Positions 1 to 64,000 of a DNA stretch of 64,000 bases are shown here, piece after piece. Location: NCBI RefSeq assembly GCF_030409845.1, contig NZ_JAUFQQ010000003.1:1426001-1490000 (forward strand). Direction: 5' to 3'. Made by a program: the position numbers and the translations under genes. Every line of letters starts with the position of its first letter. Within the stretch, counting starts at the first letter, position 1. Source of the DNA: Flavobacterium branchiarum (GTDB taxonomy: Bacteria > Bacteroidota > Bacteroidia > Flavobacteriales > Flavobacteriaceae). The notes beneath the pieces were generated by a model. The model was not told where the DNA came from and ran no database searches. It saw nothing but the letters and a program-made list of their open reading frames with translations.

Positions 1-1152
1 TTTTTTTTAACAGTCATAAAGAAAAACGTACTTTATTATACAGTTGTAAGTTTTTTAAAACGTTGGTCTATTTCTATTTGAATGTGTGAATTTATGAAAA
101 ATTGGAGATATTACTCTTAGTATTAATACCTGTTTTTACTTTTTATATTCTTAATTGAATCTGCCGTGAAAAGCGTTCTTTAGTATCTGGACATACTAAT
201 TTATAATACAATACGTCCGCAACTATCCTTGCATTGAAATACACCTGTAGAAACTTTTCAGGAAAATTGCTAGATTTAAATACATACACAATACATTTTC
301 GAGAACAGAGAAACTTAAAAATATTAGCAAATCAACACAACAGATGTAAAAGTTGTATTTGATGCTGGAAAAGTAAAAAATTGATACTAGATTTTTATAG
401 GTATTAGTTTTTGTAGTTTGAATCTCTTTAAGAATTATTTTGATTCTTTTATAATAACACCATTTTCTGTTCAATTCTTTATATGGAACCGTTTATTATA
501 AAATTGCCTCGGAAGGAGTAACGTAATTATACATCTCTTCAAAACTAATAACTTCTAAGTAATTTTAAACCATTCAGCTGATGACAAACTTTTAAAAGAG
601 AGTAATTGACCAAAATTGAATCGTAACGGTGCGTGGTTACTTTGACTGGTTTTTTCAGCTCTCGTCTCTAATTCTCAGGTTTAAAAACTACAATTGCCAA
701 AGGAGCTGTTTTAACATATTTTGCCAATGAATGATTCCACCTTCGACCTAGTAAAGTAAGGAAGTATTTTTGGGTACTTAGTTAGCAATCGAGAAAGTAA
801 TTGATAAAGCTTCTTCGTCTTAACGTAAAAATTCATCTTGTTAACAATTAAAATGCATTTCAGCGTTAAAACAGATGTTTTGCCGATTTATCTACTGGCT
901 TTTATTCTTTTTTTGTATTTTTGCCGTTATGAATTTCCTGCTTTTTTTAAATCGTAAGAAGAATTTGAATAGAATGTTAACTTACTTATTATGATTGTTT
1001 TTTTGTAAAACTTCAAATGGTCTTTTCTTGACACTTTCATTTCATTTGTTTAATTAACTGTCTTTCTAGCGAGATTATATGCAGAGGCTGGTTTCAGAAT
1101 AGTACACAAGTATAGATTGCAAGATAAGTTTGTGTGTACTTTTATAATTTTA
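1..1152. other. noncoding stretch, no gene seen
   Basis: No convincing coding region is visible. The only open frame (223-474, minus strand) has no recognisable motif, no initiation context and a composition typical of AT-rich noncoding DNA. The sequence directly before the first regulator gene should hold its promoter, but I cannot place one with confidence. Confidence 0.6.
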
Positions 1153-2064
1153 ATGCTACAAATGCAGAAATCAACTACATATATAAAATTTTCTTTGGTA
1201 TTTTTATCTTTACATTTTGTAAGTTTTTATTTTTTGCCATTGCCATTAGCTCTTTTCTATGGACCAATCATGTACGGAATTATTTACAGAATTCCAGCAA
1301 AAGCATTTGCTTTTCATCTTGTGCTACCTTTTAGTTGTTGTTATTTATTATTTAATTACTATTTTAATGGAGAGAATAATGAGTTTTTAAGATTATTAAC
1401 AACTACTAATTATTTGCTAACCATTATTTCTATGACTGGATATTTTTTGGCTTTCTATTTCAGAAAGAAGTATCTAAAATTAGAAAATGCTATGTTAAAT
1501 GATGAATTATTATATTTACTATGGATCATTTATTGCATCTGTTGGGTTTTTATTATAGTTTCATTTTTGGAAAGCATTAATGTCATTGATGTATTAAATT
1601 TCAATCCACTCTATTTAGTTAACATGCTGATTGGTGGTGTCTTTCTGATTGGATTGTATTATGTTGTCGAAAATAAGAAAGAGGCTAAAAGAGTTTACGA
1701 AACATTTCCAAATGCGTTAGAAAACTCCAAGATAATGGAAGAATATGAAAAAGCGGTGCATGTTTATTTGACCGAATCAAAATTATTCCTGAAACAAGGT
1801 ATTTCTCTTAAATTGCTTTCTGAAAAGATAAACATACCAAAGCATCAATTGTCAATACTGTTCAATTCCTATATGCATAAAAGTTTTTACGTATTAATTA
1901 GCGAGTATAGAATAAAATATGCAAAAAAACTTATCAAAGAGAATAGCAATTTAACCATAGAATCGATTGCCTTCGAGTGTGGTTTTAATAGCAAATCGAC
2001 CTTTAATAAGTATTTTAAGGAATACACGGGCTGTTTGCCTTCGGAGTACCGATGTCTTATATAA
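1153..2064 (+). CDS. membrane-anchored AraC-type transcriptional regulator
   Basis: About 303 residues. The N-terminal two thirds hold several hydrophobic segments, probably a membrane sensor region. The last ~100 residues form an AraC-type double helix-turn-helix; the second recognition motif reads 'IESIAFECGFNSKSTFNKYF', ending in the usual 'YTGCLPSEYR'. The frame is open from a TTG at 1117, but I prefer the ATG at 1153 (or 1162) because the hydrophobic domain starts there. A second regulator of the same architecture follows 23 bp downstream, so the two are probably co-transcribed. Membrane-AraC proteins are common in Flavobacteriaceae and often sit beside the genes they control; the surface-protein cluster downstream is the natural candidate target (inference). 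The ligand is unknown. Confidence 0.8.
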   Translation: MLQMQKSTTYIKFSLVFLSLHFVSFYFLPLPLALFYGPIMYGIIYRIPAKAFAFHLVLPFSCCYLLFNYYFNGENNEFLRLLTTTNYLLTIISMTGYFLAFYFRKKYLKLENAMLNDELLYLLWIIYCICWVFIIVSFLESINVIDVLNFNPLYLVNMLIGGVFLIGLYYVVENKKEAKRVYETFPNALENSKIMEEYEKAVHVYLTESKLFLKQGISLKLLSEKINIPKHQLSILFNSYMHKSFYVLISEYRIKYAKKLIKENSNLTIESIAFECGFNSKSTFNKYFKEYTGCLPSEYRCLI

Positions 2065-2087
2065 CTATTTCATAAGAAACGTTTGCA

Positions 2088-3155
2088 ATGATTTTAAAAA
2101 TTTGTTTACTACTTATTCTTTTTTTCTGCTGTGCTGGTTTGTGGTATATTGTTAAAAATAAAGAAAGTTTTTTTTTCTATAAAGTAGTATGCCTTTATCT
2201 GATTTTGTTTTTTATACAATGTTTTCATATTTTGTTATGCGAACTCTTTACATCTGATATTGCCTATATAAGTACCTCTGGAGCTTATAATTTATTATAT
2301 GGGCCTTTGTTTTATTATTTAGTCTTAAGATTACAAAATAGACATTTAAAACCGTACACTTGGTTGGTACACTTGAGTCCTTTTATTTTTATTTTTATTT
2401 TTTATTTTTTACTTTTATTTAATACGGAGGTAAGAGCGTATTATCTAGCATTAGATATAAAAATATTTGACAAAGTTGTAATGCTTTCTTTTTTGGGTTA
2501 TGTGGTGGCTGCCATTTTTCAAAAGAAAAGGTTTGTCGATAAACCTGCATTCATTGAAATAAAAGAGTTTGTAATTACAATGGGGTTATTTTTAGTCTTC
2601 ATTGCTCTTTTTTTTCATGTGGTTCGTGTTACAGGAAATTATACTATGTATGAGTCCAGATTGGTTGTGTATTTTACTATGTTATTGATGATCATTTATA
2701 TTTTTATATTTCTCGTCAGGAAAAAAGGAAAAATAAATAATTGGGACATAGAAGAATCATCTTCTGATTCTATTAAAGCTTTGAATAAGAATAAATATAA
2801 AAAAGTTAAAATTACCGAAGAACAATTGGATCTATATGAGCAAAAGCTGTATCATATTATGAATGAATGTAAGATTTTCTTAGATACAGACCTTTCAGTG
2901 GCCAAATTATCCAAAGAAATGAAAATTCCAAGTTACCATTTGACTCAATTGTTTAGCTTGCGGATTGGCAAAAATTTTAATCAATTTGTCAATACGTATC
3001 GGGTAAATTATGCATGTACTATAATTGATCAAACAGAAAATGTCAAAATAGATACACTAATTCCTATGAGTGGTTTTAATTCTAAAACTTCTTTTAATCG
3101 TCACTTCAAAATGATTGTAGGGATTTCTCCTTCAGAATATTCTTCCCAGAAGTAA
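2088..3155 (+). CDS. membrane-anchored AraC-type transcriptional regulator (second copy)
   Basis: 355 residues. Seven or so hydrophobic segments span roughly residues 1-210, then comes a charged linker and a C-terminal AraC helix-turn-helix domain (about residues 250-355) with 'IDTLIPMSGFNSKTSFNRHF' and 'VGISPSEY'. The layout matches the gene just upstream, but the membrane halves are clearly diverged, so this is a paralogue pair rather than a recent duplication. The start is the ATG at 2088, 23 bp after the upstream stop. The pair may form a heteromeric or hierarchical switch for the secreted-protein genes that begin 550 bp downstream; that is inference from position only. Confidence 0.8.
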   Translation: MILKICLLLILFFCCAGLWYIVKNKESFFFYKVVCLYLILFFIQCFHILLCELFTSDIAYISTSGAYNLLYGPLFYYLVLRLQNRHLKPYTWLVHLSPFIFIFIFYFLLLFNTEVRAYYLALDIKIFDKVVMLSFLGYVVAAIFQKKRFVDKPAFIEIKEFVITMGLFLVFIALFFHVVRVTGNYTMYESRLVVYFTMLLMIIYIFIFLVRKKGKINNWDIEESSSDSIKALNKNKYKKVKITEEQLDLYEQKLYHIMNECKIFLDTDLSVAKLSKEMKIPSYHLTQLFSLRIGKNFNQFVNTYRVNYACTIIDQTENVKIDTLIPMSGFNSKTSFNRHFKMIVGISPSEYSSQK

Positions 3156-3704
3156 TGTATAATCTATTTAGTCCATTAGTATTTTACAGAGTTGTATTCC
3201 TATGACCTGGTATTTTTATTTAACTATAAACCTGAATTCGATAGATAATTTGGACTACTATATTGTGCAAAAAAGCAAAGGATCTAATGTGTTTGAATTC
3301 TTAGGCAATTAAAAACTCAACTAAATTATACCTTCAATCCTTATCGTTGGTACTTCTAACTTATAATTCCTTACGAAAAAACGATCCTTAAATACAAAAC
3401 CATTACAACTAACCCTTAGCTGTATTTTATTAATCGATCCAAGATTGTAATATAGCTAATTGCTTCTTTTTTAGTTGTTAATAAACGAGTCGTATTTTTA
3501 GCACGTAGTATGTCCTAAAAATTTGGCACTCATTTTCGTTCTAGTTAGAATTAAATTTGCGAAAAATTAAAACGTGAAAAACGAGAAAGCATTTTTGTTG
3601 GTCTCGTTTGTTTTTTTTATAAAATAAGAGGTGCTTACATTAAAAGATGCTAGGTGTCTTTTCTTTTTATAAAAAAGTAGAAATATTTAAAAGATAATAA
3701 AATT
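3156..3704. other. intergenic region upstream of surface-protein cluster
   Basis: No gene seen in these 549 bp. It contains a TAnnTTTG element at 3552-3559 (listed separately) and presumably the 5' leader of the repeat protein. I saw no strong hairpin or inserted element. Confidence 0.5.
3552..3559 (+). promoter_or_regulatory. Bacteroidota -7 promoter element TAAATTTG
   Basis: Exact match to the TAnnTTTG -7 consensus of Bacteroidota primary sigma factor promoters, about 145 bp upstream of the repeat-protein start. A TTTG lies at 3522-3525, but the 26-bp spacer is longer than usual, so only the -7 element is supported. Confidence 0.35.
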
Positions 3705-6700
3705 ATGAAAAAAAGATTACTTCAGTTACTATTTCTTTTAGTTTTGACAGGTGCTTATGGCCAAGTTGGTATTGGTACATCTATGCCTGACAATTCATCA
3801 CAATTGGACGTTGTAGCCGAGAATAGAGGAATACTGATACCAAGGTTAAAATTAACAAGCACGACTGATATTTTAACGATATCAAAAGGAAATGTAAATA
3901 GCTTACTAGTTTTTAACACTGCCACAACTGCAGATGTTAAGCCAGGTTATTATTATTGGTTTGAAGATCGTTGGAATAGAATCAGTATCGCTTCTGATTT
4001 AGGATCGTCGCAATCAAATGTTATTTTCAATCCAACGATAAATGACTTTAGTTACATTAATAACGCTGGAAATATACAAGTAATAAATTTTGAAAATCTT
4101 GTTAAAACAAATGAAACAGTAACTGAATTAGTTAATAATAATAACGGTACTTATACTTACAACAACGAAGCAGGAACTCCGGTAATCATCGATGCTAATA
4201 CAACCAAAGTAAGTGTTGTTGATGGTGTTTATACTTTTATTGATGCTGCTGGAAACACTATCACTTCGATTGATACCAATGCAAGTGCTAGTGCATTTGA
4301 CAATACAGCTTCAGGATTAACGGCTTCTAATGTTCAATCAGCTATTGATGAGTTGGCTACAACGATAGTAACCAATAAAGGTGACTTAACAGTGGCAGGT
4401 GGGTTAGAATTTACAGGTGGTACAAATGGAATTGCAAAGCTTTTAGCTGATGCTGGTATTCAAGTTGCCATTGGTGGAATTGGTTCTACGCAGCTAGCTA
4501 ACAATGCAATTACTTCGGATAAAATTTTAGACGGAACAATCGCTACCGCAGATTTAGCTGCTGGTGCAGTAAGTGCAGATAAATTAGGTGCTGATGGAGC
4601 TTTAGCAGGGAAAGTTGCTACAGTTAATGCAGACGGAACAGTTTCTTATCAAGATATTTCGGCTACGAACTTAGTTGATACAAAAGGAGTTACTACAGAT
4701 GGTATTATAAAAGTAAATGGAACAAATGCATTAGCAAAATCTGTTTTACTTGATGCAGAGTTATCAATCGCTGCAGGAGGAATTGGTTCTACTCAACTAG
4801 CGAATAGTGCAGTTACTACAGATAAGATTGCAGACGGTGCAGTAACCAATGCAAAAGTTGGAGCAGATGCAATTACTTCGGATAAAATTTTAGACGGAAC
4901 TATCACTACTGCTGACTTAGCTAATAAAGCTGTTACAGCAGATAAATTAGGATCAGGAGCTGCAACTTCAGGTCAAATTGCTACAGCAAATGGAGACGGA
5001 ACAGTAACCTATAAAGATATCACGATTACAGATGCGAATATCACTAGCACAAAAGGAGTTACTACAGATGGAATTATAAAAGTAAATGGAACAAATGCAT
5101 TAGCAAAATCTGTTTTACTTGATGCAGAATTGTCTATCGCTGATGGAGGAATTACTTCTACTCAACTAGCTACTAATGCAGTTACTACAGATAAGATTGC
5201 TGACGGTGCAGTAACCAATGCAAAAGTTGGAGCTGATGCAATTAATTCGGATAAAATTTTAGACGGAACAATCACTACTGTTGACTTAGCCAATAAAGCT
5301 GTTACATCAGATAAATTAGGATCAGGAACTGCAACTTCAGGTCAAATTGCTACAGCAAATGGAGATGGAACAGTTACTTATAAAGATATCGCGATTACAG
5401 ATGCGAATATCACTAGCACAAAAGGAGTTACTACAGATGGAATTATAAAAGTAAATGGAACAAATGCATTAGCAAAATCTGTTTTACTTGATGCAGCGTT
5501 GTCAATCGCTGATGGAGGAATTACTACAGATAAAATTGCTGACGGTGCAGTAACCAATGCAAAAGTTGGAGCTGATGCAATTACTTCGAATAAAATTTTA
5601 GACGGAACGATTGCTACTGTTGACTTAGCCAATAAAGCTGTTACAGCAGATAAATTAGGATCAGGAACTGCAACTTCAGGTCAAATTGCTACAGCAAATG
5701 GAGATGGAACAGTTACTTATAAAGATATCGCGATTACAGATGCGAATATCACTAGCACAAAAGGAGTTACTACAGATGGAATTATAAAAGTAAATGGAAC
5801 AAATGCATTAGCAAAATCTGTTTTACTTGATGCAGCGTTGTCAATCGCTGATGGAGGAATTACTACAGATAAGATTGCAGACGGTGCAGTAACCAATGCA
5901 AAAGTTGGAGCTGATGCAATTACTTCGGATAAAATTTTAGACGGAACAATCACTACTACTGACTTAGCCAATAAAGCTGTTACAGCAGATAAATTAGGAT
6001 CAGGAACTGCAACTTCAGGTCAAATTGCTACAGCAAATGGAGATGGAACAGTTACTTACAAAACTATTTCAACTACGAACTTAGCTGATAAAGGGAGTTT
6101 AACAGTTGCGGGTGGATTAGAATTTACTGGCGGTACAGATGGAGCTGCAAAGCTTTTAGCTAATGCAGGGATTCAAGTTGCAGCTGGTGGGATTACCGCT
6201 ACTCAACTAGCTAATAATGCAGTTACTACAGATAAGATTGCTCCTGCTGGGAATAACCAAGTTCTTACAACTGATAACACAGGTGCTCCAATATGGGTAA
6301 ACCAAGCTACAATAACTGTTACTGCTAAAAACGGTTTACATAAAGATGGTTTAGACATTAAATTAGGTGGAGCCTTAAGTGAGGCAACGGCTATTGGAAC
6401 AGATGCAACCAATACTTTAGCTATAACTGGTTTGGATAACCAAAAAGTGCAAAACACAACAGCTGGAGCTAAAGACTATTTAATGGCTGTTAATGATGCA
6501 GGAGTTGTTAGGGCATTAAAAGCAGCGATGCCTAAGTTTTTCTACATGCCTTCAATTGTAATGCCAACAGCAGCTGATCAAATAACCGATGCAACTATAG
6601 TTTCAGTAACAGCTGGTACATTTACTGTGCAATTATATGGTAGTTATACAAAACAGTTTGGGATGACCGTTGCAGCATCAAGCAAAGCAAATGCGACTAG

Positions 6701-6881
6701 AACTACAGCTTTACCAGTTTTACCTGTTACTGAATTGGATTATTATGTTACATGGTATGATAATACTGTATTTGATAACGTAAATATCACTGATTCAGGT
6801 GTGCTGACTTACACAATAAAACCTACTGCTGAAGTAACAATCGGTTCGTTCATGAACATTGTGTTTGCAGTAAAACCATAA
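3705..6881 (+). CDS. secreted repeat-rich surface protein (fibre or tail-like)
   Basis: 1058 residues with an N-terminal signal peptide ending near 'TGAYGQ'. An N-terminal module carries 'NRGILIPRLKL', a motif common in flavobacterial surface proteins. Residues ~330-800 contain four near-identical repeats beginning 'VTTDGIIKVNGTNALAKSVL' at nucleotides 4689, 5058, 5427 and 5766, so the periods are 369, 369 and 339 bp. The shorter unit lacks a 10-residue 'STQLATNAVT'-type insert. Within each unit shorter 'TSDKILDGTI/TTDKIADGAV' strands recur, suggesting a beta-solenoid or trimeric fibre. A non-repeat C-terminal domain of ~110 residues ends the protein; I see no T9SS sorting signal. Probable role: extracellular fibre or adhesin working with the downstream secreted proteins (inference). 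Confidence 0.75.
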   Translation: MKKRLLQLLFLLVLTGAYGQVGIGTSMPDNSSQLDVVAENRGILIPRLKLTSTTDILTISKGNVNSLLVFNTATTADVKPGYYYWFEDRWNRISIASDLGSSQSNVIFNPTINDFSYINNAGNIQVINFENLVKTNETVTELVNNNNGTYTYNNEAGTPVIIDANTTKVSVVDGVYTFIDAAGNTITSIDTNASASAFDNTASGLTASNVQSAIDELATTIVTNKGDLTVAGGLEFTGGTNGIAKLLADAGIQVAIGGIGSTQLANNAITSDKILDGTIATADLAAGAVSADKLGADGALAGKVATVNADGTVSYQDISATNLVDTKGVTTDGIIKVNGTNALAKSVLLDAELSIAAGGIGSTQLANSAVTTDKIADGAVTNAKVGADAITSDKILDGTITTADLANKAVTADKLGSGAATSGQIATANGDGTVTYKDITITDANITSTKGVTTDGIIKVNGTNALAKSVLLDAELSIADGGITSTQLATNAVTTDKIADGAVTNAKVGADAINSDKILDGTITTVDLANKAVTSDKLGSGTATSGQIATANGDGTVTYKDIAITDANITSTKGVTTDGIIKVNGTNALAKSVLLDAALSIADGGITTDKIADGAVTNAKVGADAITSNKILDGTIATVDLANKAVTADKLGSGTATSGQIATANGDGTVTYKDIAITDANITSTKGVTTDGIIKVNGTNALAKSVLLDAALSIADGGITTDKIADGAVTNAKVGADAITSDKILDGTITTTDLANKAVTADKLGSGTATSGQIATANGDGTVTYKTISTTNLADKGSLTVAGGLEFTGGTDGAAKLLANAGIQVAAGGITATQLANNAVTTDKIAPAGNNQVLTTDNTGAPIWVNQATITVTAKNGLHKDGLDIKLGGALSEATAIGTDATNTLAITGLDNQKVQNTTAGAKDYLMAVNDAGVVRALKAAMPKFFYMPSIVMPTAADQITDATIVSVTAGTFTVQLYGSYTKQFGMTVAASSKANATRTTALPVLPVTELDYYVTWYDNTVFDNVNITDSGVLTYTIKPTAEVTIGSFMNIVFAVKP
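4689..6104 (+). repeat. internal tandem repeat of 339-369 bp units
   Basis: Four long units start at 4689, 5058, 5427 and 5766 with near-identical DNA, including silent positions, followed by a partial unit. This implies recent duplication or gene conversion. The last complete unit is 30 bp shorter. Copy number is likely to vary between strains by recombination. Confidence 0.9.
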
Positions 6882-6951
6882 TGATGAAGCCATCATGAGC
6901 TTTAAAAATCTCACAAACCGAGATGGATATTTGCTCATAATAGCTTCATCA
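6882..6951 (+). terminator. hairpin after repeat-protein gene
   Basis: Outer arms TGATGAAGC (6882-6890) and GCTTCATCA (6943-6951), with an inner ATGAGC/GCTCAT pairing, begin directly after the stop codon. An A-rich rather than T-rich tract follows, so it is a weak terminator or an mRNA-stability element between co-transcribed genes. Confidence 0.45.
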
Positions 6952-6974
6952 CTATTAAAAAAACAATTATTTTG

Positions 6975-8501
6975 ATGAAAAATATTTTTAAAAGTACCTT
7001 ATTAATTCTTACTATCGGTTTGATACAGACCAATGTTAAGGCACAGGGTTTTACTCCTAATCAGGCAGTAACAGCTGCTTTTGCAACTGATGGAAGTAGT
7101 TTATATAAAGACAAAGTACTTTGGCTCACTTGGGGAACCCCCGATTTAGCGTCAGGGCAAACATTGACATTGGACAATTCGAACCGATACGGAAAGCACG
7201 GAACAAAATTAGCAGTGGGGTCAAAATCTAGAGCTAAAATTCCATTAGGGTCTAATAAATTTTATTATGTAGAAGCAGAGATTACAGCAATTAAGATTAC
7301 TAGCGTAAATGATGAGGCTAAGTCGGCTGGAATAGTTTCTTACGCTTCAGGGAATTGGAAAGGGGATTATTTAGATGATTTTTATAATATAGGAGGTATA
7401 GGAAAGACTGAGACTAATAGCACCAATAATAATAAGCTGATAAGTGGAATTGCTAATGGGACTGGTCATGCCACAACAGCCTTGTTCACTATAAAATGTA
7501 GAGCATTTATTGGGAATGACCCTGTACGTTTGGAAGGAATGGTGGTTGGGGATGCAGAGTCAATGGATGGAGGGGAATACTTAGAAGTTATTGCAGATGG
7601 AGATTGGAATATTGTAGAGGCTAATCAAACCAATTCAGGTAATTACTATGTGTCCAAGTATGATGTTACTAGCTCGACTAAAAAGAAAATTCGACTAGGG
7701 ATAGGAAATAACGCAGGTGCAATGGCAGTTACTTTTTTGAAGTTTAATGAAACAGCCTATGCTTTGCCAGACTACTCTGTAACATTTGATGTAACGATGC
7801 GTGGTGGAGGTACAACTGCAGTAGCTTTTGGTTTGTTAGCACCTAACGCAGACTTAGGAGATGCGCCTGAATCGTATGGATCTCCTTTACATACACTGCA
7901 GAATATTAGCTTTAAATCTGATAAGATTCCCTATCTAGCTGCTGGTTCGACAAACATAACGCAAAGCAATATTAATTCAACAACCTATACAGTTGGCGAA
8001 TTATTAGAAGATAATAAAATGTATTTAGGCACCGCTCCAGGAAAATTAAACAACAGTCCTATTCATTCTAAAGGTGCAGATTTGGATGGATTTGGTACCA
8101 GTGAAGAAGATGCTTGGCCAGAAGAGTACAAACGTTTTTCATATAAAGTGGTATACAAACCCGGAAATAAGATTACAGCAGTGATTCCTTATAAATCAGA
8201 TGTTAATGGATTTATAACCGGATGGATTGATTTCAATAGAAATGGAACTTTTGAGGATGACGCAAAGGAGAGAAGGACGGTAGCCGTCACAGCTAACCCA
8301 AATGGTACTGCAACTTTAGAATGGACGATTCCAACCACAAGAAGCCCTTATTCTACCTATGTGCGTTTACGATTACATCAAGAACCTGAAAATGAGGTTA
8401 CGCCTTATTCGAATAGTGTTAGAGGAGAAGTAGAAGATCATCATATCCAAATTCTTGGACCAGCTATCACGAACCCAATGTTACCTAATAAAGGGAAATA
8501 A
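6975..8501 (+). CDS. secreted GEVED-domain surface protein
   Basis: 508 residues from the ATG at 6975; a TTG at 6972 is also in frame but less likely. The signal peptide ends near 'NVKAQG'. Residues ~25-270 form a beta-rich module resembling CshA-type N-terminal domains of cell-surface fibrils. The C-terminal ~130 residues contain 'WIDFNRNGTFED' and end with 'VRGEVEDHHIQIL', the signature of the GEVED domain found in many secreted Bacteroidota proteins. No T9SS C-terminal sorting domain is visible. It follows the repeat protein by 93 bp and precedes the type B sorting-domain protein, so it likely belongs to the same surface structure. Exact function unknown. Confidence 0.75.
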   Translation: MKNIFKSTLLILTIGLIQTNVKAQGFTPNQAVTAAFATDGSSLYKDKVLWLTWGTPDLASGQTLTLDNSNRYGKHGTKLAVGSKSRAKIPLGSNKFYYVEAEITAIKITSVNDEAKSAGIVSYASGNWKGDYLDDFYNIGGIGKTETNSTNNNKLISGIANGTGHATTALFTIKCRAFIGNDPVRLEGMVVGDAESMDGGEYLEVIADGDWNIVEANQTNSGNYYVSKYDVTSSTKKKIRLGIGNNAGAMAVTFLKFNETAYALPDYSVTFDVTMRGGGTTAVAFGLLAPNADLGDAPESYGSPLHTLQNISFKSDKIPYLAAGSTNITQSNINSTTYTVGELLEDNKMYLGTAPGKLNNSPIHSKGADLDGFGTSEEDAWPEEYKRFSYKVVYKPGNKITAVIPYKSDVNGFITGWIDFNRNGTFEDDAKERRTVAVTANPNGTATLEWTIPTTRSPYSTYVRLRLHQEPENEVTPYSNSVRGEVEDHHIQILGPAITNPMLPNKGK

Positions 8502-8803
8502 TAAGCAATGTAATCGCTTTAGCTAAATAAAATAGCTGATTTACGAAGTAAAGGAATCGATTAATGAGCAAAACTTCATTAAATAGAAACATAAGTAAGT
8601 TGAAAGTTTAAAAGCCCAAAGTCAAGAGGACTACATATGTTATGAATCCTTGTAAATACAAACCGCTTTATACGCTTCAAGACTTCAATGGTATCGTAAA
8701 AATTTGATTATCGATAATAAGAAAAGACCTGCCAGTTAGGTGAAATAGATTAGAGATTAAAATAGGTTTTGCTTTGTCATTTATAAATATAAAAAATTAA
8801 AAC
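8502..8803. other. intergenic gap within surface-protein cluster
   Basis: About 300 bp with no gene or strong hairpin seen. It may carry a promoter for the export genes that follow, but no TAnnTTTG element was found close to the next start. Confidence 0.45.
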
Positions 8804-10054
8804 ATGAAATTTTCTACATACCTATTGGCAATTGCATTTACGCTCGTTGTTGGGCAGAAAATGGTTGGACAGACTACAAACATAGGAGATGTTACAATAC
8901 TTCCAAATACGATTATGTCAACAGTTGAAACTCTTGATAATAAGCAAACTGGTTATTTAGTTAACGACGGAGAATTTTTTCTATATTCTCATCTCAATAA
9001 TGATGGATTGCTTACTTATACTTCAGGAAAGAGAGGTTATACTCGATTTCAAGGGACAGTTTCACAAAAAATTGAAGGATCTGTTCCTTCTGAATTTTAC
9101 GATGTGATTTTTAATAATCCAAGCCCGCAACCTGCATTTCATTTGTATGGAGAAATGAGGGTAGGTGGTAATGTTGATTTTTTTAAAGGAATTGTACAAG
9201 ACGATGACTTTGGAGGATTGTTAGTATTTGAAAATGACGCTACACATACCAATACCGATAATGAAAGTCATGTGGACGGAGAAGTTCGTAAAAACGGTAA
9301 TTCAGAATTTCAGTATCCAATAGGAGACAAAGAGTTGTATCGATATGCTCGTATCTCGGCACCATCTGAGGTATTGAGTAGTTTTACAGGTAAATATTTT
9401 TATGAAAATTCAAATCAGCTTTATTCTCATCTCAACAAAGCCGACAAAATAGCACTCATAAACAATCAAGAATATTGGACTTTAGATAAAACTGGCGGAA
9501 ATTCAGATGTCATGCTCACCTTGAGTTGGGATGAAACCGCAACAACACCTACAGATATAGTAGTTTCTCCACAAAGTTCCATACATATTGTTCGATGGGA
9601 TGTTACACAAAAACTTTGGATAGACGAAGGTGGAGTTGTAGATAGCGATAAAAAAACAGTTACTACACCTATGAATGTTTCTGGATACAATGTATTCACA
9701 ACTGCAAGAGTTGATGACAATGTTGTTTTACCGTGCAGTAATTTAATAGTTCATAATGCCTTCTCGCCAAATGGAGATAATAGAAATGAGTACTTCAAAA
9801 TTGATGGTTTAACAGATTGCTCTTCAGATAATACAGTAGAAATTTATAATCGTTGGGGTGTAAAAGTATTTGAAACCAATAATTATGACTCTAACGGAAA
9901 TGTTTTTAAAGGCTATTCTGAAGGACGAGTAACAATGGCTAAAGATAAAATGTTACCAACGGGGACTTATTTTTATATTTTAAACATCAAATATATGGGA
10001 GCTAAACCTCAAACCATAAAAAAATCAGGATACCTATATTTAAGTAAAGATTAA
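8804..10054 (+). CDS. secreted protein with gliding-motility-type (type B) T9SS C-terminal domain
   Basis: 416 residues. A signal peptide ends around 'GQKMVGQ'. The middle is a beta-rich domain without a motif I recognise. The last ~95 residues are the CHU_C / gliding motility-associated C-terminal domain: 'VHNAFSPNGDNRNEYFKI', 'VEIYNRWGVKVFE', 'LPTGTYFYIL' and a terminal 'KKSGYLYLSKD'. In Flavobacterium this type B signal directs export by the type IX secretion system and, as known for SprB, needs a matching SprF/PorP-like protein, which is exactly the next gene. The protein is therefore probably exported and surface-attached as the cargo of this locus. Confidence 0.85.
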   Translation: MKFSTYLLAIAFTLVVGQKMVGQTTNIGDVTILPNTIMSTVETLDNKQTGYLVNDGEFFLYSHLNNDGLLTYTSGKRGYTRFQGTVSQKIEGSVPSEFYDVIFNNPSPQPAFHLYGEMRVGGNVDFFKGIVQDDDFGGLLVFENDATHTNTDNESHVDGEVRKNGNSEFQYPIGDKELYRYARISAPSEVLSSFTGKYFYENSNQLYSHLNKADKIALINNQEYWTLDKTGGNSDVMLTLSWDETATTPTDIVVSPQSSIHIVRWDVTQKLWIDEGGVVDSDKKTVTTPMNVSGYNVFTTARVDDNVVLPCSNLIVHNAFSPNGDNRNEYFKIDGLTDCSSDNTVEIYNRWGVKVFETNNYDSNGNVFKGYSEGRVTMAKDKMLPTGTYFYILNIKYMGAKPQTIKKSGYLYLSKD

Positions 10055-10168
10055 TTTGTTTTGACGAATTAGAAATTTCAGTAGATACTTATAAAACGCT
10101 AAAATTTCGGAGGACTTTTTCCTGATTATAGGATGACAGAATAATCGTGACTTACTAAAAATAAATAC

Positions 10169-11080
10169 ATGAGAATAAATTTTTTGACAATAAGTGTTAT
10201 GTTAACGGGATTCCTATGTACCGCGCAACAAGATGCCCAGTTTACACAATATATGTATAATACCATTAGTATAAACCCGGCTTATGCAGGCTCAAGAGGT
10301 GCAATGAGTCTTTTTGGGCTTTATCGTACGCAATGGATTGGTCTGGATGGAGCACCAGAAACTAGCAGTTTTTCATTAAATACACCTCTAAATAATAGTA
10401 ACTTAGGGGTGGGAGTTTCACTTGTAAATGATAAAATAGGACCTATAAACGAGAATACTTTTTCGGCCGATTTATCTTATACAGTTCCTACATCTGAGAC
10501 TTTTAAATTATCTTTTGGAATCAAAGCTACCGCTAATTTATTCAATCTGGATATTAACAAATTGAACCCCGATGAGCAAGGTGATCCACAATTTCAAGAC
10601 CTAAATAGTAAATTTTCACCTAATATTGGAGCTGGAGTTTATTGGCATTCTGATAAAGCTTACATCGGTTTGTCGGTACCAAATTTTATCGAAACCAACC
10701 AATACAATGATAATGATGTAGCTATTTTTAAGGAAAAAATTAATTACTATTTAATCGCAGGTTATGTATTCGATTTAGATCCTTACATCAAGTTTAAGCC
10801 AGCTGTACTGACTAAAATGGTCGAAGGATCGCCACTGCAAGTAGATCTTTCAGCCAACTTTATGTTTAATGACAAGTTCGTGGTTGGGGCGGCCTATAGA
10901 TGGAGTGCTGCGATTAGTGCTATGGCAGGATTTCATGTTACCGAAGGAATGTACATAGGTTATGCATACGATCATGAAACTACCAGATTAAAGAACTATA
11001 ACTCTGGATCGCATGAGATTTTCCTTCGTTTTGAGTTCTTTAATAATTATAACCGAATTACCTCACCAAGATTCTTCTAA
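10169..11080 (+). CDS. PorP/SprF family T9SS outer-membrane protein
   Basis: 303 residues with a signal peptide and the family start 'QQDAQFTQYMYNTISINPAY' after cleavage, then a beta-barrel pattern of alternating residues to a C-terminal aromatic. PorP/SprF proteins are outer-membrane partners of the type IX secretion system; type B sorting-domain cargo often has a dedicated copy beside it. Position between the sorting-domain protein and the OmpA-PD40 protein (12-bp gap) supports a cargo/SprF/PorE-like operon. Length and start agree with the family. Confidence 0.9.
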   Translation: MRINFLTISVMLTGFLCTAQQDAQFTQYMYNTISINPAYAGSRGAMSLFGLYRTQWIGLDGAPETSSFSLNTPLNNSNLGVGVSLVNDKIGPINENTFSADLSYTVPTSETFKLSFGIKATANLFNLDINKLNPDEQGDPQFQDLNSKFSPNIGAGVYWHSDKAYIGLSVPNFIETNQYNDNDVAIFKEKINYYLIAGYVFDLDPYIKFKPAVLTKMVEGSPLQVDLSANFMFNDKFVVGAAYRWSAAISAMAGFHVTEGMYIGYAYDHETTRLKNYNSGSHEIFLRFEFFNNYNRITSPRFF

Positions 11081-11091
11081 AAGCAATAAAG

Positions 11092-13035
11092 ATGAAAATT
11101 AAACACCTATTATCGACCCTGTTGATTGTTTTTATTGCGTTAAAAGTAAGCGCACAAACAGCAATTCAGAATAAAGCCGAAAAGGATTATAACCAATATG
11201 CCTATATTGATGCTATTGCGATCTATGAGCGAGTAGCCGAAAAAGGATACAAAGACGAACAAACGTTTCAAAGGCTAGGTAATGCCTATTATTTTAATGC
11301 AGAATTAATAAAAGCTGCAAAATGGTACGATGCCCTTTTTGAAATGAATGCAGATCAAGAGCCGGAGTATTATTACCGTTATGCTCAGTGTTTAAAAGCT
11401 AGAGGTGATTACCAAAAAGCAGATAAGATTCTCGAAACTTTTAATAAAAAAGCAATCACAGATAAAAGAGGTATTTTGTTTGAAAAAAATAAAAACTACC
11501 TAGACCAGATAAAAGCCAACTCGGGACGATTTGAAATAGCCAATGCTGGAATAAATTCGACTCAATCCGATTATGGAAGTGCTTATTACGGGAACAAAAT
11601 TATTTTTGCTTCTGCCAGAGATACAGGAGGTGTTGTTAAAAATAAATTCAAATGGACTAATAAATCGTTTACCAACTTATATTGGTCAGAATTTAAAACG
11701 GATGGAACATTAGGGAAGCCCGAGCGATTTGAAAAGAAAATTAACTCTAAATTCAATGAATCGACACCTGTTTTTACTAAAGATGGTAAAACAATGTACT
11801 TTACAAGAAACAATTTTCTAGACGGTAAAAGAGGAAAAGACGATCAAAAAGTGACGCTTTTGAAACTCTATAGAGCAGAATTCATTAATGACAAATGGAC
11901 AAATATAACGGAATTGCCATTTAATAGTAACCAATACAGTACCGCTCATCCAGCATTAAGCAATGATGAAAAAAAGCTGTATTTTGCATCTGATATGCCA
12001 GGAACTTTAGGCCAATCTGATTTGTATAGTGTAACAATAAACGATGATAAAAGCTTTGGGAAACCAGAAAACTTAGGCCCAGGAGTTAATACCGAAGGGA
12101 GAGAGACTTTTCCATTTATAGCCACAGACAACCAATTGTATTTTGCTAGTGATGGTCGACCAGGATTAGGTGGGCTTGATGTATTTGTAACTACAATTAA
12201 AAACGATACTAGCTTTAGTACAGTACAAAATGTAGGTGCTCCAATAAATAGCCCACAAGATGATTTTGGATTTATCATTGATAACGAATCTCACACCGGT
12301 TTTTTTACCTCTAATAGAGAGGGCGGATTAGGGAGCGATGATATTTACAAACTATTAGAAACAAGAAAACTACTTTGTGAGCAAAAGCTAAAAGGGACAA
12401 TAATTGATTTAGAAACAAATAAAGTGCTTGATAATGCCAAAGTAATTTTATTTGATGAGCAGTTTAATCAGATAGGAGAAGCATTGACAAAGACAGACGG
12501 AAGTTATGTTTTTAGCAATGTAGAGTGCGGCAAAACCTATCATGTTAGAGCAGTCAAAGAAGAGTACGAGACAAAAGAAGTTCCGATAGTCATAGCTGGA
12601 CAATCAGGTGAAACAAGCTTAATTATTGCATTAGAAAAACGAATCAAACCAATAGGAGTGGGAACCGATTTAGCCAAAACGCTAAACATACCAATTATTT
12701 ATTTTGATTTAGATAAGTCTTTCATTCGCAAAGATGCCGCTTTTGAGTTAGAAAAAGTCTTGGCGGTTATGAAACAGTATCCAAAAATGAAAATCGACGT
12801 TCGTTCTCATACAGACAGCCGACAAACCGCTCAATATAATATCAATTTATCCAACAGAAGAGCCAAGTCGACCATACAGTGGTTGGTTAAAAATGGAATC
12901 GCTCAAAACAGATTGACAGGAAAAGGATATGGGGAGAGTCAATTAGTCAACAAATGTTCTGATAATGTACCTTGTACAGAAGTCGAACATCAGTTAAACA
13001 GACGAAGTGAATTTATAATTATTTCTATGGAGTAA
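11092..13035 (+). CDS. OmpA family protein with TPR and PD40 repeats (PorE-like)
   Basis: 647 residues. In order: signal peptide (to ~22), TPR-like helices (~25-125), a PD40/WD40-like beta-propeller (~150-420, with 'LYFASDMPGTLGQSDLYS' and 'LYFASDGRPGLGGLDVF'), a carboxypeptidase-regulatory-like beta-sandwich (~430-515), and a C-terminal OmpA domain (~530-647) with 'IIYFDLDKSFIRKDAAFELE' and 'DVRSHTDSR'. The OmpA domain should bind peptidoglycan, the propeller the outer-membrane partner. The same layout is known for T9SS-linked PorE-like proteins encoded next to PorP/SprF genes. It closes the surface cluster, followed by a terminator. Confidence 0.88.
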   Translation: MKIKHLLSTLLIVFIALKVSAQTAIQNKAEKDYNQYAYIDAIAIYERVAEKGYKDEQTFQRLGNAYYFNAELIKAAKWYDALFEMNADQEPEYYYRYAQCLKARGDYQKADKILETFNKKAITDKRGILFEKNKNYLDQIKANSGRFEIANAGINSTQSDYGSAYYGNKIIFASARDTGGVVKNKFKWTNKSFTNLYWSEFKTDGTLGKPERFEKKINSKFNESTPVFTKDGKTMYFTRNNFLDGKRGKDDQKVTLLKLYRAEFINDKWTNITELPFNSNQYSTAHPALSNDEKKLYFASDMPGTLGQSDLYSVTINDDKSFGKPENLGPGVNTEGRETFPFIATDNQLYFASDGRPGLGGLDVFVTTIKNDTSFSTVQNVGAPINSPQDDFGFIIDNESHTGFFTSNREGGLGSDDIYKLLETRKLLCEQKLKGTIIDLETNKVLDNAKVILFDEQFNQIGEALTKTDGSYVFSNVECGKTYHVRAVKEEYETKEVPIVIAGQSGETSLIIALEKRIKPIGVGTDLAKTLNIPIIYFDLDKSFIRKDAAFELEKVLAVMKQYPKMKIDVRSHTDSRQTAQYNINLSNRRAKSTIQWLVKNGIAQNRLTGKGYGESQLVNKCSDNVPCTEVEHQLNRRSEFIIISME

Positions 13036-13078
13036 TAGAATTATGCACTGTCCTAAAAACGAATAAGTTTTAAATATA

Positions 13079-13118
13079 ATAGGGTTTAACTTTTTAATTA
13101 AAGTTGAACCCTATTTTC
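13079..13118 (+). terminator. intrinsic terminator of the surface-protein/T9SS operon
   Basis: A 15-bp stem 'ATAGGGTTTAACTTT' / 'AAAGTTGAACCCTAT' with one G-T pair and a 6-nt loop is followed by T residues, 45 bp after the OmpA-PD40 stop codon. Confidence 0.85.
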
Positions 13119-13174
13119 ATAAAGTTTAGAATTGATTGAGTATTAAAAAGTGGAAGGGAAGGAAGTGATTAAAA

Positions 13175-13420
13175 GGGGTCTGTTGCATCTATTTAATAAC
13201 TATTATCTTTAGAACTTCAAAATAGATTAAAAGGATACCAAGGCATTATTATCCCAAGGCTGTCATTCTCTAAGCCGTTTATTTTAAATTGAGAATTTAC
13301 CCTAAACTTTTCTTTATAATCTACGTAGACCCGATCCGATAACTACTAGACGAGGTAATCTCATCTAGTAATTCGAAAATCCAGAAATACTTTGCGTTAG
13401 TTTCTTGCGGAAATTCTTCC
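13175..13420 (+). pseudogene. possible relic of IS6-type insertion sequence (end and transposase N-terminus)
   Basis: The stretch 'GGGGTCTGTTGC' at 13175-13186 resembles IS6-family terminal inverted repeats. A nearby frame reads 'KGYQGIIIP', and after a frameshift DNA similar to the 'KLRFTLSYRD' coding segment of IS6 transposases appears (around 13290-13320). No intact frame remains. The identification is much weaker than for the C-terminal relic at 15194-15498; the two could be halves of one element or separate decays. Confidence 0.3.
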
Positions 13421-13497
13421 TTCGCTAAAGACAATATTTAAAAATTAAGATTTTCGTATTGATCCCCAATTTCGAAAAGTTTTTCGCTAGTTTTTAT

Positions 13498-13558
13498 GTA
13501 TAAAAAAGGTCCTGAAATAATTCAGGACTTTTTGGTGGGGAGAGCAGGATTCGAACCT
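13498..13558 (-). repeat. putative left attachment site: tRNA-Tyr 3' end plus terminator
   Basis: These 61 bp match 27867-27927 at 58 positions and in the same orientation. The copy contains the terminator hairpin (GTCCTGAA/TTCAGGAC) and the last ~24 nt of a minus-strand tRNA-Tyr ('AGGTTCGAATCCTGCTCTCC' region), then breaks off where the intact tRNA would continue. Two spaced copies of TGCCACGA (13611 and 13622, 11 bp apart) follow inside the island and may be recombinase arm sites. The geometry is that expected for an element integrated in the tRNA 3' end. Confidence 0.8.
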
Positions 13559-13930
13559 AAATCTGGGAATGCCAACCTATACTGCATTCGTCATTTTTTA
13601 AAAGCGGCTGTGCCACGATTTTGCCACGAAACTTATTTTTTTGGTTTAAATCTTAAGTATGAAAATGGAGACTTGTGTATAAATAACGTTATAATTTGAA
13701 TTATAAATTTACCTGTTTTTTGAATAAAAAAAATGAAAAATGAATTTCAATTTTCACTAATAATGTAAGTGGAGGACAATTCTGGAGTTCTAATTGTTAT
13801 AAACTGCTTTAAGTCTTGTGGCAAAAAATGTATTACCTCTAGATAGCAGGTTACACATAGATACGAAAAAGTTAGATTATTGGCTTGTACAAAAAAAAAG
13901 ATTCTTAACTTACTTCAGAGTACATTATTT
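13559..13930. other. island left end, no gene seen
   Basis: The open frame across 13496-13699 reads through the tRNA fragment and is not a gene. Apart from the paired TGCCACGA motifs at 13611-13629 I see no integrase fragment or other feature. Confidence 0.5.
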
Positions 13931-14956
13931 TTAGTGACCTATACAAAAGAGAGTCTCCCCTATGTTAACTGGAGGAGTTCCTATTTTATATAGTATAATT
14001 CCGCTTACAGGAGCTGTTATCTGAGCTATTATTTTACCAAATTCATCTGTTATATACCCTAAATTTTGATTCTTGGTGATACTATCTCCACTTTGGATTG
14101 AACTGAAGAATATACCTTTTTGTGGAACCCTGATGTAAGATTGTTCATTTATATACTCTCTCTTTATTTCACCTGTTGCATTTTTTGCATTGATCATTTT
14201 TGAATAATCAAGCATGTTGTAAACAGCATTTTTTATCAGTTTTACATTCTCTGACTGAACGGTTCCTAGTTTTCCAGCTTCTATACTTAATGCGACAGTT
14301 CCGCTCTGTACAGCCTGTTTGAATGCATATTTTGCAATCTCATTTTTTGTAAGGTTATATGGATATGAAACGATATATTGCATACCAGAAGACTCACTTA
14401 ATAGTTTTGCTTTTTCTGTTTGACCATCCTTATTATCATAATAGCAGATAAAAGGGAGCAGATCTTCATTGGCATCACCGCCATGAATATCCAGAAAAAC
14501 ATCGGAATTGGGAATAATTTCCTTTGTAATCCAATGAGCAATCTGTTTTGAAATAGAACCTGAGACAGAACCAGGAAAAGCATTATTGAGGTTTAGTCCA
14601 TCTATCGGATTAACGAAAGGGGAGCGCTTATAAAAAGAAGCCACATTGGTTATGGGTAATATAATAAGCGTTCCTCTAAGCTTGGTAGCATCTATCTCTT
14701 TCATCAATTCTTGTACAGCAATGATTGGGGGATATTCATAGCCATGTATTCCAGCTATAATTGTAAAAACTGGCCCTGGATTTTTCCCTTTTATCACAGT
14801 AAGTGGTATATATTCAAGTGCGTTATCGCCTCTGAAAGAAATTAATTTATTGATCCGCTCTCCATTTTTTATTTCTTTGAGAGTATTCCTAAGTTCTTGA
14901 GCTTGTACATGATATATGCATAAAAAAAGGATTAAAATTAAAGCTATTCTTCTCAT
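13931..14956 (-). CDS. secreted zinc hydrolase of the succinylglutamate desuccinylase/aspartoacylase (M14-like) family
   Basis: 341 residues with a signal peptide ending near 'YHVQAQ'. Zinc ligands of the family are visible: H71 and E74 in 'AGIHGYEYP', and H158 in 'DVFLDIHGG'; the likely catalytic glutamate is E226 in 'LSIEAGKLG'. A C-terminal beta-barrel-like extension of ~100 residues ('APVSGIILYKIGTPPVNIGE') is typical of AstE/AspA-type members. The secreted location suggests cleavage of an N-acylated amino acid or peptide outside the cytoplasm; the substrate cannot be told. It is the first gene inside the putative island and stands alone. Confidence 0.8.
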   Translation of the reverse strand: MRRIALILILFLCIYHVQAQELRNTLKEIKNGERINKLISFRGDNALEYIPLTVIKGKNPGPVFTIIAGIHGYEYPPIIAVQELMKEIDATKLRGTLIILPITNVASFYKRSPFVNPIDGLNLNNAFPGSVSGSISKQIAHWITKEIIPNSDVFLDIHGGDANEDLLPFICYYDNKDGQTEKAKLLSESSGMQYIVSYPYNLTKNEIAKYAFKQAVQSGTVALSIEAGKLGTVQSENVKLIKNAVYNMLDYSKMINAKNATGEIKREYINEQSYIRVPQKGIFFSSIQSGDSITKNQNLGYITDEFGKIIAQITAPVSGIILYKIGTPPVNIGETLFCIGH

Positions 14957-15193
14957 AGTGTATAATGAATTTTTTCTGTATCGTTAAGACCACCAAAAAT
15001 ATTAAATTATAGGTATGAAATGCTATACCAACTCCACTTTGGAATTAAAATTTAACTTATTTTGGCATAAGTTTCCTTCCTTCCATAAAAAAAAAACATA
15101 GATTGAGTTTATGCTAAATTTTATCAAACGCATAGTATAAGGAGAATTTTATAATAGATTTATTCAAAAAAAATAAATTAATAATACTGTTTG

Positions 15194-15498
15194 TTCGTGA
15201 AATTTCTAATTAAGGGAATAAATAATAGTTGCAACCAGCGTATGAATATTGATAAAAGCGGTTCTAACACTAGCGTAATAAGTGTTTTTGACAAACGCTC
15301 TTTTTCGAATATAAAGATTCGGTAATGTAAGCATCTCAATAATATAGTTAAACAAGAGCATCGTTTTATCAAATGGAGAATACAAAACCGCTTAGGCTTC
15401 AAAAGATTCAAATCTGTAAAAGAACGTTAGGTAGAATTGAAGTTACATATATGCTGAGAAAGAATCAGATGATAAAATCAGGGATAATTATGTTTTAA
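15194..15498 (+). pseudogene. degenerate IS6-family transposase, C-terminal part
   Basis: On the plus strand one frame reads '...MNIDKSGSNTSVISVF', then after a TAA continues 'KHLNNIVKQEHRFIKWRIQN', then 'RLGFKRFKSVKER', and after a frameshift 'TLGRIEVTYMLRKNQM' to a stop at 15496-15498. This is the hallmark end of IS6-type DDE transposases (xNIDKSG, the H-R-F-I-K-W-R block and the final R-K-N-Q). At least one nonsense change and one frameshift are present and the N-terminus is missing, so it is dead. It marks past mobile-element activity in the island. Confidence 0.8.
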
Positions 15499-15584
15499 TC
15501 ATCTTGTAAATAGGCTACATAATTTATAACTCTGTGATTTCTTTCAAATTTATATTACAGATTTGACAAAAGCTATTTTTTAAT

Positions 15585-16349
15585 CTACTTCCATCTATTA
15601 ACGAATTCTGCATAAGGCTTGCGATAAGATTCAGTCACGACAATTTCTGTTTTCCCAATTTGTACAGCATTTTTTTTAACGGAAGTTATTTTATCTAATG
15701 ATACAATGTAGGAGCGATGAATCCTCAGAAATTTATCAGAGCCAAGTTTTTCTTCTATGTTTTTAAGACTTGTTAATGTGAGGACAGGCTTGTTCTGTTT
15801 TTCTAAATATATTTTGACGTAATCTTTCATTGATTCTATATACAATATCTGATCTTTTGCTATTTTTACTAGTTGGTATTCCACTTTTATATATAAAAAA
15901 GGGTCAGCAAGCGCAGATGGCAGAGGTGTAACTAAAGTTAACTTTTCTTCATTAACAGTAGGAAGTTGCTTTGTCAATTTGAAATAATTTTCAGCTTTTG
16001 AAACTGTTCTGCTAAAATCAACATAAGAGAAGGGTTTAAGAAGGTAATCTAATGCGTCTACAGAATAACCCTCTAGGGCATAATTGTCATAAGCAGTTGT
16101 GAATATCATTCTTGGTTTTTCATTATCCTGCTTTTGATTAAGAATATGTGCCATTTCCATTCCGCTCAGTTCAGGCATCCTTATGTCAGTAAAAATTAGA
16201 TCTATCATATTGTTTTTCAAAAAAGCAATTGCATCCATCCCTGAGGAAAATTCTCCACAAAGTTCTAAGTCTGGCGTACGCAGAACGTACCTTCGGATCA
16301 AATCCAAGGCGATAGGTTCATCATCTATTATAATACATCTTATATTCAT
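15585..16349 (-). CDS. LytTR response regulator
   Basis: 254 residues. N-terminal receiver domain (1-120) with acidic pair 'IIIDDEP', phosphoacceptor D55 in 'LIFTDIRMPELSG' and the conserved lysine in 'DYLLKPF'; C-terminal LytTR DNA-binding domain (~150-254) with 'LYIESMKDYVKIY' and 'FLRIHRSYIVSLDKI'. The start ATG overlaps the end of the sensor kinase gene by 4 bp, so the two are translationally coupled. LytTR regulators bind pairs of short direct repeats; the intergenic region in front of the divergent RND efflux operon is the obvious target (inference). Confidence 0.92.
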   Translation of the reverse strand: MNIRCIIIDDEPIALDLIRRYVLRTPDLELCGEFSSGMDAIAFLKNNMIDLIFTDIRMPELSGMEMAHILNQKQDNEKPRMIFTTAYDNYALEGYSVDALDYLLKPFSYVDFSRTVSKAENYFKLTKQLPTVNEEKLTLVTPLPSALADPFLYIKVEYQLVKIAKDQILYIESMKDYVKIYLEKQNKPVLTLTSLKNIEEKLGSDKFLRIHRSYIVSLDKITSVKKNAVQIGKTEIVVTESYRKPYAEFVNRWK

Positions 16350-17392
16350 GCTAACTGCAGTTTAAGGTTAATTCTAAATTCTTTTTTCTCTTGATTATTA
16401 TCAATTTCCAGCTCATAAAAACCAGAATATAGCAGATCAAGTCTTCTTTTTGTATTGGTAAGACCTATGCCATTACTTTCTTCAAGATCTTTAGCTTTAA
16501 TTTGGGCAATAGGATTGATAACTTCAAAAATTAAAACTTTAGATTCTTGATAAATATTGATAATGATCTGATCCTGCTTACTAAAAGTCAAACCATGTTT
16601 AAATGCATTTTCTATAAAAGGTAACAGTATCATTGAAGAGATGGGATGATCTTTTATAAATTCAGGTTTATTAAATATGATTTCCGTGTTTTGAGGTATT
16701 CTTAGTTTCATCAGTTTGATGTAATGCTCAATAAATAAAATCTCTTTGCTGAGCATTGAGGAGTGATGTTTTGTTTCATAAATAACATATCTCATCATCA
16801 GTGATAAACTGTGTAGAGCTTCTTGAGCTTTCTCTACATTGGTTTCAGTTAATGAATAAATGGCGTGAAGAACATTGAAATAAAAATGGGGATTGATCTG
16901 GGTTTTGAGAAAAGCTAGCTCCGAAGCTAATTTTTCCTGCTCCAGTTGTTTTCTGTTATTACTTATTTTTTTTAATCTTTCATTAACTTTTACAGTCGTG
17001 CTGATAAATATTAGAAATAATGTAACACACAGGAACATAAAGTTGTTGAGTTTTAAAAAACCTATGGATGTATTTTTATTGCTAGTCATTAAGTATTCCA
17101 TTTTAGCATCTATATCAAAATATACTGCGGCATAATAATTAATACTTGAAGATACAATTATTAAAAGGCATATTACAATAATAAAATGAGTGCTTTTTGC
17201 TTTAAAAAAAGTTTTAGGTACTGCCAAAAAATAATTTGTATAGTAAATAATGAGATATAAAATCAACTGAAAGCTTTCCAATATCCAGAATTCTTTTGGA
17301 AAAGGAATTTGAAATGTGAGGGGAAATAACAAAAATAAAAGAAGTGGGATAATAATATATAAATGAGGTGCCCACAATAGATATTTTTTCAT
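16346..17392 (-). CDS. LytS-like sensor histidine kinase
   Basis: 348 residues from the ATG at 17392, which starts directly before the first membrane segment; an upstream in-frame ATG at 17443 is the alternative. Four hydrophobic segments occupy the N-terminal ~150 residues. The His_kinase domain carries the phosphoacceptor box 'INPHFYFNVLHAIYSL', and a HATPase domain follows with N-box 'LPFIENAFKHGL' and G-box 'GIGLTNTKRRLDLLY'. No periplasmic sensor domain is seen, so it probably senses through its membrane helices. It pairs with the overlapping LytTR regulator and lies divergent to the RND efflux operon. Confidence 0.9.
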   Translation of the reverse strand: MKKYLLWAPHLYIIIPLLLFLLFPLTFQIPFPKEFWILESFQLILYLIIYYTNYFLAVPKTFFKAKSTHFIIVICLLIIVSSSINYYAAVYFDIDAKMEYLMTSNKNTSIGFLKLNNFMFLCVTLFLIFISTTVKVNERLKKISNNRKQLEQEKLASELAFLKTQINPHFYFNVLHAIYSLTETNVEKAQEALHSLSLMMRYVIYETKHHSSMLSKEILFIEHYIKLMKLRIPQNTEIIFNKPEFIKDHPISSMILLPFIENAFKHGLTFSKQDQIIINIYQESKVLIFEVINPIAQIKAKDLEESNGIGLTNTKRRLDLLYSGFYELEIDNNQEKKEFRINLKLQLA

Positions 17393-17443
17393 ATGGATTA
17401 AACTTTGTGGTAAATAAAAACAAAATATGTCAATTATTTTCAA

Positions 17444-17689
17444 TATCGTATGGAAATCAATTATTTGTCGACGAACAATGACGTTTTACCGACGGAATTG
17501 GATTTTCTTGCTTTTTTTCATTCGTCTGTACTATTTTCTTGTATCGTCTATTTGTCTTATGTGACTGTCTAGGTTCAGAATAATTCTACCCGAATTGAAT
17601 TTATTTTGCAGTTTGTAAGTGATCAGACAAATTCCTGATGTTTTATCTGGAATTAATTTCATCAGCAATCTTTAATATTATAAAGTACT
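17444..17689. promoter_or_regulatory. divergent control region between LytTR system and RND operon
   Basis: This 246-bp region separates two diverging transcription units. It is unusually rich in GACG/CGTC words: GACGAACAAT, GACGTTTTAC and GACGGAATTG around 17469-17500, and the reverse-complement forms CATTCGTC, TATCGTCT and CTGTCTAGG around 17520-17572. Clustered short repeats are what a LytTR protein would bind. The assignment is inference; no consensus site can be proved by eye. Confidence 0.3.
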
Positions 17690-18856
17690 ATGTTTCAATT
17701 CAACCAGACCACAAAAAAAATAATTTTGAATATAATAGCCTTTTCATTTTTTATTTCCTGTAGTGGAGATAAGAAAGGTTCAGAAGATGTTGCAAGTAAA
17801 GAACTCCTTATCGAGAGTTATCCCGTTTTTACTGTAAAGTATTTGTCTACAGATCTTTTTCGTGACTATCCCGTTACAATTGACGGACAGGAAATTATAA
17901 ATATACAACCAAAGATTGATGGCTACATCAATAAGGTTTATATAGATGAGGGATCACTTGTGTCTAAAGGACAGGTCTTATTTACTATTTTCAATCCTCA
18001 ATATGAACAGGAACTTGATAATGCTCAAGCAGCAGTAATCAGTGCAAAAGCAGACGTTAATTCAGCTGAAATGGCAGTAAGAAAAGTAATGCCATTGGTT
18101 GAGAAAGATATTGTAAGTAAGTTTGAGCTGGAGTCTGCTGAATATACACTGCAAATGAGAAAAGCGGCTCTCAAGCAGGCAGGTTTTAACGTGGCTACTG
18201 CAAAAACAAATCTAAGTTATACAAAGGTTATTAGTCCTATAAATGGTGTTGTGGGAAGGTTACCTCTTAAAACAGGAAGTTATGTGAGTAGTACTGGTAC
18301 GACACCATTGACGACTATCTCAAATACGGGCAAAATATTTGCCTATTTCTCAATGAATGAAAAACAGCTTCTGGAATTTCTACGTACCACTAAAGGGGTG
18401 ACCATTAAAGAAAAGCTGAAAAATAGCCCGCCAGTTATCCTGTTGCTCTCTGATGGTACACAGTACAGTCAAAAAGGAAACCTGGAAGCTGTCCTTGGTC
18501 AGATTAACAGTCAGACTGGTTCATCAAGTTTTAGGGCAACTTTTTCTAATCCTGAACAACTTATAAGAAGCGGTGCCAGCGGAACGATACGTATTGCTGA
18601 TCATTTGGATAATGCTATTCTTCTGCCACAAAAAAGTACTTATGAAATGCAGGGAAAACGTTTTGTATATATAGTAAAAAACGATAATACAGTAAAAACT
18701 ACTGAAGTTGAAGTGATGGATATTACTTCGGGTGACTATTTTGTTGTGAAGAAAGGATTAAATGCAGGCGATAAAGTTGTTCTTGACGGTTCTGGGAAGC
18801 TTCAAAATGATGTGAGAATTAAACCAGAAATGCTGAATGTGTATTCTACACAATAA
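17690..18856 (+). CDS. RND efflux periplasmic adaptor lipoprotein
   Basis: 388 residues. A lipobox 'FFISCSG' follows an N-terminal hydrophobic stretch, so it is a membrane-attached lipoprotein. Order: lipoyl/barrel-sandwich half ('KIDGYINKVYIDEGSLVSKG'), an alpha-helical hairpin (~115-180), the second lipoyl half ('ISPINGVVGRLPLKTGSYV'), beta-barrel and membrane-proximal domains ('ILLPQKSTYEMQGKRFVYIV'). This is the MFP/AcrA family, which bridges inner-membrane RND pumps to the outer-membrane channel. It is first gene of a three-gene efflux operon, 32 bp before the pump gene. Confidence 0.93.
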   Translation: MFQFNQTTKKIILNIIAFSFFISCSGDKKGSEDVASKELLIESYPVFTVKYLSTDLFRDYPVTIDGQEIINIQPKIDGYINKVYIDEGSLVSKGQVLFTIFNPQYEQELDNAQAAVISAKADVNSAEMAVRKVMPLVEKDIVSKFELESAEYTLQMRKAALKQAGFNVATAKTNLSYTKVISPINGVVGRLPLKTGSYVSSTGTTPLTTISNTGKIFAYFSMNEKQLLEFLRTTKGVTIKEKLKNSPPVILLLSDGTQYSQKGNLEAVLGQINSQTGSSSFRATFSNPEQLIRSGASGTIRIADHLDNAILLPQKSTYEMQGKRFVYIVKNDNTVKTTEVEVMDITSGDYFVVKKGLNAGDKVVLDGSGKLQNDVRIKPEMLNVYSTQ

Positions 18857-18888
18857 TTTAAGAATTACTAATAGATATAATTTAAGAT

Positions 18889-21800
18889 ATGTTAAAAACA
18901 TTTATAGAACGACCTGTATTATCGACGGTAATCTCAATTATCATTGTGATATTAGGATATATCGGGCTGACAGGACTGCCGATTTCACAATATCCCGAAA
19001 TCGCACCGCCTACTGTAGTAGTATCAGCTTCCTATCAGGGTGCCAATGCAGATGTAGTAATCAATAGTGTGATTGTTCCTTTAGAGGAACAGATTAACGG
19101 GGTTGAAAATATGACTTATATGACTTCTACCGCCAGTAATGATGGATCTGCCAGTATAAGTATTTTTTTTAAGCTGGGTACCGATCCTGATCTTGCGGCA
19201 GTAAATGTCCAGAACAGAGTTGCCAAAGCTTCAAATCTTCTGCCGGAAGAAGTTACAAAAGCAGGCGTTACCACACAAAAAAAACAAAGTAGTAATGTAA
19301 TGATCTTTTCTCTTTACAGTGATAATCCTTCATTTGACCAGAAGTTTCTTCAAAATTTTGCTAACATCAATCTGCTTCCAGAAATTAAACGCATCAATGG
19401 AGTAGGTGATGCAACTGTTTTTGGAAATATGGATTATTCGATGCGTATCTGGCTTAAACCAGACGTGATGGCTAATTATGGACTAATTCCCGAGGATATA
19501 AGCAAAGCGCTGGCAGAACAGAATGTAGAAGCTGCACCTGGAAAATTTGGAGAAAACGGCAGACAGTCTTTTCAATATACAATCAAATATACGGGCCGTT
19601 TAAAATCTGTATCTGAATTTGGAAATATTATAATTAAAGCAAATTCTAAGGGTGAAATATTAAGATTAAATGATTTGGCACGAATTGAGCTGGGAGCACA
19701 AAGCTACACCAGTACTTCAAAAACTAATGGAAAGCCTACTGTAGCGATAGCAATTTCCCAGACCGCAGGTTCCAATGCTCACGAGTTGATAGAGGAGTGC
19801 CAGGCAGTTTTAAAAAATGCAAGTAAAACTTTTCCTGAAGGTGTTAAGTATGTAGAACTTATTAATGCCAATGATTTTCTAAATGCGTCAATAGATAAAG
19901 TCGTGCACACTTTAATTGAAGCATTTATACTTGTTTTTATTGTGGTATTTATTTTTCTTCAAGATTTTAGATCAACTTTGATACCTGCCATTGCTGTACC
20001 GGTAGCAATTATAGGAACTTTCTTTTTTCTTAATTTATTTGGATTTACAATTAATTTGTTAACTCTGTTTGCTTTGGTTTTGGCCATTGGAATTGTTGTG
20101 GATGATGCCATTGTTGTTGTAGAGGCAGTGCATGCCGAACTCGATATGGGAGCAGGCTCTGCTAAAGAAGCTACCTCCAAGGCAATGAATGGAATCAGCG
20201 GAGCCATAATTTCCATTACTTTGGTAATGGGTGCAGTTTTTATACCAGTATCTTTTATAAGTGGCTCGACTGGTGTTTTTTATAAGCAGTTTGGTCTTAC
20301 GCTTGCTATTGCTATTGTAATTTCAGCTGTCAATGCATTAACATTAAGTCCTGCCTTATGTGCTTTGTTTTTAAAACCTCATAAAGATTCTGAATATCAT
20401 CAAAAAGGATTTTTGCAAAAATTCTACACTTCATTTAATGTTGCATTTGATGGAATGACCCTAAAATATAAAGGAGGAGTTGAGTTTCTCATTAAAAGAA
20501 AATGGGTAGCTTTTGGAACCATAATTATTTTTGGAGGATTATTTTACTGGTTGATGCAGACCACTCCTAAAGGATTTGTTCCCAGTGAAGATCAGGGAAC
20601 TTTGTTTGCAAATATAAGTCTGCCTGCTGGTTCTTCACTTGAAAGAACAACGGCAGTGACTGAGGAAATTGACAAGATCATCGGTAAAATTCCTGAAGTT
20701 GAAACAACTCTTAGAATAACTGGGAAGAATTTTATTGCTGGTGATGGAGGATCTTATGGAATGGTGGTTGTCAAATTGAAATCCTGGGATAAAAGGAAAG
20801 GTAAAGGACAGGATATTAATACAGTAATTGGCAAGCTCTTTGGCGCAACCTCTCATATTCGTTCAGCGAGTGTTATTTTCTTTGGTTCACCTACTCTTCA
20901 GGGTTTTGGTACCAGTAGTGGGTTTGAATTTCAGCTTCAGGATAAAACAGGAGGCGAACTCAGTAAATTTAATGATAACAGTAAAAAGTTTCTAACAGCA
21001 TTAAGAAAACGTCCAGAAATTCAATTTGCAACAACATCTTTTGATATCAACTTTCCGCAGTATAAAATGAAAGTAGATGTGGCAAGAGCAAAGCAGGCCA
21101 ACGTATCAGTGAGCAAGATTCTAAGCACAATGCAGGGCTACTATGGCGGGGTTTATTCGTCCAATTTTAATGATTTCGGGAAACAGTACAGAGTAATGTA
21201 TCAGGCAGATGACCAGTTTCGTGCCAATCCGGAAACGCTCAATAAAATTTATGTGCGCACAGATGATAATTTAATGGCTCCAATTTCAGAGTTCATTACA
21301 ATGGAAAAAGTTTATGGAGCTGAGGCGATTAACCGATTTAATCTTTTTACCTCTATAGCAGTACAGGGGGCTCAAAATGAAGGTTTTAGTTCAGGTGATG
21401 CTATTAATGCGGTAAAGGAAGTGGCACAGCAGACACTTCCTGCTGGTTATGGATATGAATTTTCAGGATTGACACGTGAGGAGATGTCGAGCGGTTCCCA
21501 GACCGTTTATGTATTTATTTTGTGTCTGGTTTTTATTTACTTCCTTCTAAGTGCGCAATATGAAAGTTACATAGTTCCTTTTTCAGTTTTATTTTCATTA
21601 CCGTTAGGACTTGCAGGAGCTTTTATATTTGCTAAGCTCTTCGGTGTAGAAAATAATATTTATCTCCAGATAACTCTTATTATGCTTATTGGACTTCTGG
21701 CCAAAAATGGTATTCTAATCGTTGAATTTGCACTTGCACGAAGAAGAGAGGGGTTAAGTATCGTGCAGGCTGCTGTTGAAGGAGCAGTGGCAAGATTAAG

Positions 21801-22008
21801 ACCCATTTTAATGACCTCGTTTGCATTTATTTTAGGTCTTGTCCCACTTATGATGTCCTCTGGTGCTGGAGCAGTAGGCAACAAGTCAATTGGGACAGGT
21901 GCTGTCGGGGGAATGCTTATAGGAACCTTATTGGGTGTTTTTGTTACACCTGCTTTATTTGTAGTTTTCCAATCACTGCAAGAAAGATTAAAAAAGGCCT
22001 CCTCTTAA
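18889..22008 (+). CDS. RND multidrug efflux transporter, HAE1/AcrB type
   Basis: 1039 residues, the usual size of HAE1 pumps. Starts 'MLKTFIERPVLSTVISIIIV' (first membrane helix). The proton-relay pair is in 'LAIGIVVDDAIVVVEAVHAE' (two aspartates of TM4) and the matching lysine in 'GLLAKNGILIVEFALARRRE' (TM10). Large periplasmic loops follow TM1 and TM7. It should exchange protons for export of hydrophobic drugs or detergents as a homotrimer with the adaptor upstream and the channel downstream. The substrate is unknown; the divergent LytTR system suggests inducible expression. Confidence 0.95.
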   Translation: MLKTFIERPVLSTVISIIIVILGYIGLTGLPISQYPEIAPPTVVVSASYQGANADVVINSVIVPLEEQINGVENMTYMTSTASNDGSASISIFFKLGTDPDLAAVNVQNRVAKASNLLPEEVTKAGVTTQKKQSSNVMIFSLYSDNPSFDQKFLQNFANINLLPEIKRINGVGDATVFGNMDYSMRIWLKPDVMANYGLIPEDISKALAEQNVEAAPGKFGENGRQSFQYTIKYTGRLKSVSEFGNIIIKANSKGEILRLNDLARIELGAQSYTSTSKTNGKPTVAIAISQTAGSNAHELIEECQAVLKNASKTFPEGVKYVELINANDFLNASIDKVVHTLIEAFILVFIVVFIFLQDFRSTLIPAIAVPVAIIGTFFFLNLFGFTINLLTLFALVLAIGIVVDDAIVVVEAVHAELDMGAGSAKEATSKAMNGISGAIISITLVMGAVFIPVSFISGSTGVFYKQFGLTLAIAIVISAVNALTLSPALCALFLKPHKDSEYHQKGFLQKFYTSFNVAFDGMTLKYKGGVEFLIKRKWVAFGTIIIFGGLFYWLMQTTPKGFVPSEDQGTLFANISLPAGSSLERTTAVTEEIDKIIGKIPEVETTLRITGKNFIAGDGGSYGMVVVKLKSWDKRKGKGQDINTVIGKLFGATSHIRSASVIFFGSPTLQGFGTSSGFEFQLQDKTGGELSKFNDNSKKFLTALRKRPEIQFATTSFDINFPQYKMKVDVARAKQANVSVSKILSTMQGYYGGVYSSNFNDFGKQYRVMYQADDQFRANPETLNKIYVRTDDNLMAPISEFITMEKVYGAEAINRFNLFTSIAVQGAQNEGFSSGDAINAVKEVAQQTLPAGYGYEFSGLTREEMSSGSQTVYVFILCLVFIYFLLSAQYESYIVPFSVLFSLPLGLAGAFIFAKLFGVENNIYLQITLIMLIGLLAKNGILIVEFALARRREGLSIVQAAVEGAVARLRPILMTSFAFILGLVPLMMSSGAGAVGNKSIGTGAVGGMLIGTLLGVFVTPALFVVFQSLQERLKKASS

Positions 22009-22037
22009 AATAATAGTAATCATCAATTAAGGATAAG

Positions 22038-23441
22038 ATGAATTTAAATAAAAATTATATTATATTGTTAGCCGTAGCTTTAAGTATGACATCTTGCAGG
22101 ATTGCTGATGTTTATAAAGAGCCTGAGGTAAAAAACGATGCTATTTACAGGACTGAAAAAACTCAGACAGACAGCCTATCTATTTCTACTATTTCATGGA
22201 AGGAATTTTTTACCGATCGCCAACTTCAGAATTTGATTATCGAGGGGCTGAATAATAACGTTGATATCAAGAACGCTGTTTTAAAGATAGCAGAATCCCA
22301 GGCAAGCCTCAGGCAAGCAAAACTTGGTTATTATCCGACAGTAGACGGTTCACTTAAAGTTACTAGAGCCAAGCAGTCTTTAAAAGCTCTTAATCTGGGA
22401 AGTTTTGCTAATCAGGTAAACCTTAAGACCACCATTTTACAGTTAGCAGCTTCTTCAAGTTGGGAAGCTGATATCTGGGGGAAAATTGGAAGCTTTAAGC
22501 GTCAGGCGCTGGTGAATTATCTTGAAACCGAAGCTGCACAGCGGGCAGTAAAGACACAATTAATATCAAACATTGTAACAAATTATTATTTATTGCTCTC
22601 TCTTGATAAACAATTGGATATAACCCAAGAAACGATTCAAAACAGAACAAAAGATGTTGAGACAATGATAGCGCTTAAAGAAAGTGCTGTTGTAACGGGA
22701 GCTGCTGTTGTTCAAAGTCAGGCTAATAAGCTATCTGCTCAGGTATCGGTACCTGATCTGAAAAGACAGATTAGAGAAACCGAAAATGCTATTAGCATAC
22801 TTTTAGGAAGGACACCTGATAAAATTGAAAGAACAACCCTAGAAAGCCAGATTACAGCCTCTAGAATAAATGTAGGGATATCATCTGATCTTTTAAAAAA
22901 TAGACCAGATATCCAGCAGGCTGAACTAAAGTTCCGATCGGCATTTGAAGAAGTGAATATTGCAAGAGCCAATTTTTATCCAAGTTTTACCCTTACAGCC
23001 GAAGGAGGTTTTTCTACTTTGAAAATTAAAGATTTTTTCAATAATTCTATTTTTTATAATCTGATCGGTGGACTGGCGCAGCCAATTTTTAGCCAAGGCA
23101 AAAACAAAGCTACTTTAACAATAGCTAAGGCTCAAAAGCAGGCAGCATTTAATACCTATCAGCAGTCAATTCTTAATGCTGGTAAGGAAGTTTCCGATGC
23201 TCTTTATTCTTATGAAAACGCATTGGAAAAACAAAATATCCGTAAGGAGCAGATTCTGTATTTGAATAAATCGGTCGATTATACAAAAGAGCTGTTAAAT
23301 TTTAGCTCAAACACCAATTATACGGATGTATTGACCTCTGAGCAGAACCTTCTTGCAGCGCGTTTAAGTAGTATTGATGATAAATTACAGGAATTACAAG
23401 CTATTATAGATCTTTACATCTCATTGGGTGGGGGGGTATAA
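22038..23441 (+). CDS. TolC-like outer-membrane efflux lipoprotein (NodT type)
   Basis: 467 residues with lipobox 'LSMTSCRIADVYKEP'. Two repeats of the OEP (outer membrane efflux protein) family: helical regions around 60-250 and 270-460, with 'NARANFYPSFTL'-type sequence ('NIARANFYPSFTLTAEGGF') and 'SWEADIWGKIG', a hallmark of NodT-type channels. It completes the tripartite pump; gaps of about 30 bp on each side indicate one operon. Confidence 0.93.
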   Translation: MNLNKNYIILLAVALSMTSCRIADVYKEPEVKNDAIYRTEKTQTDSLSISTISWKEFFTDRQLQNLIIEGLNNNVDIKNAVLKIAESQASLRQAKLGYYPTVDGSLKVTRAKQSLKALNLGSFANQVNLKTTILQLAASSSWEADIWGKIGSFKRQALVNYLETEAAQRAVKTQLISNIVTNYYLLLSLDKQLDITQETIQNRTKDVETMIALKESAVVTGAAVVQSQANKLSAQVSVPDLKRQIRETENAISILLGRTPDKIERTTLESQITASRINVGISSDLLKNRPDIQQAELKFRSAFEEVNIARANFYPSFTLTAEGGFSTLKIKDFFNNSIFYNLIGGLAQPIFSQGKNKATLTIAKAQKQAAFNTYQQSILNAGKEVSDALYSYENALEKQNIRKEQILYLNKSVDYTKELLNFSSNTNYTDVLTSEQNLLAARLSSIDDKLQELQAIIDLYISLGGGV

Positions 23442-23792
23442 AATTAGTTTTTATCTGATAGAAACACCAATTACATGGTGATTATTTGTTTGTTATACAG
23501 TTGGTTAATTTTTTTTGCAAAAATAGAGCTAGATTAAGTATGACTGTGTAGTGTGAAAAGGACAATTAAGTTTTTAAGCAGACTTAAATCATAGAATTCT
23601 GTAGGATGAATAAAAAAGATAGATAAAGAATTTTTAAAGGAGTAGAGTGAAATTCCAGCTCCTAATGCAGATCACCAAAAAGGCCTGTGCTGTAATAAAT
23701 TATGGTTGTAAATTTTTGAAAAGAGGTGAAATGTTTTGTATTAGGCATCATCTTGTATTGTTTTTAAAAATAACATGAAAAATAACTAAAAA
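23442..23792. other. intergenic gap, nothing recognised
   Basis: About 350 bp after the efflux operon with no open frame of note and no clear terminator hairpin. Confidence 0.45.
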
Positions 23793-24277
23793 ATGAAACA
23801 TAGCTTAAGAGATCTCCCTATTGATGGTAACCATTTTTTTACGGGAAAAATGCTGGGACATTTTACAGAACGGATAAAAAATTTATCCCCGCAGTCTAAA
23901 GCTTTGTGGGGTACAATGGCGGTAGACCAAATGCTTCACCATTTAAATTTAGCTTGTGGAAATTCGTCGGGTCATTTTAATCTTAAAGATGAAACTTTTT
24001 TTTATCCCGGACGGTATTTAAATGGCTTATAGTAGATCTGCTTCCGCAGATGCCTAAAGGGTTGAGACGTCCTTCAGGTTTAAGGATCCCAGTCAACAGC
24101 TATTATGATTTTGAACAGGAGAGAAACCTGCTACTCAAGATAATTACAGCTGCGATTACTAGTACCTCTGCTACGGAATGGAGTGAGCATGTAGCATTCA
24201 GTTATTTAACCCACAGACAGTGGGGTAAACTTTTATACAAACATATCGATTACCATCTAAAGCAGTTTAATGTTTAA
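23793..24277 (+). pseudogene. DinB/DUF1569-like gene split by a frameshift
   Basis: The first frame (23793-24032) encodes 'MKHSLRDLPIDGNHFFTGKM...WGTMAVDQMLHHLNLA', ending at TAG shortly after 'FYPGRYL'. The other frame, open from upstream of its ATG at 24050, continues 'KWLIVDLLPQMPKGLRRPSG...' to 'WGKLLYKHIDYHLKQF' at 24277. Joining both near 24015-24025 gives one protein of ~155 residues with the spaced histidines (HH and HIDYH) expected of DinB-like/DUF1569 proteins, which are putative metal-dependent hydrolases or thiol transferases. One base appears to be missing. It is either a decayed gene or a sequencing error. Confidence 0.65.
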
Positions 24278-24436
24278 AAACCAGCTGTATCAGTAAAAAT
24301 AGTTGCATAATCGCCATTGTAAAGTCTTGATTTTTAGATGTTTCATATCGATTTGAGTCTATTAAAAAAGTATATAACTGCAGCAGTATGAATTAGTAGA
24401 AGTTTATCTCAACTCATAATGTAAACATAATTCACT

Positions 24437-24580
24437 GTGAAGAAACGAAACATAGAAAAAGTGTATATAAAATATTGGCCGGAATACCCTCTTAATGATT
24501 CTGAAAAAACAAAGATGGCCAATTGGAATAAATTACGTTTAAAATTGTTTTCTTCAAAAAGTCTCATTGAAAATTTATGA
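24437..24580 (+). CDS. possible small ORF, unknown
   Basis: A GTG-initiated frame of 47 codons ('VKKRNIEKVYIKYWPEYPLN...') with balanced, non-repetitive composition lies in the gap between the broken DinB-like gene and the CxxC protein. I do not recognise it; it could be a small gene or the remains of a larger one. No clear ribosome-binding signal. Confidence 0.25.
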   Translation: MKKRNIEKVYIKYWPEYPLNDSEKTKMANWNKLRLKLFSSKSLIENL

Positions 24581-24654
24581 GTATATGGATTCAGTGAAAA
24601 TTTCTATATGGTAATAAACATTGCTACATTAATAAAGTTCCAAAGTTCATCTGA

Positions 24655-25002
24655 ATGAAAAAGAAATTAAATATTATTAATCTTCTACTGCCCCTGCTAG
24701 TATTATGTACAATATTGTTTGCAGTGGTGTATTCTTATGAACATATCTCTCATCATAAGCCAAATTCTACAAAGAAAGAATTTGTTAATTCGGGTAAGGT
24801 TGATTTTAAAATTCTAAAGGAGATCGAAGAATGTGCAGTCTGCAATTTTAAATTCAGTCCTGTTCCAACTTTTACTTTTGAGTCGTTTCAGTTTTATAGA
24901 AGAAGTAATTCAGCTCCGTTGATTTTCTTTTTTGCAATAAGCTATTCTGATTATTTTAAAGGTTATCTCTTTGCACTTCGCGGTCCCCCTATCTTTAAAT
25001 AA
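24655..25002 (+). CDS. small membrane-anchored CxxC protein upstream of TonB receptor
   Basis: 115 residues. One N-terminal membrane helix, then a histidine-rich start ('YEHISHHKPN'), a 'ECAVCNFKF' CxxC motif and a C-terminal 'LRGPPIFK'. The order helix / CxxC / terminal R-x-P-P resembles small DUF2946-like proteins that accompany metal-handling and TonB receptor genes in many Gram-negatives. It lies 266 bp upstream of the siderophore-type receptor, so a role in metal uptake or sensing is plausible but inferred. Confidence 0.6.
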   Translation: MKKKLNIINLLLPLLVLCTILFAVVYSYEHISHHKPNSTKKEFVNSGKVDFKILKEIEECAVCNFKFSPVPTFTFESFQFYRRSNSAPLIFFFAISYSDYFKGYLFALRGPPIFK

Positions 25003-25268
25003 TATCGCTTCGCAGGGCAATTCTCTTTTATGCTTTACCTATTTGATAATTATTTTTAACTGTACTACAGTTAGTCTTAAATTTTGTTTGTTAAGCGTAA
25101 AATATTAGTATTCTAGATACTACATTCATTAGGTAATCTGGAATAGAATCCAGCGGAAAATAGTTTGCTTTTATCCTAAAAACTTTAACAGTTATCTGCT
25201 CATAAAGTTTAGGGGCAAATGATGTTTGTATTTGCCTAGTTATTTTTATTAAACCCAATTAAATTTAC

Positions 25269-27584
25269 ATGAGAACTATTTTACTTTCTTCTTTACTTTT
25301 ATTATTTTACCTTCCGTCTTTTGCACAAGAAATTGCTAGCACAACTGAAAAACAAAAAAAAGTAGTAGCCTTATTTACTGAGTCTGATACCATAAAAAAT
25401 AAAAAAGAAGAGATTCTTAAAGAAGTTGTCCTAACAGTCAACAAACATCCAAAACCGGTAACTGTCTTACGTTCTGGATTAAAACCAATGGATGTTCCGC
25501 AAAGCGTTCAAGTTATTGATGCCCAGATGATAGAGCAACAGCAAGCCATTCGCCTGAGCGAAGTTATAAAAAATACTAATGGCGTTTATGTAGGTTCAGC
25601 CCGAGGTGGAGTGCAGGAATCATTATGGTCTAGAGGTTATGATATGTCTGCAAATAATATGTTTAAGAACGGTTTTCGTTATAATTCAGGGTCTATACCC
25701 GACGTTTCTTCTTTAGAAAAAGTAGAATTTTTAAAAGGAGGTTCTGCATTATTATTTGGAAATGTAGCCCCTGGCGGTATTTTGAATCTGGTAACGAAAA
25801 CGCCAAAATTTATTAAAGGTGGAGAGATCTCTATGCAGGCGGGAAGCTATGATTTTTACAAACCATCTGTAGATTTTTATGGACCAATAAACAGTTCAAT
25901 TGCTTACCGCTTTACTGGTTCTTATGAAAATTCAAAAAGTTTTAGAGATTATGTAAAAAGTGATCGTATATACATTAATCCTTCGTTTTTATTTAATATC
26001 TCTGAAAAGACGCACATAATAGTACAAGGAGATTATTTAAGTGCTGATTTGACTCCAGACTTTGGTACAGGAATTATTGGTAAGACTATTGTAGATCTTC
26101 CGCGTAATAGCTATTTAGGTACTCTTTGGGCAACAGGAAACACAAAATCATCTAGTGCTTCTATATTGTTTAACCATAATTTCACTAAAGATTGGAAATT
26201 ATGTTTTAATAGTTCATTCCAAAATTACGAAAGAACACAAAAATCGTCAGCTCAATTAAATATAATAGCGGCTAATGGTGACTTTAAACGTGGATTAACA
26301 CAAGCTGAAGCAGCTGAAAGAATATTTGGTAATCAATTAAGTCTACAAGGTGTTTTTAATACAGGAAGAATCAAACACCAAATATTTACCGGTGTTGATT
26401 TCGAAAATTCAATTGCTCCAAATTATACTTTTGGATTTTATGCCGATCGAGATGTAACAACTCCAATTACAACAGATGGGACTGTAATAAATTTGTTCAA
26501 TTTCGACTACAGAGCACAAAGTCTTGAGGCTCCCTTCAGCAGAATAACCCAGTTGGCCACAACTGATACACAAAGATTTGGGGTATATGCACAAGATTTA
26601 ATTTCGGTTACTTCCTATATCAAAGTTTTTGCTGGACTGCGCTGGTCTTGGCAGGATAGCGGAATTACCACAGCTAAAGAAGTTATTGAAAAAATCAATA
26701 ATGTAAATACCATCACAACCAATTATGAAAATGCTGTGTCAGTAGCTGGCGCTAAAACCATAAATAGTGCTTTCTCACCTAAAGTAGGTTTGGTAATTCA
26801 ACCCGACAGGAATTTGTCTCTTTTTGCAAGTTATTCGAATTCATTTACTCCTAATACCGGAACAACAGTGGATTTAAAAACGTTAGATCCTTCTATAATT
26901 GACCAATATGAAGCAGGTCTCAAAAAAGATTTCTGGAATGGAATTTTGAGCACAAACGTAACGGTATATCAAATATCGAATAATAATTTCGCCCAAACTG
27001 CACAATATTTAGCAGATGGTGTTACACAAAACGTAGATTCCTCCAAAAAAGAATTGGTAGGATCTACAAAAGGTAAAGGATTGGAGATCGATATTACTTC
27101 TAGACCAATTGTAGGTTTAAACATCAATGGTGGATATAGCTTTAACGAAACCAAAGTATCGAAATCTTCAGGAACTAATGGAAGTCTTGTTGCTGGCAAT
27201 GCCCTGACAAGAACGCCAAAACATACTGCCAATTTAAGCTTTTTCTATACATTTCCTGGTGGCGTACTTAAAGGAATCACTTTTGGAGCCATTGGAAACT
27301 ATATAGGAGACCGTACTGGAGGCTGGAATGATGATTATTTATGGACTGAAAAAACACCTTCAACTACTCCAAAGACATATATTGTAACGGTTCGAGATCG
27401 AAATATTCCCTTAGTAGGATACATGATATTTGATGCTTCTGTGGGTTATAATTGGAATAAAGTATCCATCTTATGTAAGTTATCAAATATCACAAACGAG
27501 TTAAATTATGTAGTACATGAAAATTACAGTGTAAATCCAATTGCTCCACGCCAAGTTATGACAAGTTTAAAATATAAATTTTAA
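25269..27584 (+). CDS. TonB-dependent siderophore-type receptor
   Basis: 771 residues. Signal peptide to about 'LPSFAQ', then a plug domain (~65-210: 'GLKPMDVPQSVQVIDAQMIE', 'SLEKVEFLKGGSALLFGN', 'APGGILNLVTKTP') and a 22-strand-like barrel ending 'RQVMTSLKYKF' with the terminal phenylalanine needed for outer-membrane insertion. The plug motifs are those of ferric-siderophore receptors of the FhuA type. No SusD partner follows, which also argues for iron/siderophore rather than glycan uptake. I found no clear Fur-type operator in the 266-bp upstream gap. Confidence 0.92.
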   Translation: MRTILLSSLLLLFYLPSFAQEIASTTEKQKKVVALFTESDTIKNKKEEILKEVVLTVNKHPKPVTVLRSGLKPMDVPQSVQVIDAQMIEQQQAIRLSEVIKNTNGVYVGSARGGVQESLWSRGYDMSANNMFKNGFRYNSGSIPDVSSLEKVEFLKGGSALLFGNVAPGGILNLVTKTPKFIKGGEISMQAGSYDFYKPSVDFYGPINSSIAYRFTGSYENSKSFRDYVKSDRIYINPSFLFNISEKTHIIVQGDYLSADLTPDFGTGIIGKTIVDLPRNSYLGTLWATGNTKSSSASILFNHNFTKDWKLCFNSSFQNYERTQKSSAQLNIIAANGDFKRGLTQAEAAERIFGNQLSLQGVFNTGRIKHQIFTGVDFENSIAPNYTFGFYADRDVTTPITTDGTVINLFNFDYRAQSLEAPFSRITQLATTDTQRFGVYAQDLISVTSYIKVFAGLRWSWQDSGITTAKEVIEKINNVNTITTNYENAVSVAGAKTINSAFSPKVGLVIQPDRNLSLFASYSNSFTPNTGTTVDLKTLDPSIIDQYEAGLKKDFWNGILSTNVTVYQISNNNFAQTAQYLADGVTQNVDSSKKELVGSTKGKGLEIDITSRPIVGLNINGGYSFNETKVSKSSGTNGSLVAGNALTRTPKHTANLSFFYTFPGGVLKGITFGAIGNYIGDRTGGWNDDYLWTEKTPSTTPKTYIVTVRDRNIPLVGYMIFDASVGYNWNKVSILCKLSNITNELNYVVHENYSVNPIAPRQVMTSLKYKF

Positions 27585-27615
27585 TCAAAACTTTACATTG
27601 CTATTTTAAGATTTT

Positions 27616-27751
27616 AAAGCTTTAGATTTCTATTTAGAGGAGTAAGAGATATTAAATTCTTCTTGTATAGATTAACCAACATAAAAGCTTTAGATCTCTA
27701 TTTAGAGGAGTCAGAGATATTAAATTCTTCCTCTTTAGATTAAATAACATT
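27616..27751 (+). repeat. 68-bp tandem duplication after the receptor gene
   Basis: Copy 1 (27616-27683) and copy 2 (27684-27751) share 'AAAGCTTTAGAT', 'CTATTTAGAGGAGT' and 'AGAGATATTAAATTCTTC' in the same order with about nine differences. No hairpin strong enough to be a terminator is seen. Function unknown. Confidence 0.8.
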
Positions 27752-27866
27752 TTTGCATAAACACAACTTTTGAACCTGATCCATTTTTGTCTCCCCACAG
27801 GTTTTAGTGTTGATCCGTTTTCGTCTTGATTCATAAAAAGGGATCCAGATTTTCACTGATTTTCGG

Positions 27867-27927
27867 GTATAAAAAAAGTCCTGAAGTAATTCAGGACTTT
27901 TTTGTGGGGAGAGCAGGATTCGAACCT
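27867..27927 (-). repeat. putative right attachment site overlapping tRNA-Tyr 3' end
   Basis: The 61-bp partner of 13498-13558 (three mismatches). Here the tRNA is complete, so this end keeps the native gene while the island extends from its 3' side towards lower coordinates. Confidence 0.8.
27871..27903 (-). terminator. terminator of tRNA-Tyr
   Basis: Stem AAGTCCTGAA / TTCAGGACTT with loop GTAA, flanked by runs of A and T on both sides, begins 2 bp after the tRNA 3' end on the minus strand. Confidence 0.85.
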
Positions 27928-27985
27928 GCGAAGTTCTCACAGCAGATTTACAGTCTGCCCTCGTTGGCCGCTTGAGTATCTCCCC
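27905..27985 (-). tRNA. tRNA-Tyr (anticodon GTA)
   Basis: On the minus strand the sequence begins GGGGAGATACTCAAG and ends TCTCCCC plus discriminator A; the acceptor arms pair over seven bases. The anticodon loop reads CTGTAAA, giving GTA. A long variable arm and the T-arm GGTTCGAATCC are present, as in class II tRNA-Tyr. CCA is not encoded. Confidence 0.95.
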
Positions 27986-28024
27986 AAAGCTCGTTTTATC
28001 TTGCGTTGTTCTGCTAGACGGGTG

Positions 28025-28032
28025 CAAATATA
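28025..28032 (-). promoter_or_regulatory. -7 element TATATTTG of tRNA-Tyr
   Basis: On the minus strand TATATTTG matches TAnnTTTG, 40 bp upstream of the tRNA 5' end. Confidence 0.5.
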
Positions 28033-28189
28033 GGGACACTTTTTAATTCTGCAAACAAAAAACATACTTAATTTTAAGTTTATTTTATGTTGTTTTTTAA
28101 ATCATTGGTATTGAATAAAATAAAATGAGACCACTAGGTGTTTTATATTTTAAATGTAGGTGGAATAGGATGATTTTGTTTTAAGTTTC

Positions 28190-29100
28190 GATATTCAGTT
28201 TTCAGTATTCGCTTGTATACCTTGAGCCTTTGTAACTTTGAATTTCTATTAAGGAGTTACTTTATGAGTTCCTTCCTTCGTCAGGAAGACAAGATTGGGG
28301 ATATTGAGTGTTTAGTCTCAGTGTTCAGTTTTCCCCTTTTAGCCTCTGAACCTTTGTAACTCTGAACCTTTCAGCCTTTATTTATTGAGCTATTTCTCGC
28401 AAAGACGCAGAATCGCAAAGTTCTCTCTCTTTGAGCCTTTGAATCTTTGTAACTCTGAACCTTTGAGCCTTTTTTTTTGAAACTATTTCTCGCAAAGATG
28501 CAGAATCGCAAAGTTCTTTCGTTTACATATCTTTTAACCTTTGAGTCTTTGTTGCTTTGAGTCTCTATTAAGTATTCAGTTTTTCACCTTTGTTCCTTTG
28601 TAACTCTGAACCTCTGAGCCTTCTTTTTTTTTGAAACTATCTCTCGCAAAGACGCAAAGTTCTTTCGTTTACATATTTTTTAACCTTTGAGCCTTTATTT
28701 ATTGAGCTATTTCTCGCAAAGACGCAGAATCGCAAAGTTCTCTCTCTTTGAGCCTTTGAATCTTTGTAACTCTGAACCTTTGAGCCTTTTTTTTGAAACT
28801 ATTTCTCGCAAAGACGCAGAATCGCAAAGTTCTTTCGTTTACATATTTTTTTACCTTTGAGTCTTTGTTGCTTTGAGCCTATATTGAGTGTTCAGTTTTT
28901 CACCTTTGTCCCTTTGTAACTCTGAACCTCTGAACCTCTGAACCTTCATTTTTTGAAACTATTTCTCGCAAAGACGCAAAATCGCAAAGTCTTTTAGCTT
29001 ACATACGTTTGTGTCTTTCCTAGTTTGTTTCTTTGTAACTCTGAGCCTCCGAACCTTTGAATCTTTGCGCCTCTATTGCAGATTATTAGCTCGTTTTAGG
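28190..29100. repeat. noncoding array of 'ctcgcaaagacgcagaatcg' and 'cctttgagcctttg' modules
   Basis: About 0.9 kb without a gene. Six copies of a module starting 'CTCGCAAAGACGC' lie at 28396, 28489, 28643, 28713, 28805 and 28965, most followed by 'AATCGCAAAGTTC'. Between them run variants of 'AACCTTTGAGCCTTTG' and 'GTAACTCTGAACCT'. The same modules in reverse complement fill 40680-41465. Spacing is irregular, so it is not a CRISPR array. Confidence 0.9.
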
Positions 29101-29136
29101 TATTTAAATTAGAAATTTGTGCGATGTTGTATCAAA

Positions 29137-29170
29137 CAAAAAAATCTCCACTAGGGAGATTTTTTGTTTT
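29137..29170 (-). terminator. terminator of the thiol-disulfide gene
   Basis: Hairpin AAAAATCTCC / GGGAGATTTTT with a short loop and A/T runs on each side, 17 bp beyond the TAA that would end the full-length frame. Its position supports the view that the gene originally extended to 29187. Confidence 0.8.
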
Positions 29171-29186
29171 ATTCTGAGTATTGGTA

Positions 29187-30353
29187 TTATTTAGCTAGAA
29201 GCTCAATAATTTTTGCTCTTAGTTCGTCACCTCTTAAGTCTTGTGCTACTACTTTTCCAGATGCATCTAGTATAAATGTTGCTGGAATTGATTGAACACC
29301 GTATTGAGCTGCAATTGGCTCATCCCAAAACTTTAAGTTTGAAACTTGCGTCCAAGTTAAATTATCTTTTGCAATTGCTTCTTTCCAAGCCTTCGCTTCT
29401 TTATCTAAAGAAACACCAATGATGTTAAGACCTTTTGAATGTAACTCTTTGTAAATAGCTACAACATTTGGATTTTCCTTTCTACATGGTCCACACCATG
29501 AAGCCCAAAAATCTACAATGGTAACTTTCCCTAAACTTTCTTTAAGAGATACCGTTTTTCCTTCTGGATTAGGAGCAGAAAAATCTGATCTTCAGTTAGC
29601 GCTACCAACTGGAGGAGCAGTAGCACCAACAGCAGGCATTTTCATTTGACCGATTTTTTCTTTTATTTCTTTACCTGGTTTAGTGCTTTTTACAGACTCA
29701 TCTAAACTAGCGTAGATAGTTTCTACTTTTTTCAAATCAGTTGAAGGATCGTTTAACATCCCTTTGATGATTAATGCACTAATAAAAGATTTTGGGTGAG
29801 ATTCTGCGTAAGTAGTGTACTTAGTTTTAGTTTCAGTTTGTACATCAGCTTGTATTTTCATGAAATCTTTCATTAAACCATTGATTACTGCAGTATCTTG
29901 AGCTTGTTGAGCAGTATTCATAGTAGCTGTGTTTTTTTTCTGGAAATCAACTAATTTCTTTTGAACTTTCATAAGTTCGTCGTTGAATTTTACATACTCA
30001 TCATTGTTGTATGTACCAGAAATTTTAGATTTATGGATACTATCTTTATCTACAGCAATTGTAATTTCTCCAGTTTCAAGAATAAAAGGAACTGGTCCTT
30101 GAATGTCTTGTATTTGTAATATGTGAAATGCAGGCTCAGTTACTTTACCTTTAATTTCGAATTTTCCATTTTCAACTTTTACAGTGTCTAATGAGATTGC
30201 AGCTCCAGTAGTTGGATCTTGAGTTTGTAGGATGATAGTTTTACCATTTTCGATCCCTTTTGCAGTACCTGTAATTAGGTATTCTCCGTCTTTAACTTTG
30301 TTGCAAGAAATTATTGCAATAGAAGCAGTAAGTAAAAAAAATATTTTTTTCAT
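29187..30353 (-). pseudogene. TlpA-like thiol-disulfide lipoprotein interrupted by an in-frame TGA
   Basis: The frame starts at 30353 with lipobox 'AIISCNKVKDGEY', followed by a DUF4369-type N-terminal domain (~25-245). At codon 254 (29592-29594) there is a TGA, yet the same frame stays open for 134 more codons and encodes a complete thioredoxin/TlpA domain: 'DFSAPNPEGKTVSLKES', 'IVDFWASWCGPCRKENP' (CxxC at 287/290) and 'GVQSIPATFIL', ending 'ELLAK' at 29187. Comparing with the family, nine codons around the stop ('PVGSAN*RS', 29586-29612) look like an extra insertion between 'VGATAP' and 'DFSAPNP'. As read, the translated product loses the redox domain. Either a real nonsense/insertion mutation, a natural two-protein arrangement, or an error. 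Confidence 0.85.
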
Positions 30354-30380
30354 TATTAATTAGTTAATTGATTTGAGGAA

Positions 30381-30388
30381 CAAAAGTA
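30381..30388 (-). promoter_or_regulatory. -7 element TACTTTTG
   Basis: Matches TAnnTTTG on the minus strand, 28-35 bp upstream of the thiol-disulfide gene start. Confidence 0.4.
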
Positions 30389-30554
30389 TTTAAAATTATA
30401 TGACTTAAATAATTTTGTAACCTAAAATTTTGTTATAGTTTTAAGAGGGTTAAAAGCTTTGTAGTCAGCTTGTTTTGGGGTGTTTTATTAGGTAGGAGTT
30501 ATACTTTTATGTTAATTTTAAAATATATAACAATATTTTATGTGTTTTTGTAGC

Positions 30555-30588
30555 AAAAAAAAAGCATCCGCCAGAGGGGATGCTTTTC
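30555..30588 (-). terminator. terminator of DnaJ-KTSC gene
   Basis: Perfect stem AAAAGCATCC / GGATGCTTTT with A-run on the plus side (T-run on the minus strand), 17 bp after the stop codon. Confidence 0.85.
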
Positions 30589-30604
30589 TAAAACAACTAG
30601 AAAA

Positions 30605-31045
30605 CTAGTCTTGATTTGTTTTCTTTCTCCAAGTAAAAGAGTTAAGAATATGTCTTTTTGCAAATCTTCCAGGAGAATCTGCATTTACCATTTTTACGTA
30701 AGTAGCTTTTGGTACACTGATGTACTCATATACGCTACCATTTGAGAAATCAATTATTAATCTTCCTTCTACAAACTTGTAATCTGCAATAGATGAAGTA
30801 GCGATTGTTTCTGTGTATTCTGGCAAGTTTAGTTTAATTGTCTCAGGATTGATACTTACCAAAAAGTGGTATGCTTCAATAACTAATTTACTTTTTTCTT
30901 CTGCTTCTTTCAAACCAGCGTCGTTACCTTGAAATTTGTCAGGATGACATTCTTTCATAGCATTACGATAGATTGTTTTTAAATCTTTTAATTCTGCAGT
31001 TTTGTCTACATTAAGTAACTTGCGGTATTCAACTATTTTTTTCAT
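30605..31045 (-). CDS. J-domain protein with C-terminal KTSC domain
   Basis: 146 residues. An N-terminal J domain (~5-65) shows the HPD motif in 'MKECHPDKFQGND'; the second half is a KTSC domain ('SIADYKFVEGRLIIDFSNGS', '...YVKMVNADSPGRFAKRHIL'), a small fold with a conserved K/T, S and C-like pattern. The J domain should stimulate a DnaK partner; the KTSC module is thought to bind nucleic acid or protein. This fusion is common in Flavobacteriaceae. Monocistronic with own promoter and terminator. Confidence 0.85.
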   Translation of the reverse strand: MKKIVEYRKLLNVDKTAELKDLKTIYRNAMKECHPDKFQGNDAGLKEAEEKSKLVIEAYHFLVSINPETIKLNLPEYTETIATSSIADYKFVEGRLIIDFSNGSVYEYISVPKATYVKMVNADSPGRFAKRHILNSFTWRKKTNQD

Positions 31046-31125
31046 AAATAAGATAACTACTTGTCTATTAGGTTTAAATTAATATTTGTTTAATTCAAAA
31101 AAGACAAATTTTTTGCAAAGGTACA

Positions 31126-31133
31126 CTTTTTTT
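31126..31133 (-). promoter_or_regulatory. -7 element TACCTTTG
   Basis: Matches TAnnTTTG on the minus strand about 80 bp upstream of the J-domain gene. Confidence 0.45.
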
Positions 31134-31256
31134 TAACTTTTTACTTTCGTAGAAAAAAATATTCATAAAATATGTAAAATACTGATTTTTAAGTATTAAA
31201 AACTATTTGTTTATGAAAAGTGTCTGCCGAAATTGAAAACTTAGTAAATAATCGAA

Positions 31257-31508
31257 TTATTTTTGCTCTGGTTTATTATTTGCTTTGTCAAAGTTTTTTG
31301 ACTTTTTTGGATATTTGTTATAACTGATGTCGCTTGGGTTTTCGATAATTGATTTTATAGTAATCCAATCTCCAACTACGTGATTAGCATGTGCTATCTT
31401 GTAATCTAAAAGATATTCGCCACAAAAATAATTGTTATTTTCATCCTTCTCCATTATTCCTGTATATACTCCTTTTTGTAACATTTTTTCTTGAGAAGCC
31501 TTTGTCAT
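31257..31508 (-). CDS. small conserved-type hypothetical protein
   Basis: 83 residues from the ATG at 31508 ('MTKASQEKMLQKGVYTGIME'); an upstream in-frame ATG at 31538 is less likely because it would overlap the -7 element. Soluble and basic at the C-terminus ('YPKKSKNFDKANNKPEQK'). No motif recognised. It is divergent from the 31.6 kb gene, sharing a 90-bp control region. Confidence 0.65.
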   Translation of the reverse strand: MTKASQEKMLQKGVYTGIMEKDENNNYFCGEYLLDYKIAHANHVVGDWITIKSIIENPSDISYNKYPKKSKNFDKANNKPEQK

Positions 31509-31535
31509 GATATTTTTATTTAAAAATTGATGGTG

Positions 31536-31543
31536 CAAAGTTA
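31536..31543 (-). promoter_or_regulatory. -7 element TAACTTTG
   Basis: Matches TAnnTTTG on the minus strand, 28 bp upstream of the preferred ATG at 31508; this helps decide that start. Confidence 0.45.
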
Positions 31544-31585
31544 ATCAATATATTGTTTCGTTTAGGGAGTTCGTGACAATCTCAG

Positions 31586-31593
31586 TATATTTG
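31586..31593 (+). promoter_or_regulatory. -7 element TATATTTG
   Basis: Plus-strand TAnnTTTG match ending 4 bp before the ATG at 31597. If it is the true promoter, translation would start leaderless there or at the ATG pair near 31660. Confidence 0.4.
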
Positions 31594-31596
31594 CAC

Positions 31597-32142
31597 ATGC
31601 AAAAAAACTTTAGACCCAATCCAAATTCGTTCAAGAATACATTTTGTGTTTTTCAGGAAGTGATGATGACAGAAGTTCAAGGTTTGAAAATTCAATTTGA
31701 AAGTAAGGCTGGGAGTACCTATTATTATTCGGATTTAGGGATGTATCGGTTTTCAAATCATTGGGGAAGATTAGCCAATAGTAAATGGAGATTAATAGCT
31801 TTGGAACCAGAAACAGATTCTAAATTTAAATTAGGTTTTGCATCGTGGAGCTCTTTTTTTCCTGATAATGCTATTGATAAGTTGTATTATATCGAAGCAG
31901 ATTTTGTGAGAAACAACGTCAATTATCAGCATAAAAATAATCCTGAGTACGACAATAAAGCCATATTGAGAACAAGTTTTGATACGACAAAAAGGATAAA
32001 ACAAATTAGAAATTTACAGCAACTAACTTCGTGGGCAAAATATTTTGATTACGATGATATTGCTGTTCTAAGAGAATCAATTATTAATGAACTTATTTTT
32101 ACCAATAAAACATTGGAAGAAATTAAAAAAGAGATAGAGTAA
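31597..32142 (+). CDS. hypothetical protein, first gene of a small-protein operon
   Basis: 181 residues from the ATG at 31597; the frame extends to a GTG at 31573, and an ATG pair near 31660 ('MMTEVQGLKIQF') is also possible given the promoter position. Motif-like stretches are 'YYYSDLGMYRFSNHWGRLAN' and 'SWAKYFDYDD'. I do not recognise the family. The stop overlaps the next small gene (TAATG), indicating translational coupling with the operon 32142-32925. Confidence 0.7.
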   Translation: MQKNFRPNPNSFKNTFCVFQEVMMTEVQGLKIQFESKAGSTYYYSDLGMYRFSNHWGRLANSKWRLIALEPETDSKFKLGFASWSSFFPDNAIDKLYYIEADFVRNNVNYQHKNNPEYDNKAILRTSFDTTKRIKQIRNLQQLTSWAKYFDYDDIAVLRESIINELIFTNKTLEEIKKEIE

Positions 32143-32294
32143 TGGGAAGAAATAACGAAAGGAATATCAAGAAACACAACGATAAGTTGCATAAAGCACA
32201 AGATAAAGCAAAACAGGCTGTAATTGCGCGTAAGGAGAAACTAAAAGAAATTGTAAGGAAATTTAATGAGGACAAGTCTTCATCAGAAAAATAG
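32142..32294 (+). CDS. small basic hypothetical protein
   Basis: 50 residues, highly charged and helical ('MGRNNERNIKKHNDKLHKAQ...'), starting at the ATG that overlaps the previous stop codon (TAATG) and ending at TAG 32292-32294. The overlap and the lysine-rich, alanine-rich amphipathic composition support a real gene. It may bind nucleic acid or ribosome, but function is unknown. Confidence 0.6.
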   Translation: MGRNNERNIKKHNDKLHKAQDKAKQAVIARKEKLKEIVRKFNEDKSSSEK

Positions 32295-32305
32295 AATATA
32301 AATAT

Positions 32306-32527
32306 ATGGAAAACGATAAATTCAACGGTCTAAAAGAAAGTGTTCAGGAAATAATTGATTTAATTGCTGCTAAGCAAAATAAATCTGCTAATAATAAATT
32401 GGTAGAAGTAAGTGATATTTTGGATGAATTACTTGACTTTTCAGAAGAAGACGAAGATTTAATCGAGATTAGTAAATATCAGGTTTTGCTAAATCAATTG
32501 CATCAAAAGATTAATACTGCCGAATAA
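32306..32527 (+). CDS. small acidic hypothetical protein
   Basis: 73 residues, acidic and probably all helical ('VSDILDELLDFSEEDEDLIE'). It follows the basic 50-residue protein by 11 bp and precedes the YchJ-like gene by 17 bp, so all are likely one operon. A basic-acidic neighbour pair might interact, but that is speculation. Confidence 0.7.
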   Translation: MENDKFNGLKESVQEIIDLIAAKQNKSANNKLVEVSDILDELLDFSEEDEDLIEISKYQVLLNQLHQKINTAE

Positions 32528-32544
32528 TACTAGATTTTACTTTC

Positions 32545-32925
32545 ATGGGAAATTCCAAATGTTTTTGCGATACAGGTTTATCTTTTGATGATTGTTGTGG
32601 TTTGTATCTCAAGATTAATCAAAAAGCACCAACAGCTTTGGCTTTAATGCGTTCTCGATTTTCGGCTTACGTTATTAAAGACGCCGATTATTTATTGGCT
32701 ACAACACATTCTTCAGAAAGAAAATATTATTCTATAGAAGATATTCTAAAATGGGCTACTACCAATGAGTGGCAACGATTAGAGATTATAAACTTTACGG
32801 AGACTACAGTTGAATTTAAAGCCTATTTTTTAGATGAAAACAAACAGCCTCAAATACATTACGAATTTTCTACTTTCAAACAAGAAAATGGAGCTTGGTA
32901 TTATGTTGATGGAAAGTTTGAATGA
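32545..32925 (+). CDS. YchJ-like SEC-C motif protein
   Basis: 126 residues. N-terminal cysteine cluster 'CFCDTGLSFDDCCG' is the SEC-C zinc-binding motif, followed by the YchJ/UPF0225 core ('PTALALMRSRFSAYVIKDAD', 'ATTHSSERK', 'WQRLEII') with an NTF2-like fold. Length is usual for the short family members. Function in the family is not established. Last gene of the small operon starting at 31597. Confidence 0.88.
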   Translation: MGNSKCFCDTGLSFDDCCGLYLKINQKAPTALALMRSRFSAYVIKDADYLLATTHSSERKYYSIEDILKWATTNEWQRLEIINFTETTVEFKAYFLDENKQPQIHYEFSTFKQENGAWYYVDGKFE

Positions 32926-33025
32926 TTTTCACTTTGACTTTTTGGTTATTTTGAATTATATCTTTTAACTAAAAATTAGTATCTGTTTGTTTAGCTTGAA
33001 TCTAAAATGATGTAATTTTAGAATT

Positions 33026-34144
33026 ATGAAAGAGGAACATAAAAAAGGGTTTTATTTTAAAACGTATGAGGCACCAAATCAGTCACCGTTTGAAAAGCTT
33101 TTTGGTATTTTCAAGGAGTTAATCACTCATACTTCAGGTGATTTTGATGAGGCTATAGATTGGCTTCGCGAATTGGATAAAGAATACAAGCTTACAGATG
33201 CCAATTATACTATCGACGATTTTATAGAAGATCTTAAAAAGAAAGGTTATATAAAAGACGATTTAAAAGAAGATGGTTCATCTGGAATTGGAATTACTGC
33301 TAAGACAGAACGTGCTATCAGACAACAGGCTTTAGATCAGATATTCGGGAATTTAAAGCGGTCTGGAAACGGAAATCATAAAACTAAATATGCTGGAAAT
33401 GGAGATGAACATACGGGAGAATTCCGTGAATTTCATTTTGGTGATGGATTAGAGCGAATTTCGCTTACTGAAAGTTTGCGTAATGCTCAGATTAATAATG
33501 GAGTAGGTAGCTTTATGCTTACCGAAAATGATTTGGTTGTAGAAGAAACGCAATACAAATCGCAAATGAGTACGGTGCTTATGATTGATATTAGCCATAG
33601 TATGATTTTGTATGGTGAAGACCGTATTACTCCTGCCAAAAAAGTCGCCATGGCTTTGGCAGAATTAATTACTACTCGTTATCCTAAAGATACACTCGAT
33701 ATCTTAGTTTTTGGAAACGATGCTTGGACAATTGCTATTAAGGATTTGCCTTATTTAAAAGTGGGGCCTTATCATACCAATACTGTGGCTGGTTTACAAC
33801 TCGCAATGGATTTATTGCGTAGAAAGCGAAATACCAACAAACAAATATTCATGATTACAGATGGTAAACCAAGTTGCGTTCGCGAACGTGATGGTTCTTA
33901 CTATATGAACAGTAATGGTCTAGATGAATATATTGTTGATAAATGTTACAATCAGGCGCAACAAGCCAGAAAATTGCATATTCCAATCACAACATTTATG
34001 ATTGCAAACGATCCATATTTACAACGCTTTGTAAATCATTTTACCGAAGCCAATCAAGGAAAGGCATTTTACACAGGATTAAAAGGTCTTGGAGAAATGA
34101 TTTTTGAAGATTATGAAGCAAATAGGAAGAAAAGAATTAAATAG
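33026..34144 (+). CDS. VWA-domain protein (partner of a MoxR-type ATPase)
   Basis: 372 residues, no signal peptide or membrane helix. The C-terminal half is a von Willebrand A domain with a MIDAS motif 'MIDISHSMILYGEDR' (DxSxS), a downstream threonine region ('HTNTVAGLQ') and 'FMITDGKPS'. The N-terminal half is helical. Cytoplasmic VWA proteins of this kind act with a MoxR/ChlI-like AAA ATPase as metal-insertion or complex-assembly chaperones. The ATPase gene lies 385 bp downstream on the same strand, separated by a repeat insertion. Confidence 0.85.
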   Translation: MKEEHKKGFYFKTYEAPNQSPFEKLFGIFKELITHTSGDFDEAIDWLRELDKEYKLTDANYTIDDFIEDLKKKGYIKDDLKEDGSSGIGITAKTERAIRQQALDQIFGNLKRSGNGNHKTKYAGNGDEHTGEFREFHFGDGLERISLTESLRNAQINNGVGSFMLTENDLVVEETQYKSQMSTVLMIDISHSMILYGEDRITPAKKVAMALAELITTRYPKDTLDILVFGNDAWTIAIKDLPYLKVGPYHTNTVAGLQLAMDLLRRKRNTNKQIFMITDGKPSCVRERDGSYYMNSNGLDEYIVDKCYNQAQQARKLHIPITTFMIANDPYLQRFVNHFTEANQGKAFYTGLKGLGEMIFEDYEANRKKRIK

Positions 34145-34440
34145 TTTTTTTTTAAAGGTTCAGAGTTGCAAAGGCTCTAAGGTTTTGAGGTTTTTATAAA
34201 TTGTCAAACTGAGCGGAGTCGAGGTACAAATTGATAGTTTATTAAAGCATAAAGGTTCTGAGTTGCAAAGGTTCTAAGGTTCTGAGGTTTTTATAAATTG
34301 TCATGCTGAGCGCAGATAAACACAGACTAATAGTTTTATGAAATTCAAAGTTGTTATTTTCATTGTCATGCTGAGCGGAGTCGAAGCATTTTCTGAGGTT
34401 AAATATAAAATCTTTTGGAATCTTTTCAAACAAAATAAGA
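34145..34440. repeat. repeat insertion with three 'tgtcatgctgagcggagtcg'-type units
   Basis: Noncoding. Units begin at 34202, 34299 and 34363, each containing CTGAGCG(GAGTCG), the palindromic REP-like word widespread in Bacteroidota genomes. Between them are 'AAGGTTCAGAGTTGCAAAGG' modules of the same family as the large arrays at 28.2 and 40.7 kb. It separates the VWA and ATPase genes. Confidence 0.8.
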
Positions 34441-34528
34441 AACTAAACCACGTTACAATAAGTAGTATAAAATAATAGTAAAGATTGATATTTTAAAGTT
34501 TCAATCTCTTCAATTTTAAAAGTTAAAC

Positions 34529-35992
34529 ATGAAAGTAGAAAATATAAAAACATTAGGCGAATTAAAAAAATCAGGATACGTTAGTACAAGTATCAAAGAC
34601 GAATTAAGAAATAATCTCCGTGAGAAGATAAAATCTGGTAAGCCTGTTTTTGAAGGTGTTCATGGTTTTGAGAATACTGTTATTCCTGAATTAGAACGTG
34701 CTATTTTATCACGTCATAATATTAATTTATTAGGACTTCGTGGTCAAGCCAAAACGAGATTGGCTCGTAAAATGGTAGAATTATTAGATGAATATATTCC
34801 ATTTATAGCCGGTTCAGAGATTAATGATGATCCGCTAAATCCGATATCGCGTTTTGCAAAAGATATAATTGCCGATAAAGGAGATGCAACTCCAATAAGT
34901 TGGTTGCACAGGAGTGATCGTTTTTTTGAAAAACTGGCTACACCAGATGTCACCGTTGCCGATTTGATAGGTGATGTCGATCCGATAAAAGCAGCAAATT
35001 TAAAATTGTCTTATGCAGATGATAGAGTAATACATTTCGGAATGATTCCGCGTGCCAATCGTTGCATTTTTGTAATTAATGAATTGCCTGATTTGCAAGC
35101 AAGAATTCAAGTGGCTTTGTTTAATATTTTACAAGAAGGAGATATTCAGATAAGAGGATTTAAATTAAGAATGCCACTTGATATGCAATTTGTATTTACT
35201 GCAAACCCTGAAGATTATACCAATCGTGGTAGTATTGTAACGCCATTAAAGGATAGAATAGGATCACAGATATTAACGCATTATCCCGAAACAGTTGCAA
35301 TTGCAAGAACTATTACAGAGCAAGAAGCTAAGTTGGATGAAGAACAAGAAAAGACAGTTTATATTCCGAGTTTAGCAAAGGATTTATTAGAGCAAATAAG
35401 TTTTGAAGCTCGCGAGAGTGAGTTTGTTGATAATAAAAGTGGAGTAAGTGCCAGAATGAGTATTACTGCTTTTGAAAACTTATTAAGTACTGCAGAGCGT
35501 CGTGCATTGCGAGCAGGAGTAGATAAGACTACACTTCGTTTGTCTGACTTTATGGGAATCATTCCTGCGATTACAGGAAAGGTAGAGTTGGTGTACGAAG
35601 GGGAGCAGGAGGGAGCTGCTATTGTTGCGCAACATTTAATTGGCGATGCAATAAAAACGTTCTTCCCATTATATTTTCCGAAGATTGAAAAACTTGAAAA
35701 GCCAAGCGAAAAAACACCTTTTTCTGATACAGTCGAATGGTTCTTTGCCGAAAGCGGTTTTGAGTTATTAGATGATTGTACAGATGAGGAATACAATGAA
35801 ATTCTTGATGGAATTGCTCCATTGGATGAATTACTTAAAAAATACCAACCTGAACTGCCAGTAGAAGATCGCTATTTTATGAAGGAATTTATATTATGGG
35901 GATTGGTAGAATTTAAAAAACTAAGTAAGGATCGTTTTTCTGAAGGATATGAATTCAAGGATATTTACGGAAGTTTTATCAGTAAGTTGTAA
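34529..35992 (+). CDS. MoxR/ChlI-like AAA+ ATPase
   Basis: 487 residues. Walker A variant 'LLGLRGQAKTRLARKM', Walker B-like 'CIFVINELPDLQARIQVALF', sensor region 'FVFTANPEDYTNRG', arginine finger candidate 'LKDRIGSQI'. This is the magnesium-chelatase ChlI/MoxR group, which typically remodels target proteins together with a VWA partner. The partner is the upstream gene. A strong terminator follows the stop. The physiological target is unknown. Confidence 0.88.
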   Translation: MKVENIKTLGELKKSGYVSTSIKDELRNNLREKIKSGKPVFEGVHGFENTVIPELERAILSRHNINLLGLRGQAKTRLARKMVELLDEYIPFIAGSEINDDPLNPISRFAKDIIADKGDATPISWLHRSDRFFEKLATPDVTVADLIGDVDPIKAANLKLSYADDRVIHFGMIPRANRCIFVINELPDLQARIQVALFNILQEGDIQIRGFKLRMPLDMQFVFTANPEDYTNRGSIVTPLKDRIGSQILTHYPETVAIARTITEQEAKLDEEQEKTVYIPSLAKDLLEQISFEARESEFVDNKSGVSARMSITAFENLLSTAERRALRAGVDKTTLRLSDFMGIIPAITGKVELVYEGEQEGAAIVAQHLIGDAIKTFFPLYFPKIEKLEKPSEKTPFSDTVEWFFAESGFELLDDCTDEEYNEILDGIAPLDELLKKYQPELPVEDRYFMKEFILWGLVEFKKLSKDRFSEGYEFKDIYGSFISKL

Positions 35993-36352
35993 ATGATTAA
36001 GAATCAAAAAGAGTAACAATTGTTGCTCTTTTTTGATTTTAACTAAGTTTTAATCAGTTGATTGTAAGTCGTTTGTTTTTATTTTATAAATAACTCTACT
36101 ATTTCTATAGAATATTGGAAATATATTTATAGATTTGTAAAAGAAATGAAAAACGAAAGTCAAAATACAATTCCTTATAACTGCGATGCAATAATGTGCT
36201 ATATGTATGATTTGTTGTATGAACTAGCTTAGTACGAATTGGTTCTAGTCTTACGGCCAATTTTACATACTTAGATTAGATATTAAAAAAGAAGAATTTA
36301 AACGGTTGCTAAAAATATATAAATGAGATTATATTCTATAAATACTAACATT
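35993..36352. other. intergenic region before the Cys-rich leader
   Basis: Contains the ATPase terminator. A 28-codon frame (36146-36232, 'MKNESQNTIPYNC...') is present but too short and unmotivated to call a gene. Otherwise nothing seen. Confidence 0.45.
36006..36034 (+). terminator. terminator of MoxR-like gene
   Basis: Perfect 12-bp stem AAAAAGAGTAAC / GTTGCTCTTTTT (one G-T pair) with a 4-nt loop and trailing T residues, 14 bp after the stop. Confidence 0.88.
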
Positions 36353-36424
36353 ATGATGCAAAGCTGCCACATGAAAATTCCCCCCTGTTGCAGAATTTGC
36401 TGTTGTTCATATAAAAACATTTAA
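36353..36424 (+). CDS. 23-codon cysteine-rich leader-like peptide
   Basis: The frame starts ATGATG and encodes 23 residues, six of them cysteine, including 'PPCCRICCCS'. The TAA ends two bases before a GC-containing hairpin with a T7 tract. Runs of codons for one amino acid directly in front of an intrinsic terminator are the hallmark of ribosome-mediated attenuators; here the sensed amino acid would be cysteine. The next gene downstream is a glutamate-type dehydrogenase, not an obvious sulfur gene, and a MITE-like element lies between. I therefore see a likely leader but not its target. Confidence 0.55.
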   Translation: MMQSCHMKIPPCCRICCCSYKNI

Positions 36425-36425
36425 G

Positions 36426-36457
36426 CTCTTTCGTAACAATTTCGAAAGGGTTTTTTT
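36426..36457 (+). terminator. attenuator-like intrinsic terminator after Cys-rich leader
   Basis: Stem CTCTTTCG / CGAAAGGG (8 bp, one T-G pair), 9-nt loop, followed by seven T. It starts 2 bp after the leader-peptide stop codon, so a translating ribosome would affect its folding. Confidence 0.75.
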
Positions 36458-36548
36458 ATGCCATTCTTATTTCAATAAAAATGTTTATTTAACCCGTTGG
36501 GTACTATCTACTTCGTTATTTTGCTTCGCTAGGGTCGTAAAATGGCAT

Positions 36549-36704
36549 TTAACACATAGAGACATAGTTATAATAGTTTATCGGAATAGAATTTAATAAT
36601 TAAAGATGATTTAAGAAAAATATATTTTTTCGCATAGCTAATGTGATTTATTTTAAGTGAAACGTCTTTTTTAGAGTTTGTTAAACTATGTCTCTATATG
36701 TTAA
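36549..36704. mobile_element. MITE-like element with 21-bp inverted ends
   Basis: The left end TTAACACATAGAGACATAGTT (36549-36569, first 20 shown plus T) and the right end 36684-36704 are inverted repeats with 20 of 21 positions matching. The 114-bp interior is AT-rich and noncoding. The size and terminal symmetry fit a non-autonomous miniature element or a long hairpin RNA. Confidence 0.6.
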
Positions 36705-36761
36705 AATAATTATACCTAACGAGTTTATTTAATAAAAATATAATTTAATACCCCAAAAAGT

Positions 36762-38048
36762 ATGAGTTCAAATATTGCTAAACAGAACCCTTTTCAATCG
36801 ATGATTGATCGTTTTAATATAGCTGCTGATATTCTAAAATTAGACGAATCGGTTAGGCAAAAATTACAAAGACCAGAGAAACAAATCGTAGTGAATTTTT
36901 CTATTACACTTGATAATGGTAAGGAACAAAATTTTGAAGGATATCGTGTCATTCACAATACGGCATTAGGTCCGTCAAAAGGAGGTATTCGCTATGATAC
37001 AGCTGTAAATCTCGATGAAGTAAAAGCACTTGCAGCTTGGATGACATGGAAATCGGCAGTAACCGGAATTCCTTTTGGAGGAGCCAAAGGAGGGATTATT
37101 TGTGATCCGAGGTTACATTCTAAAACAGAATTAGAAAAAATTACACGTGAGTATACCAATACCTTATCTGATATTTTTGGTCCCGATAAAGATGTTCCAG
37201 CTCCTGACATGGGGACGGGCCCAGATGAAATGGGCTGGTTAATGGATGAGTTTTCTCTTATTCACGGTAAAACAATTCATTCGGTAGTAACAGGAAAACA
37301 TTTGCATTCAGGAGGATCTTTGGGTCGGGTAGAAGCAACAGGAAGAGGAGTAAGTATCATAAGCATTCTGGCACTTCAAAAATTAAAATTGCGACCAGCA
37401 AGATCCACAGCAGCTATTCAAGGATTTGGCAATGTTGGACTTCATTCTGCTTTGTTTTTATTTGAAAAAGGTGTGAAAATTGTTGCTGTAAGTGATATTT
37501 CAGAAGCATTTTACAATCCAGAAGGATTAAACATTCCAGAGCTTATATTGTATTATAATCTAAATAACAAAAGCGTTAACGGTTACCCAAATGCTATTGC
37601 TATAAAACATGAAGAGCTATTGCTGCTTGATGTTGATGTTCTTATTCCGGCTGCCAAAGAGGATGTAATTACTGCTGTAAATGCTGGATCTATTCGTGCG
37701 AAAATTATTGTGGAAGGAGCAAATGGACCTGTTTCTTCAGATGCTGATACAATCTTGCACGAAAACAATGTTTTGGTAGTTCCCGATATTTTGGCAAATG
37801 CAGGAGGTGTTACTGTTTCTTATTTTGAATGGCTCCAGAATTGTCTCTTGGAATCTTGGAAAATTAATCAAATTAATAAACGACTGGAAGACATATTAGA
37901 AAAAAGTTTCGAAACAGTTTTTACTACTTCTGTAAAGTACAAAGTAACGCCACGCATTGCAGCTTATATTATTGCGTTGCGTAAAGTAGCCGATGTTCAG
38001 CAGGTAAAAGAGATTAAGTTGATTGAGAAAAAATTCAAACAGAATTAA
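36762..38048 (+). CDS. Glu/Leu/Phe/Val-type amino-acid dehydrogenase (glutamate dehydrogenase)
   Basis: 428 residues. Substrate-binding domain with 'GPSKGGIRYD' and the catalytic lysine loop 'TGIPFGGAKGGI', aspartate in 'APDMGTGPDEMGW', then a Rossmann domain with 'IQGFGNVGLHSA' and 'ILANAGGVTVSYFEW'. These are the markers of the ELFV dehydrogenase family; length matches the ~420-residue hexameric glutamate dehydrogenases that interconvert glutamate and 2-oxoglutarate with NAD(P)H. Cytoplasmic. Cofactor preference cannot be read safely. Confidence 0.9.
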   Translation: MSSNIAKQNPFQSMIDRFNIAADILKLDESVRQKLQRPEKQIVVNFSITLDNGKEQNFEGYRVIHNTALGPSKGGIRYDTAVNLDEVKALAAWMTWKSAVTGIPFGGAKGGIICDPRLHSKTELEKITREYTNTLSDIFGPDKDVPAPDMGTGPDEMGWLMDEFSLIHGKTIHSVVTGKHLHSGGSLGRVEATGRGVSIISILALQKLKLRPARSTAAIQGFGNVGLHSALFLFEKGVKIVAVSDISEAFYNPEGLNIPELILYYNLNNKSVNGYPNAIAIKHEELLLLDVDVLIPAAKEDVITAVNAGSIRAKIIVEGANGPVSSDADTILHENNVLVVPDILANAGGVTVSYFEWLQNCLLESWKINQINKRLEDILEKSFETVFTTSVKYKVTPRIAAYIIALRKVADVQQVKEIKLIEKKFKQN

Positions 38049-38095
38049 AAATAATTTACGTTTAAACGGGCTTTAAACAAGTTTAAGATAATTTT

Positions 38096-38180
38096 CATTG
38101 GCTATATACAGTATTTTTTTTGGTGTTTTTTTTTTTTTTGAAATACTGCGTTGGTTAGTCGCATTAGTATATAGTCAATG
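38096..38180. repeat. nested inverted repeat (hairpin element)
   Basis: Outer arms CATTGGCTATATA (38096-38108) and TATATAGTCAATG (38168-38180) pair at 12 of 13 positions; inner arms CAGTATTT and AAATACTG (38109-38116, 38141-38148) also pair. A long T tract (about 14) lies in the loop. It is either a small mobile hairpin or a regulatory structure ahead of the desaturase-like gene. Confidence 0.55.
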
Positions 38181-38235
38181 GAGATGTCTTTTTTATTTGT
38201 TTTTTGTTATTCTAAGTATATATATTATTTAAAAA

Positions 38236-39459
38236 ATGGAACATATTAATTTTTTGGCCTTTGCTATGCCTGCTTTTTTTCTTTTTGTTTACATTGAGTT
38301 TAGAATGGCACAGCGAAGCAACAGACCTGAATTATTCAATTATGAAAGTTCTGTTTCAAACATAAGTATTGGTATTGCGGAGCGATTGATTAATCTATTT
38401 ATCGCCGCCAGTTTTTATCAATTATATTACTATATCTATAATAATTACAGGCTTTTTGATATACCAAGTAATCTTCTTGTCTGGATTGGATTGATTCTCG
38501 CTACAGATTTTGTTTGGTATTGGTATCACAGATTGGGACATGAAATAAATTTTTTCTGGGCTGCGCATATTGTACATCATCACAGTAATGAGTTTAATTT
38601 TACTGCTGCTGCAAGAATAACAACTTTTCAAGCAATTATTCGTACTGGTTTTTGGTGTATTTTGCCCTTTATAGGTTTTCATCCTAAGATGGTTATTACT
38701 ATGCTTATTGTTCATGGTGCTTATTCTTTTTTTACGCATACCCAAGTTATAAAGCGAATAAAATGGTTAGAATATGTTTTTGTTACTCCTTCTGTTCATG
38801 GGGTTCATCATGCTTCTGATGAAAAATATTTAGATAAAAATTACGGAGATATGTTTACGTTTTGGGATCGTATCTTTGGAACTTTCCAAGAAGAGGAAGA
38901 GCAACCAAAATATGGATTAACACATCCTTTAAAAAGCTATAGTTTTCTTTGGCAACATTTTCATTATTATTTTGAAATCTATGAATTATGGAAACGTTCC
39001 CACGGTTTTAAAGCCTGTTGGAATGCTGTATTTGGAAGTCCTGCCAATATGGACCAAGATATTCGTCCGATACTTGAAAAACGATTTCTACAAGATAAAA
39101 ACATCCCAAACCATAGACTTAAATTTAAGAATTACCTCTATTTGCAACTTGGAGCAAGTACTTTTTTGTTGACTATTTTTACTTATTATTTTGATTCTTT
39201 GGATGCATCCGATAAAATATTTGTATTGTCTTTTATCCTAATTACGCTTATTAATTGCGGTGCTCTATTAGAACAACGAAAATGGATTTATTACCTCGAA
39301 TATTTCCGTGTTTTGATTGGTACAACTTATTTTTTATATGTTTTTGATGAAGTCGAATTCTTTCTTGTTCCTGCCATTTTCCTATTTTTAATGGAGCAAG
39401 TTTTTTCTTTGGGAGAGAAGTATCAAAATGCAGTGCTTCAACTTGAAAGTACCGAGTAA
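38236..39459 (+). CDS. sterol desaturase / fatty-acid hydroxylase superfamily membrane enzyme
   Basis: 407 residues. Membrane helices surround three histidine clusters that bind a di-iron centre: 'WYWYHRLGHE', 'AHIVHHHSNEFN' and 'VHGVHHASDEKYLDKNYG'. The C-terminal ~120 residues add further membrane segments, a longer form resembling alkylglycerol-monooxygenase-like members. Expected to hydroxylate or desaturate a lipid in the inner membrane; the substrate is not deducible. Single gene. Confidence 0.9.
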   Translation: MEHINFLAFAMPAFFLFVYIEFRMAQRSNRPELFNYESSVSNISIGIAERLINLFIAASFYQLYYYIYNNYRLFDIPSNLLVWIGLILATDFVWYWYHRLGHEINFFWAAHIVHHHSNEFNFTAAARITTFQAIIRTGFWCILPFIGFHPKMVITMLIVHGAYSFFTHTQVIKRIKWLEYVFVTPSVHGVHHASDEKYLDKNYGDMFTFWDRIFGTFQEEEEQPKYGLTHPLKSYSFLWQHFHYYFEIYELWKRSHGFKACWNAVFGSPANMDQDIRPILEKRFLQDKNIPNHRLKFKNYLYLQLGASTFLLTIFTYYFDSLDASDKIFVLSFILITLINCGALLEQRKWIYYLEYFRVLIGTTYFLYVFDEVEFFLVPAIFLFLMEQVFSLGEKYQNAVLQLESTE

Positions 39460-39505
39460 TAGGCTTTATTTATTAATTTGATTTTACCATAACTGATTCT
39501 TTTGC

Positions 39506-39513
39506 TATATTTG
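39506..39513 (+). promoter_or_regulatory. -7 element TATATTTG
   Basis: TAnnTTTG match 63 bp upstream of the 39.6 kb gene, with TTTG at 39477-39480 (25-bp spacer, slightly long). Confidence 0.45.
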
Positions 39514-39575
39514 AAAGTAAAAGAATACATAATAAACTGTAAGCATAATTTACAGGAAAAATAAGGATATAGATA

Positions 39576-40670
39576 ATGGGATTAATCAATAGTATTTTTG
39601 GTAAAAAAGAAGTGGCTATAAAATCGTATGCCGATTTTTGGAATTGGTTTGTAACAAACGAAAAAGTTTTTTTTAATGCTGTTAGCAATGGAAAAAATAT
39701 TGAAAATGTTTTCTTTGATAAATTATCGCCCAAATTGGGAGAGCTAAAAGAAGGCTATTTCTTTTTGACAGGGATGTTAAATGATGATACCGCCGAGTTG
39801 GTTCTTACTGCCGATGGCAATATTAAAAATATTGTTTTTGTAGAAGATTTGGTAAATGCAGCTCCTCAACTTCCTAATTGGAAATTTACTGCGCTAAAGC
39901 CAGCTATGGATATTAATAATCTTGGTATCAGTATGAATGATCATAAATTTAATAAAGAAAATTTATTTTTTTATTCTAATGAAGATAGTGCATTTCCAGA
40001 TAAAATAGATGTTACAATTGTTCATTTGGATTGTACAGAAGCGAATAAAGCAATTATAACCAATGGAACATTTATCTTTTTGGATAATTACCTTGGAGAG
40101 CTTCATTTTACTGAAAACATTGACAGAATTAATGTAGTTGGTTCAACTGAGGCAAATAAAGAATTGGTTCCTATTGAAAAACTAAAGGATTTCCTGATTT
40201 GGAGACAAAAAGAATTTGTTGAAAAATACGAAGGAGTGAGACATGATACCGAAAATGACGGATATTCTAGTCTTGAAGCCACCCTAAATAATGGTATGCC
40301 ATTAATGGCAGTTATTAATTCGACATTGTTTAAATGGGACGCAAAACCATCGCATCCTTGGATAGTAGCTATAAGAATACCGTATGATGGGAAGCATAAT
40401 AATGGTTTTCCTGATAACGATATGTTTCAGTTATTAAATGAAATTGAAGATGATTTTTTAATGGTAGAATTAAAAGATTCTGATGGGTATTTAAATCTAG
40501 GACGTGAAACAGCTGATAGTTTAAGAGAGGTTTATTTTGCTTGTAAAGATTTTAGAAAACCTTCCCTTGTTCTTGAAGAAATTAAAAACAAATTTGCCAG
40601 TCAGGTTGATATAGAATATGAAATTTATAAAGACAAATACTGGCAATCATTTAGTAGATTTATGAATTAA
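39576..40670 (+). CDS. DUF695-like hypothetical protein
   Basis: 364 residues, soluble, no signal. The N-terminal ~215 residues are an unrecognised alpha/beta region starting 'MGLINSIFGKKEV'. The C-terminal ~145 resemble DUF695: 'HPWIVAIRIPYDGKHNNGFP', 'LLNEIEDDFL' and a last part with 'YEIYKDKYWQSFSRFM'. No catalytic motif is obvious. Monocistronic with its own -7 element. Family assignment is from memory of the pattern and moderate only. Confidence 0.65.
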   Translation: MGLINSIFGKKEVAIKSYADFWNWFVTNEKVFFNAVSNGKNIENVFFDKLSPKLGELKEGYFFLTGMLNDDTAELVLTADGNIKNIVFVEDLVNAAPQLPNWKFTALKPAMDINNLGISMNDHKFNKENLFFYSNEDSAFPDKIDVTIVHLDCTEANKAIITNGTFIFLDNYLGELHFTENIDRINVVGSTEANKELVPIEKLKDFLIWRQKEFVEKYEGVRHDTENDGYSSLEATLNNGMPLMAVINSTLFKWDAKPSHPWIVAIRIPYDGKHNNGFPDNDMFQLLNEIEDDFLMVELKDSDGYLNLGRETADSLREVYFACKDFRKPSLVLEEIKNKFASQVDIEYEIYKDKYWQSFSRFMN

Positions 40671-40679
40671 TACTTTGGA

Positions 40680-41465
40680 TTTATGAGGAGGTAAAGGTTC
40701 AGAGCTACAAAGGTTCAGAGGGACAGAGTTACAAAGGCTCAAAGTCACAAAGGTTCAAAGGTATGTTAGCGAACAAACTTTGCGATTCTGCGTCTTAGCG
40801 AGAAATAGCTTCAAAAAAAGAAGGCTCAAAGGTTCAAAGGTTCAGAGTTTCAAAGGTTCAAAGGTTCAGAGTTTCAAAGGTTCAAAGGTTCAGAGTTTCA
40901 AAGGTTCAAAGGTTCAGAGTTTCAAAGGTTCAGAGGAACAAAGATTCAGAGGAACAAAGATTCAGAGGAACAAAGATTCAGAGGAACAAAGATTCAGAGG
41001 TATGTTGGCGAACAAACTTTGCGATTCTGCGTCTTAGCGAGAAATAGCTTCAATGAATGAAGGCTCAGAGGTTCAAAGGCTCAGAGGTTCAGAGGAACAA
41101 AGGCTCAGAGGTTCAGAGGAACAAAGGCTCAGAGGTTCAAAGGTTCAGAGGAACAAAGATTCAGAGGTATGTTGGCGAACAAACTTTGCGATTCAGCGTC
41201 TTAGCGAGAAAAAGTCTCAATAAATGAATGTTCAAAGGTTCAGAGGGGCAGAGTCTCGAAGAGACAGAGATTCAAAGTATATAAGCGAACAAACTTTGCG
41301 ATTCAGCGTCTTAGCGAGAAATAGCTTCAAAAAAAGAAGGCTCAAAGATTCAGAGTTACAAAGGTTCAAAGGGAAAACTGAGCACCGAAACTGTCCTTCG
41401 ACTCCGCTCAGGATGACAATACTGAAACTGATTACTCAAAAGAGGTTCAGAGGTTCAAAGTAGGA
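40680..41465. repeat. noncoding repeat array, reverse orientation of the 28.2-29.1 kb array
   Basis: Modules 'GCGAACAAACTTTGCGATTC' start at 40769, 41008, 41175 and 41285, each followed by 'GCGTCTTAGCGAGAAA'; they are close to the reverse complement of the 28 kb modules. Tandem 'AAAGGTTCAGAG' words of 12-24 bp fill the space, and a REP-like 'CTTCGACTCCGCTCAGGATG' lies at 41396-41415. Frames across it (e.g. 40780-41037) translate to repetitive 'KGSKVQSF' and are not genes. Confidence 0.9.
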
Positions 41466-41591
41466 AAGTCTTAAAGGTGCAGAAAAAAGAAACATTTCTA
41501 AAAGTCACAACACCATTTTAAATTAGTAAGGAATTAAGTTTCGAAAATAAGCAACACTTAGATTTCTTAATTCCTTACTAGTTATTTATTT

Positions 41592-42359
41592 TTATAAATT
41601 CATTCCTCCAGAAACTTCAATACGTTGCGCATTAATCCATCGAGCATCTTCCGTACATAAAAAAGCCACAACACCACCGATATCATCTGGTAATCCAGCA
41701 CGACCCAATGCAGTTACAGACTTAACGTAATCATTATATTGTTGGATATCTCTAACAGCTCCACCTCCAAAATCGGTTTCAATAGCCCCTGGAGCAACAA
41801 CATTAACGGTAATTTTGCGGCTACCAAGTTCCTTTGCTAGATATTTTGTTAAGGTTTCTATTGCACCTTTCATAGATGCATAAGCAGAGTAGCCTGGTCC
41901 AGTAAATCGTGCCAATCCTGTAGAAATATTAATTATTCGCCCACCATCTTGTAAAAAAGGCAATGCTTTTTGGGTTAAAAAATATACACCTTTGTAGTTA
42001 ATATTCAGTAACTGATCAAATTGCTCTTCGGTCGTTTCAGAGAAAGGAGTATTAATTCCGATACCAGCATTATTGATTAAGAAATCAAAGCGTTCAGCAT
42101 GAAAAGTATCTTTTAAAGCAGTTGCAATTTTGGTGTAAAAAATATCAAAACTTGCTATATCTCCACCAGTATTAAGTTGTAAAGCAATAGCTTTTTGTCC
42201 TAATTTTTCAATTTCAGCAACTACAATTTTAGCTTCATCTTCATTGCTATTATAGGTAAGTATTACATCGATTCCTTTTTTAGCAATGCTTATTGCCATA
42301 TTTTTTCCTAATCCTCTACTGCCTCCAGTTACTAAGGCTATTTTAGTGTTTGTTGCCAT
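41592..42359 (-). CDS. SDR family NAD(P)-dependent oxidoreductase
   Basis: 255 residues. Classical short-chain dehydrogenase motifs: cofactor loop 'TGGSRGLGKNMA', 'NNAGIG', catalytic S/Y/K with 'YSAYASMKGA' (YxxxK), and 'VNVVAPGAIETDF'. Ends 'EVSGGMNL', as in FabG-like members. An AraC-type regulator lies upstream on the same strand, 101 bp away, and may control it. Substrate unknown. Confidence 0.92.
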   Translation of the reverse strand: MATNTKIALVTGGSRGLGKNMAISIAKKGIDVILTYNSNEDEAKIVVAEIEKLGQKAIALQLNTGGDIASFDIFYTKIATALKDTFHAERFDFLINNAGIGINTPFSETTEEQFDQLLNINYKGVYFLTQKALPFLQDGGRIINISTGLARFTGPGYSAYASMKGAIETLTKYLAKELGSRKITVNVVAPGAIETDFGGGAVRDIQQYNDYVKSVTALGRAGLPDDIGGVVAFLCTEDARWINAQRIEVSGGMNL

Positions 42360-42386
42360 TTTTATATTTGTTTATAAATGAAAGAA

Positions 42387-42394
42387 CAAAGGTA
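42387..42394 (-). promoter_or_regulatory. -7 element TACCTTTG
   Basis: TAnnTTTG match on the minus strand 28-35 bp upstream of the SDR start. Confidence 0.5.
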
Positions 42395-42460
42395 AATGAG
42401 AAGCAAAAGGAGCTGTTTGCAAATTTCAATCAGATGTTTGCAAAATTCAAATCCAATAAA

Positions 42461-43390
42461 TTATAAACGAAATGATAACGGAGTAATTGAGGTTTGTTTT
42501 TTGAAAAAGTTAGAAAAATGGGCTAGTTCTTCAAAACCCAGAGCGTATGCAATTTCAGATACATTCCAATTCGTTTCTTTTAGTAAAATCTTTGCTTCTT
42601 GAGTTAGTCGGCTACTGATTAATTCGGTAGTAGTTTTTCCGGTATTTTCTTTAAGTACTTTATTAAGATGATTTACATGAATAGATAATCGAGTAGCAAA
42701 ATCTTTGGCAGTTTTTAATTCTACTTTCTGATGTGGAGACTCTATAGGAAATTGTCTTTCAAGTAATTCTATGAACAATGAGGAAACTCTTGTGGCCGAA
42801 TTGTGTTTGGAATATAAAGCAGTTACAGGCTGTAGTTTTTGTCCAAAATGAATTAATTCTGATACATAATTCCGAATTAAATCATATTTATAGGCATAAT
42901 CAGAATCGATTTCGGTATGTATCTTTTTGAATATTAGCTCAATTTCGGTAGTTTCGTTATCACTGAGTTCAAAAATAGGATAGCCATCAGATTTAAATAT
43001 AGGTAGCTCATCTAGTTCTATTCCGTTTTTATTACCTGTTATGAATTCTGATGTAAAAATACAAAAATAACCAGATTGATCAGTGTCTAGAGGTACGTAA
43101 TGATACGGGATTTTGGGAGTTGCAAACAAGATGGCATTCTTCTTAATGTCAATTACCTTGTTAGCGTATTCAGCTCTGTTTTTACCTCTAATCAAACTTA
43201 TTTTGTAATAAGTTCTTCGATCATAAGCCATAACGGGTTTGTTTTCAAACTTCTCCCAGAGCTCTTTTATATTGAAAACATTAAAGTGTCCAATTTCTTT
43301 TTTTATATCATTGGGCAATAATGAGCTAGGCTCAATATTTGATCCTTCTGTGATTTCTTTATAAAATTGGTCGATTGAAGTCGTTTTCAT
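42461..43390 (-). CDS. AraC-type transcriptional regulator
   Basis: 309 residues. The N-terminal half is a cupin-like ligand-binding region ('ILFATPKIPYHYVPLDTDQS'); the C-terminal half has two helix-turn-helix motifs, 'FATRLSIHVNHLNKVLKENT' and 'VSEIAYALGFEELAHFSNFF', ending 'SITPLSFRL'. The neighbouring SDR gene (101 bp, same strand) is its probable target, a pairing often seen in Flavobacteriaceae. It has its own -7 element. Confidence 0.88.
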   Translation of the reverse strand: MKTTSIDQFYKEITEGSNIEPSSLLPNDIKKEIGHFNVFNIKELWEKFENKPVMAYDRRTYYKISLIRGKNRAEYANKVIDIKKNAILFATPKIPYHYVPLDTDQSGYFCIFTSEFITGNKNGIELDELPIFKSDGYPIFELSDNETTEIELIFKKIHTEIDSDYAYKYDLIRNYVSELIHFGQKLQPVTALYSKHNSATRVSSLFIELLERQFPIESPHQKVELKTAKDFATRLSIHVNHLNKVLKENTGKTTTELISSRLTQEAKILLKETNWNVSEIAYALGFEELAHFSNFFKKQTSITPLSFRL

Positions 43391-43409
43391 GTAAATGACT
43401 TGTAAGATT

Positions 43410-43417
43410 CAAATATA
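43410..43417 (-). promoter_or_regulatory. -7 element TATATTTG
   Basis: TAnnTTTG match on the minus strand 20-27 bp upstream of the AraC gene. Confidence 0.45.
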
Positions 43418-43454
43418 CGAAATATAATTATTAAGGATTTAAATAGATTTTAAT

Positions 43455-44015
43455 CTAAAAAAGGGTTCCTTGAATCAATTCAGGTTGTGTATTACTATTA
43501 AATTTAAAAGTATCAATTACCATGAATTGTTTTATAGTATCGTCAAACTGTCTCAATACGATAGCATCACATACAAAATTGAGATCGATTGAGGTGAAAA
43601 TCTGGTTTGCAATTTTTATATTCTCAGGACTTAATCTTCGGGCAATTGACAGATGAGGACTATCACTTTTTTTCATATTCGAGATAAGAAGTGATTGTTG
43701 AACCCGTTTCATAATTGGTTTTAATCTATTTTTAGAAGTTTCGCTAGGAGTTATTACAAATGCACCATTTGCATAAGAACTAAAGCCGTCTAATTGTATT
43801 TCAAATGGTTCAAAACTATCACACAATCGGTTTAATTTGGATTTAACAAGTTCAAGTTCTTTGTCTGAAGCTTTGAATTCACAAATGGTATTATGGGCAA
43901 CAGAATTTTTACTATTAAACCATCCAACTTCTTTAGCCAGTTGTTCTTTCATTGATTTAATTATGCCAATGATTGGTTCAGAAGGATATATTGCAACCGA
44001 ATAGTGTTTCAGCAT
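43455..44015 (-). CDS. 2'-5' RNA ligase superfamily protein
   Basis: 186 residues with two HxT/S motifs: H41-N-T in 'VAHNTICEF' and H121-L-S in 'DSPHLSIARRL'. These paired histidines define the 2H phosphoesterase / 2'-5' RNA ligase superfamily; members hydrolyse or ligate 2'-5' or cyclic phosphodiester bonds. Cytoplasmic. The biological substrate of the flavobacterial members is not known. Own -7 element at 44050-44057. Confidence 0.85.
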   Translation of the reverse strand: MLKHYSVAIYPSEPIIGIIKSMKEQLAKEVGWFNSKNSVAHNTICEFKASDKELELVKSKLNRLCDSFEPFEIQLDGFSSYANGAFVITPSETSKNRLKPIMKRVQQSLLISNMKKSDSPHLSIARRLSPENIKIANQIFTSIDLNFVCDAIVLRQFDDTIKQFMVIDTFKFNSNTQPELIQGTLF

Positions 44016-44049
44016 TGTAGATTTTATTTCTTATAAAATTAGAGATTTA

Positions 44050-44057
44050 CAAAGTTA
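44050..44057 (-). promoter_or_regulatory. -7 element TAACTTTG
   Basis: TAnnTTTG match on the minus strand 35-42 bp upstream of the RNA-ligase-like gene. Confidence 0.45.
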
Positions 44058-44079
44058 CAATACTAACAGTTGAGGTTTT

Positions 44080-44285
44080 TTAATTTTTTAACTGAAAATA
44101 TTTAGAAGTATTATTAATTGTCACTTCAGTATTTGTTACTAAATCTGGATAATTATTTGGTTTAAGAATTATATAAGCAGATTCTGGTTTTTTGTTAATG
44201 AAATTTCAGGACTAGACATATCATAAGCGGTGTGGCTCAATGTTACAATATATATTCGTGACATCTGGATTTTTATTCATTGCAT
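44080..44285 (-). pseudogene. decayed coding fragment, unknown
   Basis: Across two frames the minus strand reads 'NPDVTNIY', then 'LSHTAYDMSSPEISLT' and 'KPESAYIILKPNNYPDLVTN', ending '...YFQLKN' before a TAA at 44080. The sense is too protein-like for chance but needs frameshifts. I do not recognise it; it lies at the end of the cassette region and may be a dead tip or immunity remnant. Confidence 0.35.
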
Positions 44286-44626
44286 TCATCAAATAGTTTT
44301 TTACTTGAAATAAATAAGTTTAATGATTCATATAAATTATTAATATAATCTTTTCCATAGTCGTTTAAAATAGAGATACATTTATGAGAGTTCCTTATGT
44401 TTGATAATATTTCTCCTAAAACTTGTCTTTTAGCTTCTAAATCTGAATTTTTAATCATTTCCTCTTCGAAAATATCTATTAAAGTTTCTTTCGTAATTAT
44501 ATTTGTTAATATGAATTCCTGAATTAAAACTACTAATTTAAATTCGGCAATTATTGAACCATAATTTGTATTTTGAATGTTATTGACAACAAAAAATAAT
44601 TTATCCTTAAATTCTTCTATTTGCAT
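44273..44626 (-). CDS. small hypothetical protein, immunity-like
   Basis: 117 residues, all-helical, no signal peptide ('MQIEEFKDKLFFVVNNIQNT', 'EAKRQVLGEILSNIRNS'). No recognised motif. Size and location at the distal end of the RHS cassette region fit an orphan immunity protein, but nothing in the sequence proves it. Confidence 0.55.
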   Translation of the reverse strand: MQIEEFKDKLFFVVNNIQNTNYGSIIAEFKLVVLIQEFILTNIITKETLIDIFEEEMIKNSDLEAKRQVLGEILSNIRNSHKCISILNDYGKDYINNLYESLNLFISSKKLFDECNE

Positions 44627-44705
44627 TTTATTTTAATTTATTTTAAAGGTATCTATAAAATTTTAGTAGTTGATAATAAACCATTAAATTGGTTTTCGGT
44701 CCCAC

Positions 44706-44940
44706 GCTAGCGCGAGCATCTTGCTCGTGAGCATAAATAAATTTTCAATATTAGCTAAAAAAATAAGCAGAAAACACATATTTAGCTAAAAAGCTGAAAC
44801 TTGTTTTATCAATTTATTACTAATTTTATTGATTCCGAAATACGATTCTACATGAGATTATGATAATAACAATCAAACTTTTTTTCAAACTGATATTGAT
44901 TGATTAAGATTGTGCTCACGAGCAAGATGCTCGCGCTAGC
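44706..44940. mobile_element. 235-bp element with perfect 28-bp inverted ends
   Basis: The left end 44706-44733 (GCTAGCGCGAGCATCTTGCT...) and right end 44913-44940 are perfect reverse complements over 28 bp, much higher in GC than the AT-rich interior and surroundings. The interior has no gene. This is a MITE-like or REP-doublet structure at the edge of the cassette array. Confidence 0.8.
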
Positions 44941-44995
44941 TGAGTGAGCTCTGACTTCAAATTACTACTTTCGGCTGTCGTCGTATTTTATATTA

Positions 44996-45388
44996 TTATC
45001 CTAAATTACTATTCATTATATCTTCTCTAGAAAATCCTGCATTTAAAATCGCTATTGTATCGGTGATTTCTTTTGAATAATCTACTCTAATTATTTCAGG
45101 GGAGTCTGATAAATATTTAACTTTATAAAACTTACCAATATCTTTTAATGAAATTGTCGCTTTTAAATCATTTTCATGAAAATTATATTTTTCATTTTTT
45201 ATGCGATAGGATATATATATATTAGACCATTTAGGTAGTCTTTTAATACTATCAATTTTACCAATTGTTATTAGACCTTTTTCTTTTAATTCATTTTCGT
45301 ATTTATAACTTCGTATCTGACCGTACAAAACAAAAATAAAAAAAGCCATTAAAAATAATAACGGTATAATATTTCTCTTATTTATCAT
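44996..45388 (-). CDS. small membrane protein, immunity paralogue 1 (DUF3592-like)
   Basis: 130 residues with one N-terminal membrane helix ('IIPLLFLMAFFIFVLYGQIR') and a small beta domain ('ITIGKIDSIKRLPKW', 'GKFYKVKYLSDSPEIIRVDY'), ending 'GFSREDIMNSNLG'. Three close relatives lie at 45948, 47318 and 50840; three of the four directly follow a copy of the same toxin-like tip with a 2-bp gap. The domain pattern recalls DUF3592. I infer an inner-membrane immunity protein. Confidence 0.65.
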   Translation of the reverse strand: MINKRNIIPLLFLMAFFIFVLYGQIRSYKYENELKEKGLITIGKIDSIKRLPKWSNIYISYRIKNEKYNFHENDLKATISLKDIGKFYKVKYLSDSPEIIRVDYSKEITDTIAILNAGFSREDIMNSNLG

Positions 45389-45390
45389 AA

Positions 45391-45523
45391 TTAATCTAAT
45401 ATTTTTGGAGCAACATTTGCTCCAACTCCAATAACTCCTTTAAAATATTCTTTGACCACTGTCTCTCCAAAACTAGAACCCGAAAGGTAATTATCTGTGG
45501 CCTTCCCAAAATGATTACTTATA
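45391..45523 (-). pseudogene. orphan tip fragment (membrane-type tip), truncated
   Basis: The minus strand encodes 'SNHFGKATDNYLSGSSFGET' followed by 'VVKEYFKGVIGVGANVAPKI' and a stop at 45391, matching the C-terminal end of the tips at 47713 and 51238. Its 5' end fuses into the stop codon of the lipoprotein gene 45515-45862 at a shared AAGTAATC word, a likely recombination scar. Confidence 0.7.
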
Positions 45524-45862
45524 AACTTGATCTCCACATTCAAAATTGAAACTTAAAACAGTATCTTTTTTATGGATACTAAAAATAAGTTCACCTTTCT
45601 TTTTTACAAGTGTATCTCCAACTTCTATATAGCCTTTGTAAATAGACCACCATCTATCGCTTATTTGTGAATTACAATCACATTTTTTTTCTGTTATTGG
45701 GTTGGTTCCTTTATAGTCAAATCGACTGTATTTATCAGTTAATTTTTCAACTATTAAAAGACACTCATCATCACGGCGAGCATCTGCTAACAATTCACAA
45801 TCAACAACTGATCCACAGGAAAACATCAATAAAATAACACTTAACAAAATAATACATTTCAT
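45515..45862 (-). CDS. small lipoprotein, immunity-like, paralogue of 51694-52032
   Basis: 115 residues from the ATG at 45862 ('MKCIILLSVILLMFSCGSVV'); the longer open frame to 45937 runs through the conserved 75-bp boundary sequence and is not used. Lipobox 'LMFSCGS'. The body shares 'RRDDECLLIVEKL', 'GDTLVKKKGELIFSIHKKDT' and the final 'YK' with the lipoprotein that follows the active mini-RHS gene. It therefore looks like an archived immunity gene whose cognate tip has been lost. Confidence 0.68.
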   Translation of the reverse strand: MKCIILLSVILLMFSCGSVVDCELLADARRDDECLLIVEKLTDKYSRFDYKGTNPITEKKCDCNSQISDRWWSIYKGYIEVGDTLVKKKGELIFSIHKKDTVLSFNFECGDQVYK

Positions 45863-45875
45863 AATTTTTTTATTT

Positions 45876-45950
45876 GTCAATATACTTAGATGGAATGGGG
45901 GAAATTCCGCGCGGCATTTGGCTACATATCCAAGCAATAGTACATTGTTA
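45876..45950 (-). repeat. 75-bp cassette-boundary repeat, copy A
   Basis: From GTCAATATACTTAG to the stop codon of the DUF3592-like gene. Copies B (47246-47320) and C (50768-50842) have the same length and only a few differences. It includes 'TGGAATGGGGG' and 'ATTCCGCGCGGCATTTGGCT'. Confidence 0.85.
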
Positions 45951-46346
45951 TTCTATTCCTAAATTACTATTCATTATATCTTCTCTAGAAAATCCTGCTT
46001 TTAAAATAGCTAATGTATCGGTGATTTCTTTTGAATAATTACCTCTAACTATTTCAGGAGATTCAGGTAAGTATCTGATTTCATAAAATTTCCCAATGTC
46101 TTTATTAGAGATTCCTGTCTGTAAACCATTTTCATAGGAAGTATATCGCTTGTCTCCAATAAAATACGACATATGTAAATAAGACCACTTTGGTAACTCT
46201 TCAATACTGTCAATCCTACTAATTGTTACAACACCTTTTTCTTTTAATTCATTTTCGTATTTATAACTTCGTATCTGACCGTACAAAACAAAAATAAAAA
46301 AAGCCATCAAAAATAATAACGGTATAATATTTCTCTTATTTATCAT
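45948..46346 (-). CDS. small membrane protein, immunity paralogue 2 (DUF3592-like)
   Basis: 132 residues from the ATG at 46346 ('MINKRNIIPLLFLMAFFIFV'), a start identical to paralogue 1; the open frame continues upstream to 46433 without similarity. The N-terminal half is nearly the same as 44996-45388, the C-terminal half ('LPKWSYLHMSYFIGDKRYTS') is nearly the same as 47318-47710, so it looks like a recombinant of the two. It ends in the conserved 75-bp boundary. No tip directly precedes it. Confidence 0.65.
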   Translation of the reverse strand: MINKRNIIPLLFLMAFFIFVLYGQIRSYKYENELKEKGVVTISRIDSIEELPKWSYLHMSYFIGDKRYTSYENGLQTGISNKDIGKFYEIRYLPESPEIVRGNYSKEITDTLAILKAGFSREDIMNSNLGIE

Positions 46347-46454
46347 AATTAATCTAATTATTGATAACGAACAAGCAAACAAAAAACTTAATCCACCAAG
46401 GCAACAAAGCTCTTCTTCTCTCAGTAACTTCAAAATTATAATTCATAAATTTCT

Positions 46455-46925
46455 CTACACATTAAATTCTATACAACAAATTAAATAACATAATACAGAA
46501 TATTTTTCGATTTGTTTATTTTCTACAAGAAATTTGATATCTAAATTATAACCTTCTAAATCTAAAATATCCCTCATAGATACAATAGCAATTAATTCCG
46601 AATTAAAATATATCTTGGAAAAAATCTTTTTATTAAAGAAAAAAAAAGGATTATTTTTAATTCTAATTTGATTTTCATCAATTAAAAAATCTGTCATATA
46701 TAGTTGTTGTTTGATAATATTAATTTTCTCAAAAAAAGATTGATATAAAATTTGTTTTTTAAAAAAAATACCTAATTGTATTTTACCTATTTTATTATCC
46801 CCTTCGAAAATTTCTCCATAAGTTTTAAAAGAAAGCAATGGTGTATTTCTAATCATTGTATAAACTATATTTCTATCATCGTAGACAGTAATTTTACTTT
46901 TATTTTTTACATTTATCTGTATCAT
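46455..46925 (-). CDS. hypothetical protein coupled to an orphan tip, probable immunity
   Basis: 156 residues, beta-rich, no signal ('MIQINVKNKSKITVYDDRNI', 'KIGKIQLGIFFKKQILYQSF'). Its ATG overlaps the TGA of the preceding tip fragment (ATGA), the tight coupling typical of toxin-immunity pairs. No recognised family. Confidence 0.6.
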   Translation of the reverse strand: MIQINVKNKSKITVYDDRNIVYTMIRNTPLLSFKTYGEIFEGDNKIGKIQLGIFFKKQILYQSFFEKINIIKQQLYMTDFLIDENQIRIKNNPFFFFNKKIFSKIYFNSELIAIVSMRDILDLEGYNLDIKFLVENKQIEKYSVLCYLICCIEFNV

Positions 46926-47122
46926 TCTTGAGTTCCTATTTTTAAATCCACACTAATTCCAAAAAATGCTCTAATACCAGCTCCAATATCTAAGCAATTA
47001 CAATAAGTTGCCATGGTTGCTCTTGGAGATACATTTAAACCTGAATGACTTGGTAAAAAATTATTTCCGAAATCTAAGGCTGTTTGTCCATGATATTTTA
47101 ATTTTCCATTCCATATGTCCCA
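46922..47122 (-). pseudogene. orphan tip fragment 2
   Basis: Open on the minus strand from a TGA at 47123 down to 46922, encoding 'WNGKLKYHGQTALDFGNNFL', 'SPRATMATYCNCLDIGAG' and 'GISVDLKIGTQE'. There is no start codon or RHS head; it is a displaced C-terminus like those kept in polymorphic toxin arrays. Glycine-rich, beta-type composition recalls the tip of the active mini-RHS protein, without clear identity. Confidence 0.55.
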
Positions 47123-47201
47123 TCAAGATTTTTTATTTAATTCTACCTATTGTTCAGAACAGGTATTAATGTATATAGGGTCACAATTTATTAAAGACAG
47201 A

Positions 47202-47223
47202 AAGCCTCGTAGATACGAGGCTT
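47202..47223 (-). terminator. hairpin inside cassette array
   Basis: Perfect palindrome-like stem AAGCCTCGTA / TACGAGGCTT (effective loop TAGATA), with GC content above the surroundings. No T-run follows on the minus strand, so it may be a structural or recombination element rather than a terminator. Confidence 0.45.
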
Positions 47224-47245
47224 ATATCTCATAATTTTTTTATTC

Positions 47246-47320
47246 GTCAATATACTTAGATGGAATGGGGGAGATTCCGCGCAGCATTTGGCTACATATT
47301 CAAGCAATAGTACATTGTTA
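47246..47320 (-). repeat. 75-bp cassette-boundary repeat, copy B
   Basis: Same sequence as copy A with changes such as GCGCAG for GCGCGG. Similarity even continues past the boundary into 'CATAATTTTTTTATT' at 47229-47245, which in copy A is the start of a lipoprotein gene, so that gene has been lost here. Confidence 0.85.
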
Positions 47321-47710
47321 TTCTATTCCTAAATTACTATTCTCAATATCTTCTCTAGAAAATCCTGCTTTTAAAATAGCTAATGTATCGGTGATTTCTT
47401 TTGAATAATTACCTCTAACTATTTCAGGAGATTCAGGTAAGTATCTGACTTCATAAAATTTTCCAATATCTTTATTAGAGATTCCTGTGTGCAAACCATT
47501 TTGATAGGAAATATATCGCTTGTCTCCAATATAATATGACATATGTAAATAAGACCACTTTGGCAACTCTTCAATCCTGTCAATCCTGCCAATAGTTGTT
47601 ACACCACTTGCTTTTAATTTATTATCAGTGTTGTAACCCCATAGATACGCGAACATAAGAAGTAAAAACATCCCTCCTAGAATTATTATTGCTTTTGTTT
47701 TAACTTTCAT
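47318..47710 (-). CDS. small membrane protein, immunity paralogue 3 (DUF3592-like)
   Basis: 130 residues: N-terminal membrane helix ('AIIILGGMFLLLMFAYLWGY'), then the shared domain 'GRIDRIEELPKWSYLHMSYY' and 'GKFYEVRYLPESPEIVRGNY', ending 'GFSREDIENSNLGIE'. The start ATG at 47710 lies 2 bp after the stop of the decayed mini-RHS copy, the same spacing as for paralogues 1 and 4. Probable inner-membrane immunity to the adjacent hydrophobic tip. Confidence 0.7.
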   Translation of the reverse strand: MKVKTKAIIILGGMFLLLMFAYLWGYNTDNKLKASGVTTIGRIDRIEELPKWSYLHMSYYIGDKRYISYQNGLHTGISNKDIGKFYEVRYLPESPEIVRGNYSKEITDTLAILKAGFSREDIENSNLGIE

Positions 47711-47712
47711 AA

Positions 47713-48822
47713 TTATTCTATTTCTTGTGGAATCGAATTTGCCCCAACTCCGATAACTCCTTTAAAATATTCTTTGACCACTGTTTCCCCAAAGCTTGAA
47801 CCTGAAAGATGGTTGTCAGTCGCCTTCCCAAAACGATTACTTAATACCGAAGCACCTGCTTGAACGGCCCATTTATTAAATGATTTTGGCACTGAAGGTC
47901 CATCATCTTCCATGAAATTATTAGGCGTATAACTAAATGTTTCTCCAAAAATAACAGGGGCAAATCCAGGAACAATAGAACTACCAGCCGAAAATAAATT
48001 TATTTCTCCAAAATTTCTTCCGTTTGATAAATATTGAGCTCCTGCATTCCCGACTACATTAGTTATTGCAGATTGCAGAGTTATTTAAGAAAATGCTGAC
48101 GCAACTTCTGCAATCGCATAAGACCCTCCTGCCGCCAGACTTCCTGAAACTGCCAATATTGGTAAAGCGACTACACCAGCAACCATTGCAGCATGAGTGG
48201 GGTCTTTATCAGGACCATAGGCTCCTGATGGAACATAATTGCTTTTATATCCTTTAATATTAACATTGTTTAATGCAATAGTATTACCTAAATCTTTCGC
48301 TCCATTCTGTCCTATCCAAGTAGTCGTAGCTTTATTGTATTTCCAACTACCACTACTATCAGTATGAATAGCCCCATCATTTGCGTCTACACCAGTAGGG
48401 GGGGGGCTGCAATCATACCTGTTGGATCAACAAAATTTATAGGATTATTGAAAGCATAAACATACGAACCATAATTAGGCATTTTTTCACTTAATGGGTC
48501 TGGAGATATCCATCGTCCTACAGCATCACCAATAGGTTGTGCATAAGGATCTGTAGGGTCATGGATTATGCGTCCAACAATTTGTTGGTTCTTTACATGC
48601 CAGCGGACTCTACCAATAGTGACGATACTATCTAGGTCATGAACTTCGAGATATTTTCCGTTACTCAACGTTGCAACATGCGCTTTTGAACCATATTTAG
48701 CAAATGGATTTCCTGCTAGAATATTTTTTGCTCTTCTTTCCTGTTCTTCTTTTGATAAAATTTTCTGAGCCGAAACTACATTAAAACTAAGGACTAAAAG
48801 TATTAAAAAATATAGGTTTTAT
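47713..48822 (-). pseudogene. decayed second mini-RHS gene with membrane-active-like tip
   Basis: Reads like 52035-53108 from the signal peptide onward ('LSKEEQERRAKN', 'LEVHDLDSIVTIGRVRWHV', 'GRWISPDPLSEKMPNYGSYV', 'NPINFVDPTGM'). Three lesions: the start ATG is ATA with a 2-bp loss (near 48820), a G9 tract at 48398-48406 shifts the frame by +2 relative to the G5-TT of the other copy, and a TAA interrupts the tip at 48085-48087. After the shared head the tip diverges: 'HAAMVAGVVALPILAVSGSL' (hydrophobic, possibly membrane-inserting) and ending 'SSFGETVVKEYFKGVIGVGA'. Head sequence is nearly identical to the intact gene while the tip is unrelated, the classic polymorphic-toxin pattern. Confidence 0.85.
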
Positions 48823-48937
48823 GTTTATTGTTGTTTAGGGCTCTATTCTAGAACTTTATTTTATGTTAAATATAGTTTTATCATTTTCTTTGGCAATAAA
48901 GAAAATGCTATAATTAAATTTTTCTTTATTATTTTAA
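48823..48937. other. spacer with 10-bp inverted repeat
   Basis: CATTTTCTTT (48882-48891) and AAAGAAAATG (48898-48907) form a perfect stem with a 6-nt loop, but without a T-run on the minus strand. It sits between the lipoprotein gene and the dead head copy. Confidence 0.35.
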
Positions 48938-49489
48938 TTATTTATCGTTAAACTTAATTGTTTTAAAAGAATTAACTAATAAATCACTTTCAGTCTTATT
49001 TAAATTTTCTCCAATTATTGTTAATCTGTTTTTAGATTTTTTAACACTATCAATTGAGATTCCTGTAAATCCTTTACCTTCATTTTTAGGAATTCTTAAT
49101 TTTGATTTATGTTTATCAATAATAATATACATATAAAATTCATTTAAAAACGTACCTTGAGCTTGATCTATTTCAGGAGTATAAGACCAAAATAAATTTT
49201 CCGTATCCATGCCCATTTCTTTATACTTTAAAAATTGTTTTCTAGAAAAAACTTTATTAGTTTCATTAAATTTCTCAGTATTTTCTCCAAAATCACTTGT
49301 TATGGTATCGCCTTTTGCAGTTATAATAACTCCTAAATAACTATCAATTCCTCTTTGATTTATTTCTTTCCAATCACTTGGTATGTCTATCTGATAATTT
49401 CCAATATTAATAGTTTTTGCTTTATCTTCATTACAACTGAAAATAAATATTGTTAGTAAGATGACTATTATTTTTTTGTACTTTTTCAT
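48938..49489 (-). CDS. lipoprotein, probable immunity to the metzincin tip
   Basis: 183 residues with lipobox 'FIFSCNEDK'. The body is an alpha/beta domain with 'YQIDIPSDWKEINQRGIDSY' near the N-terminus and ends 'LLVNSFKTIKFNDK'. The start lies 2 bp after the stop of the metallopeptidase-like tip gene, the spacing seen for every tip-partner pair in this array. A periplasm-facing lipoprotein would fit protection against a protease acting in the periplasm. No known family recognised. Confidence 0.65.
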   Translation of the reverse strand: MKKYKKIIVILLTIFIFSCNEDKAKTINIGNYQIDIPSDWKEINQRGIDSYLGVIITAKGDTITSDFGENTEKFNETNKVFSRKQFLKYKEMGMDTENLFWSYTPEIDQAQGTFLNEFYMYIIIDKHKSKLRIPKNEGKGFTGISIDSVKKSKNRLTIIGENLNKTESDLLVNSFKTIKFNDK

Positions 49490-49491
49490 TG

Positions 49492-50256
49492 TTATTTTAT
49501 TTTATTTTTTGATAAAAAATCATTTACCTGTGTTTGAATCTTAGTGTTATAGTTTGTACTATTTTGAGATTGAATATAAATCCCATTTCCTTCTAGAGGA
49601 CCTACTTGATTATACAAAATATTACCTCTTTCAGAAGCACTTGTAGAAGTAGTACCTGCTATGATTGATGGATTCATTAATCCTCCATTCTTATGCTCTA
49701 ATCCTAAATTGTGACCTATTTCATGTTGAGCTGCTTGATTAAAAGTACTATTTTTTATTGTTCCAATTTCTACAGCACTTACTCTTCCTCCTTTAATTGC
49801 TAAACCTACAGGTTTAATGCCATTAGCTATTTTGGGTATATCATTTACTAACATCATGACGTGGTCATTTTCTCCAACTTCTTTTAAAGAGCTTACAACT
49901 TTATAATCAAGAAAAACATTTTGCAAATTATCAGATGCATAAATATCATTGCCTCTAAAATCTTTTTGCGCAACACCCGTCATTGACGATAGTTGAACAG
50001 ACCCAACAGATTTATTAAACATTGTTTTAGATAAATCTGCACTGTTTGAGTTAACAATGGTTAAGGTCATTCTTATACTTATATCTCTTTGAACATAGTG
50101 AATATCTCCTTTTTTATTAGAAACGTTGGTGATTATATCATATGGTAATGGTGCCATTCCATCAGGATCAACAAAATTTATAGGATTATTGAAAGCATAA
50201 ACATACGAACCATAATTAGGTGTTTTTTTTCTGAAAACGAATTTTAATTTGCGCAC
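49492..50256 (-). CDS. orphan RHS-core tip with metzincin-type zinc protease domain
   Basis: 254 residues from a GTG at 50256. Only the last part of the RHS core remains ('PNYGSYVYAFNNPINFVDPD'); no signal peptide or head. The tip contains 'AQHEIGHNLGLEHKNGGLMN': zinc ligands H178, H182 and H188, catalytic E179 and a Met-turn at M194, the full HExxHxxGxxH signature of metzincins. It is therefore a complete protease domain stored without its export head, followed 2 bp later by a lipoprotein. It could become active by recombination with the upstream mini-RHS head through the shared core sequence (inference). Confidence 0.8.
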   Translation of the reverse strand: MRKLKFVFRKKTPNYGSYVYAFNNPINFVDPDGMAPLPYDIITNVSNKKGDIHYVQRDISIRMTLTIVNSNSADLSKTMFNKSVGSVQLSSMTGVAQKDFRGNDIYASDNLQNVFLDYKVVSSLKEVGENDHVMMLVNDIPKIANGIKPVGLAIKGGRVSAVEIGTIKNSTFNQAAQHEIGHNLGLEHKNGGLMNPSIIAGTTSTSASERGNILYNQVGPLEGNGIYIQSQNSTNYNTKIQTQVNDFLSKNKIK

Positions 50257-50286
50257 TACACAAATTTCAAAGAGTTACGCTTCAAT

Positions 50287-50718
50287 TTATTCTTTTAAAA
50301 AAAAATATAAATTAGGGAAAGCACTTTTAAAGTTTTTTCCTTTAACTAAAGAATTGTTGCCATATTCTAATCCAACATCTATATAAGAGTGGATTATTTT
50401 TTTTTGTTCACTGTTTATTTTTGAAATGGATTTTATGTATTCCGTTTCACCTAATGTTGTAACTAGATCAACAATAACTGCCCCTTGATCATATCCAACG
50501 GCATTGTCAAACTCTAATAACGATAATTTTTTTATTGAATTTTCATCGCCAGTGAGGGCTTTCCTTAATAATTCACAATAATTAATAGATTTTTCATTTG
50601 CAACTGTACTTAACAATACACTAACCTCTATATTTTTTACAATACATTTATTGCTACAAGAGTTTATAAGTAATAGTAAAATGCACATACGCATAATTAT
50701 ATAAAAATTAGTTCTCAT
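50287..50718 (-). CDS. orphan lipoprotein, immunity-like
   Basis: 143 residues from the ATG at 50718 ('MRTNFYIIMRMCILLLLINS'), lipobox 'LLINSCSNK'; ATGs at 50736 and 50694 are alternatives. Helical body with 'EYIKSISKINSEQKKIIHSY'. No family recognised. It follows a 75-bp boundary copy and has no adjacent tip of its own, so it is probably a left-over immunity gene. Confidence 0.55.
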   Translation of the reverse strand: MRTNFYIIMRMCILLLLINSCSNKCIVKNIEVSVLLSTVANEKSINYCELLRKALTGDENSIKKLSLLEFDNAVGYDQGAVIVDLVTTLGETEYIKSISKINSEQKKIIHSYIDVGLEYGNNSLVKGKNFKSAFPNLYFFLKE

Positions 50719-50767
50719 TATTCTTGTTTTTCCCAATCATCTTGAATTTTCTCATTTAATTTTATTT

Positions 50768-50842
50768 GTCAATATACTTAGATGGAATGGGGGAGATTCC
50801 GCGCGGCATTTGGCTACATATCCAAGCAATAGTACGTTGTTA
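50768..50842 (-). repeat. 75-bp cassette-boundary repeat, copy C
   Basis: Third copy, again ending exactly at the stop codon of a DUF3592-like gene. Differs from copy A at only about three positions. Confidence 0.85.
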
Positions 50843-51235
50843 TTCTTTTCCTAAATTACTATTCTCAATATCTTCTCTAGAAAATCCTGCATTTAAAATC
50901 GCTAGTGTATCGGTGATTTCTTTTGAATAATTACCTCTAACTATTTCTGGAGATTCAGGCAAATATTTCATTTCATAAAACTTACCAATATCATTTTTTG
51001 TAGTTTTATATTCTATATCGCTTTCAAATGAAGTATATTTTTTATTGTCAATATAATACGTTAAATACACCGTTGAGGCCCATTTAGGAGGAGTAACAAT
51101 AGAATCAAGTCTTGCGATTGTTTTTTTTCCATTTTCTTTTAATTTGTTATCAGTACAATAACCTCTTATATATGCGAATAAAAGAAGAGAAAACATCCCT
51201 CCAAAAAATAATATTGCCTTTGTTTTTACTTTCAT
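50840..51235 (-). CDS. small membrane protein, immunity paralogue 4 (DUF3592-like)
   Basis: 131 residues: membrane helix 'AILFFGGMFSLLLFAYIRGY', domain 'ARLDSIVTPPKWASTVYLTY', 'GKFYEMKYLPESPEIVRGNY', ending 'GFSREDIENSNLGKE'. The start is 2 bp after the stop of the orphan tip 51238. The middle of the protein is the most diverged from its paralogues, as expected if it co-varies with its own tip variant. Confidence 0.7.
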   Translation of the reverse strand: MKVKTKAILFFGGMFSLLLFAYIRGYCTDNKLKENGKKTIARLDSIVTPPKWASTVYLTYYIDNKKYTSFESDIEYKTTKNDIGKFYEMKYLPESPEIVRGNYSKEITDTLAILNAGFSREDIENSNLGKE

Positions 51236-51237
51236 AA

Positions 51238-51580
51238 TTATTCTATTTCTTGTGAAGCTGAGTTAGCTCCAACTGCTACAAATCCTTTAAAATATTCTCT
51301 TACCATTGCTTCTCCAAAACTAGACCCCGAAAGATAATTATCTGTTGCTTTTCCAAAACGATTACTTAAAACTGCTGCACCTACTTGAACTGCCCATTTA
51401 TTAAATGATTCTGGAGTTTGAGGGACTTGTCCTTTCATTATGTTTTTAGGTGTCCATCCTAAGGTTTCTCCAAAAATAGCAGGTCCCATTCCTGGTACAA
51501 TTGAACTTGCTGTAGAAACAATATTAATATTCTCAAATTTTCTACGATTTGGATAATATTGAGCCGTCGCATTTGATAAT
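51238..51580 (-). pseudogene. orphan tip of the membrane-type (third copy)
   Basis: Homologous to the 3' half of the tip at 47713: 'AQYYPNRRKFENINIV', 'SSIVPGMGPAIFGETLGWTP', 'SNRFGKATDNYLSGSSFGEA', ending 'GANSASQEIE'. The frame is open but loses similarity and start signals near 51580, where unrelated DNA begins. No head or signal peptide. The ATG at 51489 lies inside the conserved region and is probably not used. Confidence 0.7.
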
Positions 51581-51693
51581 ACATGTATATCGCCCTAGCG
51601 CACTGTTACCTAATTTTCGGACTAGCTGTGGAAATAGAATATCTTATATTTTTTTTTAATGTAATGTACATTTCAAAAAAATCATAGAGATAG

Positions 51694-52032
51694 TTACTTA
51701 TAAATCTTTCCCTCACATTTCCAAGGAAAAGTTAGTACTGTATCCTTCTTATGAATATTAAAAATTAATTCTCCTTTTCTTTTAATAATAGTATCTCCTA
51801 TAGAAATGTGACTATTATATTCATACCAACCATTATTTGTCTTATATTCTCTTTTTTCACCTGATATTGGATCAATCCCACTAATATTAAATCTATAAGT
51901 CCCCGTATTTGGCTTATTATAAACAACAACGAGAAACTCATCATTCTTTCTTTTTTCTGCTAAACGATTACAATCAACTTTCATACAAGAATTGAAAGTC
52001 AAAACTAATAACATCAATAAAGAGTATTTCAT
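51694..52032 (-). CDS. lipoprotein, probable immunity partner of the active mini-RHS protein
   Basis: 112 residues, lipobox 'LTFNSCMKVDCN'. Shares 'KRKNDEFLVVV', 'SIGDTIIKRKGELIFNIHKK' and a final 'IYK' with the archived lipoprotein at 45515-45862. Starts 2 bp after the stop of the intact mini-RHS gene, so it is the current partner of that tip. A lipoprotein in the periplasm or outer membrane implies that the tip acts outside the cytoplasm (inference). Confidence 0.72.
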   Translation of the reverse strand: MKYSLLMLLVLTFNSCMKVDCNRLAEKRKNDEFLVVVYNKPNTGTYRFNISGIDPISGEKREYKTNNGWYEYNSHISIGDTIIKRKGELIFNIHKKDTVLTFPWKCEGKIYK

Positions 52033-52034
52033 AT

Positions 52035-53108
52035 TTAATTATTTTTAGAATTATAAAATATTATCGTATTAGAGCCTGTAAATCCAGCATTGAATCCTAC
52101 TTTCAAATCAAAACTTTTTGTTTCAACACCTTTATCTGAAAATCCAAAATTATTACTTTCAGCGGATTTAGAATAAGTCCCACCAAAAAGAAGTGAGCCA
52201 GTATAGCCTGTTGAAGTACCTCTTAATCCATCAAGTACGCCAGTGTTTCCTCCATAATTATCATACATATCAAAAGACAATCCACATCCCAATTTAGGCA
52301 ATGCTAATGTACCATTATAACCAATGTTACCCCCATAGCTTCCAAAAAAAGCAAAATCTTTTTTTCTGTCAATTGCAATCCCTATGGCTCCATGAAATTC
52401 TCCAAAAAGTCCAGTATTTATATTAACATTTGTTGAAAATCCAGTTGCATCTGGTATATAAGGCGAATAAGGATTTTTACCGTCAATATATTTATAGGTG
52501 TCAAAATAACCTTGGTAATACGATGTTTTTTTATACCCCTTAATATTAACATTATTTAATGCAATAGTATTACCTAAATCTTTCGCTCCATTCTGTCCCA
52601 TCCAAGTAGTCGTAGCTTTATTGTATTTCCAACTACCACTACTATCTGTATGAATAGCCCCATCATTTGCATCTACACCAGTAGGGGGTTCTGCAATCAT
52701 ACCTGTTGGATCAACAAAATTGATAGGATTATTGAAAGTATAAACATAGGAACCATAATTAGGCATTTTTTCACTTAACGGGTCTGGAGATATCCAGCGT
52801 CCTACAGCATCGCCAATAGGTTGTGCATAAGGATCTGTAGGGTCATGAATTATACGCCCGACAATTTGTTGGTTCTTTACATGCCAGCGTACTCTACCAA
52901 TAGTGACGATACTATCTAGGTCATGAACTTCGAGATATTTTCCGTTGGTCAACGTTGCAACGGGTGCTTTTGAGCCGTATTTAGCAAATGGATTTCCTGC
53001 TAGAACATTTTTAGCTCTTCTTTCTTGTTCTTCTTTTGACAAAATTTCCTGAGCTGAAACTACATTAAAACTAAGGATTAAAAGTATTAAAAAATAAAGG
53101 GTTTTCAT
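52035..53108 (-). CDS. mini-RHS protein: secreted head, RHS core motif and variable tip
   Basis: 357 residues from the ATG at 53108 ('MKTLYFLILLILSFNVVSAQ' signal peptide); the longer start at 53132 would overlap the upstream gene. Head of ~95 residues ('LEVHDLDSIVTIGRVRWHV', 'IIHDPTDPYAQPIGDAV'), RHS-associated core 'GRWISPDPLSEKMPNYGSYV' and 'NPINFVDPTGM', a junction segment ('SWKYNKATTTWMGQNGAKDL') and, after 'NVNIKGYK', a tip of ~160 glycine/asparagine-rich residues. Full-length RHS proteins carry many YD repeats; none exist here. The identical head in the decayed copy at 47713-48822 has an unrelated tip. This is the intact expression locus of the array, third gene after two transglutaminase-like genes. 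Confidence 0.82.
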   Translation of the reverse strand: MKTLYFLILLILSFNVVSAQEILSKEEQERRAKNVLAGNPFAKYGSKAPVATLTNGKYLEVHDLDSIVTIGRVRWHVKNQQIVGRIIHDPTDPYAQPIGDAVGRWISPDPLSEKMPNYGSYVYTFNNPINFVDPTGMIAEPPTGVDANDGAIHTDSSGSWKYNKATTTWMGQNGAKDLGNTIALNNVNIKGYKKTSYYQGYFDTYKYIDGKNPYSPYIPDATGFSTNVNINTGLFGEFHGAIGIAIDRKKDFAFFGSYGGNIGYNGTLALPKLGCGLSFDMYDNYGGNTGVLDGLRGTSTGYTGSLLFGGTYSKSAESNNFGFSDKGVETKSFDLKVGFNAGFTGSNTIIFYNSKNN

Positions 53109-53112
53109 GAAA

Positions 53113-54153
53113 TTAATTTTTATTAAATGCATTTATCTTTTTATTTTGATATTTGTTTTTTTCGGTTTTTAAAGAAACTAACCAACTGAGGTACACATTT
53201 TCGGGCATATTTCTGTATCCTATTTCATGAATAAAAGCGTATTGTTTTTCTAATTTTTTAAAGAGCAAATTTTGTTTTTCTTTATCGATTTCTTTTTCAA
53301 TTAGAGTGTAGTTTGTTTCCGCTTTTAAAATCAATGCCGATGCAAAGTTTGGATATTGTTTTATGGCCAACTCGCAACATCTTAAAACGAATTCTCCATC
53401 ATTATTAGGGAATCTAGCATTATAGTTTTCCGCTAAGTCAATTAAAACAAGGGCGATACTTTCATTATTATTTAAAGCTTTCATATATACTCCGTTAGCA
53501 ATAGCATCAATATGCACAAAGCCCGACGCCATAATCCAAGCATCAATAGGAAACATGGCACTTGTTAATTCGGTATTGTACCAGCCCTCTTTTAGGCTGC
53601 GATGTTTGATATAAATATGATTTGGTGCTAGTGCTAGATTTGCTTCTACACCCAATTGTTCAGCAAGAATTTTATATAAATAGGGTAAAGAATGACAATT
53701 ACCCTTTCGTGTTTCTAATAATTTTGAAACAAAAAGACTCTTTTTGGTCTGATGTCCAAAGACATCATTAAAATCATAACCAAAAGGTTTGTATTGATAT
53801 ACTATATTATTTGTAATTAAAGGAATAGTATCACACATGACTTGAAAAACAGCTGCCCATTTATTGACCTTTTCTTTATCCTTTTCAGGATAATCTAAAA
53901 AGCGTTCTTTGGTAAGAGCCAAAGTCAAATTATGTAAATTTTTCAGTTTCTTATTTAGCGAAACGGTGTCTAGGTTTCCATCTAAATAAGCATTTTCTAC
54001 AGAAAAGACTGCTTTCTTAAAGCTGTAATTATTTTCATTGGCAATCATGCCATTGAGTAAAGTATAGCTATCTTCAAACAGATTCTCTTGTTTTTGCGCA
54101 TTTGCACAAAAAAAGGAAATAAGTAATACTAGTATGTATATTGTTTTCTTCAT
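53113..54153 (-). CDS. secreted transglutaminase-like protein with C-terminal TPR region
   Basis: 346 residues, signal peptide to 'FFCANAQ'. A transglutaminase/papain-like triad is readable: C153 in 'RKGNCHSLPYLYKILAEQLG', H179 in 'LALAPNHIYIKH' and an acidic residue in 'WYNTEL'. TPR-like helices follow ('ELAIKQYPNFASALILKAET'). Ends 4 bp before the mini-RHS start and begins 3 bp after its paralogue, so all three form one operon. Probable role: processing or cross-linking of the RHS partner at the cell surface (inference). Confidence 0.75.
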   Translation of the reverse strand: MKKTIYILVLLISFFCANAQKQENLFEDSYTLLNGMIANENNYSFKKAVFSVENAYLDGNLDTVSLNKKLKNLHNLTLALTKERFLDYPEKDKEKVNKWAAVFQVMCDTIPLITNNIVYQYKPFGYDFNDVFGHQTKKSLFVSKLLETRKGNCHSLPYLYKILAEQLGVEANLALAPNHIYIKHRSLKEGWYNTELTSAMFPIDAWIMASGFVHIDAIANGVYMKALNNNESIALVLIDLAENYNARFPNNDGEFVLRCCELAIKQYPNFASALILKAETNYTLIEKEIDKEKQNLLFKKLEKQYAFIHEIGYRNMPENVYLSWLVSLKTEKNKYQNKKINAFNKN

Positions 54154-54156
54154 TTT

Positions 54157-55518
54157 TTAATCTTTTTGTTTTTTTATAATTAGTCCTTTAAATTGTTTCT
54201 TAACTGTTTCGTTTTCTTGTTTGTGCTTTGCATCTTTTAGTGAACCTAACCAATTTTCATAAGCTTCAGCAGGCATGTGTTGATAGCCCAAATCTTTAAT
54301 TCTTTTATACTGCTTATTCGATTTATTTAATAAATGGACCGCTTGAGGGTAAGCATTGATCTTTTGTAACTCTTTGTTATCTTCAGGATTTATGCCTATT
54401 TTATTTGTAACATATCTAAAAAATGCGTTGTCGTAATTTGCTTTAAGCATATTCGCATTGATATTATTAGGATATAATTCTATAGCTTTATTGATTACTT
54501 TTTCTATAAATCCATCGTAACCGTATTTTTGAACATATCCAACTGCCAAGTCAGTATAAAATTGAGATAGTAATTGTTGTTTGGACAAACCTTTCATGTA
54601 AATACGATTTTGAATCGCTTCTGCTTTTATAAATCCTGAGTTTAGAATAAATGATGAAACAGTATACACTCCGCGGGTAAGTTCCAGATTATACCACTTT
54701 CCTGTTTCATCTTGAAACTTGATATACATATGGTTTGGACTAAGTGCCAAATAGGCTTTTGCTCCGATTTCTTCTGCAAGTATTAAGTAATACAATGGCA
54801 TGGAATGGCATTGTCCAGTTCCAGTACGCATAAGTTTAGTAACAAACATCTTAGACAAATCTTTGTTACCACTATAATCTTCAAAATCGTATTTTATCGG
54901 AAAGTGCTTTTCTTTGAAACCGTTTACTTCAAGTGGTTGAGTAAAGAATTCAAAAAGCATAAAATTTTTAAGTGCATTACTGTTAACATCATAATTCAAT
55001 TCTTTCATCTTAGCTATCAAAAATTTACCAGTCTGCTTAATGGTTTTATCAAATAGATCTTTATCCAGTTTGTTTTCAAAATAGGCGTTTTCAATTTCAA
55101 AGTTTACATCTTTAACAGAGAAGTTTTCTTTGTTTAGTGTGAGCATTTTATCATAAACATTTCGATAATACTCTGTTCCCTTTAGATTTGAAAAAGTAGG
55201 TGGAACATAATTACTGTTTTTAGATTGATTACTCCATGAACTAATTAGCTTTAATCTTTCTTTTTTTCTCCTTTCAATCAGTTCGTTTTCTCGTATCAAT
55301 TGGCGATTTTGCTGTTCCGTAATTTGCTGTTGTTGTTTTAAACCTAAAAAATCATTTTTATCAAAAATGTCTATTCTCGGTGCGTTCGGAAAATTAGGAT
55401 GGGGGTTTGTATTGAAGGGAGTGTAATGATCATTAGGACTTGGAAATCTAACCTGTCCAGAGGTTAATATTGTTGACAAGAATAACGATATGCTTAAAAT
55501 AATTTCGGTCAATTTCAT
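54157..55518 (-). CDS. secreted transglutaminase-like protein, longer paralogue
   Basis: 453 residues, signal peptide to about 'STILTSGQ', then a Q/R/E-rich coiled segment (~55-95) and a transglutaminase-like domain with C237 in 'TGTGQCHSMPLYYLILAEEI', H263 in 'ALSPNHMYIKF' and 'WYNLELTRG'. TPR-like helices ('AIELYPNNINANMLKANYDN') and a basic tail ('QFKGLIIKKQKD') follow. Same layout as the next gene (3-bp gap), so an old duplication. First gene of the mini-RHS operon. No activity is proven for this family. Confidence 0.75.
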   Translation of the reverse strand: MKLTEIILSISLFLSTILTSGQVRFPSPNDHYTPFNTNPHPNFPNAPRIDIFDKNDFLGLKQQQQITEQQNRQLIRENELIERRKKERLKLISSWSNQSKNSNYVPPTFSNLKGTEYYRNVYDKMLTLNKENFSVKDVNFEIENAYFENKLDKDLFDKTIKQTGKFLIAKMKELNYDVNSNALKNFMLFEFFTQPLEVNGFKEKHFPIKYDFEDYSGNKDLSKMFVTKLMRTGTGQCHSMPLYYLILAEEIGAKAYLALSPNHMYIKFQDETGKWYNLELTRGVYTVSSFILNSGFIKAEAIQNRIYMKGLSKQQLLSQFYTDLAVGYVQKYGYDGFIEKVINKAIELYPNNINANMLKANYDNAFFRYVTNKIGINPEDNKELQKINAYPQAVHLLNKSNKQYKRIKDLGYQHMPAEAYENWLGSLKDAKHKQENETVKKQFKGLIIKKQKD

Positions 55519-55978
55519 TCCTTTTGTTTTTGGTTAAAATAGTATAAAATCTAATTAGTTTAAAATAATTCCTACAATGTAATTATTTTTAATAGATTAA
55601 TACTGTTAAATTTTAAATTTAACACAAAAGGTAGGCTTGAGCATTACGGATTTTTACGGTATCGTACGCAGTACTACAGAGCAGTATTACTAAGAAAACC
55701 CTTTTTTATATTATTTTATTTAGTACTAGAAATAGCTTGAAAGTCAGGGCACTTCTTACGAGAATTTTCAATATTACTAGGGAAAAAATCAAACAAAAAA
55801 AACCTCAATTTTGTAAAATCGAGGTTTAAAATATAATTAGAGTTTTTACTCTACATCCAAATGAAGGTTTACAAAGGAGCAATACTATGGTTGCGGTTCT
55901 TCAATTTTATAACTTGAAAGGATCAAATAGGCAAAGCGAATTAGTCGAGTTATAAGATTGATTTAGTAATGAATGATC
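55519..55978. other. intergenic region upstream of the mini-RHS operon
   Basis: 460 bp with no gene. It must hold the promoter of the minus-strand operon and contains the terminator of the AraC gene at 55800-55828. No TAnnTTTG element was seen close to 55518. Confidence 0.45.
55800..55828 (-). terminator. terminator after AraC gene
   Basis: Stem AAACCTC / GAGGTTT with an inner AT extension and A-run on the plus side (T-run on minus). Confidence 0.7.
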
Positions 55979-56812
55979 CTATAGCTTTTTAAAATCAGTA
56001 GGTTTCATGTTTTTCCTTTTTTTAAAGAAATTCGATAAATGGCTTTCATCCGTAAAACCAAATTCGTGCGCAATTTGCTTGATGGGCATTTGATTGTTTG
56101 AAATTCTTTTTTCGATTAATGTGGTGCGTAAATTATTGATATACGCTCTGTAGCTAATAGAAAATGTTCTTTTAAAATAAGCACTAAAATAAGTTTCGGC
56201 GATATTAAAATGAGCAGCAATTGTTTTTATCTGAACAGATTTAGGGTAATAAATATTCTGATGAATGTAAGATGTAATTTGTTCGTTATCAAAATTATTC
56301 CCTTTTACTTTAGGATTCATACCTCGCATCGTTTCTTTAATTAATCCGAAGATAGAAAGGATCTGATAGAAAACAATAGGCGAAGTGGTTACGTCAATTC
56401 GGCTGTTATAAGCGGTAATGTTCTCGATTGTGTTTTTTAGAATTGTTTTACAAGGTTCGTCTAGTTTAAGGACGGTCTCTTTAAGTAATCTATCTCTCAT
56501 AAAACATTCTGGAGTATTTAGAAGTAAATCATCGCAGAAGAGGCTTTTGTTTGAATTGAAATAATTATCAGTAAATTTTATATATACAAATCGGGTACTT
56601 TTTTTAATATCAAAATAATGCTCGTCTTCGGGTGAAACGACAAATAAATCTCCTGATTTATAAGGAAGTAAGTTTTTGTTAAGGTGATGAATTCCATTTC
56701 CTTTAACGATATAAATTATTTCATAGTAGGTGTGACTATGAAAAGGGAGATGGAATTTTTCATCTTCAAATTCATGGATAACAAGCGTTTCAAATTGATT
56801 TAATTTCGGCAT
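55979..56812 (-). CDS. AraC-type regulator with cupin sensor domain
   Basis: 277 residues. N-terminal cupin ('FHLPFHSHTYYEIIYIVKGN', with metal-type histidines), C-terminal AraC motifs 'IKTIAAHFNIAETYFSAYFK' and 'IKQIAHEFGFTDESHLSNFF' ending 'NMKPTDFKKL'. Divergent from the MFS exporter gene with a 104-bp shared control region, the usual arrangement of a regulator with its target. Confidence 0.9.
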   Translation of the reverse strand: MPKLNQFETLVIHEFEDEKFHLPFHSHTYYEIIYIVKGNGIHHLNKNLLPYKSGDLFVVSPEDEHYFDIKKSTRFVYIKFTDNYFNSNKSLFCDDLLLNTPECFMRDRLLKETVLKLDEPCKTILKNTIENITAYNSRIDVTTSPIVFYQILSIFGLIKETMRGMNPKVKGNNFDNEQITSYIHQNIYYPKSVQIKTIAAHFNIAETYFSAYFKRTFSISYRAYINNLRTTLIEKRISNNQMPIKQIAHEFGFTDESHLSNFFKKRKNMKPTDFKKL

Positions 56813-56870
56813 GCTCTATATATACAAGTTTATGTTGTAAATGTACAACTTATTTAAACTTCGGAAGAAG

Positions 56871-56878
56871 TAAATTTG
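56871..56878 (+). promoter_or_regulatory. -7 element TAAATTTG of the MFS gene
   Basis: TAnnTTTG match 38-46 bp upstream of the MFS start, within the divergent control region. Confidence 0.5.
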
Positions 56879-56916
56879 TGCCATAGAAAATCTATTCCTT
56901 TTCTTAAAAAAATCAA

Positions 56917-58083
56917 ATGAAAAAAAGTCTTATTGCGCTCTCATTGGGAGGTTTAACTATCGGAATCACAGAGTTTGTGATGATGGGTTTGTTACCAGAT
57001 ATTGCACAGAATATGAATGTTTCCATTCCGGTAGCTGGATATTTAATTTCAGCTTATGCTTTGGGTGTTGTAATTGGTGCACCGCTTTTAGTTATTATAG
57101 GTAGAAATTATCCACCAAAAAAAATGCTTTTAATTTTATCGATGATGTTGGCTGTATTTAATGCCCTTTCGATTATTGCGCCTACTTATGAATTATTGTT
57201 TGCTTCGAGATTACTTTCGGGATTGCCACACGGAGCATTTTTTGGAGTTGGAGCAGTTGTTGCTAGTCGTCTTGCGGATAAAGGAAAAGAAGCACAGGCT
57301 GTTTCTATAATGTTTGCAGGATTAACATTAGCAAATTTAATTGGTGTTCCAATTGGTACTTATATTGGGCATCATTTTTTATGGCGTTATACATTTGTTC
57401 TTATCGCCGCAATTGGACTACTTACATTTCTTTGTATTTATTTATGGATGCCAAATTTAGAATCGAATAATGGCGAAAGCATGAAAACACAGTTGCAGTT
57501 TTTTAAAAGAGCAGAGGCTTGGTTAATTATCGCAATAACAGCAATTGGTTTTGGAGGCTTGTTTTCTTGGATAAGTTACATCGCACCTTTACTTACTAGT
57601 GTTTCTGGATTTTCATCCGAAAGTGTTCCTTATATTTTAATCTTGGCAGGATTAGGAATGGTAATCGGAAACTTTATAGGAGGGAAATTAGCCGATAAAT
57701 TTTCGCCTGCTTCTACAGTCATGATGTTACTTTTGGTTATGGCAATCGATTTACTTTTGGTTTATTCTTTTTCTTCTAATCAATATGCTTCTTTGTTTCT
57801 AACATTCTTAACAGGTTGTGTTTCGTTTTCGATCGTGGCACCAATTCAAATGTTAATGATTCAAACAGCAACTGGAGCCGAAATGATTGCATCCGCAGCG
57901 ATCCAGGCTAGTTTTAATATAGGAAATGCATTAGGTGCTTTTCTAGGAGGATTACCTTTAATTGCAGGATATAGTTATGCATCGCCTAACCTCATTGGTG
58001 TTGGAATGTCGGCTTTGGGAATACTTATTACTTTTGTGTTTATTCAAAGAGAAAAGCGTATTCTTAAATTACAAAAGGTTTAA
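56917..58083 (+). CDS. MFS efflux transporter (DHA1, AraJ-like)
   Basis: 388 residues, twelve predicted helices. Begins 'MKKSLIALSLGGLTIGITEF', the N-terminus typical of sugar/arabinose-efflux-like DHA1 proteins ('GITEFVMMGLLPDIA'), with motif C-like 'ANLIGVPIGTYIG'. A terminator follows the stop. Likely exports a drug, sugar or metabolite under control of the divergent AraC protein. Confidence 0.92.
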   Translation: MKKSLIALSLGGLTIGITEFVMMGLLPDIAQNMNVSIPVAGYLISAYALGVVIGAPLLVIIGRNYPPKKMLLILSMMLAVFNALSIIAPTYELLFASRLLSGLPHGAFFGVGAVVASRLADKGKEAQAVSIMFAGLTLANLIGVPIGTYIGHHFLWRYTFVLIAAIGLLTFLCIYLWMPNLESNNGESMKTQLQFFKRAEAWLIIAITAIGFGGLFSWISYIAPLLTSVSGFSSESVPYILILAGLGMVIGNFIGGKLADKFSPASTVMMLLLVMAIDLLLVYSFSSNQYASLFLTFLTGCVSFSIVAPIQMLMIQTATGAEMIASAAIQASFNIGNALGAFLGGLPLIAGYSYASPNLIGVGMSALGILITFVFIQREKRILKLQKV

Positions 58084-58097
58084 TTAAAATCATATTT

Positions 58098-58130
58098 AAA
58101 AAAGACAAGTCTAATCGATTTGTCTTTTTT
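58098..58130 (+). terminator. terminator of MFS gene
   Basis: Perfect stem AAAAAAGACAA / TTGTCTTTTTT, 15 bp after the stop codon. Confidence 0.88.
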
Positions 58131-58231
58131 GTTAGTAGATATCTCTTTTAGGAATTAAATTATTTTAAATAAAAGTCTATTTTTACTTTAACGATGTTGG
58201 TTTTAATGACTGTATTATAAAATGAAATGCA

Positions 58232-59137
58232 ATGAGTAGCAATAAAATGATTAAGGCCGTGTCTTACGGTGAGGTGCTTTGGGATGTTTTTGGTAATGAA
58301 AAGAAAATAGGAGGTGCTCCACTTAATGTTGCTTTAAGGATGAAAACATTAGGATGTGATGTTGCAATGATTAGTTGTGTAGGTAATGATGCTGATGGAA
58401 TTGCAATTATAGAACACGTAAAGAATTTAGGTTTAGATACAGCTGCTATTTTGAAATCAGAAGAATTCTCGACTGGTTTGGTTCAAGTTTCTCTAAATGA
58501 TACAGGATCGGCTAGTTATGAAATAAATTACCCATCGGCTTGGGATAAGATCGTTGTTAATGATACAGCCCGTGAATTGGTTGCAAATGCAGCTGTGCTT
58601 ATTTATGGAAGTTTAGTTTGTAGAGATTCCGTATCGCGTTTGACATTAGAAGAGTTGCTTAAAAATGATGTTTATAAAGTTTTTGATGTCAATTTAAGAA
58701 AACCCCATTATTCGTATGATATAATCGAAAAGCTAATGCAATCTGCCAATTTTATAAAATTCAACGACGAAGAGTTGTTGGAAATTGCTGCTGTTATGAA
58801 ATCTCCTTTTACAAGTTTAGAAGAGAACATGGCATTTATGGCAGAAAAAACAAATTCTAAAGCGATGTGCGTTACCAAAGGGAAAGAGGGAGCATTGTTA
58901 TTGTGGGAAGGGAAAATGTATCAGAATGCAGGTTATCCGATTAAAGTGGCTGACACGGTAGGAGCTGGCGATTCATTTCTTGCAACCTTAATTACGTCGT
59001 TGCTGACAGATGAAAGTAATCCGCAAAGAGCCATTGATTTAGCTTGTGCAGTTGGTGCTTTAGTGGCAGGATCTGTAGGGGCAAATCCTGATATCACATC
59101 TACTCAAGTTGATGAATTAATGCAAAGAAGGGTTTAG
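58232..59137 (+). CDS. PfkB family carbohydrate kinase (fructokinase-like)
   Basis: 301 residues. Start 'MSSNKMIKAVSYGEVLWDVF', substrate region 'GGAPLNVALRMKTLG', ATP/anion-hole signature 'VADTVGAGDSFLATLITSLL' with the catalytic aspartate. The 'GEVLWD' beginning and overall length fit bacterial fructokinases, but other PfkB sugars are possible. The second ATG ('MIKAVSYGE', 58247) is an alternative start. Single gene after the MFS terminator. Confidence 0.9.
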   Translation: MSSNKMIKAVSYGEVLWDVFGNEKKIGGAPLNVALRMKTLGCDVAMISCVGNDADGIAIIEHVKNLGLDTAAILKSEEFSTGLVQVSLNDTGSASYEINYPSAWDKIVVNDTARELVANAAVLIYGSLVCRDSVSRLTLEELLKNDVYKVFDVNLRKPHYSYDIIEKLMQSANFIKFNDEELLEIAAVMKSPFTSLEENMAFMAEKTNSKAMCVTKGKEGALLLWEGKMYQNAGYPIKVADTVGAGDSFLATLITSLLTDESNPQRAIDLACAVGALVAGSVGANPDITSTQVDELMQRRV

Positions 59138-59163
59138 TTTTTATTTCACATCAATTCCAGTTA

Positions 59164-59670
59164 CTAATACTTTACAAAGATATTTGTATAATAGTTTCTC
59201 CCGTTAATAGGGTTTTTGGTTATAGAAATCCCAAAGTCACTATAATCTCCTGTGATGTTTTTTTTGTGAAGTGGACTCGCTAGCCAAGCATTAACCGCCG
59301 CCCGAGGAGTTTTATAGTTGTAAGCAACATTTTCACTTACTTTTATAACGCCAAGAGCTTTGATGATGTCTTCTGAACGGGCTACAAAATTATCGTGACC
59401 AACTGCATTGTTGGTTATCATGTAATTATTGTGCTCTTCGGATTTTACAGAAACATAGTTAATTGTTTCCAGTGGATTCAAACCAATACTGATTCTGTAT
59501 TCGTTAATTAAATTAGTTACTTCTAATTCTTCGGGAGTATAATTGTAAGCTACATTTGCTTCGGGAGTTGGACCTAATGCAATACTATTGCCTAGAACAT
59601 CATTAGTACAGGAAGCGAGTGTTGTTATTAATGTGATAACGAATGTAATTCGACTAATTTTTTTTATCAT
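59164..59670 (-). CDS. CAP/SCP-domain lipoprotein
   Basis: 168 residues with lipobox 'TTLASCTND'. The CAP domain (~45-168) shows 'VTNLINEYRISIGLNPL', 'KSEEHNNYMITNNAVGHDNF', 'VSENVAYNY', 'AVNAWLASPLHKKNITGDYS', containing the conserved H, E, H residues of the superfamily. Bacterial CAP proteins are extracellular and of uncertain function. Convergent with the sugar kinase. Confidence 0.92.
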   Translation of the reverse strand: MIKKISRITFVITLITTLASCTNDVLGNSIALGPTPEANVAYNYTPEELEVTNLINEYRISIGLNPLETINYVSVKSEEHNNYMITNNAVGHDNFVARSEDIIKALGVIKVSENVAYNYKTPRAAVNAWLASPLHKKNITGDYSDFGISITKNPINGRNYYTNIFVKY

Positions 59671-60240
59671 GATAAAATATAATTTACTGATTTAAAAGTG
59701 TTTATTTCAGTCGGCAAAGTTCCGTTAAGTATATTTTTTCGGGTATCATTAAAAATTTTAAAAATAGCAGATTAGGGTTTTTTTTGCCTTATATATGATT
59801 GGTAATGATGTTTTTTTAGAAATTATCGTACTTTAAGTTGATTAAAGACGGATAAACTACAAGTGTTAATATTATTAGTAATGATGCTTAATTTTAGTTT
59901 AAAAGTAATTTTATAGGAATAGTCTTTTGAAAAGAGATATGTTAAAGTGCGTGATTAATTTTAGATTTCATTTAAAAAGGAATGAAATCGGTATGTTTTG
60001 AGTGTTATTTAACAGATTAATTTTATTTTTTTTAATGTGTCTTTTTTTGGGTTTAATTTTTGTTTTGATATTACATTAAAAATAATTATTTGTCAACTTT
60101 GTTATGTTAGTAAATTTTTATTTTATTGATTATTAAGGTTTTAGTTTGTTTTGTTTGTCAACTTTTTGCTTGTCATTTTTTTTATAGTTTAATTATTTTT
60201 AAATTTACTAAAGAATTAAATATTTAAAAAATGCACTATC
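59671..60240. other. intergenic region upstream of ribonucleotide reductase
   Basis: 570 bp, very AT-rich, no gene. It carries the directly repeated TTTGTCAACTTT words listed separately. I looked for a cobalamin riboswitch and for an NrdR box and saw neither. Confidence 0.5.
60089..60165 (+). promoter_or_regulatory. direct repeat TTTGTCAACTTT, two copies, possible operator
   Basis: Identical 12-mers at 60089-60100 and 60154-60165, 65 bp apart, upstream of the ribonucleotide reductase gene. They may be binding sites of a regulator or promoter parts (TTG words); the role is not proved. Confidence 0.3.
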
Positions 60241-62796
60241 ATGGATGAATTATTAGCTACAAAAAACAATGCAATTACCTATACGCAAGAAGAGGCAATA
60301 GAAGCATCTTTGGCTTATTTTAAGGGAGATAGTCTTGCCGCAACAGTTTGGGTCAGCAAGTATGCCCTTAAAGATTCTCAAGGAAATATTTATGAGTCAT
60401 CTCCTAATGATATGCACCACCGTATTGCAGGTGAAATAGCTCGAATTGAAAAAAAATATAGTAATCCGTTATCTGAGGATGAAATTTTTAATTTGATAAA
60501 AGATTTTAAATATTTAGTACCTCAAGGTAGTCCTATGACTGGTATTGGAAATCCGTTTCAAGTTGCTTCTTTATCTAATTGTTTTGTAATTGGTAATGAT
60601 AATTCGGATTCATATGGTGGAATTATGAAGACGGATCAGGAGCAAGTACAATTGATGAAAAGACGTGGAGGAGTGGGGCATGATTTGTCACATATTCGTC
60701 CTAAAGGATCACCAGTAAAAAATTCGGCATTAACCTCTACAGGATTAGTACCATTTATGGAGCGTTATTCTAATTCAACTCGTGAAGTTGCTCAAGATGG
60801 TCGTCGTGGAGCATTGATGCTTTCTGTATCTATTAATCATCCTGATGCGGCCGATTTTATTGATGCAAAAATGGAGCAAGGTAAAGTTACAGGTGCCAAT
60901 GTGTCTGTACGTATCGATGATGCTTTTATGAAAGCCGTTAAAGAAGATGCTATATATGTTCAGAAATACCCAATTTTTAGTGCTAATCCATTATATACAA
61001 AAGAGGTTAAGGCAAAAGAACTATGGAATAAAATTATTCATAATGCATGGAAATCTGCAGAACCTGGAATTTTATTTTGGGATACTATAATTAATGAATC
61101 TTTGCCAGATTGTTATGCCGATTTGGGATACAAAACGCTATCTACAAATCCGTGTGGAGAGATTCCGCTTTGCGCCTACGATTCCTGTCGTTTACTAGCT
61201 ATAAATTTATTGTCTTATGTAGATAATCCTTTTACCAAAGAAGCTTCATTTGATTTTATTCTTTTCAAAAATCATGTCGCTGCCGCTCAAAGAATAATGG
61301 ACGATATTATTGATCTAGAATTAGAAAAGATTGATGCTATATTGGCAAAAATAGATGCTGATCCCGAAAGTGATGAAGTAAAAATGGTGGAGAAAAACTT
61401 ATGGCTTAATATTAGAAATAAAGCAAAAGAGGGGCGTCGTACAGGAATCGGAATTACTGCAGAAGGGGATATGCTTGCAGCTCTTGGATTGCGCTATGCA
61501 AGTGAAGAAGGAGTTATTTTTTCTGAACAAATACATAAAACACTTGCTATAGAGGCATATCGAGGTTCGGTACATCTTGCCAAAGAACGTGGCATGTTTG
61601 CTATATACGATTCAGAAAGAGAGGAAAATAATCCATTCTTACTTAGATTAAAAGATGCCGATGCCGAATTATATTACGAAATGAAAGAACACGGCCGTCG
61701 TAATATTGCATTACTTACTATTGCTCCAACAGGAACAACGAGTTTAATGACGCAAACAACATCGGGTATCGAGCCTGTTTTTTTACCCGTTTACAAACGA
61801 AGAAGAAAAGTGAATCCAAATGATAAAGATGCTCGCGTAGATTTTGTTGATGAGGTTGGAGACAGTTGGGAAGAATATGTAGTTTTTCATCATCGATTTA
61901 AAGAATGGATGCTTGTAAACGGATATGATGTTTCTAAAAATTACAGTCAGGAAGAAATTGATGAGTTGGTAAAAAAATCACCTTATTATAAAGCTACAAG
62001 TAATGATATTGATTGGTTAAGTAAAGTACGTATGCAAGGTAAGATACAAAAATGGGTAGACCATTCCATATCAGTTACCATAAATGTACCCAATGAGACA
62101 CCCGAAGAAATGGTGGATAAATTGTACATGGAAGCATGGGAATCAGGATGTAAAGGAGTTACGGTATATCGCGATGGTTCACGTTCGGGAGTGCTTATTG
62201 CTAATACAGAAAAGAAAGAAGAAGTTGCAGAGACTGCACCAAGTATTTTCCCGACTAAACGTCCTCAGATATTAGAAGCTGATGTAGTTCGTTTTCAGAA
62301 TAGTAAAGACAAATGGATTGCTTTTATTGGATTGATAGACGGCAAACCTTATGAAATTTTCACTGGTCTTGTAGATGATGAAGATGGTATTTTGATTCCG
62401 CGTTGGGTATCAGAAGGATTTATTATCAAAAACAAGAATGAAGACGGAAGCAGTCGCTATGATTTTCAGTACAAAAACACAAGAGGTTATAAAACGACTA
62501 TCGAGGGACTTTCGCATAAATTTAACCCTGAATATTGGAATTACGCCAAGTTAATATCAAGTACATTGCGACACGGAATGCCTATTGATAAAGCGGTTGA
62601 ATTAATAAGCAGTTTGCAATTGGATGGTGAATCTATAAATACTTGGAAAAACGGCGTTGCTCGTGCTCTTAAACGTTATATTGTAGATGGTACCGAAGCA
62701 CATGGTCAAAAATGTAGTAACTGTAATTCAGAGAATCTTATTTATCAAGAAGGTTGCCTTACTTGCAATGATTGTGGTTCGTCTAAATGTGGTTAA
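60241..62796 (+). CDS. nrdJ: adenosylcobalamin-dependent ribonucleotide reductase (class II)
   Basis: 851 residues. Converts ribonucleotides to deoxyribonucleotides using a B12-generated radical. Active-site features: first redox cysteine C114 in 'SLSNCFVIGND', N303/C305/E307 in 'STNPCGEIPL', phosphate-binding 'IAPTGTTSLMTQTTSGIEP', and a C-terminal zinc-type tail 'CSNCNSENL' ... 'CNDCGSSKCG' that holds the reducing cysteine pair. The layout is that of class II NrdJ proteins with a vitamin-B12-dependent large-subunit fold. It works without oxygen and needs cobalamin import. A shared terminator follows. Confidence 0.93.
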   Translation: MDELLATKNNAITYTQEEAIEASLAYFKGDSLAATVWVSKYALKDSQGNIYESSPNDMHHRIAGEIARIEKKYSNPLSEDEIFNLIKDFKYLVPQGSPMTGIGNPFQVASLSNCFVIGNDNSDSYGGIMKTDQEQVQLMKRRGGVGHDLSHIRPKGSPVKNSALTSTGLVPFMERYSNSTREVAQDGRRGALMLSVSINHPDAADFIDAKMEQGKVTGANVSVRIDDAFMKAVKEDAIYVQKYPIFSANPLYTKEVKAKELWNKIIHNAWKSAEPGILFWDTIINESLPDCYADLGYKTLSTNPCGEIPLCAYDSCRLLAINLLSYVDNPFTKEASFDFILFKNHVAAAQRIMDDIIDLELEKIDAILAKIDADPESDEVKMVEKNLWLNIRNKAKEGRRTGIGITAEGDMLAALGLRYASEEGVIFSEQIHKTLAIEAYRGSVHLAKERGMFAIYDSEREENNPFLLRLKDADAELYYEMKEHGRRNIALLTIAPTGTTSLMTQTTSGIEPVFLPVYKRRRKVNPNDKDARVDFVDEVGDSWEEYVVFHHRFKEWMLVNGYDVSKNYSQEEIDELVKKSPYYKATSNDIDWLSKVRMQGKIQKWVDHSISVTINVPNETPEEMVDKLYMEAWESGCKGVTVYRDGSRSGVLIANTEKKEEVAETAPSIFPTKRPQILEADVVRFQNSKDKWIAFIGLIDGKPYEIFTGLVDDEDGILIPRWVSEGFIIKNKNEDGSSRYDFQYKNTRGYKTTIEGLSHKFNPEYWNYAKLISSTLRHGMPIDKAVELISSLQLDGESINTWKNGVARALKRYIVDGTEAHGQKCSNCNSENLIYQEGCLTCNDCGSSKCG

Positions 62797-62828
62797 TATT
62801 GATTTGTTATATTGATAAGTAATCTAAC

Positions 62829-62867
62829 AAAAATCGCCTGCAAAGATTCTCTATGCAGGCGATTTTG
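62829..62867. terminator. bidirectional terminator between nrdJ and lipoprotein gene
   Basis: Stem AAAATCGCCTGCA / TGCAGGCGATTTT with 11-nt loop between two convergent genes; T-runs on both strands. Confidence 0.88.
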
Positions 62868-62887
62868 TTTATTTGAAAATGGTAAAA

Positions 62888-63292
62888 TTAAAGTTTCTCA
62901 TAAGTCGATTCTGTTCCACCAGCCGCTATAACGCTATTGAAAAGAATCAGTTTTTTATCTTCTAGAAACACATATGTTTTCTCTTTATCATCATAAAATA
63001 TAATGCTATAGTTGGCTTTGTGATTATTTATCGTTGTGTCTTCTGGAAAAATAGTGTAGGTCCCTTCTTCCTCTTTTTTTCCTTCATAATAACGTTCGAA
63101 TTTTAGTCCTTCAAAATTTATTAAATTTCGATTTCCAGGTTTAAAGACTGGATCTGCATTTGCAACTTGGATACCTTCTATGTGTCGGAGCTCCCATGAG
63201 CCGTTTAATTCGTCTGTTACCGATTTTTTTCCACAACTCGAAATTGTAAAAAGTACCACAAAAGGTACTAATAGGTTTAAAATGTTTTTCAT
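62888..63292 (-). CDS. small lipoprotein, lipocalin-like
   Basis: 134 residues with lipobox 'FTISSCGKK'. The body starts 'DELNGSWELRHIEGIQV' and shows alternating beta strands, as in lipocalin-like domain lipoproteins of Bacteroidota. Ligand unknown. 28 bp downstream of the DUF2156 gene on the same strand, so probably co-transcribed. Confidence 0.78.
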   Translation of the reverse strand: MKNILNLLVPFVVLFTISSCGKKSVTDELNGSWELRHIEGIQVANADPVFKPGNRNLINFEGLKFERYYEGKKEEEGTYTIFPEDTTINNHKANYSIIFYDDKEKTYVFLEDKKLILFNSVIAAGGTESTYEKL

Positions 63293-63320
63293 CTGTTTTT
63301 ATTTGTAAGATATTATAAAA

Positions 63321-64000
63321 TTAAGGTTTTATCACTTTGGCTAAAACTTGTGGTATTTGTATTAAATCATAGTCATCAGTGAAGACAATATATTGGTTGT
63401 GCCACGAAGGAGAAAACTTTTCTTTAAAATCCCTGAGTCCTTTATAATGTGAAAATGATTTTACTTTTTTATATACATATTTCATCGATTTCTCTTGAAT
63501 TGTTGTTGGGTTTTCAATACCACTCATTGGCGCAAGACCAATATTTACGGCAGTAAGATTTTGAGATTTTAAGTGATTAAAAAGTTCAATCAAAATGAAA
63601 TCAATTATGCCATTTGGAGCATCGGTAGTTTTTCTGATAAGGTCATAGGTTCCTTCGTTTTTAGTGTAATCTGGAATGATGTTAAGGAATGCGATAATTT
63701 TTTCTTCGCTATTTTCAACCGTAATTAAAGTTTGCTTTTTTAATTCATCCCATAAAAAAATACCTTGTGAGAAAAGAATTTCTTTACGTCCGGTTTCTTC
63801 TAGCCATTCGTCACTTACAGATTGTATTTTTTGTAATAAACCATCTTTTATTGGCGGTAAATTAATGGCGGTTTTTAATTGTAAATCGCTTATTTTTTTT
63901 AATCCATTGCGCAATGATTTTTTACTACCGCCTTCTAGATTAAAAGTTGTTAAATCAACAACGCCTTCCTGACCAATAAAAAAACATTTTTTTCCAAGTG
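63321..64000 (-). CDS. DUF2156/MprF-like acyltransferase-type protein, 5' end outside window
   Basis: The minus-strand frame is open through 63914 to the window edge; the upstream in-frame sequence 'VVDLTTFNLEGGSKKSLRN' fits the family, so an apparent start near 63914 is internal. Readable features are 'SDEWLEETGRKEILFSQGIF', 'ENSEEKIIAFLNIIPDY', 'DAPNGIIDFILIELFNHLKS' and 'NIGLAPMSG', the tandem GNAT-like DUF2156 fold found in the C-terminal part of MprF (phosphatidylglycerol lysyltransferase). It probably transfers an aminoacyl group to membrane lipid. Only the last ~226 codons are in the window; a membrane domain may precede. Confidence 0.85.
   Translation of the reverse strand, partial: LGKKCFFIGQEGVVDLTTFNLEGGSKKSLRNGLKKISDLQLKTAINLPPIKDGLLQKIQSVSDEWLEETGRKEILFSQGIFLWDELKKQTLITVENSEEKIIAFLNIIPDYTKNEGTYDLIRKTTDAPNGIIDFILIELFNHLKSQNLTAVNIGLAPMSGIENPTTIQEKSMKYVYKKVKSFSHYKGLRDFKEKFSPSWHNQYIVFTDDYDLIQIPQVLAKVIKP

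What the first reader, a model, noticed from the sequence alone, without database searches (positions are those of the whole stretch)
44996..55518. Cassette archive of displaced toxin tips and immunity-like genes behind a minimal RHS head
On one strand lie an intact mini-RHS gene with lipoprotein partner (51694-53108), a decayed head copy with a different tip (47713-48822), a headless metzincin tip (49492-50256), three further headless tips (45391, 46922, 51238) and nine small partner genes. Most tip-partner pairs have a 2-bp gap or ATGA overlap. Conserved head, unrelated tips and archived pairs are the signature of polymorphic toxins, here with a secreted head under 200 residues and no YD repeats. 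The system as a whole, including the coupled transglutaminase-like pair, is not one I know described.
Basis: partly seen in the sequence, partly recalled or inferred. Interest (0 to 1): 0.92.

Follow-up and report, generated by a model that had tools for sequence, protein, structure and literature searches.

The report
Toxin-swapping locus with mini Rhs head
This Flavobacterium locus looks like a toxin gene whose business end is swapped like a tool bit, with old protective genes kept behind it, and in the genomes sampled its relatives sit beside two exported transglutaminase-like genes that may process or handle the toxin.

Summary
The window (a Flavobacterium genome) carries an exported ~136-residue head ending in the Rhs boundary motif PxxxxDPxG, without YD repeats, then a tip, partner genes (nine in all), one complete headless tip and tip stubs. 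In 119 of the best 120 relatives, heads form one cluster and tips 47; some tips match named toxin families. At one chromosomal site in six genomes heads are 62-99% identical while four tip types occur. A headless tip here is joined to a full head elsewhere in this genome; the crossover seam lies in 74 bp of the head's end.

Displaced tips with retained immunity genes are already known for Rhs and CDI. What I did not find described is the module: two exported, separate transglutaminase-like genes (Cys-His-Glu invariant in 49 chosen sequences) directly before a shell-less Rhs head. They coincide in 16 of 16 carriers among 398 Flavobacterium genomes and 7 of 7 among 395 Bacteroidota (some used as seeds). 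TG2's predicted fold resembles menin. I infer that the pair processes or mounts the toxin. Toxicity, immunity, delivery and enzyme activity are untested.

The parts
54157..55518 (-). TG1: exported transglutaminase-like protein, 453 aa, Cys237-His263-Glu279
   Evidence: C, H and E invariant in 10 of 10 aligned TG1 and at the matching columns of 49 of 49 chosen TG1/TG2 sequences; only a sub-threshold Pfam Transglut_core2 hit, E 0.046
53113..54153 (-). TG2: exported transglutaminase-like protein with helical (TPR-like) C-terminal half, 346 aa, Cys153-His179-Glu195
52701..53108 (-). mini-Rhs head: signal peptide, ~115 conserved residues, Rhs boundary motif PxxxxDPxG; no YD repeats
   Evidence: TIGR03696 Rhs_assc_core on residues 101-137 only, 32.2 bits against cut-off 32.5; alignment A2; D133 and G136 invariant in the uncut alignment of 120 relatives
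52035..52700 (-). active tip (about 220 aa, Gly-rich, beta-rich in a low-confidence model), toxin family unknown
   Evidence: no Pfam match; relatives sit on a conventional Rhs C-terminus in another Flavobacterium (G022) and elsewhere in this genome, each beside the same partner family
51694..52032 (-). partner of the active tip (family F3), lipoprotein-like, 112 aa
   Evidence: 2-bp gap to tip; family of five in the loci compared, four of them beside homologous tips
51238..51489 (-). C-terminal stub of the F2-type tip
   Evidence: 79% DNA identity to the stub before 47710; whole homologous tip in L055:12475-13422 and L056:9079-9780
50840..51235 (-). F2 partner copy (131 aa, N-terminal hydrophobic segment)
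   Evidence: dN/dS between window copies 0.27-0.62
50745..50839 (-). conserved spacer following F2 partner genes (further copies at 47223-47317 and 45853-45947)
   Evidence: 5 matches in the genome, all in the three arrays
50287..50718 (-). orphan lipoprotein-like partner (family F7)
   Evidence: same gene at the corresponding place in the paralogous array L055:10294-10725
50155..50228 (-). recombination seam: the only overlap of two separate homologies to array L055
   Evidence: window 50155-51373 = L055:10858-9635 (88%) and window 48929-50228 = L055:16291-14994 (93%)
49492..50256 (-). headless metzincin-type metallopeptidase tip (HEIGHNLGLEH)
   Evidence: Reprolysin_5 E 5.5e-5, 23.9 bits, under the curated cut-off of 27; 96% identical to the tip of the full head+tip gene L055:14657-15730
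48938..49489 (-). partner of the metzincin tip (family F11), lipoprotein-like
   Evidence: 84% identical to the partner of the headed copy in L055
47713..48822 (-). decayed head+tip copy (head 94% identical in DNA; F2-type tip); no intact frame
47318..47710 (-). F2 partner copy
46455..46925 (-). partner-like ORF behind a tip stub (ending about 46922), ATGA overlap
   Evidence: no relative in the 16 loci compared
45948..46346 (-). F2 partner copy
45515..45862 (-). orphan F3 partner copy, lipoprotein-like
45391..45543 (-). C-terminal stub of the F2-type tip
44996..45388 (-). F2 partner copy, last gene of the array
55519..55874 (-). leader upstream of TG1; the same leader stands directly before the heads of the paralogous arrays
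   Evidence: window 55513-55874 = L055:7849-8206 and 14305-14662 (79%); 55513-55659 = L056:11272-11417 (84%)

Best explanation
A polymorphic toxin locus of a transglutaminase-coupled, shell-less Rhs type. SHOWN by sequence: a constant exported head is joined at the PxxxxDPxG motif to one of dozens of unrelated tips, usually followed by a partner gene of its own. Tip+partner cassettes are exchanged by recombination in the last ~75 bp of the head. In the window older tips are mostly decayed, while the partner ORFs are open (the four F2 copies with dN/dS below 1). Two exported transglutaminase-like proteins are encoded directly before the head and, in the genomes sampled, were not found without it. 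INFERRED: the tips are antibacterial toxins and the partners immunity proteins. Because most partners have export-type N-termini, neutralisation (and often the target) is in the periplasm or at a membrane. The head has lost the Rhs cage but kept the boundary and autocleavage motif. The TG1/TG2 pair acts on the head in the periplasm or at the cell surface as a Cys-His-Glu enzyme, most likely a protease that frees the tip or head, less likely a cross-linker that mounts it. Crossing of the outer membrane is unexplained; T6SS is unlikely.
For: Heads 1 cluster, tips 47 clusters in 119 of the best 120 of 447 relatives; with 117 of the best 120 of 734 short-head relatives, 236 tips fall in 72 clusters, 16 shared by both head types. 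Sister tips match Toxin-JAB1, Tox-MPTase2, Peptidase_M91, Tox-URI2, Ntox24, Tlde1, Hydrolase_2 at E <= 0.01. One site, six genomes, four tip types: heads 62-99%, TG2 59-98%, tips 7-24% between types (shuffled 4-22%), 99-100% within. Displaced tip = headed tip elsewhere: 96%/84% and 74%/53% (tip/partner). Seam. Co-occurrence: TG2 in 16 of 398, full head in the same 16 (Fisher p 1e-27); 7 and the same 7 of 395. Triad 49 of 49. Partners exported-like 27 of 31 against 200 of 451 other ORFs (p 3e-6). F2 copies dN/dS 0.27-0.62. VipB in 0 of 16 Flavobacterium carriers.
Against: No toxicity or immunity data. The active tip of the window matches no known toxin family, nor do about 100 of the 120 relatives. 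Two of three loci in this genome lack the TG pair next to their heads, so cis linkage is not needed, though one pair exists in the genome. One carrier (L051) has no ORF of 60 codons or more directly behind its tip, so a partner is not always seen. The co-occurrence models were seeded with loci found through TG2. The structure model of head+tip is unusable (pLDDT 37). Nothing tested here tells protease from cross-linker from scaffold; the Gln at head position 36 that could be a cross-linking donor is kept in 115 of 119 relatives but is Leu in the window. The PF05943 test may miss divergent T6SS.
Confidence: 0.8

Rival explanations
1. Ordinary Rhs polymorphic-toxin locus with orphan rhs-CT/rhsI modules; the TG-like genes are dispensable neighbours or a transposed accessory, and the short head is a decayed Rhs protein.
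For: Rhs_assc_core model hits 120 of 120 heads at E <= 0.01; orphan modules are known for Rhs (PMC3150448 passages); the window's tip+partner family also sits on a conventional Rhs end; two arrays of this genome have heads without adjacent TG genes.
Against: The full-length mini head and the TG genes coincide in 16 of 16 and 7 of 7 carriers; the whole ~136-residue head is conserved, with K57, Y58, E60, D63 in 119 of 119, so it is not a decayed end of an Rhs gene.
Confidence: 0.12
2. The TG pair is a catalytically idle scaffold or chaperone that binds the head through a menin-like pocket and presents it to an outer-membrane exporter.
Against: Cys, His and Glu are invariant in 49 of 49 chosen sequences, as different as 28% identity to TG2, which an idle pocket would not need.
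Confidence: 0.25
3. The TG pair is a true transglutaminase or transpeptidase that covalently attaches the head to the cell surface or to another protein.
Confidence: 0.2
4. The tips are host-directed or nutrient-acquiring secreted enzymes, and the partners are their inhibitors or accessory lipoproteins, not immunity proteins against kin.
For: Several tips are metallopeptidases; Flavobacterium psychrophilum, recalled as a fish pathogen, is among the named carriers.
Against: Nuclease-type (URI), cell-wall hydrolase and Tlde1-type tips among sisters, one protein each; tip-partner pairs inherited together and orphan partners retained.
Confidence: 0.08

Closest known systems
Rhs polymorphic toxins with orphan rhs-CT/rhsI modules (PMC3150448, passages read)
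   Same: constant region ending in PxxxxDPxGL, variable C-terminal tip, immunity gene behind it, displaced tip/immunity modules downstream, homology breaking at the motif
   Different: no YD-repeat shell, ~136-residue exported head, no T6SS marker in the Flavobacterium carriers, dedicated TG-like pair
CDI loci (cdiA-CT/cdiI orphan arrays; PMC3150448, passages read)
   Same: orphan tip/immunity arrays, tip exchange at a short conserved boundary motif
   Different: no large CdiA-type protein in the locus and a different boundary motif (VENN there)
Immunity gene arrays of V. cholerae T6SS clusters (PMC5361080, abstract and outline read)
   Same: successive displacement of effectors with retention of immunity genes
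   Different: no T6SS marker here (VipB 0 of 16); the constant part is part of the toxin gene itself
Transglutaminase domains in polymorphic toxins (Zhang et al. 2012, PMC3482391, passages read)
   Same: transglutaminase-like fold tied to exported Rhs-type toxins
   Different: there either a toxin tip (Tox-TGase) or an inactive N-terminal domain fused before RHS repeats; here two separate exported proteins upstream of the toxin gene, Cys-His-Glu intact, no repeats
Transglut_core2 (PF13369) proteins
   Same: TG2 reaches 23.0-23.5 bits against a cut-off of 23.5
   Different: TG1 does not reach the cut-off; detailed roles of bacterial members are stated as unknown in PMC10318531 (passages)
Menin (PF05053)
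   Different: no sequence match; human menin lacks the catalytic Cys (PMC10318531, passages), TG2 has it

Membership tests
Polymorphic toxin systems | constant N-terminal part with unrelated C-terminal tips | tested here: met
   heads 1 cluster, tips 47 clusters, 119 of the 120 listed proteins
Polymorphic toxin systems | tip domains of known toxin families | tested here: met
   for some sister tips: JAB1 5, MPTase2 3, M91 3, URI2 1, Ntox24 1, Tlde1 1 of 120; the window's own active tip has no match
Polymorphic toxin systems | partner gene directly behind each tip, inherited with it | tested here: met
   31 head+tip genes with a partner ORF examined, gaps -95 to +91 bp, 26 of 31 within -11 to +19; pairs recur together; L051 shows no partner ORF
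Polymorphic toxin systems | partner confers immunity | not testable with these tools
   needs an experiment
Polymorphic toxin systems | standalone cassettes that exchange with the active tip | tested here: met
Rhs proteins | Rhs-associated core / PxxxxDPxG(L) boundary | tested here: met
   TIGR03696 in 120 of 120 at E <= 0.01, the window protein at 32.2 bits just under the cut-off 32.5; D133 and G136 invariant, P134 in 90% or more of the uncut 120
Rhs proteins | YD-repeat shell | tested here: not met
   head is about 136 residues; no Pfam RHS repeat match in the window protein or among the 20 families matched by the 120 relatives
T6SS Rhs effectors | T6SS present in the carrier | tested here: not met
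   VipB PF05943 in 0 of 16 Flavobacterium carriers, 1 of 22 in all; divergent T6SS could be missed
Polymorphic toxins with inactive TGase domain | TGase fused N-terminally to the toxin and lacking catalytic residues | tested here: not met
   separate genes; Cys/His/Glu invariant in 49 of 49 chosen sequences
Transglut_core2 PF13369 | score over the curated cut-off | tested here: inconclusive
   TG2 23.0 and 23.5 bits against 23.5; TG1 below
Menin PF05053 | sequence match to the family model | tested here: not met
   no hit to the TG genes in 8 genomes at E <= 10
Menin PF05053 | menin fold | tested here: met

The most novel reading that the evidence does not exclude
A distinct class of polymorphic toxin in Bacteroidota in which the Rhs cage has been dispensed with and its job (holding, freeing or delivering the tip) is taken over by a dedicated pair of exported, catalytically intact transglutaminase-fold enzymes. 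Their fold is that of menin, so the eukaryotic scaffold menin may descend from, or share an ancestor with, such bacterial toxin-handling enzymes.
Probability: 0.3. Interest if true: 0.85.

Novelty: new variant of a known kind. Interest (0 to 1): 0.66.

Why it matters
Structurally studied Rhs toxins have a large cage around the tip. Here a large family of exported proteins (447 and 734 found at E <= 1e-3 in two searches that may overlap) keeps only the last ~40 residues of that machinery plus a small conserved head, and, where genomes could be checked, is tied to enzymes of unknown role. This makes it possible to ask how little of an Rhs protein suffices, gives bacterial Transglut_core2-like proteins a testable role, and offers a compact, exchangeable toxin chassis in Bacteroidota. 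The fold likeness to menin, if it is homology, would bear on where a major human tumour suppressor and drug target came from.

Tried and rejected
Head+tip structure prediction: pLDDT 37, discarded. Profile of TG1/TG2 against solved structures: 14 hits, none a transglutaminase or menin, best E 0.022 to VPS28. Head against solved structures: 12 weak hits (E 0.018-0.18), ten of them to the C-terminal Rhs end of TcC or teneurin-like chains; suggestive, not counted as proof. Menin by sequence: rejected. T6SS delivery: rejected as the general route. Cross-linking through head Gln36: not supported in the window.

Papers. Searches that found no paper holding all terms: polymorphic toxin, transglutaminase, RHS, Flavobacterium; transglutaminase-like, polymorphic toxin, RHS; transglutaminase, RHS repeat, toxin, Bacteroidota. 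Searches with listings: RHS repeat, Bacteroidetes, polymorphic toxin, immunity: 9, of which I read passages of PMC3482391 only; 2 listed, none read; one found, 12 listed; passages of PMC3150448 and abstract/outline of PMC5361080 read; 2 listed, look unrelated by title and abstract start; menin: 10 and 11 listed; passages of PMC10318531 read; one found, 10 listed; passages of PMC8636562 read. So 'not found described' means: not seen in these searches of an open-access library, most listings unread.

Limits. Co-occurrence: the models were built from loci found through TG2; of the 16 Flavobacterium carriers at least four (G000, G013, G269, G408) and of the 7 in the phylum sample six (all but G605) contributed rows to one of the models, so weaker or diverged heads without TG genes could be missed. 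Hits dropped as partial: G209 and a second place in G101, G432 (two places), G623 and G672, matching only the last 35-70 head positions. A further TG-like hit, G391:C3, stands beside a diverged head-like protein that the head search did not return at its threshold. In L142, L143 and L144 only one TG gene was seen on the stretch taken. The G075-G338 tip pair (24%) is slightly above the shuffle range (4-22%), so a very remote relation there is not excluded. The 119 heads were cut at a [DN]PxG pattern, so conservation of D133-P-x-G is partly by construction; I rely on the uncut alignment. The exported-partner count rests on a simple hydrophobicity rule; the 31 pairs were chosen by me, include near relatives, and leave out L051 (no partner ORF), L052 (cut by the contig end), L055:8201 (cut tip), L127, L128 and L129 (near-duplicates).
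Full report
WHAT IS THERE. On the - strand of 44996-55518 lie, in order of transcription: two transglutaminase-like genes (TG1 54157-55518, TG2 53113-54153), a head+tip gene (52035-53108), its lipoprotein-like partner (51694-52032), and then an array of tip remnants and eight further partner ORFs. Only one displaced tip is whole: the metallopeptidase at 49492-50256, which has the HEIGHNLGLEH signature and matches Reprolysin_5 at E 5.5e-5, under the curated cut-off. The pieces at 45391, 46922 and 51238 are C-terminal stubs. A 94%-identical head copy (48243-48820) is joined to a different tip, but without an intact frame. The genome (5.0 Mb) is a Flavobacterium: same-genus genomes include one whose contig has the length and genes of F. 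hydatis NZ_JPRM01000010.1.

THE HEAD. It is about 136 residues long: a signal peptide by inspection, a conserved block, and an end that matches the Rhs-associated core model at 32.2 bits (cut-off 32.5), residues 101-137. Among 119 relatives K57, Y58, E60, D63, D65, W105 and D109 are invariant and D100 is kept in 118; in the uncut alignment of 120, P128, D133 and G136 are invariant and P134 is kept in 90% or more. These form the PxxxxDPxG boundary that, in caged Rhs toxins, holds the autocleavage aspartate (PMC8636562, passages). There is no YD-repeat stretch. A second, shorter head type with the same ending gave 734 proteins.

THE TIPS. Of the 120 relatives listed (of 447 found), 119 could be split at the motif: the heads form one blastp cluster, the tips 47. 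Adding 117 of the 120 listed short-head proteins gives 236 tips in 72 clusters, 16 of them found behind both head types. Pfam names some sister tips as toxins or hydrolases at E <= 0.01: Toxin-JAB1 (5), Tox-MPTase2 (3), Peptidase_M91 (3), one each of Tox-URI2, Ntox24, Tlde1 and Hydrolase_2, besides six reprolysin-like ones; that is at most about 22 of 120, the rest have no named family. The window's active tip has none either; its relatives occur in this genome and behind a conventional Rhs end in another Flavobacterium, with the same partner family beside them.

SWAPPING. Six genomes carry the module between the same upstream neighbours: G075, G259 (contig 11), G338, G395, G408 and G419. Heads there are 62-99% identical and TG2 59-98%. 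The tips fall into four types, 7-24% identical between types (shuffled 4-22%) and 99-100% within; partners are 11-23% between and 90-98% within types. At the far end of the array, G338 and G408 share a partner (89%) and so do G075 and G259 (84%), although their active tips differ: old partners stay while the tip changes. A second site with shared neighbours (L052 against L059) shows TG2 80%, head 76%, tip 15%. The array of F. hydatis (L047, G408) still has a whole second head+tip whose tip type is the active one in Flavobacterium sp. ENC (L050) and in G307.

STORED AND ACTIVE TIPS ARE THE SAME THINGS. The headless metallopeptidase tip of the window is 96% identical to the tip of a full-length head+tip gene elsewhere in this genome (L055:14657-15730), and its partner is 84% identical. 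The headless tip in that second array (L055:10789-11529) is 74% identical to the active tip of another species (L059), with a 53% identical partner. DNA comparison pins a seam: window 50155-51373 matches L055 10858-9635, and window 48929-50228 matches L055 16291-14994; the two overlap only in 50155-50228, the coding stretch for the head's last residues. Head-derived sequence of the headless tip in the third array (L056) begins at the matching place (9848). I read this as exchange by recombination in the boundary motif.

RETENTION. All nine partner ORFs are open, and the four F2 partner copies show dN/dS 0.27-0.62 in six pairwise comparisons, while all but one of the displaced tips in the window are decayed. 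Of 31 partners that I chose directly behind head+tip genes, 27 have a hydrophobic N-terminus suited to export, against 200 of 451 other ORFs of the loci compared (p 3e-6). I infer that neutralisation takes place in the periplasm or at a membrane.

HOW IT PROBABLY WORKS. Shown: architecture, swapping, seam, retention, coupling in the genomes sampled, intact triad. Inferred: tips are antibacterial toxins, partners immunity proteins, and the TG pair processes (about even odds) or mounts the toxin in the periplasm or at the surface. Unexplained: passage of the outer membrane. The T6SS marker VipB was found in none of the 16 Flavobacterium carriers.

AGAINST WHAT IS KNOWN. Displaced tip/immunity modules are established for Rhs and CDI (PMC3150448, passages) and arrays of retained immunity genes for V. 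cholerae T6SS (PMC5361080, abstract). Zhang et al. [quoted passage not shown] Separate, exported, triad-bearing TG genes beside a repeat-less head are neither; the combination was not seen in the searches listed under Tried and rejected. I therefore rate it a new variant of a known kind.

Noticed in passing
window 53113-54153 (model mac5b0db942eb): TG2's predicted fold is closest to menin entries, with a catalytic Cys that human menin lacks; possible bacterial relative of a family described as solely eukaryotic.
   Followed up: partly
window 44706-44940: 31-nt inverted repeats, 97% complementary, 173 nt apart, just beyond the end of the array: looks like a small inverted-repeat element; a stretch overlapping one arm also lies beside the array in L056 (11411-11448).
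   Followed up: no
window 45853-45947, 47223-47317, 50745-50839: A conserved non-coding spacer of about 95 bp follows F2 partner genes; five matches in the genome, all in the three toxin arrays.
   Followed up: partly
L055:8201-9277: The first head+tip gene of the second array has an internal TAG in its tip, so its tip is cut short; the partner ORF behind it is open.
   Followed up: no
L057 (same genome, C3:978000-997000): A conventional Rhs gene followed by seven short Rhs-end+tip ORFs with small genes between them: a separate, larger orphan-tip array in the same genome.
   Followed up: no
L140, L141, L060: In distant Bacteroidota the two TG genes bracket the head-partner cassettes instead of preceding them, and in L141 the N-terminus of TG2 resembles that of the neighbouring head by eye.
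   Followed up: partly
L130 (G391:C3): A diverged TG gene, a head-like protein without a clear DPxG end, and a small membrane-type gene next to genes that look pilin-like by eye: perhaps an offshoot of the system.
   Followed up: no
protein listings: Flavobacterium psychrophilum is named for ten of the 120 listed TG2 proteins and two of the 120 listed heads, so that species would allow a true strain-level comparison of the sequences.
   Followed up: no
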